Shown here piece by piece: positions 1 to 64,000 of a stretch of DNA of 64,000 nt. Under the pieces are notes generated by a model. It did no database searches and was not told where the DNA came from. It saw only the letters and a program-made list of their open reading frames with translations. Each line of letters starts with the position of its first letter. Position 1 is the first letter of the stretch. The stretch lies in NCBI RefSeq assembly GCF_034366785.1, contig NZ_CP112932.1:620001-684000 (forward strand). Direction: 5' to 3'. The position numbers and the translations under genes were made by a program. The stretch is from Candidatus Trichorickettsia mobilis (lineage in GTDB: Bacteria > Pseudomonadota > Alphaproteobacteria > Rickettsiales > Rickettsiaceae).

Positions 1-910
1 CGGCAATAGAAAATAAAAATAATGGCAATAAATATATAGCATTATACAATCCCATACCCAACATAAAGGAATATACACAACCAAGAGTAAAATTCCGGTT
101 GTGAAACGCAGTTAAATCAAGAATAGGATTAACAAATGTCAACTCTCTAATAATTAAACTTATAAACCCCAAAAACACCATTATACTTAAAAGTAATATT
201 TTATAATCATCAAACCATCCACATTTATTACCTTCTTCAAGAACATACTGCAACGCTCCCAAGCTAACTGCCATCAAGATAATACCAAGATAATCAAAGT
301 TTTTTAATAAATTATAATTTGGTTGATCAAAATCAGCATAGAGGAAAACCATGGTACACACAAAGATTCCTGGTAATAAGTTAAGCAGGAACATAAAATG
401 CCAGGAGAATATTTCGGTGATATATCCACCAAGTGTAGGGCCCAGTGTCGGAGCCATTGTTACTACTAACCCGATGATTATGGTGACAGTTGATCTCTGT
501 TTTTGCGGAAATATAATAAATACTGTGCTAAATACAGTTGGGATCATAGCTCCGCCAAAGAATCCCTGTAAACTACGAAAAATAATCATTGATTCAATAT
601 TCCAGGCTAATGAGCATAAAACACTCATGATGGTAAAACCTACAGCGGCGATAAAATAAGAAATTCTTGTTGATAATAATCTGGCGATAAATCCAGTGAT
701 TGGAATAATAATAACTTCTGCAATAAGATATGAGGTTTGTACCCAAGATAATTCGTCTGGTGAAGCTGAAAGTCCTGCTGCAATCACCGACAGTGAACTA
801 GCTACAATTTGTATATCTAGCACCGCCATAAACATACCCACTATCATCGCAAAAAATGCTAATAATTGTTTTTTGGATAATGGTGCTGGAGTGGTAGCGG
901 CTACAGTCAT
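1..910 (-). CDS. emrB: EmrB/DHA2-type multidrug MFS transporter (3' end beyond the window)
   Basis: This gene encodes the N-terminal ~303 residues of a drug:H+ antiporter of the DHA2 major facilitator family, an inner-membrane efflux pump. The translation starts MTVAATTPAPLSKKQL at an ATG whose complement is at 908-910 and continues with repeated hydrophobic segments. It contains the family signatures FMAVLDIQIV in helix 1, an RSLQGFFGG segment and GPTLGGYI in helix 5. The reading frame is open to base 1, so the C-terminal part lies outside the window. The gene lies downstream of the HlyD-type adaptor at 1328-2380 on the same strand, the usual EmrA-EmrB pairing. A palindromic element has inserted between the two genes. 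Family assignment is firm; the substrate is unknown. Confidence 0.9.
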   Translation of the reverse strand, partial: MTVAATTPAPLSKKQLLAFFAMIVGMFMAVLDIQIVASSLSVIAAGLSASPDELSWVQTSYLIAEVIIIPITGFIARLLSTRISYFIAAVGFTIMSVLCSLAWNIESMIIFRSLQGFFGGAMIPTVFSTVFIIFPQKQRSTVTIIIGLVVTMAPTLGPTLGGYITEIFSWHFMFLLNLLPGIFVCTMVFLYADFDQPNYNLLKNFDYLGIILMAVSLGALQYVLEEGNKCGWFDDYKILLLSIMVFLGFISLIIRELTFVNPILDLTAFHNRNFTLGCVYSFMLGMGLYNAIYLLPLFLFSIA

Positions 911-950
911 TTAATTTAATATTATATTGCTTTTTATATTTATGTTCTAA

Positions 951-1097
951 GAGCCTGTCAGATCAGTAGATATAAGAGGTAATTTTGCTCACTAAAAACG
1001 CAGGCGAAGTTCCGAAACAAACCAAAAGACTACTTGCGGTACTCGACTTCGTTTCTCCTAAAACTTCCTCTCTTATATCTACTGATCTGACAGGCTC
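951..1097. mobile_element. MITE-like palindromic element, copy A (147 bp)
   Basis: The element has inverted ends GAGCCTGTC and GACAGGCTC that continue as a ~30-bp near-perfect stem, and it is flanked by TAA on both sides (948-950 and 1098-1100). It carries no open reading frame of note. Compared with copies B (4325-4467) and C (11211-11353) it lies in the opposite orientation and its central part is diverged. It sits in the emrA-emrB gap. The ends and the 3-bp TWA duplication recall IS5-family elements of the IS1031 type, which is an inference from memory of that group. Confidence 0.8.
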
Positions 1098-1227
1098 TAA
1101 ATATTAATACAAGCAGTTGAATTAGTATAAATACACTAAGTCTCAAACTAATAAATCATTCCGATTACAACTAGTCATCCCAGACACACGATTGTCTTTA
1201 GAACGTATAGGTATCCCGAAACACATA

Positions 1228-1262
1228 TGTCATCCCGAAACACATACGTATTCGGGATGACA
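1228..1262. repeat. Perfect 12-bp-stem hairpin (TGTCATCCCGAA type)
   Basis: TGTCATCCCGAA at 1228-1239 is exactly complementary to TTCGGGATGACA at 1251-1262 across an 11-base loop. Partial related words (tcatccc, atcccgaaacaca) lie just upstream at 1175-1220, so this is a small repeat cluster. It lies between emrA and emrB. No T-run follows on either strand, so it is more likely a dispersed palindromic repeat than an intrinsic terminator. Confidence 0.7.
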
Positions 1263-1327
1263 TTGGACTTCTTTGTGTACCTGATGACCAAGCTATAATA
1301 AGCGTAATCTAAATAAAGTAATAGGTG

Positions 1328-2380
1328 TTATTGGTCTGTGCGTATGGTAACTATCGCAGACATTCCTGGAACTAAATTAAACTGTTTAACCTCAGATTCT
1401 GTAAAATCTATTAGCACTGGAACTCGTTGCACTATTTTAGTAAAGTTACCGGTTGCATTATCAGGTGGGAATAAACTAAATTTAGCACCAGTAGCAGGTG
1501 AAATACTACGTATTTTGCCAACAAATCTTTTATTTGGCAATGCATCAAAAATAATCATCGCCTGCATTCCAACTTTCAATTTAGCTAGTTGTGTTTCCTT
1601 AAAATTAACCCTGATATATAATTTATTATTCGGTACAACAGAAAACAAAGGTACGCCGGGTTGAACAAAACTACCTACTCGTAATCCGCTATTTGAAACT
1701 ATGCCATCAATGGGAGTTATAATTTTGGTATTATTTAAATGGAGCTCCGCTATATTACGTTCTTGTATTAACGATTCAAGTTTAGCTTCTGCAACTGCTT
1801 GCTGAGTATTTAATAATATAAGATTTTGTTCACTGGTTTGTAAGTTGAACGCTGTTTGTATATACTCGGATTTTGCTTTCTCAAACGCAATTCTGGCAAT
1901 ATCAAGTAATTTTTTACTGGTAAAATTATCTTTATTCAGTCCTATAGTTCTTCGATAATCAACTTCTATAATATCCAGGTTAGTTTTAGTATATTTTGCT
2001 ATTTCTTTATTTTTTTCTAAATTAATTTGTTCTATAATAATTTTTTGTTTTATGATACTAACATCTTTAGTGCTAGCCTCAACATCAGCAACAGCTTTAG
2101 CCAAGTTAGCTTTATATTCTCCATCATCGATGGTAGCAATTAGATCGCCACAAGCAACTTGCGAATTTTCTAAAATCAGTATTTTATTAATCTTGCCACT
2201 GATCTCAGCGCTAACGTTAGATATATCTGCATCAATATAAGCATTATCAGAAGCTTGAGTATTACACCAAGCATAAAATTGGTATGATAAATATAATAAT
2301 ATTATTGCCCCAAGACATGCCAAATATTTCCAATATTTAAGATTTTGGTATTTTGCTATAGCTTTATGAATAATTAACAT
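1328..2380 (-). CDS. emrA: HlyD/EmrA-family membrane fusion protein
   Basis: This 350-residue periplasmic adaptor links an inner-membrane pump to the outer envelope. One transmembrane helix lies at residues 19-38 (the LACLGAIILLYLSY region). It is followed by a lipoyl/barrel-sandwich half (NAYIDADISNVSAEISGKI), a long alpha-helical hairpin at ~80-205, the second half-motif (NTKIITPIDGIVSN, ~222-235) and a beta-barrel domain. This order is typical of EmrA. It begins 8 bp after the pssA stop on the same strand and precedes the EmrB-type transporter. Length fits the family. The partner assignment is inferred from adjacency. Confidence 0.88.
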   Translation of the reverse strand: MLIIHKAIAKYQNLKYWKYLACLGAIILLYLSYQFYAWCNTQASDNAYIDADISNVSAEISGKINKILILENSQVACGDLIATIDDGEYKANLAKAVADVEASTKDVSIIKQKIIIEQINLEKNKEIAKYTKTNLDIIEVDYRRTIGLNKDNFTSKKLLDIARIAFEKAKSEYIQTAFNLQTSEQNLILLNTQQAVAEAKLESLIQERNIAELHLNNTKIITPIDGIVSNSGLRVGSFVQPGVPLFSVVPNNKLYIRVNFKETQLAKLKVGMQAMIIFDALPNKRFVGKIRSISPATGAKFSLFPPDNATGNFTKIVQRVPVLIDFTESEVKQFNLVPGMSAIVTIRTDQ

Positions 2381-2388
2381 CTTATTAT

Positions 2389-3171
2389 CTACATTCTCCT
2401 AGCAATAATTGCAGCAATGGGAATCGACAACAGATAGCTCACAGCTACTATTGGCAATGTATACCAAGGATATATAATAATATTAATAATAATAATCGCA
2501 GATAGAATCATTGATAATGACAAATATTCCGGTTTAATATGTACATTTTTTAGTAAAAATGTTGGTATTCTACTCGCTAGTAGCACTGCTACTATTGCAA
2601 TATAAATATCTATCAGTATCGTATGAGAACGGATATTAATCTGTAACACTGTACTAATTTCAAAATCCAGTATCATTGGTATTAATGCAAGCAATGCTCC
2701 AGATGGAGCTGGGACACCTACAGAAAAATATTTTGATTTTTTATCTTGTTTATCATGAGCAAGAAATATCATAGTGTTAAATCGTGCTAGTCTTATTGCC
2801 ATACATACTACAAATAATAGCATGGCAAACCAGGATAATAGCTTAAATTCATATTGCTGGAAAGACCACAGATAGATCATAATAGCAGGTGCTACACCAA
2901 AATTAGCAAAATCGCATAAAGAATCCAACTCTGCACCAAAAGGACTGGTTGCGTTTAGTAATCTGGCAACTCGACCATCAATACCATCTAAAACTCCAGC
3001 AATTAAAATACAATATACCGCTATTTCCCATCTACTATCCAAGGCAAATCTGATGGAGCTAACTCCAACAATAAGCCCTAACAAGGTAATAACATTAGGA
3101 ATTAGCTTAGTGAATAATATTGGTTTGCTTATTCTAACTCTTTTCATTAAACTTCTTTCAATATTGTTCAT
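2389..3171 (-). CDS. pssA: CDP-diacylglycerol--serine O-phosphatidyltransferase
   Basis: PssA makes phosphatidylserine from CDP-diacylglycerol and serine in the inner membrane, the first committed step to phosphatidylethanolamine. The CDP-alcohol phosphotransferase signature is intact at ~82-108: DGIDGRVARLL, then FGAELDSLCD. Several hydrophobic helices surround it, and the length (260 residues) is normal. The first ATG gives MNNIERSLMKRVRI; the internal MKRVRI at residue 9 is an alternative start. The psd gene that performs the next step lies just upstream on the same strand, separated by a double-hairpin repeat. Confidence 0.93.
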   Translation of the reverse strand: MNNIERSLMKRVRISKPILFTKLIPNVITLLGLIVGVSSIRFALDSRWEIAVYCILIAGVLDGIDGRVARLLNATSPFGAELDSLCDFANFGVAPAIMIYLWSFQQYEFKLLSWFAMLLFVVCMAIRLARFNTMIFLAHDKQDKKSKYFSVGVPAPSGALLALIPMILDFEISTVLQINIRSHTILIDIYIAIVAVLLASRIPTFLLKNVHIKPEYLSLSMILSAIIIINIIIYPWYTLPIVAVSYLLSIPIAAIIARRM

Positions 3172-3227
3172 TACATCGAGTAATAATGCTGTAATTATTT
3201 AAACTGCATTAGAATTAAGGTTTTGCA

Positions 3228-3315
3228 TAACAACACAGTCATCCGAACTTAAAAAATAGTCATCCTAAACTTGTGTCAGGATGACTGCTTCTTTGCTTGA
3301 GATGGCTGTGTTGTT
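3228..3315. repeat. Nested double hairpin between psd and pssA
   Basis: An outer inverted repeat (aacaacacagtcatc at 3228-3242 against gatggctgtgttgtt at 3301-3315) encloses a perfect inner hairpin, AGTCATCCT against AGGATGACT. The whole can fold as a cruciform. The inner arm shares the tcatcc word with the palindrome at 1228-1262, which suggests a dispersed repeat class. It could attenuate transcription between psd and pssA, but no T-run follows. Confidence 0.65.
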
Positions 3316-3424
3316 AATTTAACACCAGTAATTCTCATTACCGATTGTTATGATTGATGCTTTTAGAAGACGCCTATCTAGCTCTTTCAAACCGCCAGCA
3401 CTAATTCAATACAAACAACTAACC

Positions 3425-4120
3425 TTATCTTTTTTCAAATTTTGGCTCGGAAGTTTTTTTAAGATTGAAATCTGCGATTACAGTTTCTCCCCCTATGCAA
3501 GTTTGCCCTCTACTGACAAGAACAGCCGTTTTTAATGGTAAATATAAATCTACTCTACTGCCAAAACGAATAATTCCATATCGCTCTCCAGCTTGAACCC
3601 GACTATCTTCTTCTAACTCACAAACAATTCTACGAGCAATCAAACCAGCAATTTGTACAAAAGCTATTTTATGTCCATCATTAGTTTCCATTAATACCGA
3701 CTGGCGCTCATTATAGATACTAGCTTTATCTAATGAAGCATTAAAAAATTTACCAGGGTTATAATGTAGAGCCAAAATTTTGCCGCTTGCAGGTATACGG
3801 TTAACATGTACATTAAATATGTTTAAGAAAATACTAACTCTAATCATTTCTTCATCACTGAGCCCTAACTCAATTGGTGGCACTGCTTCAGTAATATTTT
3901 GGACAATCCCATCTGCTGGACTAATGACCAATTCATCAGCAACTGGTGTCATTCGATCAGGGTTACGAAAAAAATATATACACCATACAGTAGCAACAAA
4001 ACTCAGCCATCCCAGTATAGCACTAAACGAAGCTAACAAAAATGTTATTGCTGCAAAACTAATTATAAAAATATAGCCTTCCTTATGAATAATTTTTGAA
4101 AAATCGCTATATTGTTTCAT
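3425..4120 (-). CDS. psd: Phosphatidylserine decarboxylase proenzyme
   Basis: Psd converts phosphatidylserine to phosphatidylethanolamine. The protein is the short (231-residue) form. It has an N-terminal membrane anchor ([21 protein letters not shown]), an [11 protein letters not shown] segment with the conserved ADG, an [11 protein letters not shown] core, and the self-cleavage site [11 protein letters not shown] near residue 190, where the chain is cut between Gly and Ser to make the pyruvoyl group. All expected residues are present. It is followed by pssA on the same strand. An ATG at 4118-4120 starts MKQYSDF. Confidence 0.94.
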
Positions 4121-4274
4121 TATTTCTCTCTAATAAGTTATTTGCAGCATGATGATAATTTTCAAACTCCTGATGGTCAAGAGATATCTATAATTTATGG
4201 ACAATGAACAGTTTAATAAGGTATGTATAGCAACGACCACTCAAGAAAAGATAATAAATTTAAGAGCCTGTCTT

Positions 4275-4650
4275 GAGAGTGTTCGCAGTTTTTAGAACAA
4301 GTCGTCTTGCTTGAGATTTTGTTAGAGCCTGTCTTGAAAGTAGATATAAGAGAGGAAGTTTTAGGAAAAACGAAGTCGAGTACCGCAGCGTACTTTTGGG
4401 TACGTGAGGAACGGAGACGAGTTTTGACGACAAAATTACCTCTTATATCTACTTTCAAGACAGGCTCTTAAAAATCAAAGCAATCCAGTCTTTAAGGTAC
4501 GCTCCTCTTACTCGAGCTGATTTTTGGATCACGCAAGCCCCCTAATGGCTCTTCGTGATGTGATACCTTGTATGTGCTTGTATGCGGTATAGCTTCGACC
4601 ATAAATGGTCTCAAAGCTTGATGATTTGACACAGCCCATTGAACACTATC
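4275..4650. repeat. Composite palindromic repeat (GAGAGTGTTC ends) carrying a nested MITE
   Basis: The stretch begins GAGAGTGTTC and ends GAACACTATC with TTTGACACAG just inside, an imperfect terminal inverted repeat. Inside is a tcgtcttgcttgagattttgtta ... gaagcaatccagtc type sequence whose uninterrupted relative lies at 36470-36600. The 143-bp MITE copy B plus a TTA duplication splits it at 4322-4470. Similar ends occur at 31042-31184, 36636-36650 and 49219-49230. It fills the psd-flhA gap and has no credible coding content. Confidence 0.65.
4325..4467. mobile_element. MITE-like palindromic element, copy B (143 bp), nested
   Basis: Ends GAGCCTGTC and GACAGGCTC are flanked by TTA at 4322-4324 and 4468-4470. 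Its core (gaagtcgagtaccgcagcgt and on) matches copy C closely. The stem next to the ends reads TTGAAAGTAG here but AGATCAGTAG in copies A and C, with the opposite arm changed to match. It has inserted into the older repeat at 4275-4650. Comparison with 36470-36600 shows the empty site ttgttaaaaatc. Confidence 0.85.
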
Positions 4651-4670
4651 TAAAACCCAGATAATTGCTA

Positions 4671-6788
4671 TTATAACATTGATAATGTTCTAATCTTAGC
4701 TTTATGATGTATTTCATTCTGCGACATCACCACAATTGATGGCCTAAACCTTTCAATAATAGAGCGTACATACGGCCGAATAGTACTACTAGTTAGTAAA
4801 ACCGGTATATATCCCTTAATCGCTTGCTCATCATATATCTTTTTAACCGCCGCAACAAATTCCTGCAATTTAGACGGTGGCATGGCCAACTGTTTATCAT
4901 CCCCATCATTAACCAGGTTCTGAGTAAACAACCTTTCCCACTCAGAAGATACAGTAACTATTGGTATGAACCCTTCATTATTAGTGTTGATATGGCATAT
5001 TTGTCTTGACAAACGTCCTCGTACAAACTCTGTAATTCCAGTCATATTTTTATTAGCACGCACAGCTTCAGCTATCGCTTCTAAAATACTGGGCAAATCT
5101 CTGATCGAAATCATTTCAGCTAATAAATTTTGTAATATTTTTTGTAAAGTGGCAATTGAAACTAAATCTGGAACCGTATCTTTTACCAATTTTTTATGCT
5201 CTTCACCTATTTCATCTAAAAGCTTCTGAGTTTCACTATAAGATAATAACTCTGTAATATTTTCTTTTACTAATTCAGTAAGATGCGTAGTAATAACTGT
5301 AGAAGCATCAACCACAGTATAATTATTAAACAATGCTTCTTCTTTATAACTTTCATCAATCCATTTGGCCGCTAATCCAAAAGCCGGCTCTTTGGTATGT
5401 TCACCAGGCATTTCTATGGATTGTGCTTTTGGATCCATAACTAACAATTTACCAACTCTTACTACCCCACGTCCTGCCTCCAATTCTTTAATTTTAATTA
5501 CATAAGTTTCACTATCTAACTGAATATTATCTTGGATACGAACTGATTGCATAACAAAGCCATAATCTTTTGCTATTTGCTTACGCAAAGCTTTTATCTG
5601 TTCTGTTAAACGTTGTCCTTTACCATTGTTAACCATTGACAATAATCCATAGCCAATCTCAAGCCTTATTGCATCAAGCTGCAAGGTATCACTGATCGTT
5701 TCTTGGCTATTATCACTCACTCCCCCACTAGCAGTAGTGCCATCCTTTTTTTGTCCGGCTAATGCTCCTGAAGTAGCATTAGTCTTAGATGCTTGCTTCG
5801 TTTTATAAATTAAATATCCGGCTGCTACTGCTGTTAGCGTTAAAAGAAAAAAAGGAAAAAATGGTAATCCAGGAGCAAACGCCATCATCGTAGTAACGCC
5901 CGCTGTCATTAGCAACGGTTGTGGATATTGACCTAGCTGGCCAAATATGGCTTTGTCCGCTGAACCTGTAACTCCAGATTTAGTAACTAATAAACCCGAA
6001 GCCAATGAAATGATCAAAGAAGGAATTTGAGTAACCAAACCATCACCAATAGTTAATATAGTGTATGTTTGTATAGCTGTATCAAAGCTTAAATCGCGCT
6101 GCAAAATACCAATTATCATTCCACCAACTAAATTAATAAAAGTAATTACTAATCCAGCAATTGCATCTCCTCTAACAAATTTATTAGCTCCATCCATTGC
6201 TCCATAAAAAGTACTCTCATCTTCTAAGCTCTGCCTTCTAGCTTTAGCTCCTGCTTCATCAATGATTCCCGCCGCTAAATCGGCATCAACAGCCATTTGT
6301 TTACCAGGCATAGCATCTAAACTAAACCTTGCTGCAACTTCAGCTATCCTTCCAGAACCCTTGGTAATGACTATGAAGTTGATTATTGTTAGAATTAAGA
6401 ACACTATTAACCCGATAACAACATTACCTTGCATCACCAGATGACCAAATGCTTCTATAACATGCCCCGCCGCATCAGCTCCAAGATGACCATTAGCGAG
6501 TATCAACCTGGTTGAAGCGATATTTAACGATAACCTAAGTAAAGTAGTTACTAGAAGAATCGTCGGAAAAACACTTAATTCCAAAGGCTTAGATATAAAA
6601 AGAGTGGTCATTAAAATGATTATTGATGAAGCAATAGAAAATGCTAATAGAAAATCAAGAAAACCAGTTGGTATAGGAAATAACAGCACCATTAAGATGC
6701 CCACTATACAACAAGCTAAAGCAACATCACTATATTGACTAATTCGTTTTAAAATTTGTAGTATCTGTGGCATATATCTATATTCCAA
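4671..6788 (-). CDS. flhA: Flagellar biosynthesis protein FlhA
   Basis: FlhA is the large export-gate subunit of the flagellar type III secretion apparatus. The 705-residue protein has the full layout. About eight transmembrane helices fill residues ~20-330, including the conserved cytoplasmic FHIPEP-type region (RIAEVAARFSLDAMPGKQMAVD) and an EESTFYGAMDG-like loop (DESTFYGAMDGANKF). A linker and the cytoplasmic FlhA-C domain follow to the end (IPVLLTSSTIRPYVR). The length matches full-size FlhA and no frame break is seen. The start may be MEYRYM or the MPQILQ six residues later. No other flagellar gene is in the window, so assembly cannot be judged here. Confidence 0.95.
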   Translation of the reverse strand: MEYRYMPQILQILKRISQYSDVALACCIVGILMVLLFPIPTGFLDFLLAFSIASSIIILMTTLFISKPLELSVFPTILLVTTLLRLSLNIASTRLILANGHLGADAAGHVIEAFGHLVMQGNVVIGLIVFLILTIINFIVITKGSGRIAEVAARFSLDAMPGKQMAVDADLAAGIIDEAGAKARRQSLEDESTFYGAMDGANKFVRGDAIAGLVITFINLVGGMIIGILQRDLSFDTAIQTYTILTIGDGLVTQIPSLIISLASGLLVTKSGVTGSADKAIFGQLGQYPQPLLMTAGVTTMMAFAPGLPFFPFFLLTLTAVAAGYLIYKTKQASKTNATSGALAGQKKDGTTASGGVSDNSQETISDTLQLDAIRLEIGYGLLSMVNNGKGQRLTEQIKALRKQIAKDYGFVMQSVRIQDNIQLDSETYVIKIKELEAGRGVVRVGKLLVMDPKAQSIEMPGEHTKEPAFGLAAKWIDESYKEEALFNNYTVVDASTVITTHLTELVKENITELLSYSETQKLLDEIGEEHKKLVKDTVPDLVSIATLQKILQNLLAEMISIRDLPSILEAIAEAVRANKNMTGITEFVRGRLSRQICHINTNNEGFIPIVTVSSEWERLFTQNLVNDGDDKQLAMPPSKLQEFVAAVKKIYDEQAIKGYIPVLLTSSTIRPYVRSIIERFRPSIVVMSQNEIHHKAKIRTLSML

Positions 6789-6831
6789 AGTATATATCTC
6801 TCTAGCATTTCTGTGGACTCGGACTTCATTA

Positions 6832-6977
6832 GACCTCTTCTCACAAACTCTACTTCTGTGAATGATTTAAGCACAGGTTCAGCACTCGAATCCGAAACAA
6901 ACCAAAAGTACGCTGCGGATCAGTGTTTCGTGTCTCCTGACATCATTTCTCTAACACTTGAGTTTGTAAGAGAGGTC
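6832..6977. mobile_element. Second palindromic element family (GACCTCTTCTCACAAACTC ends), 146 bp
   Basis: The ends gacctcttctcacaaactc (6832-) and gagtttgtaagagaggtc (-6977) form a near-perfect inverted repeat flanked by TA on both sides. The core (tccgaaacaaaccaaaag...) is shared with MITE copy A, so the families are related. Decayed single ends of the same type are seen near 32264 and 41187-41270, and a decayed full copy may lie at 47519-47665. It sits upstream of flhA, between flhA and parA. Confidence 0.7.
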
Positions 6978-7044
6978 TATTTAATCTTAGGTTCTATACT
7001 TAATTTGCTACAAATCCTATTTCTATGATTTGCGCACCTTTATC

Positions 7045-7677
7045 TTAATTGCCATCTCGTAGTGCCAACAACACTGCGTCAGTCAGTTGTCTAACTTCAA
7101 GTGCCGCTTGAGAATTGGGTTCAGCTTCAACAACAGTGATGCCATGCATAAAACACGAACTAAACGCAACTCTATTACCGAGATAAGACGGTAATAAATT
7201 AGAAACATCAGAAATAACTTCCTTTGCCGTTTTTGAAGATGGATTATAACGATTCAAGATAATTTTGGCTAATTTTTTTTCGCCAGCAATAAAATCTAAC
7301 GTTGTAGAAGTAGCCCATACATCAGTGGGGCTAGCCTGCATCGGCACTAACACTAAATCAGCTACTCTAATAGCTGCTTTGGAATCGATCTCTGTATGCG
7401 GAGGAGAATCTATCACTAGATAATCATACTTATTCTTAGATTGATCAATTGTTATATTTAACTTCCAGCCAACGCTATTATTAAATGTTATTCCCGTATA
7501 TCCGACTCCAAAGCGTTTTTCTCTCAAACTATGCCAATGTGTTAAACTACCCTGCGGATCAATGTCCAGCAATAATACACGTCCACCTCTCTGTTTTAAA
7601 GCTACAGCTAAATGCGCTGCAATGGTAGTCTTACCAACTCCCCCTTTCTGTTGCGCAATCGTAATAATTTTCATCAT
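7045..7677 (-). CDS. ParA/MinD-family ATPase (orphan)
   Basis: This 210-residue protein is a deviant-Walker ATPase of the ParA family. It starts with [10 protein letters not shown] (signature lysine and P-loop), has the Walker A' region DIDPQGSL and the Walker B-like VIDSPPHT. This class positions DNA or protein cargo. No parB or centromere-like site lies next to it, and the small size suggests an orphan ParA-like protein rather than the chromosome-partitioning ParA. Two adjacent ATGs (MMKIIT) are possible starts. The gene is the last core-like gene before tRNA-Ser and the accessory island. Confidence 0.85.
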
Positions 7678-8098
7678 AGTTAATTCTATGGGAATTTGCT
7701 GATTTGTAAAATAAATATCAGCTTATATCTAAATGATAGTACAAAAAAATATTATTTTGCTGTCGTACGTTGTTTTTCATACTAAATTTAATTATTAGTA
7801 GATATTATGCTTCTAGGTAGAACATCCTTGTTTAAAATAGTAAAGAAATTACCAAAATAACATAAATAATAATCTCATGTTATTAGATTGTAAATTAAGA
7901 CTAGAAATTATTACATTTCAGTGCTATACATAGCAAAATTATAGCACTAACTTAGGTATATTTAGTTTTACGCTGTGTATATATAAATTACTTTTAAAGA
8001 TTAATAAGCTAACTACGTGATAATTTTAAGTGCAGCCTAGTGAAACTAGATTAAGTTATGTACAATTTATGTACAATTGTCACACAGACAACCAAATT
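7678..8098. other. AT-rich intergenic region, no gene seen
   Basis: This 421-bp gap separates parA from tRNA-Ser. It is strongly AT-rich with no supported coding sequence, strong hairpin or repeat-family copy. It presumably holds the divergent promoters of parA and the tRNA, but no convincing -35/-10 pair could be fixed by eye. Confidence 0.4.
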
Positions 8099-8190
8099 GG
8101 AGAGATGGCCGAGAGGCTTAAGGCGGCGGTTTGCTAAACCGTTATACGAGGAAACTCGTATCGGGGGTTCGAATCCCCCTCTCTCCGCCA
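8099..8190 (+). tRNA. tRNA-Ser (GCT anticodon)
   Basis: The acceptor arm GGAGAGA (8099-8105) pairs with TCTCTCC (8180-8186), followed by G and an encoded CCA (8188-8190). The anticodon loop reads cggtttGCTaaaccg, giving GCT for serine codons AGC/AGT. A long variable arm (tacgaggaaactcgta) marks a class II tRNA, and the T arm GGGGGTTCGAATCCCCC is canonical. It lies exactly at the left edge of the accessory island, a classic integration position, although no duplicated 3' end was found at the other edge. Confidence 0.97.
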
Positions 8191-8615
8191 TTTTATAAGC
8201 GTCTAACTTTTTTGGCATAAATTTTCAAATATCAAAACCACCCTCAGAACCCCAGCATTCATAAGCTTTAGCGGCTTTTAGATGCATAGCACATGCGTAC
8301 TTAGAGAATCGCAGAATCACTGATTTTACCCCAAAATCTCCCTTTTGCATCGAAGTTTCTCCGTTACATGCGAACGTCCGACACGAAGGTGCGCATGTCC
8401 ATAACCCTTGATTTTACTGGGTTTTTGCAAAACCGGTCTTGAGGTTCGTTATTGGAGCTTTGATGCGCGCATGTACCCGCAGAGCGAGAATTTTCTGGTG
8501 AAATGCACCTAATGTGGTAAAATTATACTAGGGATTTACTAAGTAAATCAGTGTGTTATTTGAATAAATTACATGCAAGCTGCTGGCTTTTTGTCAGCAT
8601 ACCAGGAGAGCCTTG
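8191..8615. other. Less AT-rich left edge of the island; a possible 41-codon ORF
   Basis: Base composition changes right after the tRNA. A 41-codon reading frame lies on the minus strand at 8225-8350 (starts MQKGDFGVKS, ends SEGGFDI); it has no recognised relative and may be the tail of a lost gene. The word acatgcg...cgcatgt forms a hairpin at ~8365-8400, and gcgcgcatgtacccgc follows near 8463. The last ~90 bases carry the ribosome site aggagag for the next gene. Nothing else is supported. Confidence 0.35.
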
Positions 8616-9347
8616 ATGCTAGAAACACCTATTCTTCCTTTGATTCATTCAAATGAAGAATATGAAAAATTTAAACAGCAAATTGAAGTTCTGGAAGATT
8701 CTGCTAGAAGAATAATACATCGACATCAATTACCCGATTTACCGCTAGTGCTATTCTCTGAAGGCACAAACATTGTATTTGCCCATGGCAATAATCAAGT
8801 CATTAAAATCTTTCCACCTTTTCATCAAAATCAATACCAAAGTGAGCGACTGGTTCTGCAACACGTGCACAATAAGCTTCTCGTGAAAACACCAGCCTTG
8901 CAATATCATGGAGAATTTTCAGGCTGGCCCTATATTGTGATGAGCCAACTAGAAGGCACACTTTTGGAAACCAAATGGGAAGAAATGGATCACGCTAATA
9001 AAACAATCATTTTGAGTGAATTAGGGGCTTTAATAAAAGAAGAGCATGCTTTGCCAACTGAAGGGCTAAAAGCCATAGATAGCCATTGGGAACAGTTTAT
9101 TAAGAAACAAATCGCTCATTGCGTAAAACAACATCAATCGAAGCAGCTTTCAGAAGAATTGTTGCAACAAATCCCAAATTTTCTTGACTCAGTTAAACCC
9201 ATTCTTCCAAAAATAAACCAACCGGTTATTTTAACGGGGGAATACACCCCCATGAATTTTTTGGTTAAACAAATGGATGGCATTTGGCATATTGATGGGC
9301 TAATCGATTTTGGGGATGCTATGTTTGGATTACCGGAAAGATTGTGA
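8616..9347 (+). CDS. Aminoglycoside-phosphotransferase-fold protein, C-terminally truncated
   Basis: The 243-residue product resembles kinases of the APH/choline kinase superfamily. It has an ATP-binding N-lobe (GTNIVFAHGNNQVIKIF), a hinge region (YIVMSQLEGTLLETKW), a catalytic-loop-like segment TGEYTPMNFLV and the metal-binding DFGD equivalent LIDFGDAMFGLPE. The family normally continues ~60-80 residues past this point. Here the frame ends at once (PERL, stop), at a junction that reads GAGAGTGTTCG, the end word of a local repeat family. The C-lobe therefore seems to have been lost. The start is the ATG at 8616, 5 bases after AGGAGAG. Activity is doubtful. Confidence 0.65.
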   Translation: MLETPILPLIHSNEEYEKFKQQIEVLEDSARRIIHRHQLPDLPLVLFSEGTNIVFAHGNNQVIKIFPPFHQNQYQSERLVLQHVHNKLLVKTPALQYHGEFSGWPYIVMSQLEGTLLETKWEEMDHANKTIILSELGALIKEEHALPTEGLKAIDSHWEQFIKKQIAHCVKQHQSKQLSEELLQQIPNFLDSVKPILPKINQPVILTGEYTPMNFLVKQMDGIWHIDGLIDFGDAMFGLPERL

Positions 9348-9359
9348 GAGTGTTCGAAT

Positions 9360-10379
9360 ATGCTCATAAAACCTGATCTCAAAGACGAAGAAATCATTGC
9401 TTGTTTACAGGATACTTATAAACTGAACGTTGCAACGATCTCATTCCTTCCAATTGGGGCAGACTTCAACACAGCTGTTTATCGTGTGACAGCTACTGAC
9501 GAAGCAGACTACTTCCTTAAATTAAGAAGCGGTAAATTTTTAGAAGCCTCGGTATCCGTTCCAAAATACTTGGCTGATCTCGGCGTTAAACAAGTGATAC
9601 CACCTATACCAACCAAGACAGGGAAATTATGCTCTGGCCTGAGGTCATTCAAAACAATTCTCTATCCTTATGTCGAAGGGCGTAATGGTGTAGACGCTAA
9701 ACCATCAGACGATCACTGGGTTCAATTTGGAGCAACCGTTAAAAAGCTTCATAGCCTTGGTATTCCCTCATCCATAACACAAGATGTATCAAGGGAGATG
9801 TTCTCTTCTAAATGGCGAGAAACCGTCAAAGCATTTCTGATACGCATTGAAAATGAAGTGTTTGAAGAGCCTGTTGCTGTAAAAATGGCACTGTTCCTGA
9901 AATCAAAAAGTAGCGAAATTCTTAAACTAGTCGAGCACGCTGAAACGCTTGCGATCACGACCCAGAAACAACCCCTCGACTATGTTTTATGCCACGCTGA
10001 TATGCATGGCTGGAACTTGATTATTGACAAAGAAGGCTCTCTTTATATTGTTGACTTCGATACCCTCATTTTTGCACCTAAAGAACGAGACCTGATGTTT
10101 ATCGGCGCTGGCATTTGGGACAGTGGTCGCACAGCTTCTGCCGAAGAACCACTATTTTATCAAGGTTACGGCAAAGCAGAAATCAATCATGATCTACTCG
10201 CCTATTACCGCTTCGAACGTATCATCCAAGATATCGGCGACTATTGTGAGTACATCTTTTTGTCTGATGAAGGTAGTCTTGATCGAATGCAATGCTTTGA
10301 ACACTTACAGCCGGTTTTTCTGCCGAATGGCGCAATAGAGAGAGCTTGTCAGTTCGACAAGACGAGGGAGATTTTATGA
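9360..10379 (+). CDS. APH(9)-like spectinomycin phosphotransferase
   Basis: The 339-residue protein matches the layout of APH(9)-Ia, the spectinomycin 9-kinase known from Legionella. It has an FLPIGADFNTAVYRV N-lobe, KWRETVKAF in the helical part, the catalytic loop YVLCHADMHGWNLII (Brenner motif with Asp), the Mg site IVDFDTLIFAPKERDLMFIG and a C-terminal YYRFERIIQDI segment. It appears complete. It overlaps the following P-loop kinase by ATGA at 10376-10379. Family knowledge predicts phosphorylation of spectinomycin or a similar molecule; the real substrate is unproven. Confidence 0.85.
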   Translation: MLIKPDLKDEEIIACLQDTYKLNVATISFLPIGADFNTAVYRVTATDEADYFLKLRSGKFLEASVSVPKYLADLGVKQVIPPIPTKTGKLCSGLRSFKTILYPYVEGRNGVDAKPSDDHWVQFGATVKKLHSLGIPSSITQDVSREMFSSKWRETVKAFLIRIENEVFEEPVAVKMALFLKSKSSEILKLVEHAETLAITTQKQPLDYVLCHADMHGWNLIIDKEGSLYIVDFDTLIFAPKERDLMFIGAGIWDSGRTASAEEPLFYQGYGKAEINHDLLAYYRFERIIQDIGDYCEYIFLSDEGSLDRMQCFEHLQPVFLPNGAIERACQFDKTREIL

Positions 10380-10735
10380 GATTATATTTTATAGGTGGCG
10401 CCAGTGGCAGTGGTAAAACGGCAGTTATGCCTTATTTGAAAGAGCTGTTGGGAGATGGTATCGCTGTCTATGATTTTGATGATATAGGTGTACCCGAAGG
10501 CGCTGATAAAAAATGGCGTCAAGAATCCACAGAGAAGTGGTTGCAAAAATTATTGAGTAATGGAAAAGATGCTTGTTTGCTTGGTCAAATTGTTTTAGGA
10601 GAAATTCTTAGCTGCTCTTCAGCTAAACAAATAGATAAAATCAACTTCTGTCTTTTAGATGTGAATGATTTTGAAAGAATCGGGCGGCTCAAAAAACGTA
10701 ACACCTATGGTGCTGATCAAAACATACTGAACTGA
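10376..10735 (+). CDS. P-loop kinase-like protein, C-terminally truncated
   Basis: The product starts MRLYFIGGASGSGKTAVMPYL, a Walker A motif at residues 7-15, and continues with YDFDDIGVP and an LLDVNDFERIGRLKKR lid-like segment. This is the pattern of small P-loop NTP kinases found in resistance clusters. The ATG at 10376 overlaps the upstream stop by ATGA. The frame ends after 119 residues, but recognisable continuation (RSAMNPHVIQED) lies in another frame at ~10760-10800, so a frameshift or deletion near 10735 has cut off the C-terminus. Substrate unknown. Confidence 0.65.
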   Translation: MRLYFIGGASGSGKTAVMPYLKELLGDGIAVYDFDDIGVPEGADKKWRQESTEKWLQKLLSNGKDACLLGQIVLGEILSCSSAKQIDKINFCLLDVNDFERIGRLKKRNTYGADQNILN

Positions 10736-10740
10736 TCCGC

Positions 10741-11016
10741 TTGGCTTCGCATGCACACCCGCGATCCGCAATGAACCCCCATGTTATCCAAGAAGATGCT
10801 GCAAGTATCATGGGGTTTAGCCGATTATCTGTTCTCAAAAGCTATGAAGTAGATGCTATAGAAAATAAAATAACAGCATACAATAACAGCCAAGCACCAT
10901 TCATCCAAGAACAACCTTTTGTAAATTTAAATTTTTGTATAAAAGATGATAATGGAGTAATTATCGCGGGCATTACTTCTGTGATGTATTGTACATTGCT
11001 TAAAAAGATCCATTGA
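10741..11016 (+). pseudogene. Junction of kinase tail and GNAT acetyltransferase N-terminus
   Basis: Residues from ~10741 to 10800 (MNPHVIQEDA) look like the missing tail of the upstream P-loop kinase. From ~10810 the sequence changes to a GNAT-like N-terminal half (FVNLNFCIKDDNGVIIAGI, beta2-beta3 of the fold), then stops at TSVMYCTLLKKIH without the acetyl-CoA site. Two genes have been joined and both are incomplete. No plausible ribosome site is present. A fragment of another gene follows on the opposite strand. Confidence 0.55.
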
Positions 11017-11543
11017 TTTGATTGGCTTAATTTCGAGGGTGGGATCTGGCGATATAATTTTACTTGGCTTTTGCAAGGAAAGTTTGGTACGCAAATGAAA
11101 ATTCCAGCCGCGCTATAAAAAGAGTGGATGATATTTGGCCTGACAGTACAACATTGGGAACTTGAGTCCTTCAACAATAGAGATTACCTCTGTCATATCT
11201 TCATCTGTTAGAGCCTGTCAGATCAGTAGATATAAGAGAGGAAGTTTTAGGAAAAACGAAGTCGAGTACCGCAGCGTACTTTTGGGTACGTGAGGAACGG
11301 AGACGAGTTTTGACGACAAAATTACCTCTTATATCTACTGATCTGACAGGCTCTTAACTCGCCTGCTATAAATACAAATAGATCGGGGCAATTCTCCATA
11401 ACTAAAATCGCTTTAGATGGTAGCTCAAATATTTTGTCGGTTTTTTGTTGCTCAATAATTTCTCAAAGAATTCCTTGATTAGGGAAGGTTTTGAATTCTT
11501 CAATAATCTTTTTATCTAAAATTTTATCCAAGTGTTTTAACAT
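11000..11543 (-). pseudogene. GNAT-like gene split by MITE copy C
   Basis: Reading the minus strand from ATG at 11543, the frame gives MLKHLDKILDKKIIEEFK ... ENCPDLFVFIAGEL and then meets the 143-bp element at 11211-11353. If the element and one TTA copy are removed, the same frame continues TDEDMTEVISIVEGLKFPMLYC ... RGWNFHLRTKLSLQKP. Two internal stops (TGA after FPNQGIL, TAG in HPLFL*RGW) and a broken end near 11000 show further decay. The original start overlapped the 3' end of the kinase at 11537-12106. GNAT-like assignment is tentative; gene splitting by the element is read directly. Confidence 0.65.
11211..11353. mobile_element. MITE-like palindromic element, copy C (143 bp), inside a gene
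   Basis: Ends GAGCCTGTC/GACAGGCTC are flanked by TTA at 11208-11210 and 11354-11356. It is nearly identical to copy B over the core and to copy A over the arms (AGATCAGTAGATATAAG). It is inserted in a degenerate acetyltransferase-like gene on the minus strand, and excision with one TTA restores that frame. No transposase of matching type is in the window. Confidence 0.87.
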
Positions 11544-12106
11544 ATGGCTTTTTCCAAAATAAATTCACATCTCTGTGTAACCGTTAGCCCTTTGGGTACC
11601 ATAATGATGTCAAAGCCAAACTCTTTATAAACATCCAGGTGAATCTCCTCAAAGACCAGCGCCTTTTCATAGCTAATTTTTCTGGCGTCCGTATGCTCGA
11701 TAAAACCCATATTTTCGAAAAAGAAGACTTGGTTTTGGTAAACGTTGTTTTTGAGGCAGCGATCAATTTCATCAAGCAATACAAGCGAAGGCATAAATTC
11801 TGTATTTTTCCAATGAGCCAAATATTTACTAAGGGCGTAGGTGCAAAAAGGTGAGCGGTCGTAAAACTGCATATTTCCGGTAGAATTCATCTGCCGCTCT
11901 TTCTGCATAAATGTAATTTGATCCACAAACTCAGGCTCTTCCCATGGACGCATCTCACCCTTGGCTTGCTCTATGCTAATGACATCCGTTGCGGATTCGG
12001 GAATCATCACATACCCTAATTTTTCTAGCTCTATGATAACAGAGGTTTTTCCACTACCTGAAGTACCGGTGAAAATGAAGCGCTTTATCTGTACTGGATT
12101 ATTCAT
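11537..12106 (-). CDS. AAA family ATPase / P-loop NTP-dependent kinase
   Basis: The 189-residue protein has Walker A GTSGSGKTSVI near residues 10-20, a PESATDVISIEQAKG segment, a Walker B-like YDRSPFCTYAL, and a C-terminal KGLTVTQRCEFIL helix. This pattern fits the AAA_28 group of small NTPases often linked with kinases of unknown substrate. The ATG at 12104-12106 is preferred because AGGTGG lies 6 bases upstream; an in-frame ATG at 12122 lacks this. It follows the cyclase gene on the minus strand and appears complete. Confidence 0.75.
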   Translation of the reverse strand: MNNPVQIKRFIFTGTSGSGKTSVIIELEKLGYVMIPESATDVISIEQAKGEMRPWEEPEFVDQITFMQKERQMNSTGNMQFYDRSPFCTYALSKYLAHWKNTEFMPSLVLLDEIDRCLKNNVYQNQVFFFENMGFIEHTDARKISYEKALVFEEIHLDVYKEFGFDIIMVPKGLTVTQRCEFILEKAIC

Positions 12107-12139
12107 ATGTCCCACCTCTTTCAATCAATCCAACCAGCC

Positions 12140-12802
12140 TTATAGGCGCTTCTGTACCATCTTTGATTTTTTGATGGGAAGGACTAAACAGAAGCTTCCA
12201 GTCGGGGGCATACTATCTAAATTTGCTACATTTTCTATGATTATTTTTCCGGCACCCAAAAATGTTTTATGAACTTTAAAGCCATCTTCAGGTCGATCAG
12301 GAGAAAGCGTATCAATACCAAGAGCGCTCACCCCGCGTTCAAGCAAAAGTTCTGCAGCTTCAGCTGATACTGATGGGAACACATGATTGTTGTGGTATTT
12401 TGAAGGTGCGTGCCAAAATTTGCTCCAGCCGGTTTTAATCATCACACATGAGCCTTTACTAATCAGACCAAATTTACTTTCGAAGTCAGCAATATCTTGT
12501 ACACTGAGGTTATAGCGTTCATGGCATTTATCTGATACATCAATGACCGCACAAGGCATGATCAAATCATTTACATCGAAATCATGAATGAATCTCCCAC
12601 CAGGAATACAGTGACTTGGCGCATCCATATGCGTACCGATTCCCGCATGCATTCCGACTTTCATGACACGGAATTTATCTTGCGCCTCGCAATCAGCGTA
12701 ATCTATATGCACATCATGATTAAACCCGCATCCGCCGCTCCAAGTAGGGATCGTGCTATCGAGTTCATGAGTTAAGTCGATAAGTTTATAGATGAAAGTC
12801 AT
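12140..12802 (-). CDS. Cyclase/kynurenine formamidase-like metal hydrolase
   Basis: This 220-residue protein belongs to the putative cyclase (KynB-like) family. It shows LIDLTHELDSTIPTWSGG at the N-terminus, the metal-binding motif GIGTHMDAPSHC at ~53-64, CVMIKTGWSKFW in the middle and GIDTLSPD near ~165. Members hydrolyse formylkynurenine or related amides with divalent metal; the specific substrate here is unknown. All metal-site residues are visible. Its start overlaps the end of the DUF2306 gene by 4 bp, so it is part of the leftward polycistron. Confidence 0.85.
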   Translation of the reverse strand: MTFIYKLIDLTHELDSTIPTWSGGCGFNHDVHIDYADCEAQDKFRVMKVGMHAGIGTHMDAPSHCIPGGRFIHDFDVNDLIMPCAVIDVSDKCHERYNLSVQDIADFESKFGLISKGSCVMIKTGWSKFWHAPSKYHNNHVFPSVSAEAAELLLERGVSALGIDTLSPDRPEDGFKVHKTFLGAGKIIIENVANLDSMPPTGSFCLVLPIKKSKMVQKRL

Positions 12803-13263
12803 TTCTGTATTACCTTAGATGTTATAGTTTTGTATTTATTTGTCATTTTATTTAAGAAATATATGAGAATTATTGCTGTAAAAGCAGATGCGGCGTAGCC
12901 AGCATTACTATCCCCTGGAAGCAAAATTTTTCGCACAAAAACTCCAACCCCAGCTATCAAAATGGCAATATATGCCGCACCTATTGATGAAGCATGAATA
13001 TGCAACCAATTTTCAGGCTTAAGTCGAATTGCATAAATTGCCCTTGAAAGCCACATTATCACTAATAAAGATAGCATGTGAATTAGAGAAAATTTATTAT
13101 TATATATTCCAAAGGACGAGATGGCGGAAATAAACATGCAAACAATAAACATCCAACCTAACACTTTATGAATTTTTGTTCCTTTAATTTGCAAAAGATT
13201 GGCAGATCCCAATACTAAGGCAACAATCGAGGAAATAGAGTGTATTAATATGAATATGGTCAT
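12799..13263 (-). CDS. DUF2306-type small membrane protein
   Basis: Starting from the ATG at 13261-13263 (MTIFILIHSISS), the protein has 154 residues and four hydrophobic helices. Histidines are positioned in and near them (HKVLGWMFIVCMF, LIHMLSLLVIM, LHIHASSIGAAY), the pattern of DUF2306 membrane proteins. A longer upstream reading would run into the 3' end of the acetyltransferase and lacks support. Function is unknown. The gene lies within the leftward island operon. Confidence 0.7.
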   Translation of the reverse strand: MTIFILIHSISSIVALVLGSANLLQIKGTKIHKVLGWMFIVCMFISAISSFGIYNNKFSLIHMLSLLVIMWLSRAIYAIRLKPENWLHIHASSIGAAYIAILIAGVGVFVRKILLPGDSNAGYAASAFTAIILIYFLNKMTNKYKTITSKVIQK

Positions 13264-13273
13264 GATTTTATTT

Positions 13274-13798
13274 TTACCTAAATTTCTTCGTAAACCACAG
13301 CACCAGGTCATCATCAAGCGGATAGCAATTACCCGGTACTGTTGGTTCGTAATTATAAGTAACGCCTTTGCCATCAGGGATATAGCCGCGCTTCACGTAA
13401 AGTTTTTGAGCTGCTCCATAGCCACCATCTGCGCCTGCATATAGGCCAACACCGATGCCAATGATTTGGCTTTTCGTTGCAGCTTGTTTTTCCGCTGTAT
13501 CAAGCAGTAAGGAGCCAACACTCATTTTTCGAAAGTCAGGTAATACGTTTAAATCCATAATCTCTGGGATATTTTGCGCTTTAAATGACGGATATTGTGA
13601 TTGCCATTTTAAGGTTACATAACCGGCAAACTCATCTTTGACGTGAGCCACCCAAACAAGCCGTTCGCCTGCTTCTTGTTCCTTTAAATATCCTGCAAAA
13701 AGTGATGCCGGTTTATTCCAACCGATTTGGTTAAAGGCGTCAGAAATAACCGCAATGTCTTCTTCTATAAAGTGGCGAATTTGAATCAGATTCTTCAT
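13274..13798 (-). CDS. GNAT family N-acetyltransferase
   Basis: The 174-residue product has the GNAT order: an N-terminal IRHFIEEDIAVISDAFNQIGW, strands LVWVAHVKDEFAGYVTLKW and EIMDLNVLPDFRKMSVGSLLLDTAE (acetyl-CoA site, with the usual RxxGxG loop altered to RKMSVG), then GYGAAQKLYVKRGYIPDGKG. It resembles the GNATs of resistance islands. It seems complete and starts with ATGA overlap to the decayed GrpB-GNAT gene upstream. Substrate unknown; the altered pyrophosphate loop is shared by some GNATs. Confidence 0.82.
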   Translation of the reverse strand: MKNLIQIRHFIEEDIAVISDAFNQIGWNKPASLFAGYLKEQEAGERLVWVAHVKDEFAGYVTLKWQSQYPSFKAQNIPEIMDLNVLPDFRKMSVGSLLLDTAEKQAATKSQIIGIGVGLYAGADGGYGAAQKLYVKRGYIPDGKGVTYNYEPTVPGNCYPLDDDLVLWFTKKFR

Positions 13799-14741
13799 AA
13801 TACTTTACCCACAGGAACATCTGGAGGACCGCATTCATCACCCACCCGGATCATCAAATGGCATTTCTGTATAGCCGTTTTTGAGATAGAACCTTAAACT
13901 GCTTTGTCTGGATTCAGCATGAATGCTTTTAATGCCTAAGCTGTGCAGCCTATTTCTCTATGAGTTCCAAAAACTTGCTTCCAAAACTTTGGTTACGTTT
14001 ATTCTCATCAGTGGCAATAATACGAATTGCTGCTCTTTTATCAGGCCAAAATTGAATGTGAGCATAAGCCACAATCTCTACGCCTTGATATAAGACAAGA
14101 TGAGCATGCTCTTCGTGTTTAAAAGTCCACGTATAGGGATCATCGATACCGTGGGAGCCAAAGAAATAGGTGTCCCGGAAATGCTTAGCCGCTTGCCACT
14201 CTTTTGTAGTTAGGTCATTATAAACAAAACGTAAAACACACTGCCCAGCTTTTTGATCAATACTTGCTATAAAAAATTCTTTTCTGAAACAATAAGAAGA
14301 AATATCGTTTGGAAATTGTTCTGCTAGATCCAATTTTAGATTAGCATAAGCTTCCATGTCTTGAGGATGTGCTCGCATCCAATCTCTGAATCTAATATGC
14401 CGTTCAATTTCTGGATCATCTTGTTCAAAAGCATGGATATTATAACTTATAAGCAATTCTTCTTTCTGAAAAAATCGGCGACAAGGGATGCCACACTCAC
14501 CTCTAGATATGTATCCCAGAGCTTCCATCGCAGAATTGTAGTTATCAACCTTAGTAATATTCCGAACTACAGGAATCATATCGATAATTGGCTTAGCAGC
14601 AAGACCTGGAACTGACGTTGATCCAATATGGTGAAGCGCTAAACAATTCTCACCCAAGGCACTTTTAATGAGTGCCGCTTCCTTTTCATAAATATGTGGC
14701 CAATTTGGATCGTAAGGGACAACTTGAATTGCTCTAGACAT
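13795..14741 (-). pseudogene. GrpB nucleotidyltransferase-GNAT fusion, frameshifted at the 3' end
   Basis: Residues 1-~170 form a GrpB/UPF0157 domain of nucleotidyltransferase fold: VVPYDPNWPHIYEKEAAL, HHIGSTSVPGLAAKPIIDMI. They are followed by a GNAT domain (VYNDLTTKEWQAAKHFRDTYF, ENKRNQSFGSKFLELIEK). The first frame stops at 13950-13952. The GNAT C-terminus continues in another frame (LHSLGIKSIHAESRQSSLRF, to 13838) and again after a second shift (CGPPDVPVGKVL), ending exactly in an ATGA overlap with the next gene. At least two indels have therefore broken the fusion; the GrpB domain itself is intact. Confidence 0.75.
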
Positions 14742-15075
14742 TGCGAAACTCTACATAACGTTGATTGTTAAAATAGCTTTTGATACCAAAACCAACACCT
14801 GGAATCATAGGCTCAGGCAACTTATATGGATCAAACCATCTCAAAAAATCCTGCTTTAAAGGCTCTAAATTTATGGGCTCTTGGTCATCATCCAAATGAC
14901 TTACAAAAAACAGTTCTAAAGCATAAAATTTTTTCATAGGGTCAAAATAATCTTTCTCTATAAGAAAAACTGTTGTTTCTAAAGTCACATCCTTGATCTT
15001 GAGCCCGACTTCTTCTTCAGCTTCACGAATAATCGCTTCTTTTGGTGATTCACCTACCTCAATACCTCCTGTCAC
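14734..15075 (-). CDS. Nudix hydrolase, N-terminally truncated
   Basis: An intact Nudix box is seen, GGIEVGESPKEAII followed by REAEEEVGL, so the diphosphate-hydrolysis motif is complete. The first beta strands that should precede it are missing a start. In-frame residues HSFKSNKIWASHWHCVT precede the GTG at 15073-15075 and are themselves preceded by a stop, with no ATG. An ABC transporter fragment abuts upstream, its TGA overlapping the GTG. A deletion has probably fused two genes. Translation may occur by coupling from the fragment, but the protein would lack part of its fold. Confidence 0.6.
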   Translation of the reverse strand: MTGGIEVGESPKEAIIREAEEEVGLKIKDVTLETTVFLIEKDYFDPMKKFYALELFFVSHLDDDQEPINLEPLKQDFLRWFDPYKLPEPMIPGVGFGIKSYFNNQRYVEFRNV

Positions 15076-15440
15076 GCAATGCCAATGAGAAGCCCATATC
15101 TTATTAGATTTAAAAGAATGTTATCTGCTTTATTAAGCACAAAAGGTAAGTATCGATATTTGATGTACGTAATTCCTCGCCAAGTGAAGTTATCAAAAAC
15201 AATAAAATTCATTACAATTAAACTTGCTGGGAAAACTAAAACAGAAATGTCTTTAGCAGCGTTTGGCAACAAGTTAATGATTTGCTTAATCAGCATGCTG
15301 TTAAATGGCCCCCAAAAGCCAGCTACAAAAGCAAGTAGAGTGTAAAACATTACTGCACATTTATATTCTTTTATAACACTCCATATAAATGGAAAGAGTG
15401 TCTTTGGTAATTCTGTATTTGTAGCTTTAGTCATCTTCAT
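15072..15440 (-). pseudogene. N-terminal fragment of an ABC exporter
   Basis: The 122-residue reading frame (MKMTKATNTELPKTLF...) is the first part of an ABC-type transmembrane domain. FPFIWSVIKEYKCAVMFYTL resembles the start of the full-length exporter at 37342-39093 (FSFLWSVIKSYKYLYLIMMI), and two further hydrophobic helices follow. The frame ends where the truncated Nudix gene begins. No nucleotide-binding domain exists nearby. It is the first gene of the leftward polycistron, opposite marR. Confidence 0.7.
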
Positions 15441-15483
15441 CAATTCCAAAAATTATTTCTTGCCCCTTATGCACACCTTTATC

Positions 15484-15570
15484 TTGACATACTTTGGTGT
15501 TTTATGCAAATATATTCTGTGCACAGACAGTATGCTTTGTGCAAATAATTGTTTAAAGGAGATCATTTAC
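15484..15570 (+). promoter_or_regulatory. Probable marR-operon control region
   Basis: Between the divergent operons lie a TTGACA-like hexamer (15484-15489), two copies of tgcaaata (~15504-15511 and ~15540-15547) and the perfect 12-bp palindrome TCTGTGCACAGA (15516-15527). MarR proteins bind such palindromes next to their own genes, so the palindrome is a candidate operator for the downstream MarR. The -10 element is not clear. Ribosome site AAAGGAG at 15556-15562 serves the short ORF that follows. Confidence 0.45.
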
Positions 15571-15621
15571 ATGCATCAGCACCCAACTAATATCAACCAA
15601 CAAAGCGAACCAGCTAAATAA
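15571..15621 (+). CDS. Putative 16-residue leader peptide upstream of marR
   Basis: An ATG 8 bases after AAAGGAG opens a 16-codon frame (MHQHPTNINQQSEPAK) that stops 15 bases before the marR start. The ribosome site is one of the better ones in the island. A short translated ORF in the leader of a resistance-type operon is the arrangement used for translational attenuation in erm and cat genes. No alternative hairpins that would prove attenuation were identified. Confidence 0.4.
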   Translation: MHQHPTNINQQSEPAK

Positions 15622-15636
15622 TCAGAGAGGAAAGGA

Positions 15637-16104
15637 ATGAAAAAGACATCAAAAACTAACTGGAACAATATGAATGACGTATCAGGGTTCTTGCTCTATT
15701 CTGCTTATTTTGCGTGGAAGCGTGCGACCCTCAGCACGTTATTGCCTCATGACCTTACTCACGTTCAGTTTATGCTTTTGATGTCCATTGGGTTCTTAAA
15801 AAAAGATGGAGCCGATGTGTCACAAAATGACCTGGCTAAGTGCTTGAGCTTTGATGTGACCATGACGTCTCAGGTGCTGCGCGCCTTAGAAAAGAGAGGG
15901 CTCTTGAAGCGTTCTCAAAAAGAAGGAGACGAACGGTCTAAGTTCTCCGAGCTCACAGATGCCGGAGTGGCTAAAATCCAAAGGGCAGCAAAGGATTTAC
16001 TCAAAGCAGAAGAATCCTTTTTCGCGAGTTTAGGCGAGCATAAACAAGAATTTGATGGGCATTTACGAGGTATTTTACAACAACAAACAGCGGACGGGGC
16101 ATGA
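15637..16104 (+). CDS. MarR-family transcriptional regulator
   Basis: The 155-residue protein has a winged-helix layout typical of MarR: an N-terminal dimer helix (WKRATLSTLLPHDLTHVQFMLL), recognition helices (DLAKCLSFDVTMTSQVLRALEKRGLL), the wing KRSQKEGDERSKFSELTDAG and a C-terminal dimer helix. Such proteins usually repress their own operon until a small molecule binds. It opens the rightward polycistron of acetyl-, phospho- and nucleotidyltransferases, and its stop overlaps the CPT-like gene by ATGA, so it likely controls that operon. AGAGAGGAAAGG precedes the ATG. Confidence 0.88.
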   Translation: MKKTSKTNWNNMNDVSGFLLYSAYFAWKRATLSTLLPHDLTHVQFMLLMSIGFLKKDGADVSQNDLAKCLSFDVTMTSQVLRALEKRGLLKRSQKEGDERSKFSELTDAGVAKIQRAAKDLLKAEESFFASLGEHKQEFDGHLRGILQQQTADGA

Positions 16105-16694
16105 GCAAGATTATCTTTTTAAACGGATGTGGCTCTAGTGGCAAAACTTCTATTGCAAAGGCCATTCAGCACGAAAGTCCAAATCTTTGGCTAAGCTTTG
16201 GCGTTGATACATTCATTGATATGATCCCATTCGGAAGAATCGAGCCGTACTTGAAATTTATCCCCGGACAAAATGAGCGTGGCCTTACAATGCATGTCGA
16301 ATCAGGGTTAGAAGGAGGGAAACTATTTAGTGCTATGCCAAAATTTGCTGAAATGCTAGCGACCAGCGGAAACAACCTTATTATCGACGAGGTATTGTTC
16401 GATGAAGAAGCATTAAAAGATTATGTCCGATATTTAAAGACGCACACAGTTTATTACATCGGCATTTTTTGTGATCTTGAAGTTATGCAAGAACGCGAAG
16501 TTTTAAGACGTGATCGATGCATTGGCCTCTCGAATGATCAAATCGATAGAGTGCACCAAGGCTTTTTAAATCAATACGACTTTAAAGTTGATACAACTTC
16601 TATATCTCCTTCCCGCGCCGCTCGCCTAATATTGAAGTTTATTGATGATAACCCTGTGCCGAAAGCTTTTCAGTCATTAGGAAAGCAGGAGTAG
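16101..16694 (+). CDS. Chloramphenicol phosphotransferase-like kinase
   Basis: The 197-residue protein matches the CPT family (chloramphenicol 3-O-phosphotransferase fold). It has Walker A FLNGCGSSGKTSIAKAIQ at ~5-22, LWLSFGVDTFIDMIP with the catalytic-type Asp near residue 37, a NNLIIDEVLFD strand, and the lid with REVLRRDRCIGLSNDQ. It is complete and overlaps marR by 4 bp. Known relatives phosphorylate chloramphenicol, but many homologues have untested substrates. Confidence 0.82.
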   Translation: MSKIIFLNGCGSSGKTSIAKAIQHESPNLWLSFGVDTFIDMIPFGRIEPYLKFIPGQNERGLTMHVESGLEGGKLFSAMPKFAEMLATSGNNLIIDEVLFDEEALKDYVRYLKTHTVYYIGIFCDLEVMQEREVLRRDRCIGLSNDQIDRVHQGFLNQYDFKVDTTSISPSRAARLILKFIDDNPVPKAFQSLGKQE

Positions 16695-16697
16695 ATT

Positions 16698-17633
16698 ATG
16701 ACTATAACCTTCGCACCACTCCATGAATCACATTTTCCGCTGCTGCTAAAGTGGTTAGAGTCGCCTCATGTCAAAAAATGGTGGGATCAGGATGTGACCT
16801 ATACAATGGAGTTGGTGGAGAAAAAATTTGGCAAACATACCCACGGCATCGCTCTCTCAAAAAATTCAAACCAGAAAACATACGCTTACATAATCTGTTT
16901 AGACGAAGAAATGATAGGTTACATACAAGCTTATAATGCTCATGATTTCGCGCAAGAAAACTGCTTCGATTTGAGCGCTATTTCTGGCTCTGTATGCGGT
17001 GTAGATTTATTTATTGGAGAATCATCATTCTTACACAAAGGATTGGGAACGAGTATTTTAAATGAATTTGAAAATCAGATACTAACTCCACATTTTGATT
17101 GGTGCCTAATTGATCCAGCAAAAGACAATATGGTTGCGATTAAGGCTTTGACAAAAGCCGGGTTTAAAATATTTGAGCAATTTCAAACAAACTCAACCGC
17201 TTGGATGATTAAAGAATTATCATCTGTCTCATTTTCATATGATCCTGTCCCTAGTTTTGATGAAAAAATCTCATTCGCATTACGGCACCAATGTCAAGAT
17301 TTAACCGGCATCAAAACAGACTTTGAGCAAATTAGCATTTATTTAAACCATAAACAAATCAATGTTGCCGGAGCAATTTGTTATATTCACGGCAAAATAC
17401 TCTGGTGCGATTCAATTTATGTTGAAGAAGATTTTCAAGACAAAGGTTTTGGCAAGAAGCTTATAGCCAAATTATTTGACCTAAGCGTAACGAAAAATCT
17501 GCGTGAGGTTCAGCTAAATACTTATTTTCCAAAAGCACACATGTTTTTCAAAAAATGTGGATTTGAAGAAGTGGCTGTTATTCCAAATTGGAAATATGAC
17601 CTAACATGCTATTTGATGAGGAAAATGATATGA
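16698..17633 (+). CDS. Tandem GNAT: AAC(6')-like domain plus second acetyltransferase
   Basis: Residues 1-~180 resemble aminoglycoside 6'-N-acetyltransferases: LLLKWLESPHVKKWWDQDV, MIGYIQAYNAHDF, the GVDLFIGESSFLHKGLGTSI acetyl-CoA loop and MVAIKALTKAGFKIFEQ. Residues ~185-311 form a second GNAT domain (GAICYIHGKILWCDSIYVEE, then QDKGFGKKLIAKLF and AHMFFKKCGFEEV). Both pyrophosphate loops are present, so both could be active. The stop overlaps the next gene by ATGA. The aminoglycoside substrate is inferred by similarity only. Confidence 0.82.
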   Translation: MTITFAPLHESHFPLLLKWLESPHVKKWWDQDVTYTMELVEKKFGKHTHGIALSKNSNQKTYAYIICLDEEMIGYIQAYNAHDFAQENCFDLSAISGSVCGVDLFIGESSFLHKGLGTSILNEFENQILTPHFDWCLIDPAKDNMVAIKALTKAGFKIFEQFQTNSTAWMIKELSSVSFSYDPVPSFDEKISFALRHQCQDLTGIKTDFEQISIYLNHKQINVAGAICYIHGKILWCDSIYVEEDFQDKGFGKKLIAKLFDLSVTKNLREVQLNTYFPKAHMFFKKCGFEEVAVIPNWKYDLTCYLMRKMI

Positions 17634-19204
17634 GAAATGAACCACTAGCAACCATCCAAAAGCTTATTAAAGAACGCTATGTAGATGCCAAAGCAGTATT
17701 TTGGGCAGGATCAGTTGCGGCAAATCAGGGAACAAATGCATCTGATCTGGATCTTGTTATTGTTTATGAATCCATGCCAAATGCTTATCGAGAAGCTTTT
17801 GTTTATGATGGTTGGCCTATTGACGCATTTATTCACGATCTAGACACCTTGCGGTATTTTTTTGAAGAATCAAGAACTGGAAATGGTATCTCTGGCTTGA
17901 GCTATATGATCCTGAATGGACGTGAGGTAACCAACTCCAGCGCTTTTTCAGAAAATGTTAAAACACTTGCACAAGAAGTTTTAAATGCAGGGCCAGCCAC
18001 ATGGGATCAAGAACAAATTGACAAAGAACGGTTTTTAATTACCGATGTTTTGGATGATATTAAAAATCCAGTCGGGCGCGATGAGCAGATTGCATCCACT
18101 GGATGGTTGCTTGAAGCTCTTGGGCAATTTTATTTTAGAAGCCAAAATAAGTGGTGCGCGAGTGGTAAATCAATTATCCGTTATCTGAAAAGCGATAATC
18201 CCGATCTTGCCACAGAATTTACTAAATCGTTTGAAAGCCTTTTTCAAACAGGCAGCTTTGTGCTTTTAGATTTATTAGTAAAAAAAATCCTAGAACCCTA
18301 CGGTGGATTATTTTGGAATGGATTCAGGTCAGATGCATCCAAAAAGGCTAAAATTCTAAAAACAATTCTCTTAAAAGAATTAAAAAATAACTATCGAATA
18401 TATTTGGATGAATCAGATAATAAATGCGCCAGCAAAATTATTCTTAAAGGTTTAAAGGCATACAACAAATCAAAAATTGGATCTTATTCCAGAGAGAATT
18501 TTGTACTATTCGTTAAAAACCAGTATGAAGATATCATTGCTGGCATGAGAGGAGATATCCTTGGTGAACTGTGTGGCCTGCACCTTCTATGGGTTGACCA
18601 AGAGCATAGACTAAAAGGGATAGGAAAAAATATTATAAATGCACTTGAAGAATACGCATTATCTAAAAAGTGCAAAATAATTCAATTAGACACCACCGAA
18701 TTTCAGGCAAAGGATTTCTATAAAAAGTATGGATATCTGGAAATCGCTACCCTTGACAAAGGGTTTATGGGTTACAACCAATACATCATGAGAAAAACAT
18801 TATCTGACAGCAAGTCAGAAGCAAATACAAACAAAATCCTCGATGAACTTAAATCAAGAGAGCCAATTTTCCATCACCCTGAAAGGTTTGGAAAAACAAA
18901 AGAAGATATTTCCAAGCAAATGTGTGATGACTTTTGGACAGTTGGCGCATCAGGTAATGTCTATACCAAACAAGATGTCATAGAAACTCTGCTTGCGCGC
19001 TATAACGACCCGGATTATCAAGACATTTGGGAAGCAAAAGACTTTGAGCTCACAAAAATCGCACCGGATAATTATTTGACTTCCTACATTCTTATCCAAG
19101 ACAAAACAAGAGTAACAAGAAGGTCGACACTTTGGCGAGCCGTAAATGGTGATTGGAAGATCCTCTATCACCAAGGAACTGTAATTGATGGAGGTAGCGC
19201 ATGA
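17630..19204 (+). CDS. Nucleotidyltransferase-GNAT-DUF4440 triple fusion
   Basis: The 524-residue protein joins three folds. Residues 1-~240 are a nucleotidyltransferase of the aminoglycoside adenylyltransferase type: VFWAGSVAANQGTNASDLDLVIVYE carries the GS...D-x-D core, and a helical domain follows. Residues ~265-395 are a GNAT (LHLLWVDQEHRLKGIGKNII, then AKDFYKKYGYLEIATL). Residues ~405-524 resemble DUF4440/SnoaL-like cone domains (DDFWTVGASGNVYTKQDVI, STLWRAVNGDWKILYHQGT). Active-site residues of the first two domains are present. The ATG at 17630 overlaps the upstream stop by ATGA, and the gene overlaps the Nudix gene the same way. Confidence 0.8.
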   Translation: MRNEPLATIQKLIKERYVDAKAVFWAGSVAANQGTNASDLDLVIVYESMPNAYREAFVYDGWPIDAFIHDLDTLRYFFEESRTGNGISGLSYMILNGREVTNSSAFSENVKTLAQEVLNAGPATWDQEQIDKERFLITDVLDDIKNPVGRDEQIASTGWLLEALGQFYFRSQNKWCASGKSIIRYLKSDNPDLATEFTKSFESLFQTGSFVLLDLLVKKILEPYGGLFWNGFRSDASKKAKILKTILLKELKNNYRIYLDESDNKCASKIILKGLKAYNKSKIGSYSRENFVLFVKNQYEDIIAGMRGDILGELCGLHLLWVDQEHRLKGIGKNIINALEEYALSKKCKIIQLDTTEFQAKDFYKKYGYLEIATLDKGFMGYNQYIMRKTLSDSKSEANTNKILDELKSREPIFHHPERFGKTKEDISKQMCDDFWTVGASGNVYTKQDVIETLLARYNDPDYQDIWEAKDFELTKIAPDNYLTSYILIQDKTRVTRRSTLWRAVNGDWKILYHQGTVIDGGSA

Positions 19205-19665
19205 GCAAGAATAATATCCATGTTTTGAGTAGAGGCGTAATATAATAGATCATGGAGTCTATTTTACTTTGCAGAACGCTTGACCTTCCTATCAGTTTTT
19301 ATTTTCTTTCAGGTGGTCATGTTGAACATGGAGAATCAGCCCGCACATCACTTCTTCGTAAATTAATGGAAGAAACTGGCGCTGAATGCAAGATCAAGAG
19401 ATTTTTAGGATGTTTAGAATACAGCTTTGAGCTCAGGTCTAGCAGTATCTGTTACAACCACGAATACAATTTTATTTTTGATGTTGAATCAGAATCTTTG
19501 AAAATTGAAAAGCAAATACCACAGCTTGAAGCTCATATTGAATTAATTTGGGTGCCTTTGCATCAATTATCTGAAATTGATTTTAGAGCCGAGCCTTTGC
19601 GAGAGTTCGTGCCCGAGTGGTTAAAAACGCCAGTTTCAGATGTTTTTAGGAGCGTGATGATATGA
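19201..19665 (+). pseudogene. Nudix hydrolase, frameshifted with a mutated Nudix box
   Basis: The original ATG at 19201 overlaps the upstream stop and gives MSKNNIHVLSRGVI, then two stops. The fold continues in another frame from ~19252 (ILLCRTLDLPISFYFLSGGH). The Nudix box reads GGHVEHGESARTSLL then RKLMEETGA. The position normally occupied by the glutamate of the RE pair is lysine, a change expected to weaken metal binding. A restart at ATG 19252 would give 137 residues. The end overlaps the next kinase gene by ATGA. Frameshift plus active-site change point to a decaying gene. Confidence 0.7.
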
Positions 19666-20222
19666 CGCAAAATACAATAATCATTTATTTAACCGGCAAA
19701 CCAGGGGTTGGGAAGTACACGATTGCCAAGGAATTAGCAGTCAGAGATGGATTTATCGTTTGCGATAATCAGCTAATTAACAATCCTATTTTTGAGCTAT
19801 TGCAATACGATGGCTATACCAAAATACCTGATTTTGCTTGGGATACTATCGCTCACATAAGGGCAGAGGTTTTCGACTTCCTCTCTAAAAGCACCCAGAA
19901 TAGTTATGTGCTTACCAACTGTTTAGCAGATACTGAGGAAGATAAACAACTCTACGAGCAAGTACAAAAAATGGCTGAAGCACGAGGATCATTGTTTATT
20001 CCTGTACGACTTGAAATTAGCAAAGAAGAACATTTAAAACGCCTCACAAGGCAAGAAAGAAGAGAAAGGTGGAAGTCTATTGATCCAAGTGATGCGGAAG
20101 ATAATGGGCCACTTATCTCCATCTCCCACCCTAATTTGTTGTCGTTAAATGTCAGTAATTTAAGTCCTGAAAATGCAGTCGAAGCCATTATGAATCATAT
20201 AAAAAGACTATCCCAGAGGTAA
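19662..20222 (+). CDS. AAA/shikimate-kinase-like P-loop kinase
   Basis: The 186-residue product has Walker A LTGKPGVGKYTIAKEL at ~9-24 (tyrosine follows the P-loop lysine), a central NSYVLTNCLAD strand, a lid with KRLTRQERRERWKSIDPSD and a C-terminal EAIMNHIKRL helix. This is the kinase-like fold common in resistance islands; substrate unknown. It starts by ATGA overlap with the decayed Nudix gene and is intact. Next comes a chimeric methyltransferase remnant. Confidence 0.75.
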   Translation: MTQNTIIIYLTGKPGVGKYTIAKELAVRDGFIVCDNQLINNPIFELLQYDGYTKIPDFAWDTIAHIRAEVFDFLSKSTQNSYVLTNCLADTEEDKQLYEQVQKMAEARGSLFIPVRLEISKEEHLKRLTRQERRERWKSIDPSDAEDNGPLISISHPNLLSLNVSNLSPENAVEAIMNHIKRLSQR

Positions 20223-20224
20223 AT

Positions 20225-20557
20225 ATGAAAAGACTTACACACACAACTGCAAAAGCCTCTTATTACAACACAAGAGCGCAGCGATATGATGAATTTAATG
20301 AAAATAATTCGAAGGCAATCAATGCTCTTTTAGAGAAGATATTAAAAGAGCATCATGTTTCTACCGTTCTCGATCTGACTTGTAGGACAGGTTCTCAAGC
20401 CTTTTGGCTTAAAGAAAAAGGTTTTGAAGTTGTTGGCAGCGACATTAGCCGAAGCATGCTCAAAATTATCAAACAAAAAGCGAAACATTTTTATGAAAAG
20501 CTTGGTTTTGAGGCAAGCCACGAAGGCATGAAATTATATTTGGATAAAAAATTATGA
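20225..20557 (+). pseudogene. Chimera: methyltransferase N-terminus joined to GNAT C-terminus
   Basis: Residues 1-~83 are the start of a class I SAM methyltransferase with motif I VLDLTCRTGSQAFWL and the acidic VVGSDIS loop. At ~20480 the sequence switches in frame to KHFYEKLGFEASHEGMKLYL, a GNAT C-terminal signature (helix alpha4 and strand). Neither domain is complete, so an internal deletion has fused two adjacent genes. The frame still overlaps the next gene by ATGA, so coupling of downstream translation is kept. Confidence 0.7.
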
Positions 20558-22128
20558 AAATTAACTTTAAAAAGGTAACAAGCGCGCATTTGGACACTAT
20601 CTTTAGCTGGCTTACTGAACCTCATGTTATGGAATTTTGGGACAACACTCAGGCTCATAAAGATGATATTGTAAATTTTACAGAAGGCAGAAAAACACCA
20701 TCGTCTTATGCAGATGGCCAGTATGTTTATTGGATCGCCTCTCTTGAGCACGAACCTTTTGCAATGTTGATGACCATTCAAGAAACACATAAGGAAGATA
20801 TAGGCCCAGAGAAGCTCAAAAGGCTTTCCAAAACAGGCAATACCTATGGTCTTGATTACATGATAGGTAACCCTAAATTTTTTGGTAAAGGTTACGGTTC
20901 TCAAACCTTGCGTGACTTTATCGATTATTTCAGGGAATCTATTGACCCAAAAGCAGATACTTTTTTGATTGATCCGGATAGCGCCAACGCACGAGCAAAG
21001 CATGTTTATATGAAGGCGAGATTCAAACATGTGTGTGATTTCATCATGGAAGGCAATGTAAGTGGCGCAGGCAAACTACATCATCTGCTTCTCAAAAAAT
21101 TTGATCCAAAGGTTTCGATCATCAAAGCAACAATAGATGATCACCTTCGTATTCAAAACATGGCGCGTTTCTACGTTTATGATTTATCAAGAGATTGCGG
21201 CTCGATCTCATCTGATTGGGCTATTCCAGAAGATGGGCTTTATGAAAGCTTTGATTTTAAAAACTACTTCGAAGATCGATCCAGAAAAGCTTATTTGGTT
21301 AAAGTTTATGATGAGATAGCCGGCTTTGTTCTGCTTAATAAAGCAACTGAATCTCCTTCAAACAATTGGAACATGGGTGAGTTTTTTATTATCGCTAAAT
21401 TCCAAGGTCAAGGTATTGCGTATCAAATTGCAAAAGAAATCTGGAGTATGCATCCGGGTAAGTGGGAAGTTTCCGTTATCCCCAATAATAAGTCAGCGTT
21501 AAAGTTTTGGGAAAAAGCAATTAGTGAATTCACCAGCAAGATTTTTAATAAGAAAATCAAAGATGTGACTTATGATGAACATTGCCCCCGTCGAGTCATC
21601 TTTGAATTTGATACACAAAGTAAGATTCACAGCAATATAGTCCAGAATTTTACGATACGCTCAAGCCAACCTTCTGATATCTCTGCCATAGTCTCGCTCT
21701 CAAAAGCCAAGCGTTTATCCTACGAAAAAGCACAGCCGCAGTTTTGGCGGCATAAAGGAGAAGCAGGCGATAAGATCCAGGAAAAATGGTTTAAAGAACT
21801 GTTAGAAGATAAAAACTATGTCATGTTTACAGCGAAAAGCGAGACACAAGAAATCCTAGGATTTATCATTGGCAGGCTAATGCCTGCTCCGGAAGTGTAT
21901 AATCCTGGTGGGCTAACCTTAATGATCGATGATTTTTGTCTCGCTGATCAAGCTGAGTGGCATTCAATTGGATCTAAATTGGTTCAAGAAATTAAAGCAA
22001 TCGCAAAAACGAAAGGAACAGCGCAAGTCCTTGTTGTCTGCGGTGCACATGATGAGCCGAAGCGTCGTTTCCTTAGAAATATTGGATTAACCGTAGCTTC
22101 AGAATGGTATGTGGAGAGTATCATATGA
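20554..22128 (+). CDS. Triple GNAT acetyltransferase fusion
   Basis: The 524-residue protein contains three GNAT units. The first (~1-175) is AAC(6')-like: FSWLTEPHVMEFWDN, YGLDYMIGNPKFFGKGYGSQTLRDF. The second (~188-350) has YLVKVYDEIAGFVLLNK, FFIIAKFQGQGIAYQIAKEIW and NKSALKFWEKAI. The third (~365-524) has FTIRSSQPSDISAIVSLSKAK, EILGFIIGRLMPAPEVY, a weaker SIGSKLVQEIK loop and RRFLRNIGLTV. The first two keep Q/R-x-x-G-x-G/A loops. The gene is intact and overlaps its neighbours by ATGA on both sides. Roles of the separate domains are unknown. Confidence 0.8.
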   Translation: MKINFKKVTSAHLDTIFSWLTEPHVMEFWDNTQAHKDDIVNFTEGRKTPSSYADGQYVYWIASLEHEPFAMLMTIQETHKEDIGPEKLKRLSKTGNTYGLDYMIGNPKFFGKGYGSQTLRDFIDYFRESIDPKADTFLIDPDSANARAKHVYMKARFKHVCDFIMEGNVSGAGKLHHLLLKKFDPKVSIIKATIDDHLRIQNMARFYVYDLSRDCGSISSDWAIPEDGLYESFDFKNYFEDRSRKAYLVKVYDEIAGFVLLNKATESPSNNWNMGEFFIIAKFQGQGIAYQIAKEIWSMHPGKWEVSVIPNNKSALKFWEKAISEFTSKIFNKKIKDVTYDEHCPRRVIFEFDTQSKIHSNIVQNFTIRSSQPSDISAIVSLSKAKRLSYEKAQPQFWRHKGEAGDKIQEKWFKELLEDKNYVMFTAKSETQEILGFIIGRLMPAPEVYNPGGLTLMIDDFCLADQAEWHSIGSKLVQEIKAIAKTKGTAQVLVVCGAHDEPKRRFLRNIGLTVASEWYVESII

Positions 22129-23121
22129 ATCAAAAACATCTTAAGCACGTAAGCCAGTATTTTAATCTTGGGACACCGATTCAAACGCCCACAAGAATAC
22201 ACGGTGGCTTACTGCACATCATGTGGTGTCTTGATACAGATAAAGGTTCCTATGCGATCAAGCAGCTATCAAAAGATATTGATCTACAAGATGATCAAGT
22301 CATTAAAAATTATGAATTGAGCGAGCAAATTGCTTCAAGTTTTATAATGAAAAATGTCCCTGGCGTATGCGCTCTTTTACAATCAGATAAACATCTTTTG
22401 ATGATAGATGGATCTGGCTACCTTGTGTACCCTTGGGTTAACGCGAAAGCTTTAGATAAAGATGAAATTAACGAAGGTCAAGCATTAATCATTGCCAGTT
22501 TACTCGCAAAAATGCATTTAATAAATCTGCATCTTGAAAGCATCGGTGAACCTGAATTTGACATTCATGATAACAAACACATTACCAATTTAATCAAACA
22601 GTCAACTCAAATGCAGCTTCCATTTGCTGACATTTTAAATTCCAAGTTATCGATCCTTCTCGAAATTAATAAAAGTTATTTGGGTTCAATTGCAGTCCTT
22701 AAAAAACACACAGTGATTGGGCATGGTGACTTAGATCAAAAAAATGTTGTGGACGGACAAAAAGCAGCCTCTATTAATTGATTGGGAATCGGCGCGTAAA
22801 CTAAACCCCACATATGAAATTGTAAATGCTGCTTTAGATTGGTCGGGCGTTACAACCAATCTCAAGATCAATTTGTTCCATAAAATGCTTAAATCTTATT
22901 CGGAGTCCGGAGGGTTAATTGAAAAATGCATGGTTGAGGCGGCATTTTATGGGGTTATGGGAAATTGGATTAATTGGACGGTTTACAATATTAATCGGGC
23001 TATCAATCAAACAGACCTTGAGCAAAAAAATATTGAGATAGAACAAGTCATGCAAGTATTACCAACAATTTTGAGGGTAAAAACGTTGATGCCAGAATTA
23101 ATAAGTGAAATAATATCATGA
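22125..23121 (+). pseudogene. APH-family phosphotransferase broken in an A7 run
   Basis: The first frame encodes an aminoglycoside-phosphotransferase-like kinase up to the catalytic loop VIGHGDLDQKNV and then stops at 22779-22781. The second frame (22744-23121) continues the fold without loss: LLIDWESARKLNPTYEIVNAALDW (metal site) and a C-terminal helical lobe. The switch lies at the run caaaaaaatg near 22737-22747. A change in length of this A7 run would rejoin the two parts into one ~330-residue enzyme. Both ends keep ATGA overlaps. It may be dead or rescued by polymerase slippage. Confidence 0.75.
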
Positions 23122-23585
23122 TCAAAATCGACCTGCTGAAAAATTATCCAGATGCTATACCAACACTCGCTCATGTTTGGCATGAGGTTTTAGGTAAAAT
23201 TTGGTTTCCAGAGCTTACAATTGGGGAGATAGAGTCATTGACATATGATGAGCTCAATCATCCAGATGAAACAATTTCATTCGTTGCGCTGTGCTATGAG
23301 ATTCCAGTAGGATTTTGCACATTTAAACTTAAGGAGGAGTTTCGTCCCGATTTAGGTCCATGGCTTTCAGATGTAGTCGTTGATCCAAAATATCAAAACC
23401 AAGGTATTGGTAAGATGCTGATTGATGCGACGCTCTTAAAAGCAAAAGAGCTTGGATTTGAAAAATTGTACTTATTTGCTTTCGATCCCACCATACCAGA
23501 GTATTACGAACGCCTTGGTTGCAAGAAAATAGGCATGGATGAATTTAAATCTCATCCCGTCACCGTTATGGAGGTGACGTTATGA
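23118..23585 (+). CDS. GNAT family N-acetyltransferase
   Basis: The 155-residue GNAT shows FVALCYEIPVGFCTFKL, SDVVVDPKYQNQGIGKMLI (complete acetyl-CoA loop QNQGIG) and EYYERLGCKKIG at the C-terminal helix. Length and order are normal. ATGA overlaps join it to the kinase gene before and the phosphotransferase after. Substrate unknown; context suggests a small amine such as an antibiotic or metabolite. Confidence 0.83.
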   Translation: MIKIDLLKNYPDAIPTLAHVWHEVLGKIWFPELTIGEIESLTYDELNHPDETISFVALCYEIPVGFCTFKLKEEFRPDLGPWLSDVVVDPKYQNQGIGKMLIDATLLKAKELGFEKLYLFAFDPTIPEYYERLGCKKIGMDEFKSHPVTVMEVTL

Positions 23586-24469
23586 ACGAGAAATCAATTA
23601 CTTTAAACCCTGATCTTGCGCGCAAACTCATAGCTGAGCAATTTCCTGAATATTCGAATCTACTAATCACAGATGTTGAAAAACAAGGACATGACAACCG
23701 TACGTATAGGATCGGCGACCATATGCTTATTCGTATGCCAACAACTGCAGACTACGCTTTAAAAGTTCCAAAAGAACAAGAACTACTGCCGCAATTAGCA
23801 AAACGTTTAAGCATTAGCATTCCGGCTCCGATTAAAATGGGCAAACCTTCAGCAGGTTATCCATATCCATTTTCTATATACAAATGGTTGCCTGGAAAAA
23901 GTATCAATCTGCTGACGTTAACCGGTCAAGAAAAGGAACAACTTGCTTTCGATCTCGCCAATTTTTTAAAAGAGCTACAAGCTATTACCGATATTGAAGG
24001 CCCTGAGCCAGGTCAACATAACTGGTGGCGAGGCGACCATGTCAGTGTTTACGATAAAGGTGCCAGGGAGCAGGTAGCAGAGCTGGCTGAAATTATAGAG
24101 GTGGGGCAAGCTCTTGCTTTATGGGATAAGGCCTGTGCGACGAAATGGAACAAACCACCAATCTGGATTCATGGTGATTTTGCGATTGGCAATTTATTGA
24201 TTGATGGCAGCAAACTATCAGCAGTCATTGATTTTGGCGGCTCTGCAGTTGGTGACCCTGCCTGCGATCTTGTGATTGCTTGGACCTATTTGTCTGGCAA
24301 AGCACGTGAGATTTTTATTTCCGAAATGAATATGAACAAAGATACCTTGCTTCGTGCACGTGCCTGGGCACTTTGGAAAGCAACATTTGAGCTATGCCAG
24401 ATAGTAGATAAAAACAGCGCTGAAGCTTTGTTCCAAAAAAGAATTATTTATGAGGTTATGAATGGATAA
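23582..24469 (+). CDS. Aminoglycoside phosphotransferase family protein
   Basis: The 295-residue kinase has a typical APH layout: KQGHDNRTYRIGDHMLIRMP in the N-lobe, YPFSIYKWLPGKSIN as hinge, the catalytic loop IWIHGDFAIGNLLIDG (HGD...N) at ~197-212, and the metal site AVIDFGGSAVGDPACDLVIAW. All catalytic residues are present and the length is normal. It is translationally coupled on both sides. Relatives include antibiotic kinases and uncharacterised proteins; the substrate cannot be read from sequence. Confidence 0.86.
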   Translation: MNEKSITLNPDLARKLIAEQFPEYSNLLITDVEKQGHDNRTYRIGDHMLIRMPTTADYALKVPKEQELLPQLAKRLSISIPAPIKMGKPSAGYPYPFSIYKWLPGKSINLLTLTGQEKEQLAFDLANFLKELQAITDIEGPEPGQHNWWRGDHVSVYDKGAREQVAELAEIIEVGQALALWDKACATKWNKPPIWIHGDFAIGNLLIDGSKLSAVIDFGGSAVGDPACDLVIAWTYLSGKAREIFISEMNMNKDTLLRARAWALWKATFELCQIVDKNSAEALFQKRIIYEVMNG

Positions 24470-25214
24470 AATTTTAGACACCTATCTCAGTCTTTGTACA
24501 GAAGTTTACGATTTAAGCAAGCCAAATCCACCAGAAGATGCATATACTTTTTATCGTGATTACGTAATGAAAGCGCATGGCCCTATCTTAGAGCCAATGT
24601 GCGGTACAGGTCGGTTTTTACTCCCATTAATTGAAGAAGGCTTCAATGTGCATGGTTTTGACGCCAGCGATCATATGCTCAAGGCTTTATATGCTAAAGC
24701 TGAGGCTAAAAATCTAAAACCTACGGCATGGAAAGGTTTTGTTGAAGATTTAAAACGTCCAGAAAAATACAATTTGATTTTTATTCCCAGTGGCTCCTTT
24801 TGTTTAATAATCGACCCTGTGCAGGTAGAGAAGTCACTTAAAGCCATTTATGACCATTTAAACGACGGTGATATTTTCTTATTTGAGGCAAAGACTATGC
24901 AAGCCGTTCCTCAAGCAGATATATGGCGTGACTCGTTATGGCCTAAAACAAATGGCCAAAAAATTATTCTAAGCCAGCTTGCCACACTCCAAGATGATAT
25001 CTGTACCAGCCTTTGCAAATATGAACTATTGGAAGCGGGCAATATTATCCATACAGAAATTGAAGAACTTAGAGTGAAGATTTATCGGCAGGATCAGCTG
25101 ATGGAAATGTTAAAATCTGCAGGCTTTAAACACATAAGAATAATCAAAGCCTTTGATCAATCTTCTGCGCCAACTGAGCAAGATGAGTCTATTATTTATG
25201 AATGCAGAAAATAA
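24462..25214 (+). CDS. Class I SAM-dependent methyltransferase
   Basis: The 250-residue protein has motif I ILEPMCGTGRFLLPLIEEG, motif II GFDASDHML and the post-I and motif IV region YNLIFIPSGSFCL, then a beta-sandwich-type C-terminus. It is full length. It overlaps the preceding kinase by 8 bp and the following GNAT by ~17 bp. Many such enzymes modify antibiotics or small molecules; no closer assignment is possible. Confidence 0.82.
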   Translation: MDKILDTYLSLCTEVYDLSKPNPPEDAYTFYRDYVMKAHGPILEPMCGTGRFLLPLIEEGFNVHGFDASDHMLKALYAKAEAKNLKPTAWKGFVEDLKRPEKYNLIFIPSGSFCLIIDPVQVEKSLKAIYDHLNDGDIFLFEAKTMQAVPQADIWRDSLWPKTNGQKIILSQLATLQDDICTSLCKYELLEAGNIIHTEIEELRVKIYRQDQLMEMLKSAGFKHIRIIKAFDQSSAPTEQDESIIYECRK

Positions 25215-25623
25215 AATTACCATAAAACATATAAGGATTGATAACTTTGAGCTACCTTCGGTCATTACCAGCGCAATTGGTAATCCTTCGCAAACGAAAG
25301 TTCTAGAAGTGATCAAAAGCTATGAAGCTATAGACCATGAAATCATTGGCGCTTTCATGGATGATATCCTTATTGGGGCTTTAGGCATTTGTAAAGAAAA
25401 TGAGGTCATTACCATTCGCCATATTGCCTTGCTCCAAGATTTCCAAAGACGAGGTATTGGAACTTTGCTTTTGGACTTCCTCAAGAAATGTTATGAGCGC
25501 TATAGGATTATTGCCGAGACTGATGGGGAGTCAGTAGATTTTTATTCTAAGTCAGGCTTTACCTGCCATAAGTTTAAAGGGCGATATGGGAATTTAAGAT
25601 ACAAATGTGAGTTTAGCATATGA
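25198..25623 (+). CDS. GNAT family N-acetyltransferase
   Basis: From the ATG at 25198 (MNAENKITIKHIR) the protein has 141 residues. GAFMDDILIGALGICKE, IRHIALLQDFQRRGIGTLLLD (intact RRGIG loop) and SVDFYSKSGFTCHKF show the full GNAT fold. An ATG at 25183 inside the methyltransferase gene is an alternative start. It is the last gene of the tightly overlapped block; the next gene has its own ribosome site. Confidence 0.82.
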   Translation: MNAENKITIKHIRIDNFELPSVITSAIGNPSQTKVLEVIKSYEAIDHEIIGAFMDDILIGALGICKENEVITIRHIALLQDFQRRGIGTLLLDFLKKCYERYRIIAETDGESVDFYSKSGFTCHKFKGRYGNLRYKCEFSI

Positions 25624-25657
25624 GTTTTAACGAATAATTTTTATAGGAGATACTGTA

Positions 25658-25924
25658 ATGACTACTAATGCAATAAAACCAAATGATATTTTATCTGATA
25701 GTGAAAATTTTGTAGAACTAAATGGCTTGACTGTTCGTAAAGGATCAATAGCTGCTTTTCTAAAAAATATTGATCTTTTTGAAGATTCAAATTCAAATGA
25801 AGTCCAGAAATCTGCTGCTCTTGAGATGATAAAAGAATTAGCCCCAGCAATCATAGCAGCTGGCCTTCATAGGCATGCAACCTTTAAGAACAAAATTATC
25901 GAAGATATTTTATGCAATCTATGA
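25658..25924 (+). CDS. Hypothetical 88-residue protein
   Basis: No family is recognised. The product (MTTNAIKPNDILSDSENF...) is mixed alpha/beta, without membrane segments or cysteines, and has a helical C-terminal half (AALEMIKELAPAIIAAGLH). A clear ribosome site ATAGGAGA lies before the ATG, in contrast to the overlapping genes upstream. Its stop overlaps the TspO start (ATGA at 25921-25924), so it is expressed with that gene. It seems complete. Confidence 0.6.
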   Translation: MTTNAIKPNDILSDSENFVELNGLTVRKGSIAAFLKNIDLFEDSNSNEVQKSAALEMIKELAPAIIAAGLHRHATFKNKIIEDILCNL

Positions 25925-26400
25925 ATCAAGGCATTAAAAACCATCTCTCTTTAATCATCTGGATCGTCGTACTGATCGCAATTGGTGGGGTTATCGGCTC
26001 TTCAACCAAGCCAGAGATTAGCACTTGGTATAGCACCTTACATCGCTCGACCCTGACACCACCAAATTATGTATTTCCAGTTGCTTGGACTATTTTGTAC
26101 GGCATTATTGGCGCTTGCGGCTGGCTCATTTGGCGTGAGCCGTCATTTCGCAAGCTCAGTGTTATCAAAACTTTATATGTGACTCAGCTCATTTTAAACT
26201 GGAGCTGAGCGCTATTGTTTTTCCATTATCACTTAACTGGACTTTCCCTTATAGTTTTGGGCGCTATGGATATTCTGGTCGGCGCAACAATTTGGTTAGC
26301 TTACCGAAAAATGAGAGCAGTATCGCTGCTGATGATGCCTTATTTATTCTGGATTTTATTTGCGACCTACTTAAATTTCTACATATGGCAGTATAACTGA
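25921..26400 (+). pseudogene. tspO: TspO/MBR-family membrane protein with one in-frame TGA
   Basis: The two halves lie in the same frame. The first gives MNQGIKNHLSLIIWIV ... STLTPPNYVFPVAWTILYGIIG ... LILNWS, then TGA at 26206-26208, then ALLFFHYHLTGLSLIVLG ... LFATYLNFYIWQYN. The stop sits where TspO proteins have a conserved tryptophan (LNW-x-W-x-PLFF), so a single TGG-to-TGA change explains it. Five helices and the WTILYG and ATYLN signatures are otherwise kept. TspO binds tetrapyrroles and related ligands. All clear genes here end on normal stops including TGA, so recoding is unlikely. Confidence 0.78.
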
Positions 26401-26489
26401 GTGAAGATTAGCAATGGTGGTCAAGCATAAAAAACATAGATGTCGTATTTTTATTCATGTAAACGGTTACAACTGAAACACAGGATATT

Positions 26490-27337
26490 ATGAATTACAA
26501 AGAACGAACGGGCAGAGTGATTGATTTCATAGGCAGGCATCTTGATGAAGAGCTGAGCTTAGATGAGCTATGCCGAATCGCTTGTTTTCAAAATATCATT
26601 TTCATCGGTTGTTTACGGCCTACACAGGGTTACCTCTCATGAGCTATATCAAGTGGCTGCGGCTTAAACACGCCGCTCACCAGTTGATCGTACATAAAGA
26701 GGAAACAATTATTAACATTGCGCTGTCAGCCGGATTCGAATCCCATGAATCATTTAGTCGGGTTTTTAAACAAGTTTGTAGGAAACCGCCCTCAGAATTT
26801 AGGCGAAGGTCTAATTGGGAAAGCTTCGAAAATCTACCGCAATCTATACATATTAAAGGTAAAAAAATTATGACGATAACAATTAAAGAACTACCTGCTA
26901 AAAGAGTTGCTGTAATGGAGCATCATGGAGATCCCATGCGATTATCCGACACGCTTGATAAACTCATTACTTGGGCAAAAGCGCAACCAATTAACCTAAA
27001 ACCTAAACCAGGAGAAGCCTTTGGTTTTGACTATCACGATCCACGAGAAGTGAAGCCGGAAGAGTTTCGCTTTGATTTAGCCCTTAGCGTTCCGCAAGAT
27101 TTTAAATTGAATGATCAGGTTATAGAGAGAACATTACCTGCCGGCAGATATGCTGTCACCATGCATAAAGGTTCTCGCGATAATATCGGGGACACGATTT
27201 ACAGCATTTATCGAGATTGGTTACCGCAAGTACAGGAAGAGTTAGGGGATCTGCCTTGCATATTCTGCTATTACAATTTTAATTATGAAGTTGCCGAAAC
27301 AGAATCTTTAACAGAAATTTGGGTGCTTCTTAAGTAA
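26490..27337 (+). pseudogene. AraC-type regulator with GyrI-like effector domain, frameshifted
   Basis: From ATG 26490 the first frame gives the start of an AraC HTH (MNYKERTGRVIDFIGRHLDEELSLDEL, CRIACF) and then shifts at ~26584-26590. The second frame continues SKYHFHRLFTAYTGLPLMSY and the second HTH (INIALSAGFESHESFSRVFKQ), then a GyrI-like domain from ~26870 (TITIKELPAKRVAVMEHHG, FDLALSVPQDF, IFCYYNFNYEVAE). One missing T in a short T run accounts for the break. The GyrI-like part could still be translated alone from the internal ATG near 26870. It would sense small molecules and fits a resistance island. Confidence 0.72.
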
Positions 27338-27357
27338 GGGTGTTGTGTTATACGAGT

Positions 27358-27383
27358 ATTGGGGAGCAATGTCGCTCCTCAAT
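27358..27383. terminator. Candidate bidirectional terminator hairpin
   Basis: ATTGGGGAGC and GCTCCTCAAT pair with one mismatch around a 6-base loop. The hairpin lies between convergent genes and covers the stop codon of the APH(6)-like gene. No long T-run follows on either side, so termination strength is uncertain. Confidence 0.5.
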
Positions 27384-28257
27384 CATTAAATGGCATGACA
27401 TCAAAAATCTTTGTTATCTGTTCAAAATAGCTTATATCACAACCATCCTCTAAAGCCCAAACACACGCAAGTACCGCTTGCACGAAACACCAATCAATGA
27501 TTCGGTGTTCTGACAATTCAAGGGCTTCAGCAAAGCGAGTGACACGGTTATGAATAATATTTGGCGCATCAGCCTGATTCAATAATTCCGGCATCGGGTT
27601 GCGAATAAAAGCTGCCACTTCATACGCGGGTTCGCCAATTACACCTTTCGGATCGATCACCAGCCAATCTTCGCCATTTTGCAAAATATTATCATGATGT
27701 AAATCGCCATGAAGCAAAACATCTGGCTTAGCTGTTTTTAAAAGCTGATCGCGAATTTCTCTGGCTTTTTGCAGCGTTTGCACTGGAATTTTTAGGTCGC
27801 CATCTAATGCTTCAAGCCAATCTTTGATATGCGGAAATGCATGAGTGCTTGGTATTGGGGCTTTGTGCAATCGTTTGATAACACTTGCTGTGATATTAAT
27901 TGCCTCATCATCCTTCTCAGGAAAATAGGACTTTAAAGAGACGCCGGGGACTGCGCATTTAAGTAGAAGCAACCCTGTGTTTTCTGAAAATATTTGGACA
28001 ACCCCAAATCCCTCAAGTGCCATGAGGGCTGCTGCTTCACGCTTGAATCCATCAATATCCAATCCTAATTTTAAAATAATTGGCTGAGGTCCTTGAAACC
28101 CCCATAACACATAATTGTAGCTTAAATTATCGACTAGTTTTAAATTTGATAGCCCATAAGTGTTCGCTAGTTGTGTTACGAGATTCGGCAGATTTTCTTG
28201 CCACTGTCTACCTTTTTTGCCATATAAATTAATGATGTTTTGCTCAAACATTTTCAT
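27379..28257 (-). CDS. APH(6)-like streptomycin phosphotransferase
   Basis: The 292-residue protein fits the aminoglycoside/hydroxyurea antibiotic resistance kinase family that includes StrB. It has SYNYVLWGFQGPQPIILKLG in the N-lobe, FKREAAALMAL, the catalytic loop VLLHGDLHHDNIL and the characteristic WLVIDPKGVIGEPAYEVAAF. It is full length and intact. It starts MKMFEQ; the MFEQ two codons on is also possible. Upstream it overlaps a GNAT gene by 4 bp. Streptomycin is the family substrate, untested here. Confidence 0.86.
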   Translation of the reverse strand: MKMFEQNIINLYGKKGRQWQENLPNLVTQLANTYGLSNLKLVDNLSYNYVLWGFQGPQPIILKLGLDIDGFKREAAALMALEGFGVVQIFSENTGLLLLKCAVPGVSLKSYFPEKDDEAINITASVIKRLHKAPIPSTHAFPHIKDWLEALDGDLKIPVQTLQKAREIRDQLLKTAKPDVLLHGDLHHDNILQNGEDWLVIDPKGVIGEPAYEVAAFIRNPMPELLNQADAPNIIHNRVTRFAEALELSEHRIIDWCFVQAVLACVWALEDGCDISYFEQITKIFDVMPFND

Positions 28258-28673
28258 GAGATGTCTTTCTTCATGAAAATACGATCATAATCTTTCAGAT
28301 ATTTTGGTATGGTCCCTATGCAGTAAAAACCATGCTTTTCATAAAAAGCTTGCGCTTGAAATTCATAAGTATCGACAAATATTTTAGGCAATCTTTTGTT
28401 CTTAGCCACATCATCAATCATGGTGATAATTTTTGTCCCGATGCCTTGTTTTCGGTATTGTTCATTGCACCAGAGTACATCAATATACAGCGCATCACTG
28501 CGTTCCCAAATTAAAGCACCACCTATGATCTGATCAACATCTTTTGCAAATACACTGAAATGAGATGATTTTTCCTTTATGATCTTAGCATTAAAATCAA
28601 CTATCCCATTATGAATGACTTTATCATCCAAAGCATTAGGGGTATTTTCAATGAAATATTCTATGCTGCTCAT
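28254..28673 (-). CDS. GNAT family N-acetyltransferase
   Basis: This 139-residue GNAT has FSVFAKDVDQIIGGALIWERS, ALYIDVLWCNEQYRKQGIGTKII (intact RKQGIG loop) and AQAFYEKHGFYCIGTIPKYL. It is the compact single-domain form, complete. It is coupled to the APH(6)-like gene by a 4-bp overlap. Upstream the strand carries only decayed genes. Confidence 0.83.
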   Translation of the reverse strand: MSSIEYFIENTPNALDDKVIHNGIVDFNAKIIKEKSSHFSVFAKDVDQIIGGALIWERSDALYIDVLWCNEQYRKQGIGTKIITMIDDVAKNKRLPKIFVDTYEFQAQAFYEKHGFYCIGTIPKYLKDYDRIFMKKDIS

Positions 28674-28746
28674 TTTACTTTCCTGCTTGCTGTGAAATTA
28701 GCGACATAAAAGCCAATTAGAATAGTTTCATCATTGATGCACGCTT

Positions 28747-29165
28747 TTAACCATCGTATTTTTTCTGCCATTCATTTTCGCTCATATGGCAATCACTTAT
28801 TAGATATTCCTTATTATCGACGCACTCATTTTGAAGCAATAATTGTCTTACATCTGGCTCACTAAATATCGGTTGATAAATGGAGGCGTCAATGCATTTC
28901 ATATCAGCTTGGTTGATCAAGTTAGGTAGCATTTTCTCAATATTGCCATTGCGATTTTCGCCTTCTGCAACCTCAATTGGAAATTTTAGTTGCGGCCAAG
29001 CAGTTTGCTCTGGGTAGCTGTAGGCATAATTTATAATACCTTCGATGCTAAAAACAGGCCACTTAATTTTAATGCTTGAGAAATTTGAGTTAATGCTAGT
29101 CTTGGTTTATGGATATGATGTAAAACAAATCGGCAATACACCATGTCAAACGTCTTGTTTAATTT
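28747..29165 (-). pseudogene. SAM methyltransferase remnant
   Basis: On the minus strand, broken frames give TFDMVYCRFVLHHIHKPRLAL (motif IV-like region of a class I methyltransferase), then after shifts SGLFLASKVL and a C-terminal piece of 61 codons (MLPNLINQADMKCIDASI...). No motif I was found in frame. The pieces are in the correct order, so this is one decayed gene of the island. Confidence 0.55.
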
Positions 29166-29274
29166 TTCAAGTTCATAAATAATTCCAGTTTAATCCAACA
29201 GGAAGTAGCGCGTACATATCTGATCGGAAAGCTTGGTAATTTCGTTTTAGTCCTAAATTTTTTAAAAATTCGTC

Positions 29275-29377
29275 TCGAGAAAAATGCTCTAATTATTATT
29301 AAATCTTGTTCTATTTGGGCGTACGTTTACCACTCGACATTTTTTCGCCATGCTTGGATAAAAATTTCTGGTATCAT
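29275..29377 (-). pseudogene. AbiEii-type toxin N-terminal remnant
   Basis: The minus-strand ATG at 29375-29377 overlaps the stop of the AbiEi-like gene by ATGA, as in abiE operons. It encodes MIPEIFIQAWRKNVEW, a stop where glutamine is expected, then TYAQIEQDLIIIRAF. This matches the usual start of AbiEii-family nucleotidyltransferase toxins. The rest of the toxin, including the catalytic GGT-x-L core, is missing. Confidence 0.55.
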
Positions 29378-30045
29378 AAATCACTCTCAAAATCAGTATT
29401 TTCAATAATTTTCCATTTTTTATACCTAGGGTGCCCAGTTTTTGATATGTATGGAACAAGGGAAACAAAAGGTCTTCTTGAATTTTTTAGGTATTCTACA
29501 AGTCTATAGATTATTTTCTCTTTCTTTTCTTCATCTTCCATCACATCAATTTTCTCCAAGACAAATCCTAATCGTTGAATTTGCGCCACTTCCCCCAAGT
29601 GCTCAGCAAGTTCAATTAATTTATGTTCATCGATACTGGGAGCAAGTTCTGATAAGACAGTAGCAATGTGACTAATACCAGCCGCCCTAGCTGAATATTT
29701 GAAAAGATCAATAGCCAGTAACTCCAGAGTAGCTACTTTTAAATAACCGGTACTGCGACAAAATCTTTGGTTGGTAAACCCTCTAAAGAATCCTTGTAGA
29801 CAAGTTCAATCACTACATCACCAAATTTGATGGGATGCTTAACCTGTTTGTTGGTGATCACTTGAAAACGAGCTGGTTTTTGATGGGTCGCACCATAAAA
29901 CAATCGGGCACTAAGTAGATCAACGTAATAATCAACATTTAGGTGTTTCATGATAATAGGAACTAATTCTTCTGCTGGAATAGATCCATATCCACCAGTC
30001 AGAATGAGTTTGTGGGAGAAGTTTATTGAATTTCCAAATGACTAA
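29374..30045 (-). pseudogene. AbiEi-type antitoxin/regulator remnant
   Basis: Two minus-strand frames carry the C-terminal two thirds of an AbiEi-like antitoxin. The upstream piece (~30045-29739) gives LILTGGYGSIPAEELVPII and LSARLFYGATHQKPARFQV. After a frameshift near 29740 the next gives GYLKVATLELLAIDLFKYS ... GHPRYKKWKIIENTDFESDL, the typical end of the family. The N-terminal winged helix is absent. It is paired with the toxin remnant, so the system is no longer functional here. Confidence 0.65.
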
Positions 30046-30110
30046 TCTCTATCACTTTTCTGTAAGTGTTTTTATGGATTCTTGATAATGTTCTGAATTT
30101 TTTAATAGTT

Positions 30111-30638
30111 TCATGTATTTAATAGGTTTCGTATTGATCTCTTAAAGGATACACCATCAAGTCCTCCTCTAGCTCCACAGCAATAGTCCCTACATGCATT
30201 GCCGCCATAAGCTCCATCAATAAATTTGATATCTTCAGCTGTGGCTATTATTTTCAAATTGCAGTCTCTTTCTTCTGCATTTCCTTTAAATAAAAAAGTC
30301 TTATCACTTGTGTAGTATGCAGTTCCAAACAAAAAACAAGAATGACCGTTAAAGAACTCAAGGCGAAATTTAAAATAGATGATATTTTCAGCGACTTTGA
30401 CAATCTCAAGAATATCTTCTGATAAATAAGTAGTTCCGTCAATATTACCATTTTTAAAACTGCGTTTGTATACGCCTGCGATCTTATCAATAAGCAGAGA
30501 TGCTTCATTTGTATTCCCTGGCATTTGATTCAGTTTATCTTCTTCCTTTAATTTTTCTGCTTGAGCGACTCCTACTACAATAAAAGAGAAAATACAGTAA
30601 AAAAATAATATAGTTTTAAATTTTAACTTCATAACCAT
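30111..30638 (-). CDS. Exported hypothetical protein
   Basis: The 175-residue product starts with a signal peptide (MKLKFKTILFFYCIFSFIVVG, likely cut after VAQA). The mature part has a cysteine-rich C-terminus, GGNACRDYCCGARGG followed by LDGVSFKRS. The family is not recognised; the arrangement resembles small periplasmic beta proteins. MVMKLKF or MKLKF could be the start. It sits between the AbiE remnant and tRNA-fMet, at the right edge of the island. Confidence 0.6.
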   Translation of the reverse strand: MVMKLKFKTILFFYCIFSFIVVGVAQAEKLKEEDKLNQMPGNTNEASLLIDKIAGVYKRSFKNGNIDGTTYLSEDILEIVKVAENIIYFKFRLEFFNGHSCFLFGTAYYTSDKTFLFKGNAEERDCNLKIIATAEDIKFIDGAYGGNACRDYCCGARGGLDGVSFKRSIRNLLNT

Positions 30639-30908
30639 ACTATTCCCTAGGGCTATAAATAAAAGGACAAGTCATTCCAATAGCAGTAGCAAACACTATG
30701 CGTAAGGAGAGTAATAAGCGTAATAAGTACAAAGCATAATCACTACCTCTATTCTCTGTAATTAGATTTATATAGTTTAATCGTAAATATCTTATTTTTT
30801 ATAATGCTTTGCTATTTTAAAACAGAGAAGGCTTTGTGGCAAGATTAGTAATAAAACACCATAAGGAGGGACGGTATCTGGTATATTAAAAAACGCTTGC
30901 AGAATAAT

Positions 30909-30985
<77 letters not shown>

Positions 30986-31041
30986 ATAAATAATAGACTT
31001 TTCACACAAACTTACTGGCTGGTGATTTTGTCGTTAAAACT

Positions 31042-31184
31042 GAGAGTGTTCAATGAACTGTGTCAATTAAGTTAAAATACGTCTGAGCTGAGGTTACTAC
31101 GTTTCCGTGACAGTCCAGAGAGTTAGCAAGCCTTCTGGATTGCTTCAGGCCAAGCCTTCGCAATGATATTTGATACAGTTCATT
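31042..31184. repeat. Palindromic repeat with GAGAGTGTTCAATGAACTG end
   Basis: GAGAGTGTTCAATGAACTGTGTCAA (31042-31066) is mirrored by TTGATACAGTTCATT at 31170-31184. The interior holds cagtccagag and ttctggattgcttcagg...ccttcgcaatga, pieces of the same gaagcaatcc-type unit seen at 4275-4650 and 36470-36600. It is another member of this dispersed family. The rest of the gap to 31556 is AT-rich without a gene. Confidence 0.6.
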
Positions 31185-31556
31185 AAAGATTCACTTAAAA
31201 CTTAAAACTTGCCTTCGCTCTCCATGTATTTTTATGTACGCCGCGATCCTCGCTAAAAATTCTTTAACTATTTCTTATGAGAGAAGTCCAATAAATTAAT
31301 GATCTTTTTAGCAATTTATTCCTGGGAAAAGTAGTGTATCAAAATAGATATAAAACACAGCACTAGAATTTTTACTTAAATCTACCTAGTTAAGCAATTT
31401 TATAATTTGCCCTCCAATTCTCAGCACTTCTCCTATATTTTTGTCTTAAAAATTCCTCAACTATTTCTAGCTTATGCAAGAGGTAGTTGTTGTATAAGTA
31501 AAGATATTTGCATACAGATGATACACAAAAATACAGGGTAAGAAAGCCCAGTAAAA

Positions 31557-31781
31557 CTATTTTGCTCCAAACTTCAAACCACCGAATTTCCTATTGAAAT
31601 CACTTATACTTTTATTAGATTCATTGATTACGTTTAAACCATCTTTAGTCCAAGCAGGGTGCTTTCTATAATCAACATCCATTAAAATTTCTTCAACGTT
31701 AAGAGTCGAATTTGTTTCAAATACATCTTCTCCGATTTTTATACGTAATTTTTTATAAGTTGGATGTATACCAAGTTTCAT
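31557..31781 (-). CDS. rpmE: 50S ribosomal protein L31
   Basis: The 74-residue product starts MKLGIHPTYKKLRIKIGEDVFET and has the L31 signatures DVDYRKHPAWTKDGLNV and FNRKFGGLKFG. It lacks the zinc-binding cysteines, as in alphaproteobacterial L31. It follows rpmB with an ATGA overlap, so the two large-subunit proteins are co-translated. Confidence 0.95.
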   Translation of the reverse strand: MKLGIHPTYKKLRIKIGEDVFETNSTLNVEEILMDVDYRKHPAWTKDGLNVINESNKSISDFNRKFGGLKFGAK

Positions 31782-32077
31782 AAATTTTCTTCAGCTTTCT
31801 TTGTGATAATTTTTCTTTTAACTAGTTTAGCTCGGTCGGACAACATATTCTCAGATATTTTTATCATATATTCATCAAAACCACCAGTTTTTTCTACTGA
31901 ACGTATACATCTAGCATTTACCCTAAATTTATACTGTGAACCAGTTACATCACTAACAAATCGCACAACACGCATATTTGGCTCAAAACGCCTTCTAGTT
32001 TTACGCTCTGAATGCGATACTTTGTTCCCATATAAAACACCTACACCAGTAAGTTCACATTTACGAGACACTACCAC
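31778..32077 (-). CDS. rpmB: 50S ribosomal protein L28
   Basis: The 99-residue protein begins MVVSRKCELTGVGVLYGNKVSHSERKT-like and has KTRRRFEPNMRVVRF and the VNARCIRSVEKTGG segment, all standard for L28. It precedes rpmE in a two-gene operon, an order also known from Rickettsia. No upstream promoter could be assigned with confidence in the AT-rich gap at 32078-32272. Confidence 0.95.
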   Translation of the reverse strand: MVVSRKCELTGVGVLYGNKVSHSERKTRRRFEPNMRVVRFVSDVTGSQYKFRVNARCIRSVEKTGGFDEYMIKISENMLSDRAKLVKRKIITKKAEENL

Positions 32078-32272
32078 TACCTATTTAAATTAACTAAAAA
32101 CTATTAAGAGCAGATGATATCATCAATAAATATATTGTCAATAACTTATCAATTATTGATTTTGAAAATTCTAGCAAAACACTTGAGGATATTAGAATAA
32201 ATTTTAGAGTAGAAAGATAAGAAAATAGACAAAAAATTCAATTAACTATCATGCAGTTTCCGAAGAGGTCTA

Positions 32273-32740
32273 TTACATAGGCTTAATTACCATCAAAAAG
32301 AAAATGATCACTAAGCTGATAAAAGCTGGCCAACCTAAGTAAAACCATAATTTGAATAACTTATAATATTCAGTTGGTAATTCTTCATTGATAGCCTGCG
32401 CCTTCAAAGCTATATTCCTTAGTTTAATTTGAATCCATACTACCGGCAACCAACAAATTCCTGCAATAATATACCCTATATAAGTTAAGACTAACCAAAA
32501 ATCAGAAAAATCATAGCCTACTAGCTTGATTAAGATAACGCCACTAATTGGCTGAATAATAACGCTTGGAGTAGTGAATAGAAAATCAGCTAGCACAGTA
32601 GTTTTAGCAGCATAGACTTTAGCTGCTAAATCACCTGTTTTATTAGCCCACCACATAAAAAATGCAATACCAAGTCCAGTGCCAAATAAAATAGTAGCGC
32701 TAATTATATGTATAGCCTTAATGAAAAAGTACCAATCCAC
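32273..32740 (-). CDS. DUF2269 family membrane protein
   Basis: This 155-residue protein has four hydrophobic helices (FIKAIHIISATILFGTGLGIAFF; DFLFTTPSVIIQPISGVILI; WLVLTYIGYIIAGICWL; YLGWPAFISLVIIFFLMVI) in the pattern of DUF2269. The early histidine of KAIHIISA is typical. Function is unknown. It starts one base from the stop of the SDR-DoxX gene upstream, so both are expressed together. Confidence 0.8.
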   Translation of the reverse strand: MDWYFFIKAIHIISATILFGTGLGIAFFMWWANKTGDLAAKVYAAKTTVLADFLFTTPSVIIQPISGVILIKLVGYDFSDFWLVLTYIGYIIAGICWLPVVWIQIKLRNIALKAQAINEELPTEYYKLFKLWFYLGWPAFISLVIIFFLMVIKPM

Positions 32741-34032
32741 TACTTATCTCTTTCGATTGCAAGTAACACACAAGCTAAAAGTATAATAGGAATATTTTTA
32801 GTAAGAGATCCTAAAGGCTCAAGCCATAAAACCGGTTCTAATAATGTTAAAATAAAGGTATAACCAACTATTACTGAAATTTGTATTAAAATTATTAGAG
32901 TTATTCTTTGTTTAAATATCAAGAGAACGCCAAGTATTACATCTAGCAAGCATGAAGAATATAACATTAGTTGATTTAGTTGATCGTTAAAACCAAATTT
33001 TCTTATAATTTCTATTCCAGGCTCTGGTGCTCCTAAGCCAGTAATTACTCCTGTAACTATCCAAAATAATCCAAGCACCCATTTTAATAATGGTTTAAGT
33101 ACAAATAACCGTGCATGCCATAATGATTGTAAGGTAAGTGGATCGGTAGAGAGTCCAAGCTCTAGATTTTTTGGAAAAATAGAAGTAAAGCTTATGAAGT
33201 CTTGTTTATCAGCTGTGTTAGGAAGCATCATCATTTTGTAAGAGGTACTATTTAATGGACCACTACCTATCAAATCTCCTATTTTAGATATAAATTTAAT
33301 AAATATAAGAGGGATGCTAATAAGAATAGCTGGTTTCAGTCCCAGCCATTTTCTAAAATTAATTAGTATATCTTTAACAGTGACAATTTCAGGACCAACT
33401 ATCTTTAGAATTTTTTTGATTTCTCCTTCTCTTTTAGCACAATGCAAAACTACATTAGTTAAATCACTCACATGCACAGGTTGAAATTGCTGTAACCCAT
33501 CTCCCATAAGAAATATAAAATATGGAATAGCAGCTAATCCTCTCAATAGTGAAGTACCTCCATATGAGCCATTGGCATATATTAGGGATGGTTGTAATAT
33601 GACCCAATCAACTGCAGTTATTGTCTTGAGATAATTATCTGCTGTTTTTTTACTACTGGAGTAATCTGTTGTTTTCTCATCATCTATACCAAGTGCTGAT
33701 ATGTGAATAATTCTTTTTACTTTAGCTTGTACACATGCATCAAAAAGAGCTTTTGGTCCATTTATATGAACATTCTCTATTTTATTAGAACCAGATGAAT
33801 TTAACACCCCCACTACATTCACGACAATATCAATATTTTCCAGCCGTTTAAGCCAAATTTTAGCGGTGATATCTTGGTTAAAATCGCAAGCGATGACTTC
33901 AGCCAGAGGGAGTCTTCCTTTTGTTCTTTCTACATCTCTTACCGCACACACAACCTCATATTCATCATTTATGAAAGCAGCGGTAATGTAAGAACCGATA
34001 AAACCACTTCCTCCGAGTACTAGCACTCTCAA
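32740..34032 (-). CDS. NAD(P)-binding SDR protein with C-terminal DoxX-like membrane domain
   Basis: Residues 1-~290 form an atypical SDR/NmrA-like domain: LVLGGSGFIGSYITAAF (GGxGxxG dinucleotide site), VVCAVRDVER, NVVGVLN, a YSSSKKTADNYL active-site-like segment and WVILQPSLIYA. The C-terminal ~120 residues hold four membrane helices of DoxX-like type (KWVLGLFWIVTGVITGLGAP, LDVILGVLLIFK). This fusion is known in several proteobacteria next to a DUF2269 gene, as here. Substrate unknown. Confidence 0.82.
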   Translation of the reverse strand: MRVLVLGGSGFIGSYITAAFINDEYEVVCAVRDVERTKGRLPLAEVIACDFNQDITAKIWLKRLENIDIVVNVVGVLNSSGSNKIENVHINGPKALFDACVQAKVKRIIHISALGIDDEKTTDYSSSKKTADNYLKTITAVDWVILQPSLIYANGSYGGTSLLRGLAAIPYFIFLMGDGLQQFQPVHVSDLTNVVLHCAKREGEIKKILKIVGPEIVTVKDILINFRKWLGLKPAILISIPLIFIKFISKIGDLIGSGPLNSTSYKMMMLPNTADKQDFISFTSIFPKNLELGLSTDPLTLQSLWHARLFVLKPLLKWVLGLFWIVTGVITGLGAPEPGIEIIRKFGFNDQLNQLMLYSSCLLDVILGVLLIFKQRITLIILIQISVIVGYTFILTLLEPVLWLEPLGSLTKNIPIILLACVLLAIERDK

Positions 34033-34277
34033 ATTACTCTCACACTTACAATATTAAATTATTAATAAAGCAATTCAATTTTGCTAGAAACCAATTGTTA
34101 TATTTAATAAAATTTTTGTAAAAACAATATTTTCTTGAGTGATAAAAAAATTACGATAAATTAACACACTTATCTAAATACTCGATAATCGAACAGCATA
34201 AGCTTTACATATTAGTAAAGTTTGTTGTAGAATCAAATTATATAAGCTTTGTTAAACATATAAATAAATTAGCAGTA

Positions 34278-35441
34278 ATGAATATTCATGAATACCAAGC
34301 GAAACAGGTTTTAAGAAAATATAATGTTCCAACATCTCATGGCATAGTCGCATTGAAAGAAAAAGAAGTTGATGATATTATTAATAATCTGGAAGCCAAT
34401 CTGTATGTCATAAAAGCTCAAATCCACGCTGGTGGACGGGGAAAGGCTGGAGGCGTAAAACTGGTTAGAAATAAAGAGGATGCAAAAAAAATAGCTCATT
34501 CTATGTTTGGCACTACTCTAGTTACTCATCAAACTGGTCCAGCTGGGCAAGTAGTGCGCCGTGTTTATATCGAATCAGGATGCGATATATTAAAAGAATA
34601 TTATTTCAGCTGTGTATTTGACCGTGTCAAAGCTTGCGTTACTTTTATGGCTTCTACTGAAGGTGGAGTTGAAATTGAGGAAGTAGCAGAGAAAACTCCG
34701 GAAAAAATTATTAGAGTGTCTGTTGATTCTGCCACTGGGATACAACCATTTCATTGTCGTAAAATTGCTTATGGGCTTGAATTTCATGCAGAACAAGCCA
34801 AGCAGATGATAAAGATTGTGGAAACAACCTACAAAGCTTTTGTTAGTACTGATGCAAATCAGATTGAAATTAACCCTTTGGTGTTAACTCATGAAGGTAC
34901 TTTATTAGCACTTGATGCTAAAATCAATTTTGATGACAATGCTTTATTTAAGCATCCTGAAATTGAAGCAATGCGTGACGAAGATGAAGAAGATCCGCTG
35001 GAAACTAGAGCTGGAGCAGTAGGCTTAAGCTATGTTAAGATGGATGGTAACATCGGATGTATGGTAAATGGCGCTGGCCTTGCCATGGCAACTATGGATA
35101 TTATCAAATTATATGGAGCTTCTCCTGCAAATTTTCTAGATGTTGGTGGTGGAGCAGATCGTGAGCGAGTAACCGAAGCATTTAAAATTATTTTATCGGA
35201 TAAAGCGGTACAAGGGATTCTGATTAATATTTTTGGTGGCATCATGCGCTGTGATGTTATAGCTGAAGGTGTAGTAGCCGCAGCTAAAGATATCGGCCTT
35301 TCAGTACCTTTAGTAGTAAGACTTGCTGGCACTAATTTTGAACTAGGAAAGAATATTTTAGCAAATTCAGGATTAAAAATAATTGCAGCAGATGATTTAG
35401 CGGATGCTGCAAGTAAAATTGTAGCTGCAGTTAATGCTTGA
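34278..35441 (+). CDS. sucC: Succinate--CoA ligase, beta subunit
   Basis: SucC binds nucleotide and, with SucD, makes ATP or GTP from succinyl-CoA in the TCA cycle. The 387-residue protein begins [20 protein letters not shown] and carries the ATP-grasp domain ([20 protein letters not shown]), [11 protein letters not shown], and the C-terminal CoA-ligase domain with [17 protein letters not shown]. It is full length. sucD follows 47 bp downstream. Confidence 0.97.
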
Positions 35442-35488
35442 TTATCATTTATGTTAATTCTGAATTCTTAAATAATGGTATAAATTAT

Positions 35489-36361
35489 ATGGCAATATTG
35501 GTTAATAAAAATACAAAAGTAATCTGTCAAGGTTTTACAGGTGCACAAGGTACATTCCATTCTGAACAAGCTATAAGTTATGGTACTAAAATGGTGGGCG
35601 GAGTTACTCCTGGCAAAGGAGGTAAGACTCATCTAGATCTTCCAGTATATGATACCGTAGAAGAAGCTGTTTCAAGAACTGGTGCTACTGCTACAGTAAT
35701 TTATGTTCCACCTCCATATGCGGCAGATTCTATCTTAGAAGCAATTGACGCTGAAATAGCACTGATTGTATGTATCACGGAAGGTATCCCGGTACTTGAT
35801 ATGATCAAAGTTAAGAGAGCATTGTCAAGGTCAAAATCTAGATTAGTTGGACCTAACTGCCCAGGAGTAATTACTCCTGATGAATGTAAAATTGGTATTA
35901 TGCCAGGACATATTCACAAAAAAGGACATATAGGTATTGTTTCAAGATCAGGTACTCTCACTTATGAAGCAGTGGCACAAACAACAGCAGTTGGTTTGGG
36001 GCAGTCAACTTGTGTTGGTATAGGAGGAGATCCAGTAAACGGCACTAATTTTGTTGATTGCATCGAGATGTTTTTGGCAGACGATCAAACCAGTGCCATA
36101 ATTATGATTGGAGAAATTGGAGGCACTGCCGAAGAAGAAGCTGCTGAATTTATCAAACAATCTAAAATTAAAAAGCCCATAGTTAGTTTTATTGCTGGGA
36201 TCACGGCTCCTCCAGGCAAAAGAATGGGACATGCCGGAGCTATTATTGCCGGTGGCAAAGGTTCTGCTGCAGAGAAATTAGAAGCTTTACAAAGCGCAGG
36301 AGTAATAATTTCTCAGTCACCAGCAGAAATTGGTAAGACTATCAAAAAATTAATAAGTTGA
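35489..36361 (+). CDS. sucD: Succinate--CoA ligase, alpha subunit
   Basis: Starting at ATG 35489 ([18 protein letters not shown]), this 290-residue subunit has the CoA-binding domain [21 protein letters not shown], the [11 protein letters not shown] segment and the phosphohistidine loop [15 protein letters not shown]. An in-frame start at 35438 is possible but would add residues not conserved in the family. It is co-transcribed with sucC. Confidence 0.96.
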
Positions 36362-36719
36362 AGTATTCTTATCGTTTTTTTGCATCTATCATCTCAGATT
36401 TGCTCTGACATGATTCCATAATATTCCAGATGTCCTTACTGAACAAACAGGAATGACATCTGGTGTAAGCGTTCACGGTTCTTAGAAAAAGTTGTTATTG
36501 CGAGATTTTGTTAAAAATCGAAGCAATCCAGTCTTTATAATGCTCTTCCCTTACTTGAGCTGATTTCTGGATCACCACGGAGCCTAACTCGTCTGATCTT
36601 GATATATCCCCACAAATTGTGAAATTCTTATCTTGGAGAGTGTTCAATAAACTAAAAAACTCGTATGCTTACCATCTACCACCCATTAAAAAACCGTTCT
36701 CATATGTAGAAGGTATATA
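36362..36719. repeat. Repeat-rich gap between sucD and bioD
   Basis: The gap holds a perfect 9-bp hairpin (CCAGATGTC 36426-36434, GACATCTGG 36455-36463), which may end the sucCD transcript. It also holds a gttattgcgagattttgtta...gaagcaatcc unit (36470-36600), the uninterrupted relative of the repeat split by MITE copy B, and the end word GAGAGTGTTCAATAAAC at 36636-36652. Nothing in it appears coding. Confidence 0.55.
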
Positions 36720-37334
36720 ATGCAAATTTTTCTTACCGGTACTGATACTAATGTAGGTAAAACGATCATTGCTAGCTGGTTATGTATGCATAGCAGATAT
36801 AATTATTGGAAACCTATTCAAACAGGTAGCATAATTAGTAGAGATACTAAGGTCATTCAGAAACTTACATCAGCTACAATTATCAAAGAAGCTTATCTTT
36901 ATCGCCGTCCTCTTTCTCCGCATTTAGCGGCTAGTTTAGAGAATGAAGTAATTAATATTAATAACATTATAGTTCCAAGTAACAACAATTTGATTATTGA
37001 AGGTGCTGGTGGGGTCTTAGTGCCATTAAATCAGAAACTATTAATGATTGACCTTATTAAATCACTGAAAGTACCAGTAATTCTGGTAACACGATCAGGT
37101 TTAGGCACAATTAATCATACCTTATTAACCATAGAAGTATTACGGCATAGATTAATCCCCATACTTGGAGTAATTGTTAATGGTCACGAAAATATTGAAA
37201 ATAACAAAGCTATCGAATATTATGGACAGATTGAAATTCTCGCTTCTTTTCCACAGCTTAAACACGTCACTAGCAGAAAATTAAAAACTATAGATTTTCC
37301 AGATAAATTAAATCGTATCTTTGATAGTATATAA
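36720..37334 (+). CDS. bioD: Dethiobiotin synthase
   Basis: BioD closes the ureido ring of dethiobiotin from DAPA, CO2 and ATP. The 204-residue protein starts MQIFLTGTDTNVGKTIIASWL (P-loop), then WKPIQTGS and IIEGAGGVLVPLN, the conserved glycine-rich active-site loop, and LVTRSGLGTINHTLLTIE. All motifs are intact. It stands alone after sucCD, ~15 kb from bioB, bioF and bioC. It converges with an ABC exporter only 7 bp away. Confidence 0.95.
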   Translation: MQIFLTGTDTNVGKTIIASWLCMHSRYNYWKPIQTGSIISRDTKVIQKLTSATIIKEAYLYRRPLSPHLAASLENEVININNIIVPSNNNLIIEGAGGVLVPLNQKLLMIDLIKSLKVPVILVTRSGLGTINHTLLTIEVLRHRLIPILGVIVNGHENIENNKAIEYYGQIEILASFPQLKHVTSRKLKTIDFPDKLNRIFDSI

Positions 37335-37341
37335 TAAACAA

Positions 37342-39093
37342 TTAAACCACCATCCCATTTACTTGATGTTCCCAAAGCTCTTTAAACTTACCATTTGAAA
37401 CTGCAATTAATTCTGTAAAACTTCCGTCTTCAACAATTGAACCGTTCTCCATGACAATAATTCTGTCTAAATGTTTTATGGTTGAAAGGCGATGTGCTAT
37501 AGCAATTACTGTAGCACAGTTTGTTGCAAGCATCGTATTGATGGATTTCTGAATTTCTTGCTCAGTTTGACTGTCAAGTGCAGAAGTTGCTTCATCTAAA
37601 ATCAAAATTGGAGCATTTTTAAGTATAGCTCTGGCAATTGCTATACGTTGACGTTGTCCTCCACTAAGTTTAACACCTCTTTCACCGACCATGGTATTAT
37701 ATTTCTCAGGCAAAGTTTCAATAAATTCATCAATATTCGCTGCTATGCTTGCGTTTTCTATTTCACTTTGGGCCGCATGCTCGACGGCATATCCAATATT
37801 TTCACCAACAGAGCGATGGAAAAGCATTATATCTTGTGGAATTAGCGATATTTGAGAGCGTAAACTATCAGAAGAAACATTATAAATACTTTGACCATCA
37901 ATAATAATATCACCATTTGTCGCTTTAAAATTCTTGAGTAACAAGGATATTAATGTTGATTTTCCAGAGCCGGAATGTCCGACTATTCCAATTTTTTGGC
38001 CTGCTTTAATATGAAGATTTAGATTTTTAAATACCTTACCATTGTCTGCATAATTGAAAGATAAGTTTTGAAATATAATCTCACCTTTTAAAATCTTTAG
38101 TTCAGTCGCATTAGGTTTGTCAATTGTATCTTGAAGAGTTTGCATAATTGCAAAGGCAGAACGAAAAGCAGCAACATCTTCAAGAAAATCTTTAATCTCC
38201 ATTGTTGTTTGCCAAGAATTTTCTGCAAATAAAAATGTAAGAGACATAATAAAGGCAATGTCACCAACTGAAATCTCGCCGTTATTTCGCATATAAATAA
38301 CATAGCAAAATAGCGATATGAAAAATACCCAATAAAATATACTTAATATTATAGATATAATTAAATCATACTTATAATATCTGATAACTAATGGATTATG
38401 TATATCATCATAATAATCTTGTATTTTTTGTAATTCACGCTGTTTGGTGGCAAAAGAAAAAATTGTGAAGATGTTGCCAATACAATCTGCTACCGTTCCA
38501 AATAAATGATACCAGGAATTCTGTTTTGCTTGCTCCATTTTGGCAAGCTTTGTAAAAAATCTCAATGCTATCGGTGAGTAAACAGCTGTAAATACTACAA
38601 CAAAAAGAAATATTTTTATATTAGTAAAAGCTAAAGCAATGCCAGAAAATAATGTAATCCATAGTGGTTTACTGAGTTTAAATTCAAGCGCTTGATGCAT
38701 CTTAAAATAATTATCGCCAATTCCTTTTATTTTCCCGACAATAGAGCCAGAAAGATTATTTTGAAAAAAACTATATGATAGATTAAAACAATGTTTACAA
38801 ACTTTATCCAACATATTTTGCAAAATATACGGCATGCACTTTAATTGAGCAAAATTATGTGCACGCCATGTACAGTCAAGTGTAGCTTGCGCGCCCACGA
38901 ATAATGCTATTGGTTGCCAACTTTGCTCAAGGGTAATATGTTGATTCTGAGTAAATAAATCAATTAGTACCTTTACCGCATAATTATACATAATCGAATA
39001 TACCCCATTAGCAAATGGAGCAATCATCATGATTAGATATAGATATTTATATGATTTTATGACTGACCAGAGAAAGGAAAACGGGTTATTCAT
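37342..39093 (-). CDS. ABC-type exporter, fused membrane and ATPase domains
   Basis: The 583-residue half-transporter has a six-helix membrane domain (~15-310) and an ATPase domain (~335-575) with Walker A IVGHSGSGKSTLISLLL, Q-loop SLIPQDIMLFH, signature KLSGGQRQRIAIARAI, Walker B ILILDEATSALD and H-loop IAIAHRLSTI. All motifs are intact. It would act as a homodimer exporting lipid, peptide or drug. The N-terminal fragment at 15072-15440 is a related gene in decay. Confidence 0.93.
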   Translation of the reverse strand: MNNPFSFLWSVIKSYKYLYLIMMIAPFANGVYSIMYNYAVKVLIDLFTQNQHITLEQSWQPIALFVGAQATLDCTWRAHNFAQLKCMPYILQNMLDKVCKHCFNLSYSFFQNNLSGSIVGKIKGIGDNYFKMHQALEFKLSKPLWITLFSGIALAFTNIKIFLFVVVFTAVYSPIALRFFTKLAKMEQAKQNSWYHLFGTVADCIGNIFTIFSFATKQRELQKIQDYYDDIHNPLVIRYYKYDLIISIILSIFYWVFFISLFCYVIYMRNNGEISVGDIAFIMSLTFLFAENSWQTTMEIKDFLEDVAAFRSAFAIMQTLQDTIDKPNATELKILKGEIIFQNLSFNYADNGKVFKNLNLHIKAGQKIGIVGHSGSGKSTLISLLLKNFKATNGDIIIDGQSIYNVSSDSLRSQISLIPQDIMLFHRSVGENIGYAVEHAAQSEIENASIAANIDEFIETLPEKYNTMVGERGVKLSGGQRQRIAIARAILKNAPILILDEATSALDSQTEQEIQKSINTMLATNCATVIAIAHRLSTIKHLDRIIVMENGSIVEDGSFTELIAVSNGKFKELWEHQVNGMVV

Positions 39094-39266
39094 AATATAC
39101 TCTATGTAATGAAAAATTGGTCATGTCACTGAACACAAAATGCCATCTCGAAGCAAGTTCATGATAATATTGCGTGTTCAGAATTACACCTTTTAGAGTA
39201 GAGACTTCATTTACCAACTTTTCATTATATGGAGTATGTATGAAATGCTTAGAGAGCGTTCAATGC

Positions 39267-40622
39267 TCACGAATTCATTGAATCAAAGAAATCTGTATTA
39301 GTTTTGGTATTTTTTAGTTTCTCCAATAAAAATTCTATAGCATCTACCGTGCCCATAGGGTTAATTATTCTACGTAATATCCACATTTTAGCAAGCACTG
39401 CCTTATCCACCAATAAATCTTCTTTACGTGTGCCAGACTTAGTAATGTCAATGGCGGGGTAAATTCGTTTATCAACTATTTTTCTATCTAGTATTATTTC
39501 TGAATTACCGGTACCCTTAAATTCTTCAAAAATTACCTCATCCATACGAGAACCAGTATCAATAAGAGCTGTAGCTATTATAGTCAATGATCCGCCATTC
39601 TCAATATTACGCGCAGCTCCAAAAAACCTTTTTGGGCGTTGTAAAGCATTAGCATCAACACCACCGGTTAATACCTTACCCGAAGAGGGTATTACAGTAT
39701 TATAAGCACGAGCAAGACGCGTAATCGAATCTAATAATATTACTACATCTTTTTTGTGTTCTACTAATCGTTTGGCCTTCTCAATTACTATTTCAGCAAG
39801 TTGAACATGTCGACTAGCTGGTTCATCAAAAGTAGAACTAACTACTTCTCCATGAACGGAACGCTGCATATCTGTAACTTCTTCTGGGCGCTCATCAATC
39901 AATAATACAATTAAATAAACTTCAGGATTATTTGTAGTAATAGCATGAGCAATATTTTGTAATAACACAGTTTTACCAGTTCTTGGCGGCGCCACTATTA
40001 AAGCGCGCTGCCCCTTACCCATAGGAGCGACTAATTCAACTATTCTAGTACTGAAATCTTTATTCTCATTTTCAATTTCCAAGAGCAATTTTTCTTCTGG
40101 ATATAATGGCGTCAGATTATCAAAATGTACTCTGTGATAAGCTTTTGCAGTCTCTTCAAAATTTACTTTATTTACTTTTAGTAAAGCAAAATACCGTTCT
40201 CCTGCTTTAGGAGCTCTAATTTGTCCTTCTACAGTGTCACCGGTACGCAACCCAAAACGTCGAATCTGACTAGGTGATACGTAAATATCATCAGGGCCCG
40301 CCAGATAGTTTACCTCAGGTGATCTTAAAAAACCAAAACCATCTGGCAGTACTTCCAAAACTCCTTCACCAGAAATTAATCCACCTTGTTCTACTATCTT
40401 TTTTAAGATAGCAAATGTTAATTCCTGCTTTAATAACGCGCTAACATTTTCTATTCCTAAAGATTCAGCTTGAATTTGCAATTCTTCAGGTAATTTTTGT
40501 TTTAATTGTCTGAGATTAACAATAACATCAGATTTTTGCTGATTATTGAGTCTGTTGTTGTCATAACTATCAGTATTATTATCATTATAGTCTTTATTGT
40601 CGCTTATCATATGTATGGTCAT
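39267..40622 (-). CDS. rho: Transcription termination factor Rho
   Basis: Rho is the hexameric RNA-dependent helicase that ends transcripts. The 451-residue protein has an N-terminal helical domain, a cold-shock RNA-binding domain ([21 protein letters not shown]) and the ATPase core with P-loop [40 protein letters not shown] and the Q/R-loop around [21 protein letters not shown]. The first ~25 residues are low-complexity ([16 protein letters not shown]), and M5 is an alternative start. Confidence 0.96.
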
Positions 40623-41339
40623 GCTTACTGCTAAATTAGTTATTGATTTATATGTTTGAGGTACTGCGCGCGTTTATGGTGTAGACAAAGTTTATGTACT
40701 CGTTTTATCTTGTGAATTAGCATTAAGTATAGCTAGAGTCAGTTATATGGTAAGCAACGCTATTATTTGAAGATTTATGAGCGTCACATAATATATACGT
40801 ATAGAGTTATTCATTAAGAGCCTGTCTGACACGTGCATCTAAGAGGTAATTTTGTACAAGTCTTGCTGTGCCTACATAGTAATCTACGCTAACAGCCTCG
40901 TGTTTAAATTTATTCTGTCTGAACCTTAGTGAATTAGCTCTACGCTACGCTGCACGAACTGAAAAACTCTTGCTCTTTCGGTTGCAAGCAAAAACTATAG
41001 TTTATCCCACTTTTCGCTTGTACAGAGTATATATTATGAATGATGGAAATTTAGATTATTGTAAGAATAATTTAACAACTTATATTTCTACAATTTAATA
41101 TCAAACCATTTGATGATTGTCAAAGTTTATTTGAAAATAAAATAAATATTCTTTCTATTATATATATAATTTATAAACCAATTCAATAGGCTTCTCTCAC
41201 AACCTCTACTTCTGCAAACAATTGTACCATTACGCTCAGGCTTGAATCCTCAACAAACTTAATATATACATTACAAACCCGTCTGGCAAAAGCTGTAAAC
41301 TCCTACAGATAAATATTCATAAGCCGCTTAGGAATAGAT
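40623..41339. other. AT-rich intergenic region with degenerate repeat ends
   Basis: No gene is supported in these ~717 bases. At 40820 there is a single left end GAGCCTGTCTGACACGTGCA followed by taagaggtaattttgt, a truncated relative of MITE copies A-C without a right end. At 41187-41270 a decayed left half of the second palindromic family (ggcttctctcacaacctctacttctgc) is visible. The region presumably carries the rho promoter. Confidence 0.5.
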
Positions 41340-41606
41340 CTAATGATGATTATTGATACTATTTTTTTTCTTATAAGCTATTCTAATCAAGCCAAATATG
41401 CTAATCATTGCCCACAACACTTCAATAATAAATGAAGATAGATTCCAGTTATATATCAATGATACTACAATTAGTAACGATCCAACTAAATTAACTACTA
41501 GGTATGATATGGAATCTGCTTGTACTTTTTCCATTTGTAGCAACAAATATACAGTAATTACCATAACTACTCCAATGATCCCTACAATATCAGATATAAT
41601 GCTCAT
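41340..41606 (-). CDS. Small membrane protein of CBU_0592 type
   Basis: This 88-residue protein has three hydrophobic helices (IVGIIGVVMVITVYLLLQM; SYLVVNLVGSLLIVVSLIYNW; FIIEVLWAMISIFGLIRIAY). The NLVGSLLIVVSLIYNWN and EVLWAMISIFGL patterns match the CBU_0592-like family of unknown function. It is alone on the minus strand and looks complete. Confidence 0.75.
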   Translation of the reverse strand: MSIISDIVGIIGVVMVITVYLLLQMEKVQADSISYLVVNLVGSLLIVVSLIYNWNLSSFIIEVLWAMISIFGLIRIAYKKKNSINNHH

Positions 41607-41763
41607 ATTTCATAACTAATTTTATAATTCTAGATAACATTCAATATTATTAGTGCGTGCAAGGCTTTCTTGACAACAAAATCACCATTTAGAATAAGAT
41701 TTACAAGAGGTCTATTGAACATTTTATTTGTACACTCTATGCAATATATAATAAAAAACACTA

Positions 41764-43425
41764 TTATACTAGCTTCTTATGACGATATTTATGGTTTATT
41801 ACATCATCAGAGTTGTTTGTCGCATAATTATGATAATCTTGATAATTACCTTCAAACCATACACACCCTCCTTGATCAAAAGCAATAATATGTGTGGCTA
41901 TTCTATCCAAGAACCACCGATCATGGCTGATTACACATACACATCCAGCAAAATCTAGTATAGCGTCTTCTAATGCCCGGAGCGTATCAACGTCTAAATC
42001 ATTTGATGGTTCATCTAGTAACAATACATTTGCGCCAATCTTCAATAATTTTGCTAGATGGATACGATTCCTTTCGCCACCGGACATTTGCCCTACTTTC
42101 TTTTGTTGATCGCTACCCTTGAAATTAAATGCCGACAAATATGCTCTGCTTTTGATTGATCGATCACCAAGCTGTAGATCTTCTAGACCATCGGAGATTT
42201 CTTCCCATATTGTTTTATTGTTATCCAAGTGATCACGTGATTGATCTACATAACCAAGCTTTACGGTTGAGCCAATTTTGATCTCTCCGGAATCCGCAGT
42301 AATTTTTTCCGTGATCAGGTTGAATAAAGTTGATTTCCCAGCTCCATTTGGGCCAATTATGCCGACAATTGCTCCTGGTGGTATTTTAAAGCTAAAATCA
42401 GCAAATAAAACTTTGTCACCAAAACTTTTGCTGAGGTGATTAGCTTCGATTACCAAATCTCCAAGTCGTGGACCATTCGGGATTATTATTTGCGCTGTAC
42501 CATTAGTTAAATCACGTTTCTTGGTCAATAATTCTTGGTAAGCAGTTATCCGTGCTTTACTCTTGGACTGTCTTGCTTTTGGTGATTGCCTGATCCATTC
42601 CAATTCTTTTTTCAAGAGTTTACTGCGTGATCCTTCCTCTTTATCTTCAAGTTCCAATTTAGCCTGTTTCTGCTCAAGCCAGGCTGAATAATTAGAATGC
42701 CATGGCACACATTGACCACGATCAATTTCTAAAATCCACTCAGTTACATTGTCCAGAAAATAGCGATCATGTGTTATTATTACCACTGTTCCTTTATAAT
42801 CTTTTAAGTAATGCTCAAGCCACGAAACTGATTCTGCATCCAGGTGATTAGTTGGCTCATCCAACAATAGCATATCAGGACGCTCCAATAATAATTTGCA
42901 TAAAGCAACTCGACGCTTTTCACCGCCGGAAATCTTGCTAACATCAGCATCTCTTGCCGGACAACGAAGAGCAATCATTGCAATATCAATTTCACGTTCC
43001 AAACTCCATGCATCAGCGGCTTCGATCGCATCCTGGAGTTCAGCTTGTAAGTTGAGAAGGTCATTCATCTCATCATCAGTCAACACTTCAGAGAATTTAT
43101 TACTAACCTCGTTAAATTGGTCAAGTAAAGCTTTTTTGCTGCTTAAACCCTCCATTATATTTTCAAATACATTTTTAGTTGGATCTAAATATGGTTCTTG
43201 TGGTAGATAACCTATCTTAACCCCCTCTGCTGCCCACGCTTCTCCTTCAAATTCCTTATCAACACCAGCCATAATACGTAGCAAAGTAGATTTACCGGCA
43301 CCATTATGACCGATAATTCCGATTTTAGCTCCGGGCAAGAATGATAGCCAAGTTTCTTTTAAAATTTGTTTGCCATTAATAGCTTTACTTAATCCTTTAA
43401 TTACATATACATATTGATAAGACAT
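41764..43425 (-). CDS. ettA: Energy-dependent translational throttle ATPase (ABC-F)
   Basis: EttA binds the ribosomal E site and couples initiation to energy charge. The 553-residue protein has two ABC cassettes: Walker A IGHNGAGKSTLLRIM and IGPNGAGKSTLFNLI, signatures ISGGEKRRVAL and MSGGERNRIHLAK, and the linker (P-site tether) region with EWIRQSPKARQSKSKARI. No membrane domain exists, as expected. It starts two bases after the tautomerase gene on the same strand. Confidence 0.93.
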   Translation of the reverse strand: MSYQYVYVIKGLSKAINGKQILKETWLSFLPGAKIGIIGHNGAGKSTLLRIMAGVDKEFEGEAWAAEGVKIGYLPQEPYLDPTKNVFENIMEGLSSKKALLDQFNEVSNKFSEVLTDDEMNDLLNLQAELQDAIEAADAWSLEREIDIAMIALRCPARDADVSKISGGEKRRVALCKLLLERPDMLLLDEPTNHLDAESVSWLEHYLKDYKGTVVIITHDRYFLDNVTEWILEIDRGQCVPWHSNYSAWLEQKQAKLELEDKEEGSRSKLLKKELEWIRQSPKARQSKSKARITAYQELLTKKRDLTNGTAQIIIPNGPRLGDLVIEANHLSKSFGDKVLFADFSFKIPPGAIVGIIGPNGAGKSTLFNLITEKITADSGEIKIGSTVKLGYVDQSRDHLDNNKTIWEEISDGLEDLQLGDRSIKSRAYLSAFNFKGSDQQKKVGQMSGGERNRIHLAKLLKIGANVLLLDEPSNDLDVDTLRALEDAILDFAGCVCVISHDRWFLDRIATHIIAFDQGGCVWFEGNYQDYHNYATNNSDDVINHKYRHKKLV

Positions 43426-43427
43426 CT

Positions 43428-43634
43428 TTAATTCTTCTTCTCTATCTCGTTTACATCAAAACCCAGCACTCCAGATTTACCATAATTCTCTGGCATTACG
43501 TCGTGTAAAATAATTTGCACTTTTTCAGCAGTTACGTCTACTGATTCGCAGATGGCATTAGTCACTTTTTCTACCAGCATTCTTTTTTTCTCATTGTTTC
43601 TTCCATGTTTTAAATGAATATGTACTATTGGCAT
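43428..43634 (-). CDS. 4-oxalocrotonate tautomerase-like protein
   Basis: The 68-residue product begins MPIVHIHLKHGRNNEKK. Proline 2 would become the catalytic N-terminal proline after Met removal, and the VQIILHDVMPENYGKSG segment follows the tautomerase fold. Substrate is unknown. It lies between holA and ettA with short gaps (12 and 2 bp), so they form one operon. Confidence 0.88.
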   Translation of the reverse strand: MPIVHIHLKHGRNNEKKRMLVEKVTNAICESVDVTAEKVQIILHDVMPENYGKSGVLGFDVNEIEKKN

Positions 43635-43646
43635 ATATAATTCTCT

Positions 43647-44633
43647 CTACTTTGATAAATGTATTTTACAATAAACATGCTGATAAAAATCAAAGCTATT
43701 ATTGTATAATTTAAACTGTACTTCAGCTTGTTGAAGGACAGAGAGTGCAGCTATAGTATCTACTATAGCTAAACTATTAGTAATTTTTTTAAAATTTGCA
43801 AGTTGTTTAAAAAAAATAGGCGGCGATAAAGTTTTATACGCCTGATCTAGAGTCATACCACTTTTAACTAACTCCAATACAGTATATATATTTAGATAAT
43901 ATCTAATTAAAGCTCTTATAATTAGTACCATACTTATATTTTGTTGTAATAATTTAGCTAATTCCTCAAATAATTTAGCTAACTCCTTATTGATAAAGTA
44001 AACACATAAATCATCACCGTTTGCAGTAATATCATTACTTATTACTTTAATTGCATCGTCAATAGTAATTAAACTTCGATCATGAGTAAAATATATTAAT
44101 TTATTAAGTTCATTATCAATTGATTGATAGTCTCCTTGCAAGTGTAGAGTACAGTACGCAAGCGCATCAGAATCAATATTCTTACCAATTTTTGTCAGCT
44201 TGTTCAGAATTAATTTTGATACACTTTGAGCATCCAAGTAATAACAACCAACTGCTGCCAAATTGCTTTCTGCTTCAAAAAACTTTCTAAGTTCAGTATG
44301 TGCTGCTAATTCATCGACAATTAGAATCGGAAAATGTATAAATTCACTACGTAATATCTTCTTATATTCGGCATTAAATTGATTTGCTGAAATAAAAATT
44401 TTTAGGCATTCTTTTTTACCAAAGAAATTTTGTGTATTTAATAACATATCAAACTGATTAACATGTAAGTGTGTATCAGTAATCACTCTAGGTAATAGAT
44501 TAAGTCTTTGAATTATTATTTGACATATTTTTTTTATATACCCTTTATCAGGACCGTATAATAACAATGCCTTAATCTTCAGACCATAAATATTCTCCAT
44601 CAGTTGATGAATTTTATCCTGATAAAACTTCAT
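43647..44633 (-). CDS. holA: DNA polymerase III delta subunit
   Basis: HolA is the wrench that opens the sliding clamp. The 328-residue protein has the family layout: LLYGPDKGYIKKICQII near residue 25 (non-catalytic P-loop relic), PILIVDELAAHTELRKFFE, the LQGDYQSIDNELNKLIYFTHD segment, and the C-terminal helical collar domain. Sequence is diverged but the order and length fit. It follows lptE on the same strand (12 bp), the usual proteobacterial neighbour. Confidence 0.85.
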   Translation of the reverse strand: MKFYQDKIHQLMENIYGLKIKALLLYGPDKGYIKKICQIIIQRLNLLPRVITDTHLHVNQFDMLLNTQNFFGKKECLKIFISANQFNAEYKKILRSEFIHFPILIVDELAAHTELRKFFEAESNLAAVGCYYLDAQSVSKLILNKLTKIGKNIDSDALAYCTLHLQGDYQSIDNELNKLIYFTHDRSLITIDDAIKVISNDITANGDDLCVYFINKELAKLFEELAKLLQQNISMVLIIRALIRYYLNIYTVLELVKSGMTLDQAYKTLSPPIFFKQLANFKKITNSLAIVDTIAALSVLQQAEVQFKLYNNSFDFYQHVYCKIHLSK

Positions 44634-44645
44634 AACTCCTATTTA

Positions 44646-45158
44646 TTAAACTCTTTTTAGCTCATCAAAAAATAAAATTAATCTGGTGCGCACTTCTTCA
44701 GCAGCCTGCAAAGCCATTGTTTCCAATGTTGATTCACCCTCAATATAAGTTGTATACGCTGAAGTCCCCGCGTTATAAGATGCGATATTATTAAATTGTC
44801 CGGAGGTCACTACTTGCTGATTTTGTATGTCTAACAGTTTGTAGTTTACAAGTTGAGTTGTAGTTTGCCTAAAAATATCAGAATTTCTTTTTATGATGCT
44901 TGGTGAATTTAAATAGCTCAAACTAACTGTTAAACGATATTTTGTTACTCCACAATATGGTATCAACTCCGATAAGTGGTGATATAATTCCGCTCCAGCT
45001 ATTGATGGTATTGACTCAATTTCTACAGCACAAAGATTGCTACTATTACCTTGGAGGTATTTTTCACTATATACAGGCTGTAACTTACATGAGCTTAAAC
45101 ATAACAGCCAACATATTCTCTTCAAAAAAAGACTATTATAATTCATCAAATATTTCAT
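44646..45158 (-). CDS. lptE: LPS-assembly lipoprotein LptE-like
   Basis: LptE plugs LptD in the outer membrane and helps place LPS. From ATG 45158 the product is 170 residues. The lipobox LLCLSSC lies near residue 24, followed by KLQPVYSE, and the fold pattern (VEIESIPSIAGAELYHHLSE, YRLTVSLSYLNSPSIIKR, TLETMALQAAEEVRTRL) is typical. A start at 45188 would lie inside a repeat and is less likely. Position next to holA supports the call. Confidence 0.8.
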   Translation of the reverse strand: MKYLMNYNSLFLKRICWLLCLSSCKLQPVYSEKYLQGNSSNLCAVEIESIPSIAGAELYHHLSELIPYCGVTKYRLTVSLSYLNSPSIIKRNSDIFRQTTTQLVNYKLLDIQNQQVVTSGQFNNIASYNAGTSAYTTYIEGESTLETMALQAAEEVRTRLILFFDELKRV

Positions 45159-45178
45159 GAAAATGTGCGAATGATAGA

Positions 45179-45298
45179 CGAAGGTCAAAATCAGGCAGAG
45201 CTAGGAGTTCCGAAGTCGAGGAGCAGAGCGTACACTTTTGTACGTGAGCACCGCAGATCTTCGAGAACGACAACGCCAATTCCTGATTTTCACCGAGT
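45179..45298. repeat. Third palindromic repeat family, copy 1
   Basis: An imperfect palindrome with ends GGTCAAAATCAGG and CCTGATTTTCACC encloses a core gttccgaagtcgagg...gtacgtgagcaccgcagatc. A nearly identical copy in opposite orientation lies at 51535-51650. The core is related to the MITE core of copies B and C (gaagtcgagtaccgcagcgt). It sits just upstream of lptE and downstream of the RNase gene. Confidence 0.75.
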
Positions 45299-45311
45299 AT
45301 AAGTATATATG

Positions 45312-47363
45312 TTAAATATCTTTCTTAATAACATAGTTAATCTTTTTCCTTATTCTTTTACGACGAGATGGAGTTACAGGAGTAGATAACTCACCATTGT
45401 CTGTAGTAGTAACATTAGGATTATTTAACTCTCCATTATCCAACACTGACGTAATATTTGTAGCTGTTGCTATGTTATCTTCATCATTAACTTGATCATC
45501 CACAGGTTTTTCTGATACTACTGTAGATTCTTTCCATTTTTGTTTGTGCCTACTATTATTAGTATTAGCAGCTTTTTCTTGATAAATACCGGAAATATCC
45601 TGTAAAGCCGGCTTATTTTGGACGTTCACATTAGAAAACTTCTTTACCGCCTTGATTTTTTCGACTGAGTAACTATCTGAAGTAGCAGTGGGATCTAAAT
45701 AAAAATTTAATTTTATGCCATATTTTGCTTCAATAAATGCAATTTCTTGGCGTTGATTATTTAATAAATAGATAATAGCATTATTACTCGCATAAACATT
45801 TACTGTATCCACACTATCATGAAAAATTTCATTTTCTACTGTTCTCAGGATAAGCATCGCATTTGATTCACCGGCTCTAACCAACCCTTTACCGTTACAA
45901 TGCGAACAAATAGTGGCATTTAGCTCTAGAAATGACGGACGCAACCTTTGTCTTGACATTTCGAGTAACCCAAAAGTGCTGATATTTGATGTTTGAATTC
46001 GCGCGCGATCACGGCTTAAAAATTCTTTTAACGAACGTTCTACTATTTTACGATGACGTAACTCATACATGTCAATGAAATCTATTACTAACAAACCTGA
46101 TAAATCACGCAATCTAATTTGTCGTGCAATTTCTTTTGCTGCCTCCAAATTAGTTTTTAGAGCCGTTTCTTCAATATTTCTTTCTGACGTAGCTCTACCT
46201 GAGTTAACATCAATCGATATTAAAGCCTCAGTAGGGTTAATTACTACATACCCCCCTGATTGCAGAGCTACTATAGGTTGATATAAATTTGACAATTGAT
46301 CTTCAACTGCAAATTTTGTAAATATCGGCGTTTTATTCTTATATTCTTTAACACGACTAATTTCTGTAGGTAATATATCGCGCATAAATTTAATAGCACT
46401 TTGATATGCATTGCCACCTTGCACCATTAACTCTTTGACATTATGGTCGAACATATCACGGATTGTTTTTTGAATAATCCCCTCTTCTTGATGGATAAAA
46501 CAAGGTGCTATTGATTTTAATGTTACCTCACGAATTTTATTCCACAACTTCACTAAATAATTATAATCTCTTTTTATTTCTAAAGTGGTACGACCAATAC
46601 CGGCCGTACGAATGATAACACTTGAACTTTCATTGTTATTCTCAGTTGCAAGTTGAGATATGATATTCTTTAGTCTCTTACGCTCATCAGAATTAGAAAT
46701 TTTTCTTGACACTCCATTTTGTGAAGATTTATTTGGCATCAATACACAATATTTACCTGCAAATGAAATATAGGTAGTCAAAGAAGCTCCTTTATTGCCA
46801 CGCTCTTCTTTAACTAGCTGTACTAATAATATTTGCCCCTTTTTTATTACCTCTTGAATTTTGTATTGTTTATATGAATTAGCTATCTCTTTATCTGGTG
46901 GTATAGTCTCGATATCAATATCAGAAACTTCCAGATCAAAAGTAGTAGATAATTTATCATCCACTAATTTTTCTATGGTACTTATGTCAATTTCATCATT
47001 ATCAACTAATATATTATATACATTTGATACAGCAATTTCTTCTGCATCTTCTGTAGTAATCTTAGGTGGGGTTATTTCTTTTAAATTAGCACTTAATGAC
47101 TTTTGATCAGCGACAGAAATATGATAGTAATCTGGATGAATTTCACTAAATGGCAGAAACCCACTCTTCTCATTACCATAATCAATAAAAGCTGCTTGCA
47201 GTGATGGCTCAATTCTCGTTATTTTGGCAAGATATATATTCCCTTTATTCTGAGGTCTAATAGCATTTTCATATTCGATATCTTCTATATTATTATTACT
47301 ACTTAGCAAAACTACCCGCGTTTCATTGGGGAAAGCTGCATCTATAATGATTTTTTTACTCAT
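45312..47363 (-). CDS. rne: Ribonuclease E/G
   Basis: The 683-residue endonuclease processes rRNA and turns over mRNA. It has an N-terminal S1 domain split by a long acidic insert (~40-180), a 5'-sensor/RNase H region, the DNase I-like catalytic site with SIDVNSGRATSERNIEETALKTN and LLVIDFIDMYELRHRK (catalytic aspartates), and the zinc-link CSHCNGKG. The C-terminal ~110 residues are low-complexity and basic, much shorter than in E. coli RNase E. The family is certain; the RNase E versus G name is not. Confidence 0.92.
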   Translation of the reverse strand: MSKKIIIDAAFPNETRVVLLSSNNNIEDIEYENAIRPQNKGNIYLAKITRIEPSLQAAFIDYGNEKSGFLPFSEIHPDYYHISVADQKSLSANLKEITPPKITTEDAEEIAVSNVYNILVDNDEIDISTIEKLVDDKLSTTFDLEVSDIDIETIPPDKEIANSYKQYKIQEVIKKGQILLVQLVKEERGNKGASLTTYISFAGKYCVLMPNKSSQNGVSRKISNSDERKRLKNIISQLATENNNESSSVIIRTAGIGRTTLEIKRDYNYLVKLWNKIREVTLKSIAPCFIHQEEGIIQKTIRDMFDHNVKELMVQGGNAYQSAIKFMRDILPTEISRVKEYKNKTPIFTKFAVEDQLSNLYQPIVALQSGGYVVINPTEALISIDVNSGRATSERNIEETALKTNLEAAKEIARQIRLRDLSGLLVIDFIDMYELRHRKIVERSLKEFLSRDRARIQTSNISTFGLLEMSRQRLRPSFLELNATICSHCNGKGLVRAGESNAMLILRTVENEIFHDSVDTVNVYASNNAIIYLLNNQRQEIAFIEAKYGIKLNFYLDPTATSDSYSVEKIKAVKKFSNVNVQNKPALQDISGIYQEKAANTNNSRHKQKWKESTVVSEKPVDDQVNDEDNIATATNITSVLDNGELNNPNVTTTDNGELSTPVTPSRRKRIRKKINYVIKKDI

Positions 47364-48032
47364 GAACTTAAACTCTACAAATTTTTAAAAAACACCTGTA
47401 CTATTAGATCTCTCTCGCGTCTAATCTAAACAAGTATTACCTTATATTTAATAATAATAGTCAATTGATTAGAACTTGGCATGTTGCTTGATCAAAGTTC
47501 ACCTATTATTTACAAGTTTCACTCCTCACATCTAGCACCAAATTCTACTGAATTGACTATAACTTCTATTCGAGCAAACCTAAAATGCACTGCACAGACC
47601 AAAGTACACAGTGTCTTCTCAATTCCTTACCCATATTTGAGTTTATGAGAAAGGCTTAATAAGCTTTATTAGAAATATATAATTGTTTGCTTAAAATAAT
47701 ATAAGCATCTTATTAAAATGCTCATGCTACAACAAAGTTACAAATGATCCGATAAATTTTGCACATTACATTGTTAATTTGCTTTATCTATACTGGCATC
47801 AAGTGTTAGTCTTACCAAGCTAATAGTTGAATTATATGAACTTCATTTTTTATACGATTGGAGTTTAAACTCTTTCGTGGTTAGATAGAGCACGTCCATT
47901 AGCCTCAATGTTATAGAAATAAATATGATAATAAAACTGATTATAAAACCTAAATTATTATATAATATGCCTTCAATATCTCTGCATCTATTACAAAACT
48001 TATATATCATGTAACTTTGTTTAGCAATATTT
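47364..48032. other. AT-rich intergenic region, decayed repeat only
   Basis: No gene is supported between the RNase gene and the transporter. At 47519-47665 a decayed palindromic element can be traced by its ends (cactcctcacatct..., gagtttatgagaaagg). The rest is AT-rich and should carry two divergent promoters, which could not be fixed. Confidence 0.45.
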
Positions 48033-49185
48033 ATGTCTGCCAGTATTTATTCAAGCAAAATTTTATTTTTAATTTTTGGCGTCTTCTTTTTTACGCTAAT
48101 TGCTAAAATTGACTTTCATACTATACCGAATATTGTCATGTTTCATAAATATTCAGAAACAAAGATAGAATATATATATAGGATTATTTCAAATATTTGG
48201 ATATATAGTTACTGGCTTTGCGCTGATAATATTTACTCTTATTGGTAGTAGAAATACCTTATCAATTAGCGTAATAATATTTGCAATTAGCGTTCTATTT
48301 TTAATAATTTCTATGACTAATAATTTATTGTCAGTTGCATTAATGACAATGGCTGGTAGTACATTTTATTATTTTATAATAAATATTATTTACATCACTG
48401 AATATTTCAAGCGTCGCTTTAGTTATGGTATTACCCTGTTATTTCTATCTTTTGCAATCGGAATTTTATGTGGCAAGCAATTAATAATTTTTCTTGATAC
48501 ACATGATTTTTCCTTCTTAATTTTATTCAATGTAATTTCATTGAGCCTGGTATTACTTTCTATTCAATTTTATAACAAAAACCACCATATAATAGAAGAA
48601 TCGGAGATTAAGTTTTCATATTTAATCGCTAATACAAATTTACAAACTATGGCAAGTTTTATCGTTTTTTATATACTCGCCTCAATATCCTGGCACTATT
48701 CTACTTATGATATAGAACAAGATCCAATTATATTAGATTTATGGATATTGAGAAAATATGAATTACTTACAATGCTTATATTTGCTATACCAATTCAATA
48801 TTTATTATCCAAATTTAGTAAATATTTATTGAATTTAGTATTCTTAATAATATTAATGATCAGTTTTACCTCATTACTAAGTTCTTATACAGAAGCAATA
48901 ATACATTTATTACTTTTGGGAATTATCAGTATATGTATGTATGGTTTTCTGGTTTCTAATTTACTAATTTTGTCTGATAAGTTTGAGGGTAGTCAATTGC
49001 ATACTGCAATAATATTATATTTTACTATAGGAGCTATGGGATATTATACTGGAACAGCAATTGGCAATAGAACCTTTGAGATTATTGGCAGTAGTGGCTT
49101 AATAGCATCTATTTGTATTATCCTTACGGCCTATACATTATATTACTTGTTACAATTTATCAGACTTAAGTTGTATACTAGGTAA
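48033..49185 (+). pseudogene. MFS-like transporter with a frameshift in a (TA)n run
   Basis: The first frame (MSASIYSSKILFLIFGVFFFTLI...) covers helix 1 and the loop. At 48170-48180 the dinucleotide run tatatatata occurs, and the reading frame then has to change to give IGLFQIFGYIVTGFALIIFTL and ten further helices to 49185 (IGAMGYYTGTAIGNRTFEIIG near the end). Adding one TA unit would join both parts into one ~383-residue, 12-helix membrane protein. The downstream part alone from ATG 48313 is 290 residues. Transporter identity is by topology, with low sequence recognition. Confidence 0.62.
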
Positions 49186-49257
49186 AGATAGGAGATTTTG
49201 ACCTAAGAGACGTGTATGAAGAGTGTTCAATGAACAAAATTTATAGGTATTATCTAC

Positions 49258-51015
49258 ATGAAAGCCATTGATAGTGATCAGATTATTCAAAATCTACAAA
49301 AAATATGCGATAAATATCAAGAAGTTGTATTATATCTACTTCAGGGTAAGGGAGCATTTATACCTCCGTCATTAGTAAATGAGGATAAGAACCGACTGAT
49401 GTTCACCAGTGTTTCCGAGCAATTTTGGAGAAATCCTGAAAAATTTATGCAGATCAACATAGATTATTATGAAAAATTTCATGAGCTAGTCTCTCACTCA
49501 ATAACCAGATTTAGTGGTAAACAAACTGATCCCATCGTGATTCCATCAGGTAAAGACAAAAGATTTAAAGATGCCGCATGGCAAGAAAATATTTTTTTTG
49601 ATTTTGTAAAACAATTTTATTTATTATCATCTGAATGGTTACAAAAAAATATTGATCAATATGAATTAGATCTAGAAACCAAACGATATCTTGAATTTAC
49701 CACACGTCAATTTATCGATGCTTTTGCTCCATCCAACTCTATATTTTATAACCCGGAAGTTTTAAGAGAATCTTTAGAGACTGGTTGGCAAAATATTGTT
49801 CAAGGATTAGATAATTTATTGTCAGATATCAAAAAATCTGATGATATACTAGATATTCCTACCACAGATAAATCAGCTTTTCAATTTGGCAAAAATATTG
49901 CTGCTACGAAAGGAAAAATCGTCTATCAAAACGAATTAATGCAACTTATATGTTATGCACCAAAAGTTCAAACATATAAAATCCCACTATTAATTATCCC
50001 ACCCTGGATCAATAAATATTATATACTTGATTTATCAACACATAATTCAATGGTCTCTTTTCTGGTAGAAAACAATTTTCAGGTATTTATGGTTTCTTGG
50101 AAGAATCCAGATCAAAAATTATCGCATAAGAACTTTGAAGATTATCTGCAAGAAGGAGTATTAGAAGCATGTCATTATATCACCTCGCTTGGTTTTAAGA
50201 AAATTAATGCTGCTGGCTACTGTATAGGTGGGACTCTACTAGCTACTGCAATTGCTTATATGAAAGCTAATGCTTTAGATTACATTAATAGTGTCAGTTT
50301 TTTTACAACTTTGTTAGACTTTGCAAATCCAGGTGAGGTAGACATTTTCATTAATGAAACTTCAATTTCAGCAATAGAAGCAGAAATGAAACTTAAAGGT
50401 TATTTTGATGGAAGATACCTCTCTAATAGCTTTAGTTTGTTGAGAGCCAATGATTTGGTATGGTCGTTTTTTATTAATAATTATTTATTGGGCAAGACCC
50501 CCATGCCTTTTGATTTATTATATTGGAATGCTGATCACACTAATTTACCGGCAACCATGCATAGTTACTATTTGCGTAATATGTATCTTAATAATTTACT
50601 AAGAATACCGAATGCTATTCAAATGTTAGGCAGCGCTATCGATCTTAGCAAAATAGACTGTAATAGTTTTTTTCTAGCTGCTAATGATGATCATATAGCT
50701 CCTTGGCGTGCAGTATACGAGAGCGCCAAATTATTAAATGGTAATAAAAAATTTGTCCTTACCTCTTCTGGTCATGTAGCTGGTGTGATTAACCCACCAG
50801 CTACTTCTAAATATAACTATCGCATTCAAGAAGATTTGCCTGCTGCCAGTGAAGAATGGCTAAAGAACTCAATCGAATTCAAGGGTTCCTGGTGGATTCC
50901 ATGGAAAAATTGGTTGATTGATAATAGTGAAGAATTAACTTCATCTATACCTTATCAAGACATTGATTTTATTGAACTTGCTCCTGGTATGTATGTTCAA
51001 CAAAATTGTTTGTAG
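49258..51015 (+). CDS. phaC: Class I poly(3-hydroxyalkanoate) synthase
   Basis: PhaC polymerises hydroxyacyl-CoA into storage polyester granules. The 585-residue protein has the alpha/beta-hydrolase core with lipase-like box GYCIGGTL (catalytic Cys), the PPWINKYYILDL segment, the Asp in NDDHIAPWRAV and the His in TSSGHVAGVINPP. Length and N-terminal domain match class I. No phaA, phaB or phasin gene lies nearby in the window. A GAGTGTTCAATGAAC repeat end precedes it. Confidence 0.94.
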   Translation: MKAIDSDQIIQNLQKICDKYQEVVLYLLQGKGAFIPPSLVNEDKNRLMFTSVSEQFWRNPEKFMQINIDYYEKFHELVSHSITRFSGKQTDPIVIPSGKDKRFKDAAWQENIFFDFVKQFYLLSSEWLQKNIDQYELDLETKRYLEFTTRQFIDAFAPSNSIFYNPEVLRESLETGWQNIVQGLDNLLSDIKKSDDILDIPTTDKSAFQFGKNIAATKGKIVYQNELMQLICYAPKVQTYKIPLLIIPPWINKYYILDLSTHNSMVSFLVENNFQVFMVSWKNPDQKLSHKNFEDYLQEGVLEACHYITSLGFKKINAAGYCIGGTLLATAIAYMKANALDYINSVSFFTTLLDFANPGEVDIFINETSISAIEAEMKLKGYFDGRYLSNSFSLLRANDLVWSFFINNYLLGKTPMPFDLLYWNADHTNLPATMHSYYLRNMYLNNLLRIPNAIQMLGSAIDLSKIDCNSFFLAANDDHIAPWRAVYESAKLLNGNKKFVLTSSGHVAGVINPPATSKYNYRIQEDLPAASEEWLKNSIEFKGSWWIPWKNWLIDNSEELTSSIPYQDIDFIELAPGMYVQQNCL

Positions 51016-51094
51016 CAGCTGAATATTAATAAAATTTTCTTGCGCTAACTTCTCATTTGAATATATTATGCGATTGAAATCGAGAGAATATTGC

Positions 51095-51520
51095 ATGAAA
51101 AAAATAATTTTACCTAGTGGTTATACTCCTTCAAGCGATGAAGAATATATGAACCCTTTACAGCTTGAATATTTTAAACAAAAGCTGTTGGCATGGAAAG
51201 GAGAACTATTAGAGGAGTCGCGTGAAACTTTACATCATTTAAGAGAAGAAAATTGGAATGAACCAGATTTAAATGACCGAGCTTCAATTGAAACAGACAC
51301 TACTATAGAGCTTAGAACTAGAGATAGGTATCGAAAATTAATAGATAAGATTGAAGAAGCGCTAAAAAGAATAGAAACTGGTGAATACGGATATTGTGAA
51401 GAAACCGGTGAAGCAATTGGTTTGAAACGTTTGCAAGCAAGACCGATAGCTACTCTATGTATTGAAGCGCAGGAAAGACATGAAAATTATGAGAAGCAGC
51501 ATACTGAAGATGAATACTAA
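51095..51520 (+). CDS. dksA: RNA polymerase-binding protein DksA
   Basis: From ATG 51095 (MKKIILPSGYTPSSDEEY) the product has 141 residues. It has the coiled coil with the LNDRASIETDTTIELRTRDRYRKL tip region and the C-terminal finger GYCEETGEAIGLKRLQARPIATLCIEAQE. Only two of the four classical zinc cysteines remain, as in several alphaproteobacterial DksA proteins. DksA acts with ppGpp on rRNA and amino acid promoters. A start at 51068 is less likely. Confidence 0.9.
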   Translation: MKKIILPSGYTPSSDEEYMNPLQLEYFKQKLLAWKGELLEESRETLHHLREENWNEPDLNDRASIETDTTIELRTRDRYRKLIDKIEEALKRIETGEYGYCEETGEAIGLKRLQARPIATLCIEAQERHENYEKQHTEDEY

Positions 51521-51534
51521 AAATGATATACTAT

Positions 51535-51650
51535 CAAAATCAGAAATTGGCGTTGTCGTTCTCAAAGATCTGCGGTGCTCACGTACAAAAGTGCACGCTC
51601 CCCTCCTCGACTTCGGAACTCCTAGCTCTTCTTGATTTTGACCTTCGCCT
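51535..51650. repeat. Third palindromic repeat family, copy 2 (inverted)
   Basis: Read on the minus strand it matches 45179-45298 at nearly all positions, with the same ends TCAAAATCA and the same core (cgaagtcgaggagg...gcaccgcagatct). It lies right after the dksA stop and could also act as a terminator hairpin. The two copies face each other across 6.2 kb that includes rne and phaC. Confidence 0.75.
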
Positions 51651-51714
51651 ATCCTCTCAGTATATACATTATCGCTTTTTATGAAATATTATCATAGTAT
51701 CTATTCACGTCCCC

Positions 51715-51910
51715 GGCAAACCTTTACCGTATCAGGTATACAGATGGTGAGTTTGACAACAAACTGCTTCCACGATGTCATTCCCAGCAACGGCGGGAAT
51801 CCAGCATACCTAAGCATTTGAGGCTTTTATTCCTAGATTCCCGCCTACGCGGTAATGACATCGAGTGCGTTAATAAGACTAGTGTATATATCATACATCT
51901 GCGGTTTGCC
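51715..51910. repeat. Palindrome within palindrome (TGTCATTCCC type)
   Basis: An outer pair GGCAAACC (51715-51722) and GGTTTGCC (51903-51910), extended by weaker matches, encloses an inner inverted repeat. The inner arms are CGATGTCATTCCC and GGTAATGACATCG (51773-51863), with GGCGGGAATC/GATTCCCGCC inside. Such tgtcattcccgc palindromes are widespread in Rickettsiales. The region lies between dksA and bioB and has no gene. Confidence 0.7.
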
Positions 51911-51987
51911 AGACCCTTGAATAGATACTTATCATAAGGGTGCGTTACTCATAAAAAGCCTACATTCCTCCTAACTGACCGACGCTA

Positions 51988-52944
51988 TCAGCTTATTACT
52001 TGTTTTTCTAACCCCAACCTCTGCAACAAAAGATTATCTTGTGCTGGGATAGGGTTTTGAGCTGTCAGTAATTTTTCACCATAAAAAATAGAGTTTGCTC
52101 CAGCCAGAAAACATAATGATTGTAATTCTTCTGACATTTGTTCGCGTCCTGCAGAAAGCCTGATATAAGCTTGAGGTATCATTATACGTGCTAAGGCAAT
52201 GGTACGAACAAAATCAAAATTATCAATATCATCGGCATGTTCAAGCGGCGTTCCTGGTATTTTAATTAACTGATTAATTGGCACTGATTCTGGGGGCTCT
52301 GTTAAATTTGCAAGAGTAACTAGCATATTTATTCTATCCTCATTTGTTTCACCCATACCCAATATTCCACCGCAACAAACCTTGATTCCAGAGCTGCGTA
52401 TATGTTCTAAAGTTTGTAATCTATCGTCAAAAGTACGTGTTGTTATGATTTTATCGTAATGTTCTCTAGAAGTATCGATATTATGATTATAAAAATCTAG
52501 CCCTGCATCTTTTAGCATAGCAGCTTGATGCTGCTGTAACAAACCAAGAGTTACACAAGTTTCAAGGTTTAATTTTTTAACTTCTTTAATCATCTCACAA
52601 ACATTTTGTAAATCTTGATCACGAGGCCCGCGCCAAGCTGCTCCCATACAAAATCTAGTACTACCAGCGGCTTTTGCTCGTTTTGCTGCTGCCACTACCT
52701 CGGTAATATCCATTAAAGGTTCTTTTTTTAATCCAGTTTGATAATGAGCTGATTGTGGACAATATGAGCAATTCTCTGGACAGCTACCAGTCTTTATACT
52801 AAGCAAAGTGCTGATCTGAATGATTTTAGGATTAAAATTTTCTCGATGTATAGTTTGCGCTTGATACATTAACTCTGAAAAAGGTAAGGAGAAAAATTTT
52901 ATAGCCGATGCATAAGACCATTGTCCTTGAGCTATATTTGCCAT
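51988..52944 (-). CDS. bioB: Biotin synthase
   Basis: BioB inserts sulfur into dethiobiotin by radical SAM chemistry. The 318-residue protein has [21 protein letters not shown] with the CxxxCxxC cluster motif, [26 protein letters not shown], and the second-cluster residues in [10 protein letters not shown] and [10 protein letters not shown]. It is full length. Only 32 bp separate its start from the divergent bioF start. Confidence 0.97.
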
Positions 52945-52976
52945 ATATATATGATTCCCTTAATACGTAAATTGTT

Positions 52977-54128
52977 ATGCATTATGATAATAAATATACA
53001 ACTTATTGTTTAAAATTGCAAAATACTGCAAAATATCGACAATTACCAGAGATCTCTGATGTAATTCAAAAAGATTTGATAGATTTTTCTAGTAATGATT
53101 ATTTAAATTTAAGTCGAAATAAGGAATTATTGCAAGCAGCAAAACAAGCAGCAGAATATTATGGCGTTGGCAGCACGGGATCACGTCTTTTATCTGGCAA
53201 TAGCGAGTTATTTGAAGAATTTGAAAGACAAATAGCCAAAGATAAAGCAACTCAAACTGCTCTGATTTGGAATTCTGGATTTCAGGCTAATATTAGTGCT
53301 TTATCAAGCTTATTAGATGAAGCGGTTTTAGGTCATAAAGCTCTAGTATTCTGTGATCGATTTAATCATTCAAGCCTTTATCAAGCAATATTCTTGAGCA
53401 AAGCTGAATTGGTACGTTATCAACATAATGATATGAACCATTTAGCTGAACTATTACACAAACACACTAACGATCGACGAGCTAAGTTTATTATTAGTGA
53501 AACCCTGTATGGTATGGATGGCGACCAGGTACCTTTGTTGGAGATTACAAACCTTGCATCACAGCATCAGGCTTTTTTATATCTTGATGAAGCACACGCT
53601 ACCGGAATTCTTGGTGTTGATGGTTATGGCATGTCAACAGATTTTAATCTAGAGAATATACCGCATTTGGTGATGGGAACCTTTAGTAAAGCCATTGGCG
53701 TAAGTGGAGCTTATACCGCGTCTAATATGCAAATAAAAAATTATCTGATTAACAAGTCAGCTGGATTTATATATTCTACAGCTTTATCACCGATGATAAT
53801 AGGAGCTGCTTATTATGGTTGGGTTTTGCTCAAAAAATTAAAACAGGAACGACAAAATTTGTTGCAGAGTGCTAATGCACTGCGAGAACAAATAAAACAA
53901 TTGGGATTTGATACTGGTGTCTCAACAACTCATATTATTCCGATATTACTCGGTGCTGAAAAAGATGTATTAAATGCACAGCAGATATTATTAAATTATG
54001 GAATCATTGTTGCAGCAATTCGTCCACCTACAGTACCACCAAATAAATCGAGATTACGGATTGCTCTAACTTTAAAACATCAATCTGTTGATTTTGAAAA
54101 ATTGTTAATGGCTCTAAAATATTTATGA
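52977..54128 (+). CDS. bioF: 8-amino-7-oxononanoate synthase
   Basis: BioF condenses pimeloyl-ACP or -CoA with alanine using PLP. The 383-residue enzyme shows IDFSSNDYLNLS, GVGSTGSRLLSGNSELFEEFE, CDRFNHSSLYQAI, YLDEAHATGILG and the PLP lysine in MGTFSKAIGVSGAY. All residues are intact. It overlaps bioC by ATGA and diverges from bioB. Confidence 0.96.
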   Translation: MHYDNKYTTYCLKLQNTAKYRQLPEISDVIQKDLIDFSSNDYLNLSRNKELLQAAKQAAEYYGVGSTGSRLLSGNSELFEEFERQIAKDKATQTALIWNSGFQANISALSSLLDEAVLGHKALVFCDRFNHSSLYQAIFLSKAELVRYQHNDMNHLAELLHKHTNDRRAKFIISETLYGMDGDQVPLLEITNLASQHQAFLYLDEAHATGILGVDGYGMSTDFNLENIPHLVMGTFSKAIGVSGAYTASNMQIKNYLINKSAGFIYSTALSPMIIGAAYYGWVLLKKLKQERQNLLQSANALREQIKQLGFDTGVSTTHIIPILLGAEKDVLNAQQILLNYGIIVAAIRPPTVPPNKSRLRIALTLKHQSVDFEKLLMALKYL

Positions 54129-54877
54129 ATAATAAATTATCTATTCAAAAGAACTTCAACGATAATGCTAAAACTTACGATAGTGTTGCATCAATTCAGA
54201 AAGAATGTGCCGAGCTACTAGTCGATTTATTAATAAAAAATTTTCCTGATTTTATACCATCAACAATAGCAGATCTTGGCACAGGCACCGGCTATGTTAC
54301 TGAATATTTATTGAAATTCTACCCTAATAGTAGATATTTTCTCAATGATTTTGCTCCGGCAATGCTTGATATAACACGTGATAAATTTAAAAATTATAGC
54401 AATATTAACTATAATAGTAATGATATAGAAACTTTAAACCTTGGTTACCAGGATCTGATAATATCAAATTTTGCTTTACAGTGGACAAGCAATTTAGAAT
54501 TGATTATCAGAAATCTTAAGCTTCAGTCACGTATTTTAGTATTTTCCACACTACTTAATGGCACTTTCAAAGAATGGAGTGATCTATATCAGAATCTTGA
54601 CTTACCCATACCTATTTTAGGTTATCCAACACAAAAAGAGCTAGAAGATTATTCTTTATCATTAGAACCAAAAAACTACTTATTTAGATGTAAAGATTTC
54701 TCTATGACTTTTAATTCACCATTAGCATTTGCCTCTTATCTAAAAATGCTTGGCGCAAATACCAATGCTACCGGTGGTGAAAATCATTATTTAAGAGAAA
54801 TAATTAAAAATCATCATCTCCCAATCAAAACTAGTTATAAAATATTTTTTGCAATCTTAGAGGGTAGATGTAAATAA
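54125..54877 (+). CDS. bioC: Malonyl-ACP O-methyltransferase
   Basis: BioC methylates malonyl-ACP to start pimelate synthesis. The 250-residue protein has motif I IADLGTGTGYVTEYLLKFYP, NDFAPAMLDITRDKF, LIISNFALQWTSNLE and GYPTQKELEDY. It is coupled to bioF by a 4-bp overlap, which supports the biotin role over a general methyltransferase. No bioH, bioG or bioZ partner is seen in the window. Confidence 0.88.
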   Translation: MNNKLSIQKNFNDNAKTYDSVASIQKECAELLVDLLIKNFPDFIPSTIADLGTGTGYVTEYLLKFYPNSRYFLNDFAPAMLDITRDKFKNYSNINYNSNDIETLNLGYQDLIISNFALQWTSNLELIIRNLKLQSRILVFSTLLNGTFKEWSDLYQNLDLPIPILGYPTQKELEDYSLSLEPKNYLFRCKDFSMTFNSPLAFASYLKMLGANTNATGGENHYLREIIKNHHLPIKTSYKIFFAILEGRCK

Positions 54878-54990
54878 AAGGTTAATTGAATTTTCGCCTA
54901 TTTTCTTATCTATTGATGAGAGAGATCTTGTGAGTAATTGCATTTAATTATATACTAGTCACAAAATTCTATTATATCATTGAGAATAAA

Positions 54991-55320
54991 ATGCCTAAAG
55001 TAATTTTTATTATTGAACATGGTGAAGAAAGAGTAATTGAAGCTCCGATTGGTTTGTCTATTTTAGAGATTGCTCATCAACATGAAATAGATCTTGAGGG
55101 AGCATGTGAGGGATCTTTAGCTTGTGCCACTTGTCATGTAATTGTTGACGAGGAATTTTATGATAAATTAGCAGAGCCATCAGAAGCTGAAGAAGATATG
55201 CTTGATTTGGCTTTTGGTCTTACACATACTTCCAGACTTGGTTGTCAGATTATTATAACAGAAGAATTGGATGGGATTAGAGTACGTCTGCCATCGGCCA
55301 CCAGAAACATTAATATATAG
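54991..55320 (+). CDS. fdx: Adrenodoxin-type 2Fe-2S ferredoxin
   Basis: The 109-residue ferredoxin has the cluster motif [14 protein letters not shown] with a further Cys in SRLGCQIII, and the acidic partner-binding region [12 protein letters not shown]. This Isc-type ferredoxin supplies electrons for Fe-S assembly and possibly BioB. No isc genes adjoin it. It is followed 8 bp later by a DUF2125 gene. Confidence 0.93.
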
Positions 55321-55328
55321 AACTGAGT

Positions 55329-56348
55329 GTGATACGTAAATTATTATTATTTATTATTTTAACCTTTGTAACTTTTTGGTTTGCTGGTGCTTATTTAATA
55401 AAGCATAAAGTAACTTCTGTAATCAAACAGCTGAACACCGATAATATTAAAATTACCTATGATAAATTAGTAATATCTGGTTTTCCTAAAATGTGGAAGA
55501 TAGAAATTATCGCACCACAGATCAGATTAATAGATCATACTAGTGTTCACGATCTGCATATTCCTAAATTACTATGCTTGTTAGATTTTAGTTTCAAAAA
55601 AATGAAATTATTATTGGAACGAGATTTTTACTACCAACAACTCGTTAAAAGCCAAATCAAAGAGTATACAATTCATGCTGCTGATAATGATAATATAATT
55701 ATTTCATTGAAGCTTGATCAACCTTTATATCAATTATCAGATCAAACACAGTTGACAACTATTATAAAATCCTTTGAACTAAATAACACTTCACTAACAG
55801 TGAGTAATAACGATCAGAATATATTTGATATTAATGATCTAGGTATATTTGTTGCGGCTAACTTACTAGCTGACAGTGAAGATATTTTGCTCAGAATGAA
55901 AGCAGTATATAAGAGCAAAAATGAAACCCTAAACCTTAATTCTGCGGTCATTGATTTTGACGCTCTCTTTAAATTTATTAAAAATACGGATAATACTACT
56001 TTATATAATAAGGGATTTACTATTAACAACCTGCATATTGGACTTGAAGAGGCTAAAGTAAATTTGCATGGTACAATGAATTTAAGCAAAGGTAAATTAC
56101 CACAGGGAAGGTTCTTTGTTAATTTGAACAATTATAATGAAATTGTGGATAAATTAGTGCCTGATAATTTTATTATCTCCAAACCAATACTCAAAAAGCT
56201 AATTACTAGGGCTGTCAGTATCGATTCAAATTTGAATAATTCTAGTAATATTATTATACCAAATGATGCACAGTTTGATATTGTATTTTCTGAAAAAGGA
56301 ATAAATATAGGGTCAATTAACTTACTAGACTTGAAGGGAGACAATTAA
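55329..56348 (+). CDS. DUF2125 family membrane-anchored protein
   Basis: The 339-residue protein begins with one membrane helix (LLLFIILTFVTFWFAGAYLI). A beta-rich periplasmic part follows, with the family-like start NIKITYDKLVISGFPKMWKIEI and a distant match near the end (AVINFDA- and GTMNLSKGKLPQGRF-like segments). It starts with GTG at 55329. Function is unknown; the family is common in Rickettsia and other alphaproteobacteria. It lies between fdx and petA. Confidence 0.78.
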   Translation: MIRKLLLFIILTFVTFWFAGAYLIKHKVTSVIKQLNTDNIKITYDKLVISGFPKMWKIEIIAPQIRLIDHTSVHDLHIPKLLCLLDFSFKKMKLLLERDFYYQQLVKSQIKEYTIHAADNDNIIISLKLDQPLYQLSDQTQLTTIIKSFELNNTSLTVSNNDQNIFDINDLGIFVAANLLADSEDILLRMKAVYKSKNETLNLNSAVIDFDALFKFIKNTDNTTLYNKGFTINNLHIGLEEAKVNLHGTMNLSKGKLPQGRFFVNLNNYNEIVDKLVPDNFIISKPILKKLITRAVSIDSNLNNSSNIIIPNDAQFDIVFSEKGINIGSINLLDLKGDN

Positions 56349-56577
56349 TAGCAATAATCATAAGAGTATTTGTGGAAACTCGTAATGACGAGTCTTACTT
56401 TAATTGTACAGTTCTTGAACGCCTCCGTTATTTTAACTATTTTTAAAATAAATATGTTAGAAGTAGATCAGCTATTTAGTTTTTTACATGCCAATGCTGA
56501 TTTTACTTTCATTTAACTGTTCATTCTGGAATAATCAAACCGTTACAAATTATTATAATTAAATTCGTGAATAATAT

Positions 56578-57108
56578 ATGTCAGATATTATAGATGATGA
56601 CAAAAAAATAACTCGTAGGGATTTTATGACCCTGACAGCAAGTAGTATGGCGGCAGTAGGTGCTGCTTGCGCTGCTTGGCCACTGGTTGATTCTTTAAAT
56701 CCTGCCGCTGATGTCCTATCCTTATCTTCTATTGAAGTTGATTTATCAAATATCCAACCAGGTCAAACTGTTACAGTGAAATGGCGTGGTCGACCGGTGT
56801 TTATTAGATATCGTACCCAAGAAGAAATTGCCGAAGCCAGAGAAGTCAAATTATCAGAATTACGTGATCCACAGAATGATCAGGATCGAGTTAAATCAGG
56901 CAAAGATCAATGGTTGGTAACTATTGGTGTGTGTACTCATCTTGGATGTATACCTTTAGCAGATCAAGGGGAATATAAGGGCTGGTTTTGTCCGTGTCAT
57001 GGTTCACATTATGATCTTTCCGGACGAATTCGTAAAGGTCCAGCGCCATTAAACCTTGCTATTCCTGCTTATGAATTTATTTCTGATACTAAAATTAAAA
57101 TTGGCTAA
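56578..57108 (+). CDS. petA: Ubiquinol-cytochrome c reductase Rieske iron-sulfur subunit
   Basis: This 176-residue subunit of complex III has a twin-arginine-like start ([11 protein letters not shown]), one membrane anchor and the Rieske motifs CTHLGCIPL and CPCHGSHYD with all four cluster ligands. It is the first gene of petABC. Its start is ATG 56578; the AT-rich gap before it (56349-56577) probably holds the promoter. Confidence 0.96.
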
Positions 57109-57110
57109 TT

Positions 57111-58325
57111 ATGCATAACAAGACAGATAGCTCGCCTAAAGTTGAAGGTGATAAATGTAATGCAATTATTGAATGGATAGATTACAGGCTGCCTATCTTT
57201 TCTTTCTTAAAACATTCTGCCGAGTATCGTACTCCTAAAAATTTGAATTACTTATGGAATCTTGGTTCTATAGCTGGTGTTGCGTTGGTTATTCAAATAA
57301 TCACTGGAGTAGTGCTGGCTATGCATTATACTCCACATGTTGATCATGCATTTTCAAGCGTAGAAAATATTATGCGTAACGTGAATTATGGTTGGTTAAT
57401 TCGCTACGCTCATGCTGTTGGGGCTTCAATGTTTTTTACAGCAGTATATCTTCACATTTGCCGTGGATTATATTACGGTTCATATAAAGCTCCACGTGAG
57501 TTGTTGTGGCATATTGGTATTGTTATATTCTTAGTAATGATGGCTACAGCATTCATGGGATATGTGTTGCCTTGGGGGCAAATGAGTTATTGGGGCGCAA
57601 CGGTAATTACTAATTTATTCTCAGCAATCCCATTAGTAGGAGAGAGTATAGTTACATGGCTCTGGGGAGGCTTCTCAGTCGATAATCCGACATTGAACAG
57701 GTTCTTCGCGTTACATTACTTATTACCGTTTATTATAGTAGCTTTGGTAATGTTACACTTAATTGCGCTACATCGACATGGCTCTAATAATCCGAAAGGT
57801 ATTGATGTTAAATCTGATAAAGATACTATTCCATTTCATCCATATTATACAGTAAAAGACTTTTTTGGATTTGGTATATATTTTCTGATTTTTGCATTCT
57901 TTATTTTTTATCAACCCAATTATTTAGGCCACCCTGATAATTATATTCCAGCTAATCCTTTAGTAACACCACCACACATAGTACCTGAATGGTATTTTTT
58001 ACCATTTTATGCTATTTTACGGGCTGTACCTTCTAAACTTGGTGGTGTATTATTAATGTTTTCTAGCATTATTATACTTTTTTTCTTACCATGGTTAGAT
58101 CGCTCGAAGGTACGGAGTGCTAATTATCGTCCTATGTATCGCATAGCGTTTTGGGTATTTATTGTTGATGGGTTAATATTAGGTTATATGGGTGGCAAGC
58201 CACCTGAAGAGCCATATCTTACAATAAGCCGTATAGCAGCTACTTATTATTTCTTTCATTTCTTAATTTTATTACCATTTATCGTAAAATATGAGAAACC
58301 TTTACCGCTGCCAAATACTATATAA
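57111..58325 (+). CDS. petB: Cytochrome b of the bc1 complex
   Basis: The 404-residue cytochrome b has eight membrane helices, heme-ligand histidines in helices B and D ([12 protein letters not shown]...[35 protein letters not shown]), the quinol-site motif [17 protein letters not shown] and [15 protein letters not shown]. It starts two bases after the petA stop. It is intact. Confidence 0.97.
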
Positions 58326-58351
58326 ATCTTAGGTCAACATTAGGTCAATAT

Positions 58352-59107
58352 ATGTTAAATAAGTTATTGTGTCGAATCATATTAATACTTTTAGCGCCTT
58401 ACGTAGCCTATGCTTCTGAAGGAGGAGCTCCTTTAAAACAAATGAACTGGCCATTTGATGGTGCTTTCGGCAAAGTTGATAGGCAGGCTGCGCAAAGAGG
58501 ATTCCAGGTGTATAAGGAAGTATGTAGTGCTTGTCATGGTTTATATAATTTATCATATAGAAACTTAAAAGACATTGGTTTCTCAAATGCCGAAATTAAA
58601 GAAATTGCAAAAAATTATACTGTAAAAGATGGGCCTAATGATCAAGGAGAAATGTTTGAACGCCCAGCTGCACCTTCTGATAAGTTTGTACGTCCCTACC
58701 CAAATGAACAAGCCGCAAGAGCAGCAAATAACGGTGCCTATCCTCCAGATTTATCTTTAATAATCAAAGCAAGAGCGGATGGACCAAATTACATTTATTC
58801 TTTATTAACAGGATATGTTGAACCGCCGGCAAATTTTAAATTAACTCCAGGACTATATTATAACCCATATTTTACTAATTCTCAGATCGCAATGCCATCA
58901 CCACTTACAGATGGCCAAGTAACTTATACAGATGGGACAAATGCTTCTGTTGATCAGATGGTTAGAGATGTTACCATATTCTTACAGTGGGCAGCAGAAC
59001 CTGAGATGGAACATCGTAAATCAATGGGGCTTAAAGTAATACTTTTTCTTGTAGTGTTTACCATAGTTTTCTACATTTCTAAAAGCAGAATCTGGTCTAG
59101 AATATAA
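58352..59107 (+). CDS. petC: Cytochrome c1 of the bc1 complex
   Basis: The 251-residue protein has a signal peptide (LLCRIILILLAPYVAYA), the heme-binding site VCSACHGLYNLSYR, the methionine-ligand region YYNPYFTNSQIAMPSPL, and a C-terminal membrane anchor (KVILFLVVFTIVFYISKSRIW). It completes the petABC operon. A 14-bp palindrome ATAAGCTAGCTTAT lies ~25 bases after its stop and may help end transcription. Confidence 0.96.
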   Translation: MLNKLLCRIILILLAPYVAYASEGGAPLKQMNWPFDGAFGKVDRQAAQRGFQVYKEVCSACHGLYNLSYRNLKDIGFSNAEIKEIAKNYTVKDGPNDQGEMFERPAAPSDKFVRPYPNEQAARAANNGAYPPDLSLIIKARADGPNYIYSLLTGYVEPPANFKLTPGLYYNPYFTNSQIAMPSPLTDGQVTYTDGTNASVDQMVRDVTIFLQWAAEPEMEHRKSMGLKVILFLVVFTIVFYISKSRIWSRI

Positions 59108-59299
59108 TAACTAACATTCAGTGGTGAATAATAAGCTAGCTTATAATAATTTTGAATTTTAATACTCCTAATAAATACAAAAACTGGTTGCCAGATTAGG
59201 ATTTTTGAATTAAATTACCAACGTTAGGAACTAACATTCTTAATATTATGTGACAGGGTGTGACAACCCAGAATGATACGATTTAGGCTACAAGCTATT

Positions 59300-59460
59300 T
59301 TATGTTTTTCTACAAAGATAGCCTGTACGTGTGCACAAAAACGTCTTCCCTTTTGCCGGGAGGACGGTGAAATATAATACCGCTTGCGGGAATACGCCGT
59401 AAGCTGAATTCTGGCTTTGTCAACCGCCCGGCGCCGTATTGGCGCTATCGGCAAAATGCT
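59300..59460. other. GC-rich, hairpin-dense stretch (possible structured RNA or repeat)
   Basis: In an otherwise AT-rich gap (59108-59497), this stretch is much richer in G and C and folds into successive stems: GTCTTCCC/GGGAGGAC (59343-59366), GCTTGCGG/CCGTAAGC (59382-59404) and GCGCC/GGCGC with GCCG/CGGC (59430-59453). No riboswitch, tmRNA, SRP or RNase P signature was recognised. It could be a small RNA, a leader of the downstream lipoprotein gene, or an imported repeat. An overlapping minus-strand reading frame of 76 codons looks accidental. Confidence 0.4.
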
Positions 59461-59497
59461 CTGTTACTATTGTAATAACCAATAATTTAGAGCATTT

Positions 59498-59953
59498 ATG
59501 ATCAAGGCAATCACCGCAACAATATTATTTATCTTTTTTTCTTCTTGCAGTCGATCTGAAATTGAGCAACAAAATAAAATTAAAGAACACGCAATCAGTG
59601 ATGCACGGAACGCCACCCCTGAAGTCCATCAAGCTTACTTGCAATGTTATGCCCTGAACAATCAAGACAAAAATAATTGTGTAAAAGAGCTAGCTGGTAT
59701 AAATATTCTACAAAAATGGAGGGACAACCACCATTATACTAAAGCTTTTCAATATGAAGCTGAAAAGCTTGGCTTTGTTAAGTTTTTACGCAATCATGAT
59801 TTATATTGTGAAACTATCGATGATGGTCCAGAGTTTATTGCCACCGCTAAAGCGTATTTGATTACTTGCTTTAATGGTAATAATTATTTTATGCAGTTTG
59901 ACTCTTTTAAGAAAGAGTGGAAACTGGTGAACGATAAAGAAAAATCTATTTAG
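59498..59953 (+). CDS. Putative lipoprotein of unknown function
   Basis: The 151-residue product has a lipoprotein signal (ITATILFIFFSSCSRS, cysteine near residue 17) and a soluble part with five further cysteines (YLQCYALNNQDKNNCVKEL; LYCETIDDG; LITCFNGNNYF). The family is not recognised. It stands between petC and bioA, 15 bp before the bioA start, so it may share a transcript with bioA. Confidence 0.65.
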   Translation: MIKAITATILFIFFSSCSRSEIEQQNKIKEHAISDARNATPEVHQAYLQCYALNNQDKNNCVKELAGINILQKWRDNHHYTKAFQYEAEKLGFVKFLRNHDLYCETIDDGPEFIATAKAYLITCFNGNNYFMQFDSFKKEWKLVNDKEKSI

Positions 59954-59968
59954 ACAAAGAGTATTAAA

Positions 59969-61279
59969 ATGACCTTAAGTAGCCGTGATCGTGCCCTGAT
60001 CTGGCATCCATTTACTCAGGAACAAACCGCAGAATTGCCAATAGTTATTACTAAGGGACAAGGATCATATTTGTATGATGAGCATAATAATGCTTATTTA
60101 GATTTAATCTCTAGCTGGTGGGTGAATTTACACGGGCATGCTAATATTACAATTGCCAATGCTATCCACCAACAAGCACTAAAGTTAGAACATGTAATTT
60201 TTGCTGGCTTCACTCATGAACCGGCCATAGAACTTTGTGAACGTATAAAGGCTTTATTACCACCGCATTTAACACGTTTCTTCTTCTCGGATAATGGTTC
60301 TACTGCAGTTGAAGTAGCAATGAAGATGGCCTATCAATATTGGAAAAATAAAGGTAGCTCAAAACGTAATAAATTTATAAGTTTTGTTGGTGGGTATCAT
60401 GGCGATACTTTTGGGGCTATGAGTGTTGGTAGGCGTTCAGGATTCCATGATCAGTTTCAGGAATTATTTTTCGAGAGTGTAACTATTCCTTATCCGGATA
60501 CGTGGGATGGAGACCCAGAAGTGGAACAGAAAGAGTATGAATCATTAACACAATTACAGCAACTTCTTGAACAAGAGCATGAACAGATAGCAGCTTTTAT
60601 TGCTGAACCATTGGTACAAGGGGCTAGCGGTATGCGGATGTGTAGGCCTAACTATTTAAAGCAAGTAGTTAACTTGCTCCAAGAATATAATATTTTAATC
60701 ATTTTTGATGAAGTAATGACCGGTTTTGGTCGTACCGGAGCTAATTTTGCTTTTGAAATTGTAGATTGCCTACCTGACTTTTTATGCCTGTCCAAAGGAT
60801 TATCCGGAGGATTCTTGCCGCTTGCATTAACTATTACCAGCAATCATATTTATGAAGCATTCTTGAGTAATGATTTTAATACAGCATTTGCTCATGGCCA
60901 TTCTTATACCGCAAACCCCTTGGGATGCGCAGCAGCTAAGACATCGCTTGACTTATTACTTACAGCTAAAACACAATCTGCAATTCAGGCTATTAATAGT
61001 TGCCATCTACAATCTTTACCTGATTTAATGCGACATTGTAAATCTTTAAGGAACGCAAGGGTGCAGGGAACGATAGCTGCATTTGAACTAAATGCTAATT
61101 ATGCTTACTCAATGAAAGATCTGAAAGCACAATTTTTAACCCAAAGGTTGTTATTAAGACCATTAGGACGTACTATTTATCTATTACCTCCATACTCAAT
61201 AACTGTTGATGAATTAAATGATGCTTATTTAAAAATAGCTAATATCATTACCAACGCCGATTTATGCGTTTTATCCTAA
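59969..61279 (+). CDS. bioA: Adenosylmethionine-8-amino-7-oxononanoate aminotransferase
   Basis: BioA uses SAM as amino donor to make DAPA from KAPA. The 436-residue class III aminotransferase begins MTLSSRDRALIWHPFTQ, with SSWWVNLHGHANITIANAI, FFSDNGSTAVEVAMKMA, FVGGYHGDTFGAMSVGRR, IFDEVMTGFGRTG and the PLP lysine in LCLSKGLSGGFLPL. It is full length. It lies ~5 kb downstream of bioC with petABC between them. Confidence 0.96.
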   Translation: MTLSSRDRALIWHPFTQEQTAELPIVITKGQGSYLYDEHNNAYLDLISSWWVNLHGHANITIANAIHQQALKLEHVIFAGFTHEPAIELCERIKALLPPHLTRFFFSDNGSTAVEVAMKMAYQYWKNKGSSKRNKFISFVGGYHGDTFGAMSVGRRSGFHDQFQELFFESVTIPYPDTWDGDPEVEQKEYESLTQLQQLLEQEHEQIAAFIAEPLVQGASGMRMCRPNYLKQVVNLLQEYNILIIFDEVMTGFGRTGANFAFEIVDCLPDFLCLSKGLSGGFLPLALTITSNHIYEAFLSNDFNTAFAHGHSYTANPLGCAAAKTSLDLLLTAKTQSAIQAINSCHLQSLPDLMRHCKSLRNARVQGTIAAFELNANYAYSMKDLKAQFLTQRLLLRPLGRTIYLLPPYSITVDELNDAYLKIANIITNADLCVLS

Positions 61280-61619
61280 ATTGGTGTTAATAATAATCTT
61301 TCTACTTTTAAGAATTTTAAAATGTTAGTGACTGTTTAGGTTCTGTGAACAAAATTTTATGGAGATTATTTATAGTGGTTTTTAGTCGAAAAATAATAAA
61401 GATTTTGCAGGAATAGCTTATCTATTTCAAATTTGCAGACAAAAAACAAATAAATAAGCCCATTAAAATTTTGTACGCAATGCCTCTAGCGCCTAGAATC
61501 TTATCCTTTTCGCTTCCAGCTGACCTTCAATTACAGAGGCGATAGAAGCAAAAAACTAATAAAATCCCGTATCTTGACTTCTATGCAAAACTATATCATT
61601 ATATACAAATTCATTATAG
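61280..61619. other. Intergenic region with one weak inverted repeat
   Basis: Between bioA and the symporter gene the sequence gaacaaaattttatgg (~61347) is partly mirrored by ccattaaaattttgtac (~61459), and cctctagcgcc near 61484 has a short mirror agaggcgat near 61540. These may be remnants of a palindromic repeat or a terminator of bioA. No gene is seen. Confidence 0.35.
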
Positions 61620-63032
61620 ATGGTTCAATTTATGAATATGAATATTGATACTACTATTTTTATTATTTATTTAATTGCAAACGTTGGTTTTGGTTTGTAT
61701 TGGGGAAGAAAAAATAAAACTATCCAAGATTACGCTTTGGGCGGCAGAAATTTTAGCACAGGGACACTTGTGTCTACAATAATGGCCGGTTACTTAGGAG
61801 GTGATTATCTTTTTATTACTTTAGCTCAAGTTTATACAACAGGTCTACATTATGCCATTGGCTGTTTAGGAATGTCATTTGGCTTATTGTTAGTGGCTCG
61901 TATTTTTGTCCCAAAAATGGGAGAATTTTTAGGAAAGGTTTCGATAGCTGAGGCTTTGGGGGATTTATATGGAAAACGTGTAAGATTAATTGCGGCAATT
62001 TGTGGTTCAGTGGTCGCATCAGGCTTTATCGCATTACAATTTAAGGTTTTTGCTACTATTTTTAGATCTTACTTAGGGATATCAAGTGACTATGCAATTT
62101 ATCTGGCCGGCTTTATAGTAGTATCTTACTCAGCTTTTGGTGGTATTAGATCTATTGCATTTACCGATGTAATTCAGTTCTTTACTTTTGGTGTTTTAAT
62201 ACCAGTGCTTAGTATTGTTATTTGGCATGAATATACTAATATCAACGGTTTTGATTTTAAGCAAGCAATGAGTAACCCTATATTTAATCCTCAAGAATTC
62301 TTAGGTTTCTCAAATTCTAAATTTTGGTCATTGATATTCTTATTTATTCTATTTTCTCTTCCTAGTTTTGATGCCACTCTTTTTCAAAGAGTAAGTATAG
62401 GTCGCTCTACAACACAAGTTACCAAAGCTTTTACTATCTCTTCTATATTACTGCTATTAATTCTATCTGGAATGTCATGGATTGGATTTTTACTCTTTAA
62501 TGTCGATCCTACTCTGGAACCAGATAACTTGGTTCATTATATAATAAATAATTACGCGCACGTCGGACTTAAAGGATTTATATTGGTGGGACTCGGTGCA
62601 ATGTGTATGTCTAATGCAGATGCTAATTTGAATTCTGCCTCAGTAGTATTAACTCATGATTTTCTTAGTCCTTTGGGGTTTAAATTTAAAAATGAATTAA
62701 TTTTATCTAAGCTTATTGCATTAACAATTGGCATGATTGCGCTGTTCTTAGCATCATTGGATTATGACTTGCTTTCTCTAGTGTTTATGACACAAAGTTT
62801 TAACTTGGCAGCCATGCCATTAATGCTGGCCATTTTGGGATTTCGCACTACAGAAAAATCAGTATTGATAGGGATTGTAGCTCATTTTATTTGCGTACCA
62901 ATTTGGCGTCAATTTTTTATGGATACTACTGGAATTGATAGTCTTGTACCAGGATGGATTACTAACGCTGTATTTTGCATTGGAAGCCACTACTTGTTAA
63001 AACAAGGAGGATTAGTTGCTACAAAAACATAA
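61620..63032 (+). CDS. Sodium:solute symporter family protein
   Basis: The 470-residue protein has ~13 membrane helices of the SSS fold. Signatures include the start IDTTIFIIYLIANVGFGLYWGRKNKT, DYALGGRNFSTGTLVSTIMA, YSAFGGIRSIAFTDVIQFF and GAMCMSNADANLNSASVVLTHD. In many bacteria such a domain is fused to a histidine kinase (CbrA-like). Here the kinase is a separate gene that starts inside the last codons of this one. The substrate is unknown. ATG 61632 is an alternative start. Confidence 0.85.
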   Translation: MVQFMNMNIDTTIFIIYLIANVGFGLYWGRKNKTIQDYALGGRNFSTGTLVSTIMAGYLGGDYLFITLAQVYTTGLHYAIGCLGMSFGLLLVARIFVPKMGEFLGKVSIAEALGDLYGKRVRLIAAICGSVVASGFIALQFKVFATIFRSYLGISSDYAIYLAGFIVVSYSAFGGIRSIAFTDVIQFFTFGVLIPVLSIVIWHEYTNINGFDFKQAMSNPIFNPQEFLGFSNSKFWSLIFLFILFSLPSFDATLFQRVSIGRSTTQVTKAFTISSILLLLILSGMSWIGFLLFNVDPTLEPDNLVHYIINNYAHVGLKGFILVGLGAMCMSNADANLNSASVVLTHDFLSPLGFKFKNELILSKLIALTIGMIALFLASLDYDLLSLVFMTQSFNLAAMPLMLAILGFRTTEKSVLIGIVAHFICVPIWRQFFMDTTGIDSLVPGWITNAVFCIGSHYLLKQGGLVATKT

Positions 63033-64000
63033 ATTTTCTGTTGTTAAATTTATCAAGAGCTTTAGTTTTTTAACTTTTTGTAAAAATAATTCACCACAAG
63101 AAGAGTTGTTTTATACGGGATTCGGTATCTTTGGTATCATATCAACTATTTGCACTATGTATTACATATCTGGTGTTTCTGAGCTTAGAGAACAAAAAGC
63201 ATTAATATATATTTATGAAAGTATGCTTGTGCTTTCGGTATGTATAGTGACTTATCCTGTTTGGCCAAATACTTTAAAAAAAGATACTATTATACAAATT
63301 ATCTGGAATATAGGTGTATTTTATTTGCTTATAATTTGTAGTAGTTTTTTTGTAATGTTAAGTAATTTTGCTGCTTTAGAGACAGTGGTATTTACAGTTA
63401 ATTTGATAGTAGTAGCAATTTTAATTAGATGGAAGATTGCTGTGGGAATGATTATAGTAGGATTATTTCTAGGTACTCAATTTTATCAATATTATACAGG
63501 CGTTAGTATAAAAAATGTAGATATTGGAATAAAATCTAGTTCGTTTGTTCTATATACTTTTCTATTAATTGCTACTGCTATAATTATTTTTCTTAAACCT
63601 AAACAAGAACAGCAAGCACTTACTGAAGAGAAGGTAAACCATCTAGATGATCGTATTATTGATAGAGAAGAAGAATTAGCAAAATCATTAGCTCTGAAAA
63701 ATGAATTTCTACGCAATCTGGAGCATGAACTTAATACTCCAATTACCGGCATAATAAGTATGGGACAAGTTTTATGGGAAAGTTATGATAACCTCAACGA
63801 TAAACAACGACGTCAAGCAGCAGAAGAGATAGCAAAAAGTTCTCAGAGATTAATTAGTTTAACTAATAACTTATTAGATTTATCCAAATTATCATCTTTA
63901 ACCTATGAATTGTATAAAACTAATGTTAATTTTAGTAAACTTGTGCGTGATCGCGTGAATCAGTGCAAAAAATTATATCTAAATAACAAGGAACTGCAAT
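63017..64000 (+). CDS. Sensor histidine kinase (3' end beyond the window)
   Basis: A TTG at 63017, 5-6 bases after AAGGAGGA, opens a frame that stays open to the window end (~328 codons). It shows six or so hydrophobic helices (~35-185), a coiled coil (EEKVNHLDDRIIDREEELAKSLA) and the HisKA domain with H-box FLRNLEHELNTPITGI near residue 242, then SSQRLISLTNNLLDLSKLSS. The ATP-binding domain lies outside the window. It overlaps the symporter gene by 16 bp in another frame, so the two are translationally coupled and may form one sensor. Confidence 0.85.

Follow-up and report, generated by a model that had tools for sequence, protein, structure and literature searches.

Why do copies of one palindromic repeat in Candidatus Trichorickettsia mobilis differ in both arms at once, and in such a way that the two arms stay complementary? 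The question arises from a copy flanked by a phosphatidylserine decarboxylase gene and a flhA-type gene, within the 64,000-nucleotide stretch analysed here (the window). An earlier note on this DNA had attributed the pattern to selection for a hairpin or to arm homogenisation. Our comparisons indicate that the outer arms apparently co-vary in matched blocks as transposon ends, akin to the ends of nearby insertion sequences (IS), and not as a preserved RNA hairpin. The window contains three full copies of the element (A, B, and C) and one truncated end, with the following features:

951–1097, minus strand: copy A, RPE1-type element of the AGATC end type; target duplication TAA at 948–950 and 1098–1100; end blocks AGATC (960–964) and GATCT (1084–1088)
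4325–4467, plus strand: copy B, RPE1-type element of the TTGAA end type; target duplication TTA at 4322–4324 and 4468–4470; TIGR01045 match
4334–4338, plus strand: left 5-bp end block of B, TTGAA
4454–4458, plus strand: right 5-bp end block of B, TTCAA, complementary to the left block
11211–11353, plus strand: copy C, RPE1-type element of the AGATC end type; target duplication TTA at 11208–11210 and 11354–11356; TIGR01045 match (L004)
11220–11224, plus strand: left 5-bp end block of C, AGATC
11340–11344, plus strand: right 5-bp end block of C, GATCT
40814–40855, minus strand: truncated copy with a single end, of a third end type (TGACACGTGCAT)

The genome comprises 1,965,805 bases. Beyond A, B, and C, the stretches fetched from it hold at least 64 RPE1 cores, at least 51 of them near-full; each copy search scored at most 40 candidates, so that the copy counts are lower bounds. 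Against the NCBIfam model TIGR01045 (RPE1), the frame of copy B scores 27.3 bits (E 2.5e-6) and that of copy C 26.2 bits, both below the curated cut-off of 30, and a copy in a genome of the same family (L099 of G003) scores 32.7 bits, above it. Two frames of a type-II copy (L018) submitted to the same model gave no match. Judged by sequence, the element is RPE1-like and presumably homologous to the Rickettsia palindromic element (RPE) RPE1, with the window copies falling below the curated threshold. Passages of PMC2229807 describe RPEs as palindromes of 105–146 bp with terminal inverted repeats; B and C (143 bp each) lie within this range, and A (147 bp) exceeds it by one base. B and C are predicted to fold into long imperfect hairpins, with energies of −73.2 and −76.1 kcal/mol and z scores of −11.3 and −12.2, respectively. 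RPEs are well known as mobile DNA within protein genes. Among 109 near-full copies, eight sit inside a frame that is open for at least 30 codons on both sides, seven of which run in the same direction as the element: five in G025 and one each in G035, G019 (the copy in opposite sense), and the present genome, none of them a window copy. A tblastn search of plasmids with the RPE1 peptide gave no match. The element thus resembles RPE1 (TIGR01045) in peptide profile, size, long imperfect hairpin, and in-frame insertion in genes, properties of RPEs given in parts of PMC2229807, and differs from it in its TNA target duplication of 3 bp, in having several end types that can be exchanged, and in its IS-like ends. 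Portions of a review of miniature inverted-repeat transposable elements (MITEs; PMC10969869) and of PMC2229807, PMC2635572, and PMC5656822 mention or describe RPEs, and coding palindromes are reported in mitochondria in a part of PMC6649704; among the open-licence titles and abstracts searched, we found none joining RPE ends to IS ends or dealing with paired RPE end changes.

The compensatory change by which the earlier note had set B apart from A and C is real. Over their 143 bp, B and C have 10 differences. Every one falls within a 5-bp block that occurs in each arm, and all remaining positions are identical. When B and its twin at 616117 are compared with C and its twin on contig C15, there are likewise 10 differences, all in two paired 5-bp blocks. 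Elsewhere in the genome, the copies at 685896 and 1099724 differ at 12 positions, every one of them paired, and those at 616117 and 1029776 are set apart by another paired block (AG/CT), by a single core base, and by the target bases. Across the 41 near-full copies with GAGC-type ends on both sides (10 of 51 being dropped), the block types match in 37 (31 AGATC, 5 TTGAA, 1 TGACAC), are mixed in three, and have lost a base in one; the fourth end base is C/C in 29, G/G in 10, and mixed in 2. Among the 10 copies dropped, those at 501455 and 507505 also look mixed. One-arm states are seen directly: 1201639 differs from 1190183, within the element, in the right-arm block alone, and 72628 differs from 1099724 in the left-arm block and one further base. 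Since the target duplications of 1201639 and 72628 are intact, a crossover with another copy is unnecessary to explain them, and since the same holds for 814346, the third mixed-end copy, mixed ends may themselves be movable. Between AGATC and TTGAA, four of the five substitutions are transversions, for which a route through a wobble pair is impossible.

Testing covariation over the collected copies, as the earlier note had proposed, showed arm matching far above chance. The 51 near-full copies have a mean arm-to-arm identity of 0.881 over 28 nt, compared to a mean of 0.736 and a maximum of 0.813 after shuffling of the right arms, so that 0 of 20000 shuffles reach the observed value. For the 39 distinct arm pairs, identity is 0.848 against 0.690 in shuffles, and again 0 of 20000 reach it; both tests treat copies as unrelated. 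An alignment of 38 of the 41 copies (L002, L004, and L005 being omitted as repeats of B or C) yields 37 distinct copies. In these, 52 cells are changed on both sides against 13.6 in shuffles, with copies again treated as unrelated, and the covariation score is 0.171, compared to 0.061 when shuffled and at most 0.055 when slid. The same shuffle test in relatives was reached by 0 of 20000 shuffles in G025 (15 copies), 33 in G003 (12 copies), 985 in the nearest relative, G001 (12 copies), and all 20000 in G019 (13 copies). Arm matching therefore holds in some genomes, is weak in G001, and is absent in G019.

The mode of insertion is seen at a G001 copy whose counterpart in the present genome is empty: GAACT-TAA-[GAGC..GCTC]-TAA-GATATA stands against GAACT-TAA-GATATA, giving a 3-bp duplication of TAA. 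The site of copy B is apparently empty in G001, where about 62 bp lie between syntenic stretches that are separated by 397 bp in the window. In 29 of the 41 copies the two target duplications are identical; the left one is of TNA form in 40 copies and the right one in 39. TNA target duplications are typical of some IS5 groups. The part of the 2007 review PMC2229807 that lists the RPE target duplication enters it as a question mark. In the other 12 copies the two duplications are unequal; nine of these combine TTA with TAA, in some cases along with perfect arms. Such inequality could come from crossover between copies or from arm copying that runs into the duplication, and it is uninformative between the two, as TTA and TAA are each other's complement in any case. 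An orthologous insertion (1090202 here, 890547 in G001) shares both flanks, with 87.8% identity over 918 bp including the element, and its arm blocks differ; as the core also differs, repeated insertion into one site may be the explanation. A second pair, 1430864 and G001 515074, has one common flank and is hence informative for the left arm only. The pair 707860 and G001 1081498 was considered as orthologous and set aside, as the two sites may be different ones.

The element was then compared across genomes. A search of 58 genomes, including the present one, gave matches in eight: full-length in the present genome and in G001, of the same genus, and mainly covering part of the core in six genomes of other genera. 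There the RPE1 core recurs with different outer arms that are again largely matched: TAGACCTCTTGCATAACC in G003, G019, and three G025 copies, with a nearly identical form in G010, and TAGACTTCCTGCATAAGTC or close variants in nine G025 copies; further arm types exist. In three genomes, RPE1 ends resemble those of local IS5-like elements. A multi-copy IS of G001, encoding HTH_Tnp_4 and DDE_Tnp_4 in two frames, carries TAGACCTCTTTCGAAACT at both ends in the six loci inspected, equal in 16 of 18 bases to one local RPE1 end type. In G019, an end TAGACCTCTTGCATAACT beside the DDE transposase of a decayed IS has 17 of 18 bases in common with the RPE1 end of that genome. On contig C21 of the present genome, an end GAGCTTGTCTTGAAAGTA, equal to the end of B in 17 of 18 bases, lies upstream of the start of a DUF4096-like transposase frame, which is a 37-aa fragment at the contig edge with one end visible (DUF4096 17.5 bits against a cut-off of 34.3, E 0.005). 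These identities were never reached by shuffled ends in 200000 trials each, for pairs chosen after the ends had been seen; end types other than the expected one share 4 to 14 of 18 bases with each IS. The support from end likeness is weakened because the IS of the present genome is fragmentary, an IS with AGATC ends, the commonest end type, was not found in this genome and the relatives examined, and the end types were compared after being seen; the G001 IS is the one observed with both ends, that of G019 being decayed.

The TTGA kind of the GAGCCTGTC end, searched as the pattern AGAGCCTGTCNNGA, which excludes the AGATC kind, is rare outside the present genome and occurs in 10 of 85 genomes of the family: 12 times in the present genome, twice in G001, and once in each other. 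A pattern scan of public genomes gave a single match, in Methyloceanibacter, and one of viral contigs gave none. As a source of the GAGC ends we considered IS66, since in G005 a GAGC end precedes frames that resemble, and that we take to be, IS66-type; this candidate was rejected, as related copies start with GTAAGCG and the neighbourhood looks coincidental. A DUF4096 search of the present genome returned one weak match without a usable inverted repeat. Two copies in relatives are of note for their ends. L076 (G019, contig C22, about 10600–11500) adjoins or sits within a decayed IS transposase with a near-identical end sequence, and L182 (G001, contig C1, 681330) is a chimera of two end families, with a left end of the TAGACCTC type and a right end of the GAGC type.

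We postulate that this palindrome of the RPE1 kind transposes non-autonomously. An IS5-family-like transposase, producing a 3-bp duplication of a TNA target, would recognise the outermost 20–28 bp of the element as terminal inverted repeats; the inner core would form an imperfect but conserved hairpin and would at the same time encode the RPE1 peptide. Several end types would coexist, and a new end block would enter a single arm by a short non-crossover exchange with another end, through template switching or gene conversion. Matching would be enforced at transposition, where copies with matched ends get moved and multiplied, and arm-to-arm copying within the hairpin would help. Exchangeable transposase ends of this kind, changed one arm at a time and kept matched by transposition, by arm-to-arm copying, or by both, are the account that we favour at a little over even confidence. 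In lacking a transposase and in its terminal inverted repeats, short TNA-type target duplication, and apparently local-IS-like ends, the element resembles an IS5-family MITE; it differs in that its core is common to several genera while its ends differ. Ordinary MITEs derive from a single IS by internal deletion. We offer more tentatively, and lean somewhat against, the proposal that RPE1 is an end-switching hitchhiker, a conserved core wearing the ends of locally active IS5-like IS, with both ends swapped as a matched pair; if true, this would account for how RPEs move. The empty site, the TNA duplication, and the local-IS-like ends together make the mode of RPE movement testable.

Arm homogenisation, the second suggestion of the earlier note, survives as a live part-explanation, though not a general one. 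Replication template switching in the hairpin would copy a change in one arm to the other, without any selection. Parts of PMC8604942 present template switching as an origin of compensatory changes and of arm homogenisation, and in parts of PMC8794818, template switching at quasipalindromes is described as altering several bases of both inverted arms in a matched way, which is the likeness to our case. Counting base changes in G003, G025, and G019, we found 7 matched and 25 one-sided, where independent placement of changes, with copies treated as unrelated, expects 0.16 matched; one of the seven is the outermost base and may be target DNA, and the count omits three G025 copies with other ends, cores that are not near-full, and inserted bases (for example, G025 34925). 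In G003, one change affects a single arm in two copies and both arms in another. These matched changes in single G003 and G025 copies need no transposition filter, and the arm matching within both genomes that exceeds shuffles points the same way. The matched and one-sided changes nonetheless number 3 and 7 in G003, 4 and 8 in G025, and 0 and 10 in the 13 copies of G019, so that some arm coupling acts, but not everywhere. Mixed ends are retained in 5 of 12 near-full G001 copies, compared to 3 of 41 in the present genome, so copies with non-complementary arms, which the earlier note had named as counting against its view, are many in the relative but few here. Inner mismatches of the hairpin persist among copies and in other genera. 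Homogenisation alone supplies neither a new 5-bp block nor whole new ends, and quasipalindrome correction leaves both the new end types and the likeness to IS ends unexplained. As the main cause, we regard it as unlikely.

Less probable still is a single gene-conversion tract that put an AGATC-type interior into a TTGAA-ended copy, changing both arms without coupling. It would fit the outer block that B has in common with 1029776, the identity of everything inside with C, and the mosaic of core modules among copies. The paired sites are mostly matched, however (the block in 37 and the fourth base in 39 of 41 copies), so that symmetric tract borders would be needed repeatedly, and tracts are observed that span the 5-bp block in one arm and leave the outer marker in place. 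We consider this reading improbable.

The remaining rival is selection for an RNA or single-strand DNA hairpin, such as a small RNA or an mRNA element, as the earlier note had first suggested. Within the 37 distinct aligned copies, 14 cells are changed on one side as against the 52 changed on both. The inner pairs at columns 23/137 and 29/130 are unpaired in 14 and 10 copies, respectively, and a third pair in nine, with the same inner mismatches in a group of related copies (314280, 373632, 511009, 1319666, 1390719, and 1442615). A stem kept paired, with changes passing through G-U, as a structured RNA would show, was not seen in these 37 copies. The very stable predicted fold and the covariation beyond shuffles speak for such selection, but it is disfavoured, and in our judgement very improbable, because of the excess of both-sided over one-sided changes, the recurrent unpaired inner positions, and the resemblance of the outer arms to transposase ends; moreover, Rfam at gathering thresholds matched two tRNAs only in the 64-kb window, and the core is the conserved part while the arms vary wholesale between genera. 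The pattern is as expected of a DNA end recognised by a protein, not of a stem obliged to stay paired throughout. Arm covariation in a repeat alone is no proof of RNA structure.

Other repeats were noticed near the element. A solo end, GAGCCTGTCTTGAGAG, lies at 4264–4280 of the window, 61 bp to the left of copy B and on the same strand, with no partner end noticed. A different repeat, 85% alike at 4468–4532 and 36511–36575, starts at the right target duplication of B. On contig C1, a mini-palindrome of about 65 bp (L041) ending at 61012 has the ends GAGCCTGTCTTGAAAATTGA and is without the RPE1 core. Finally, a 118-nt inverted pair in the window (45173–45290 and 51536–51653) is 93% complementary and distantly similar to the RPE1 core.
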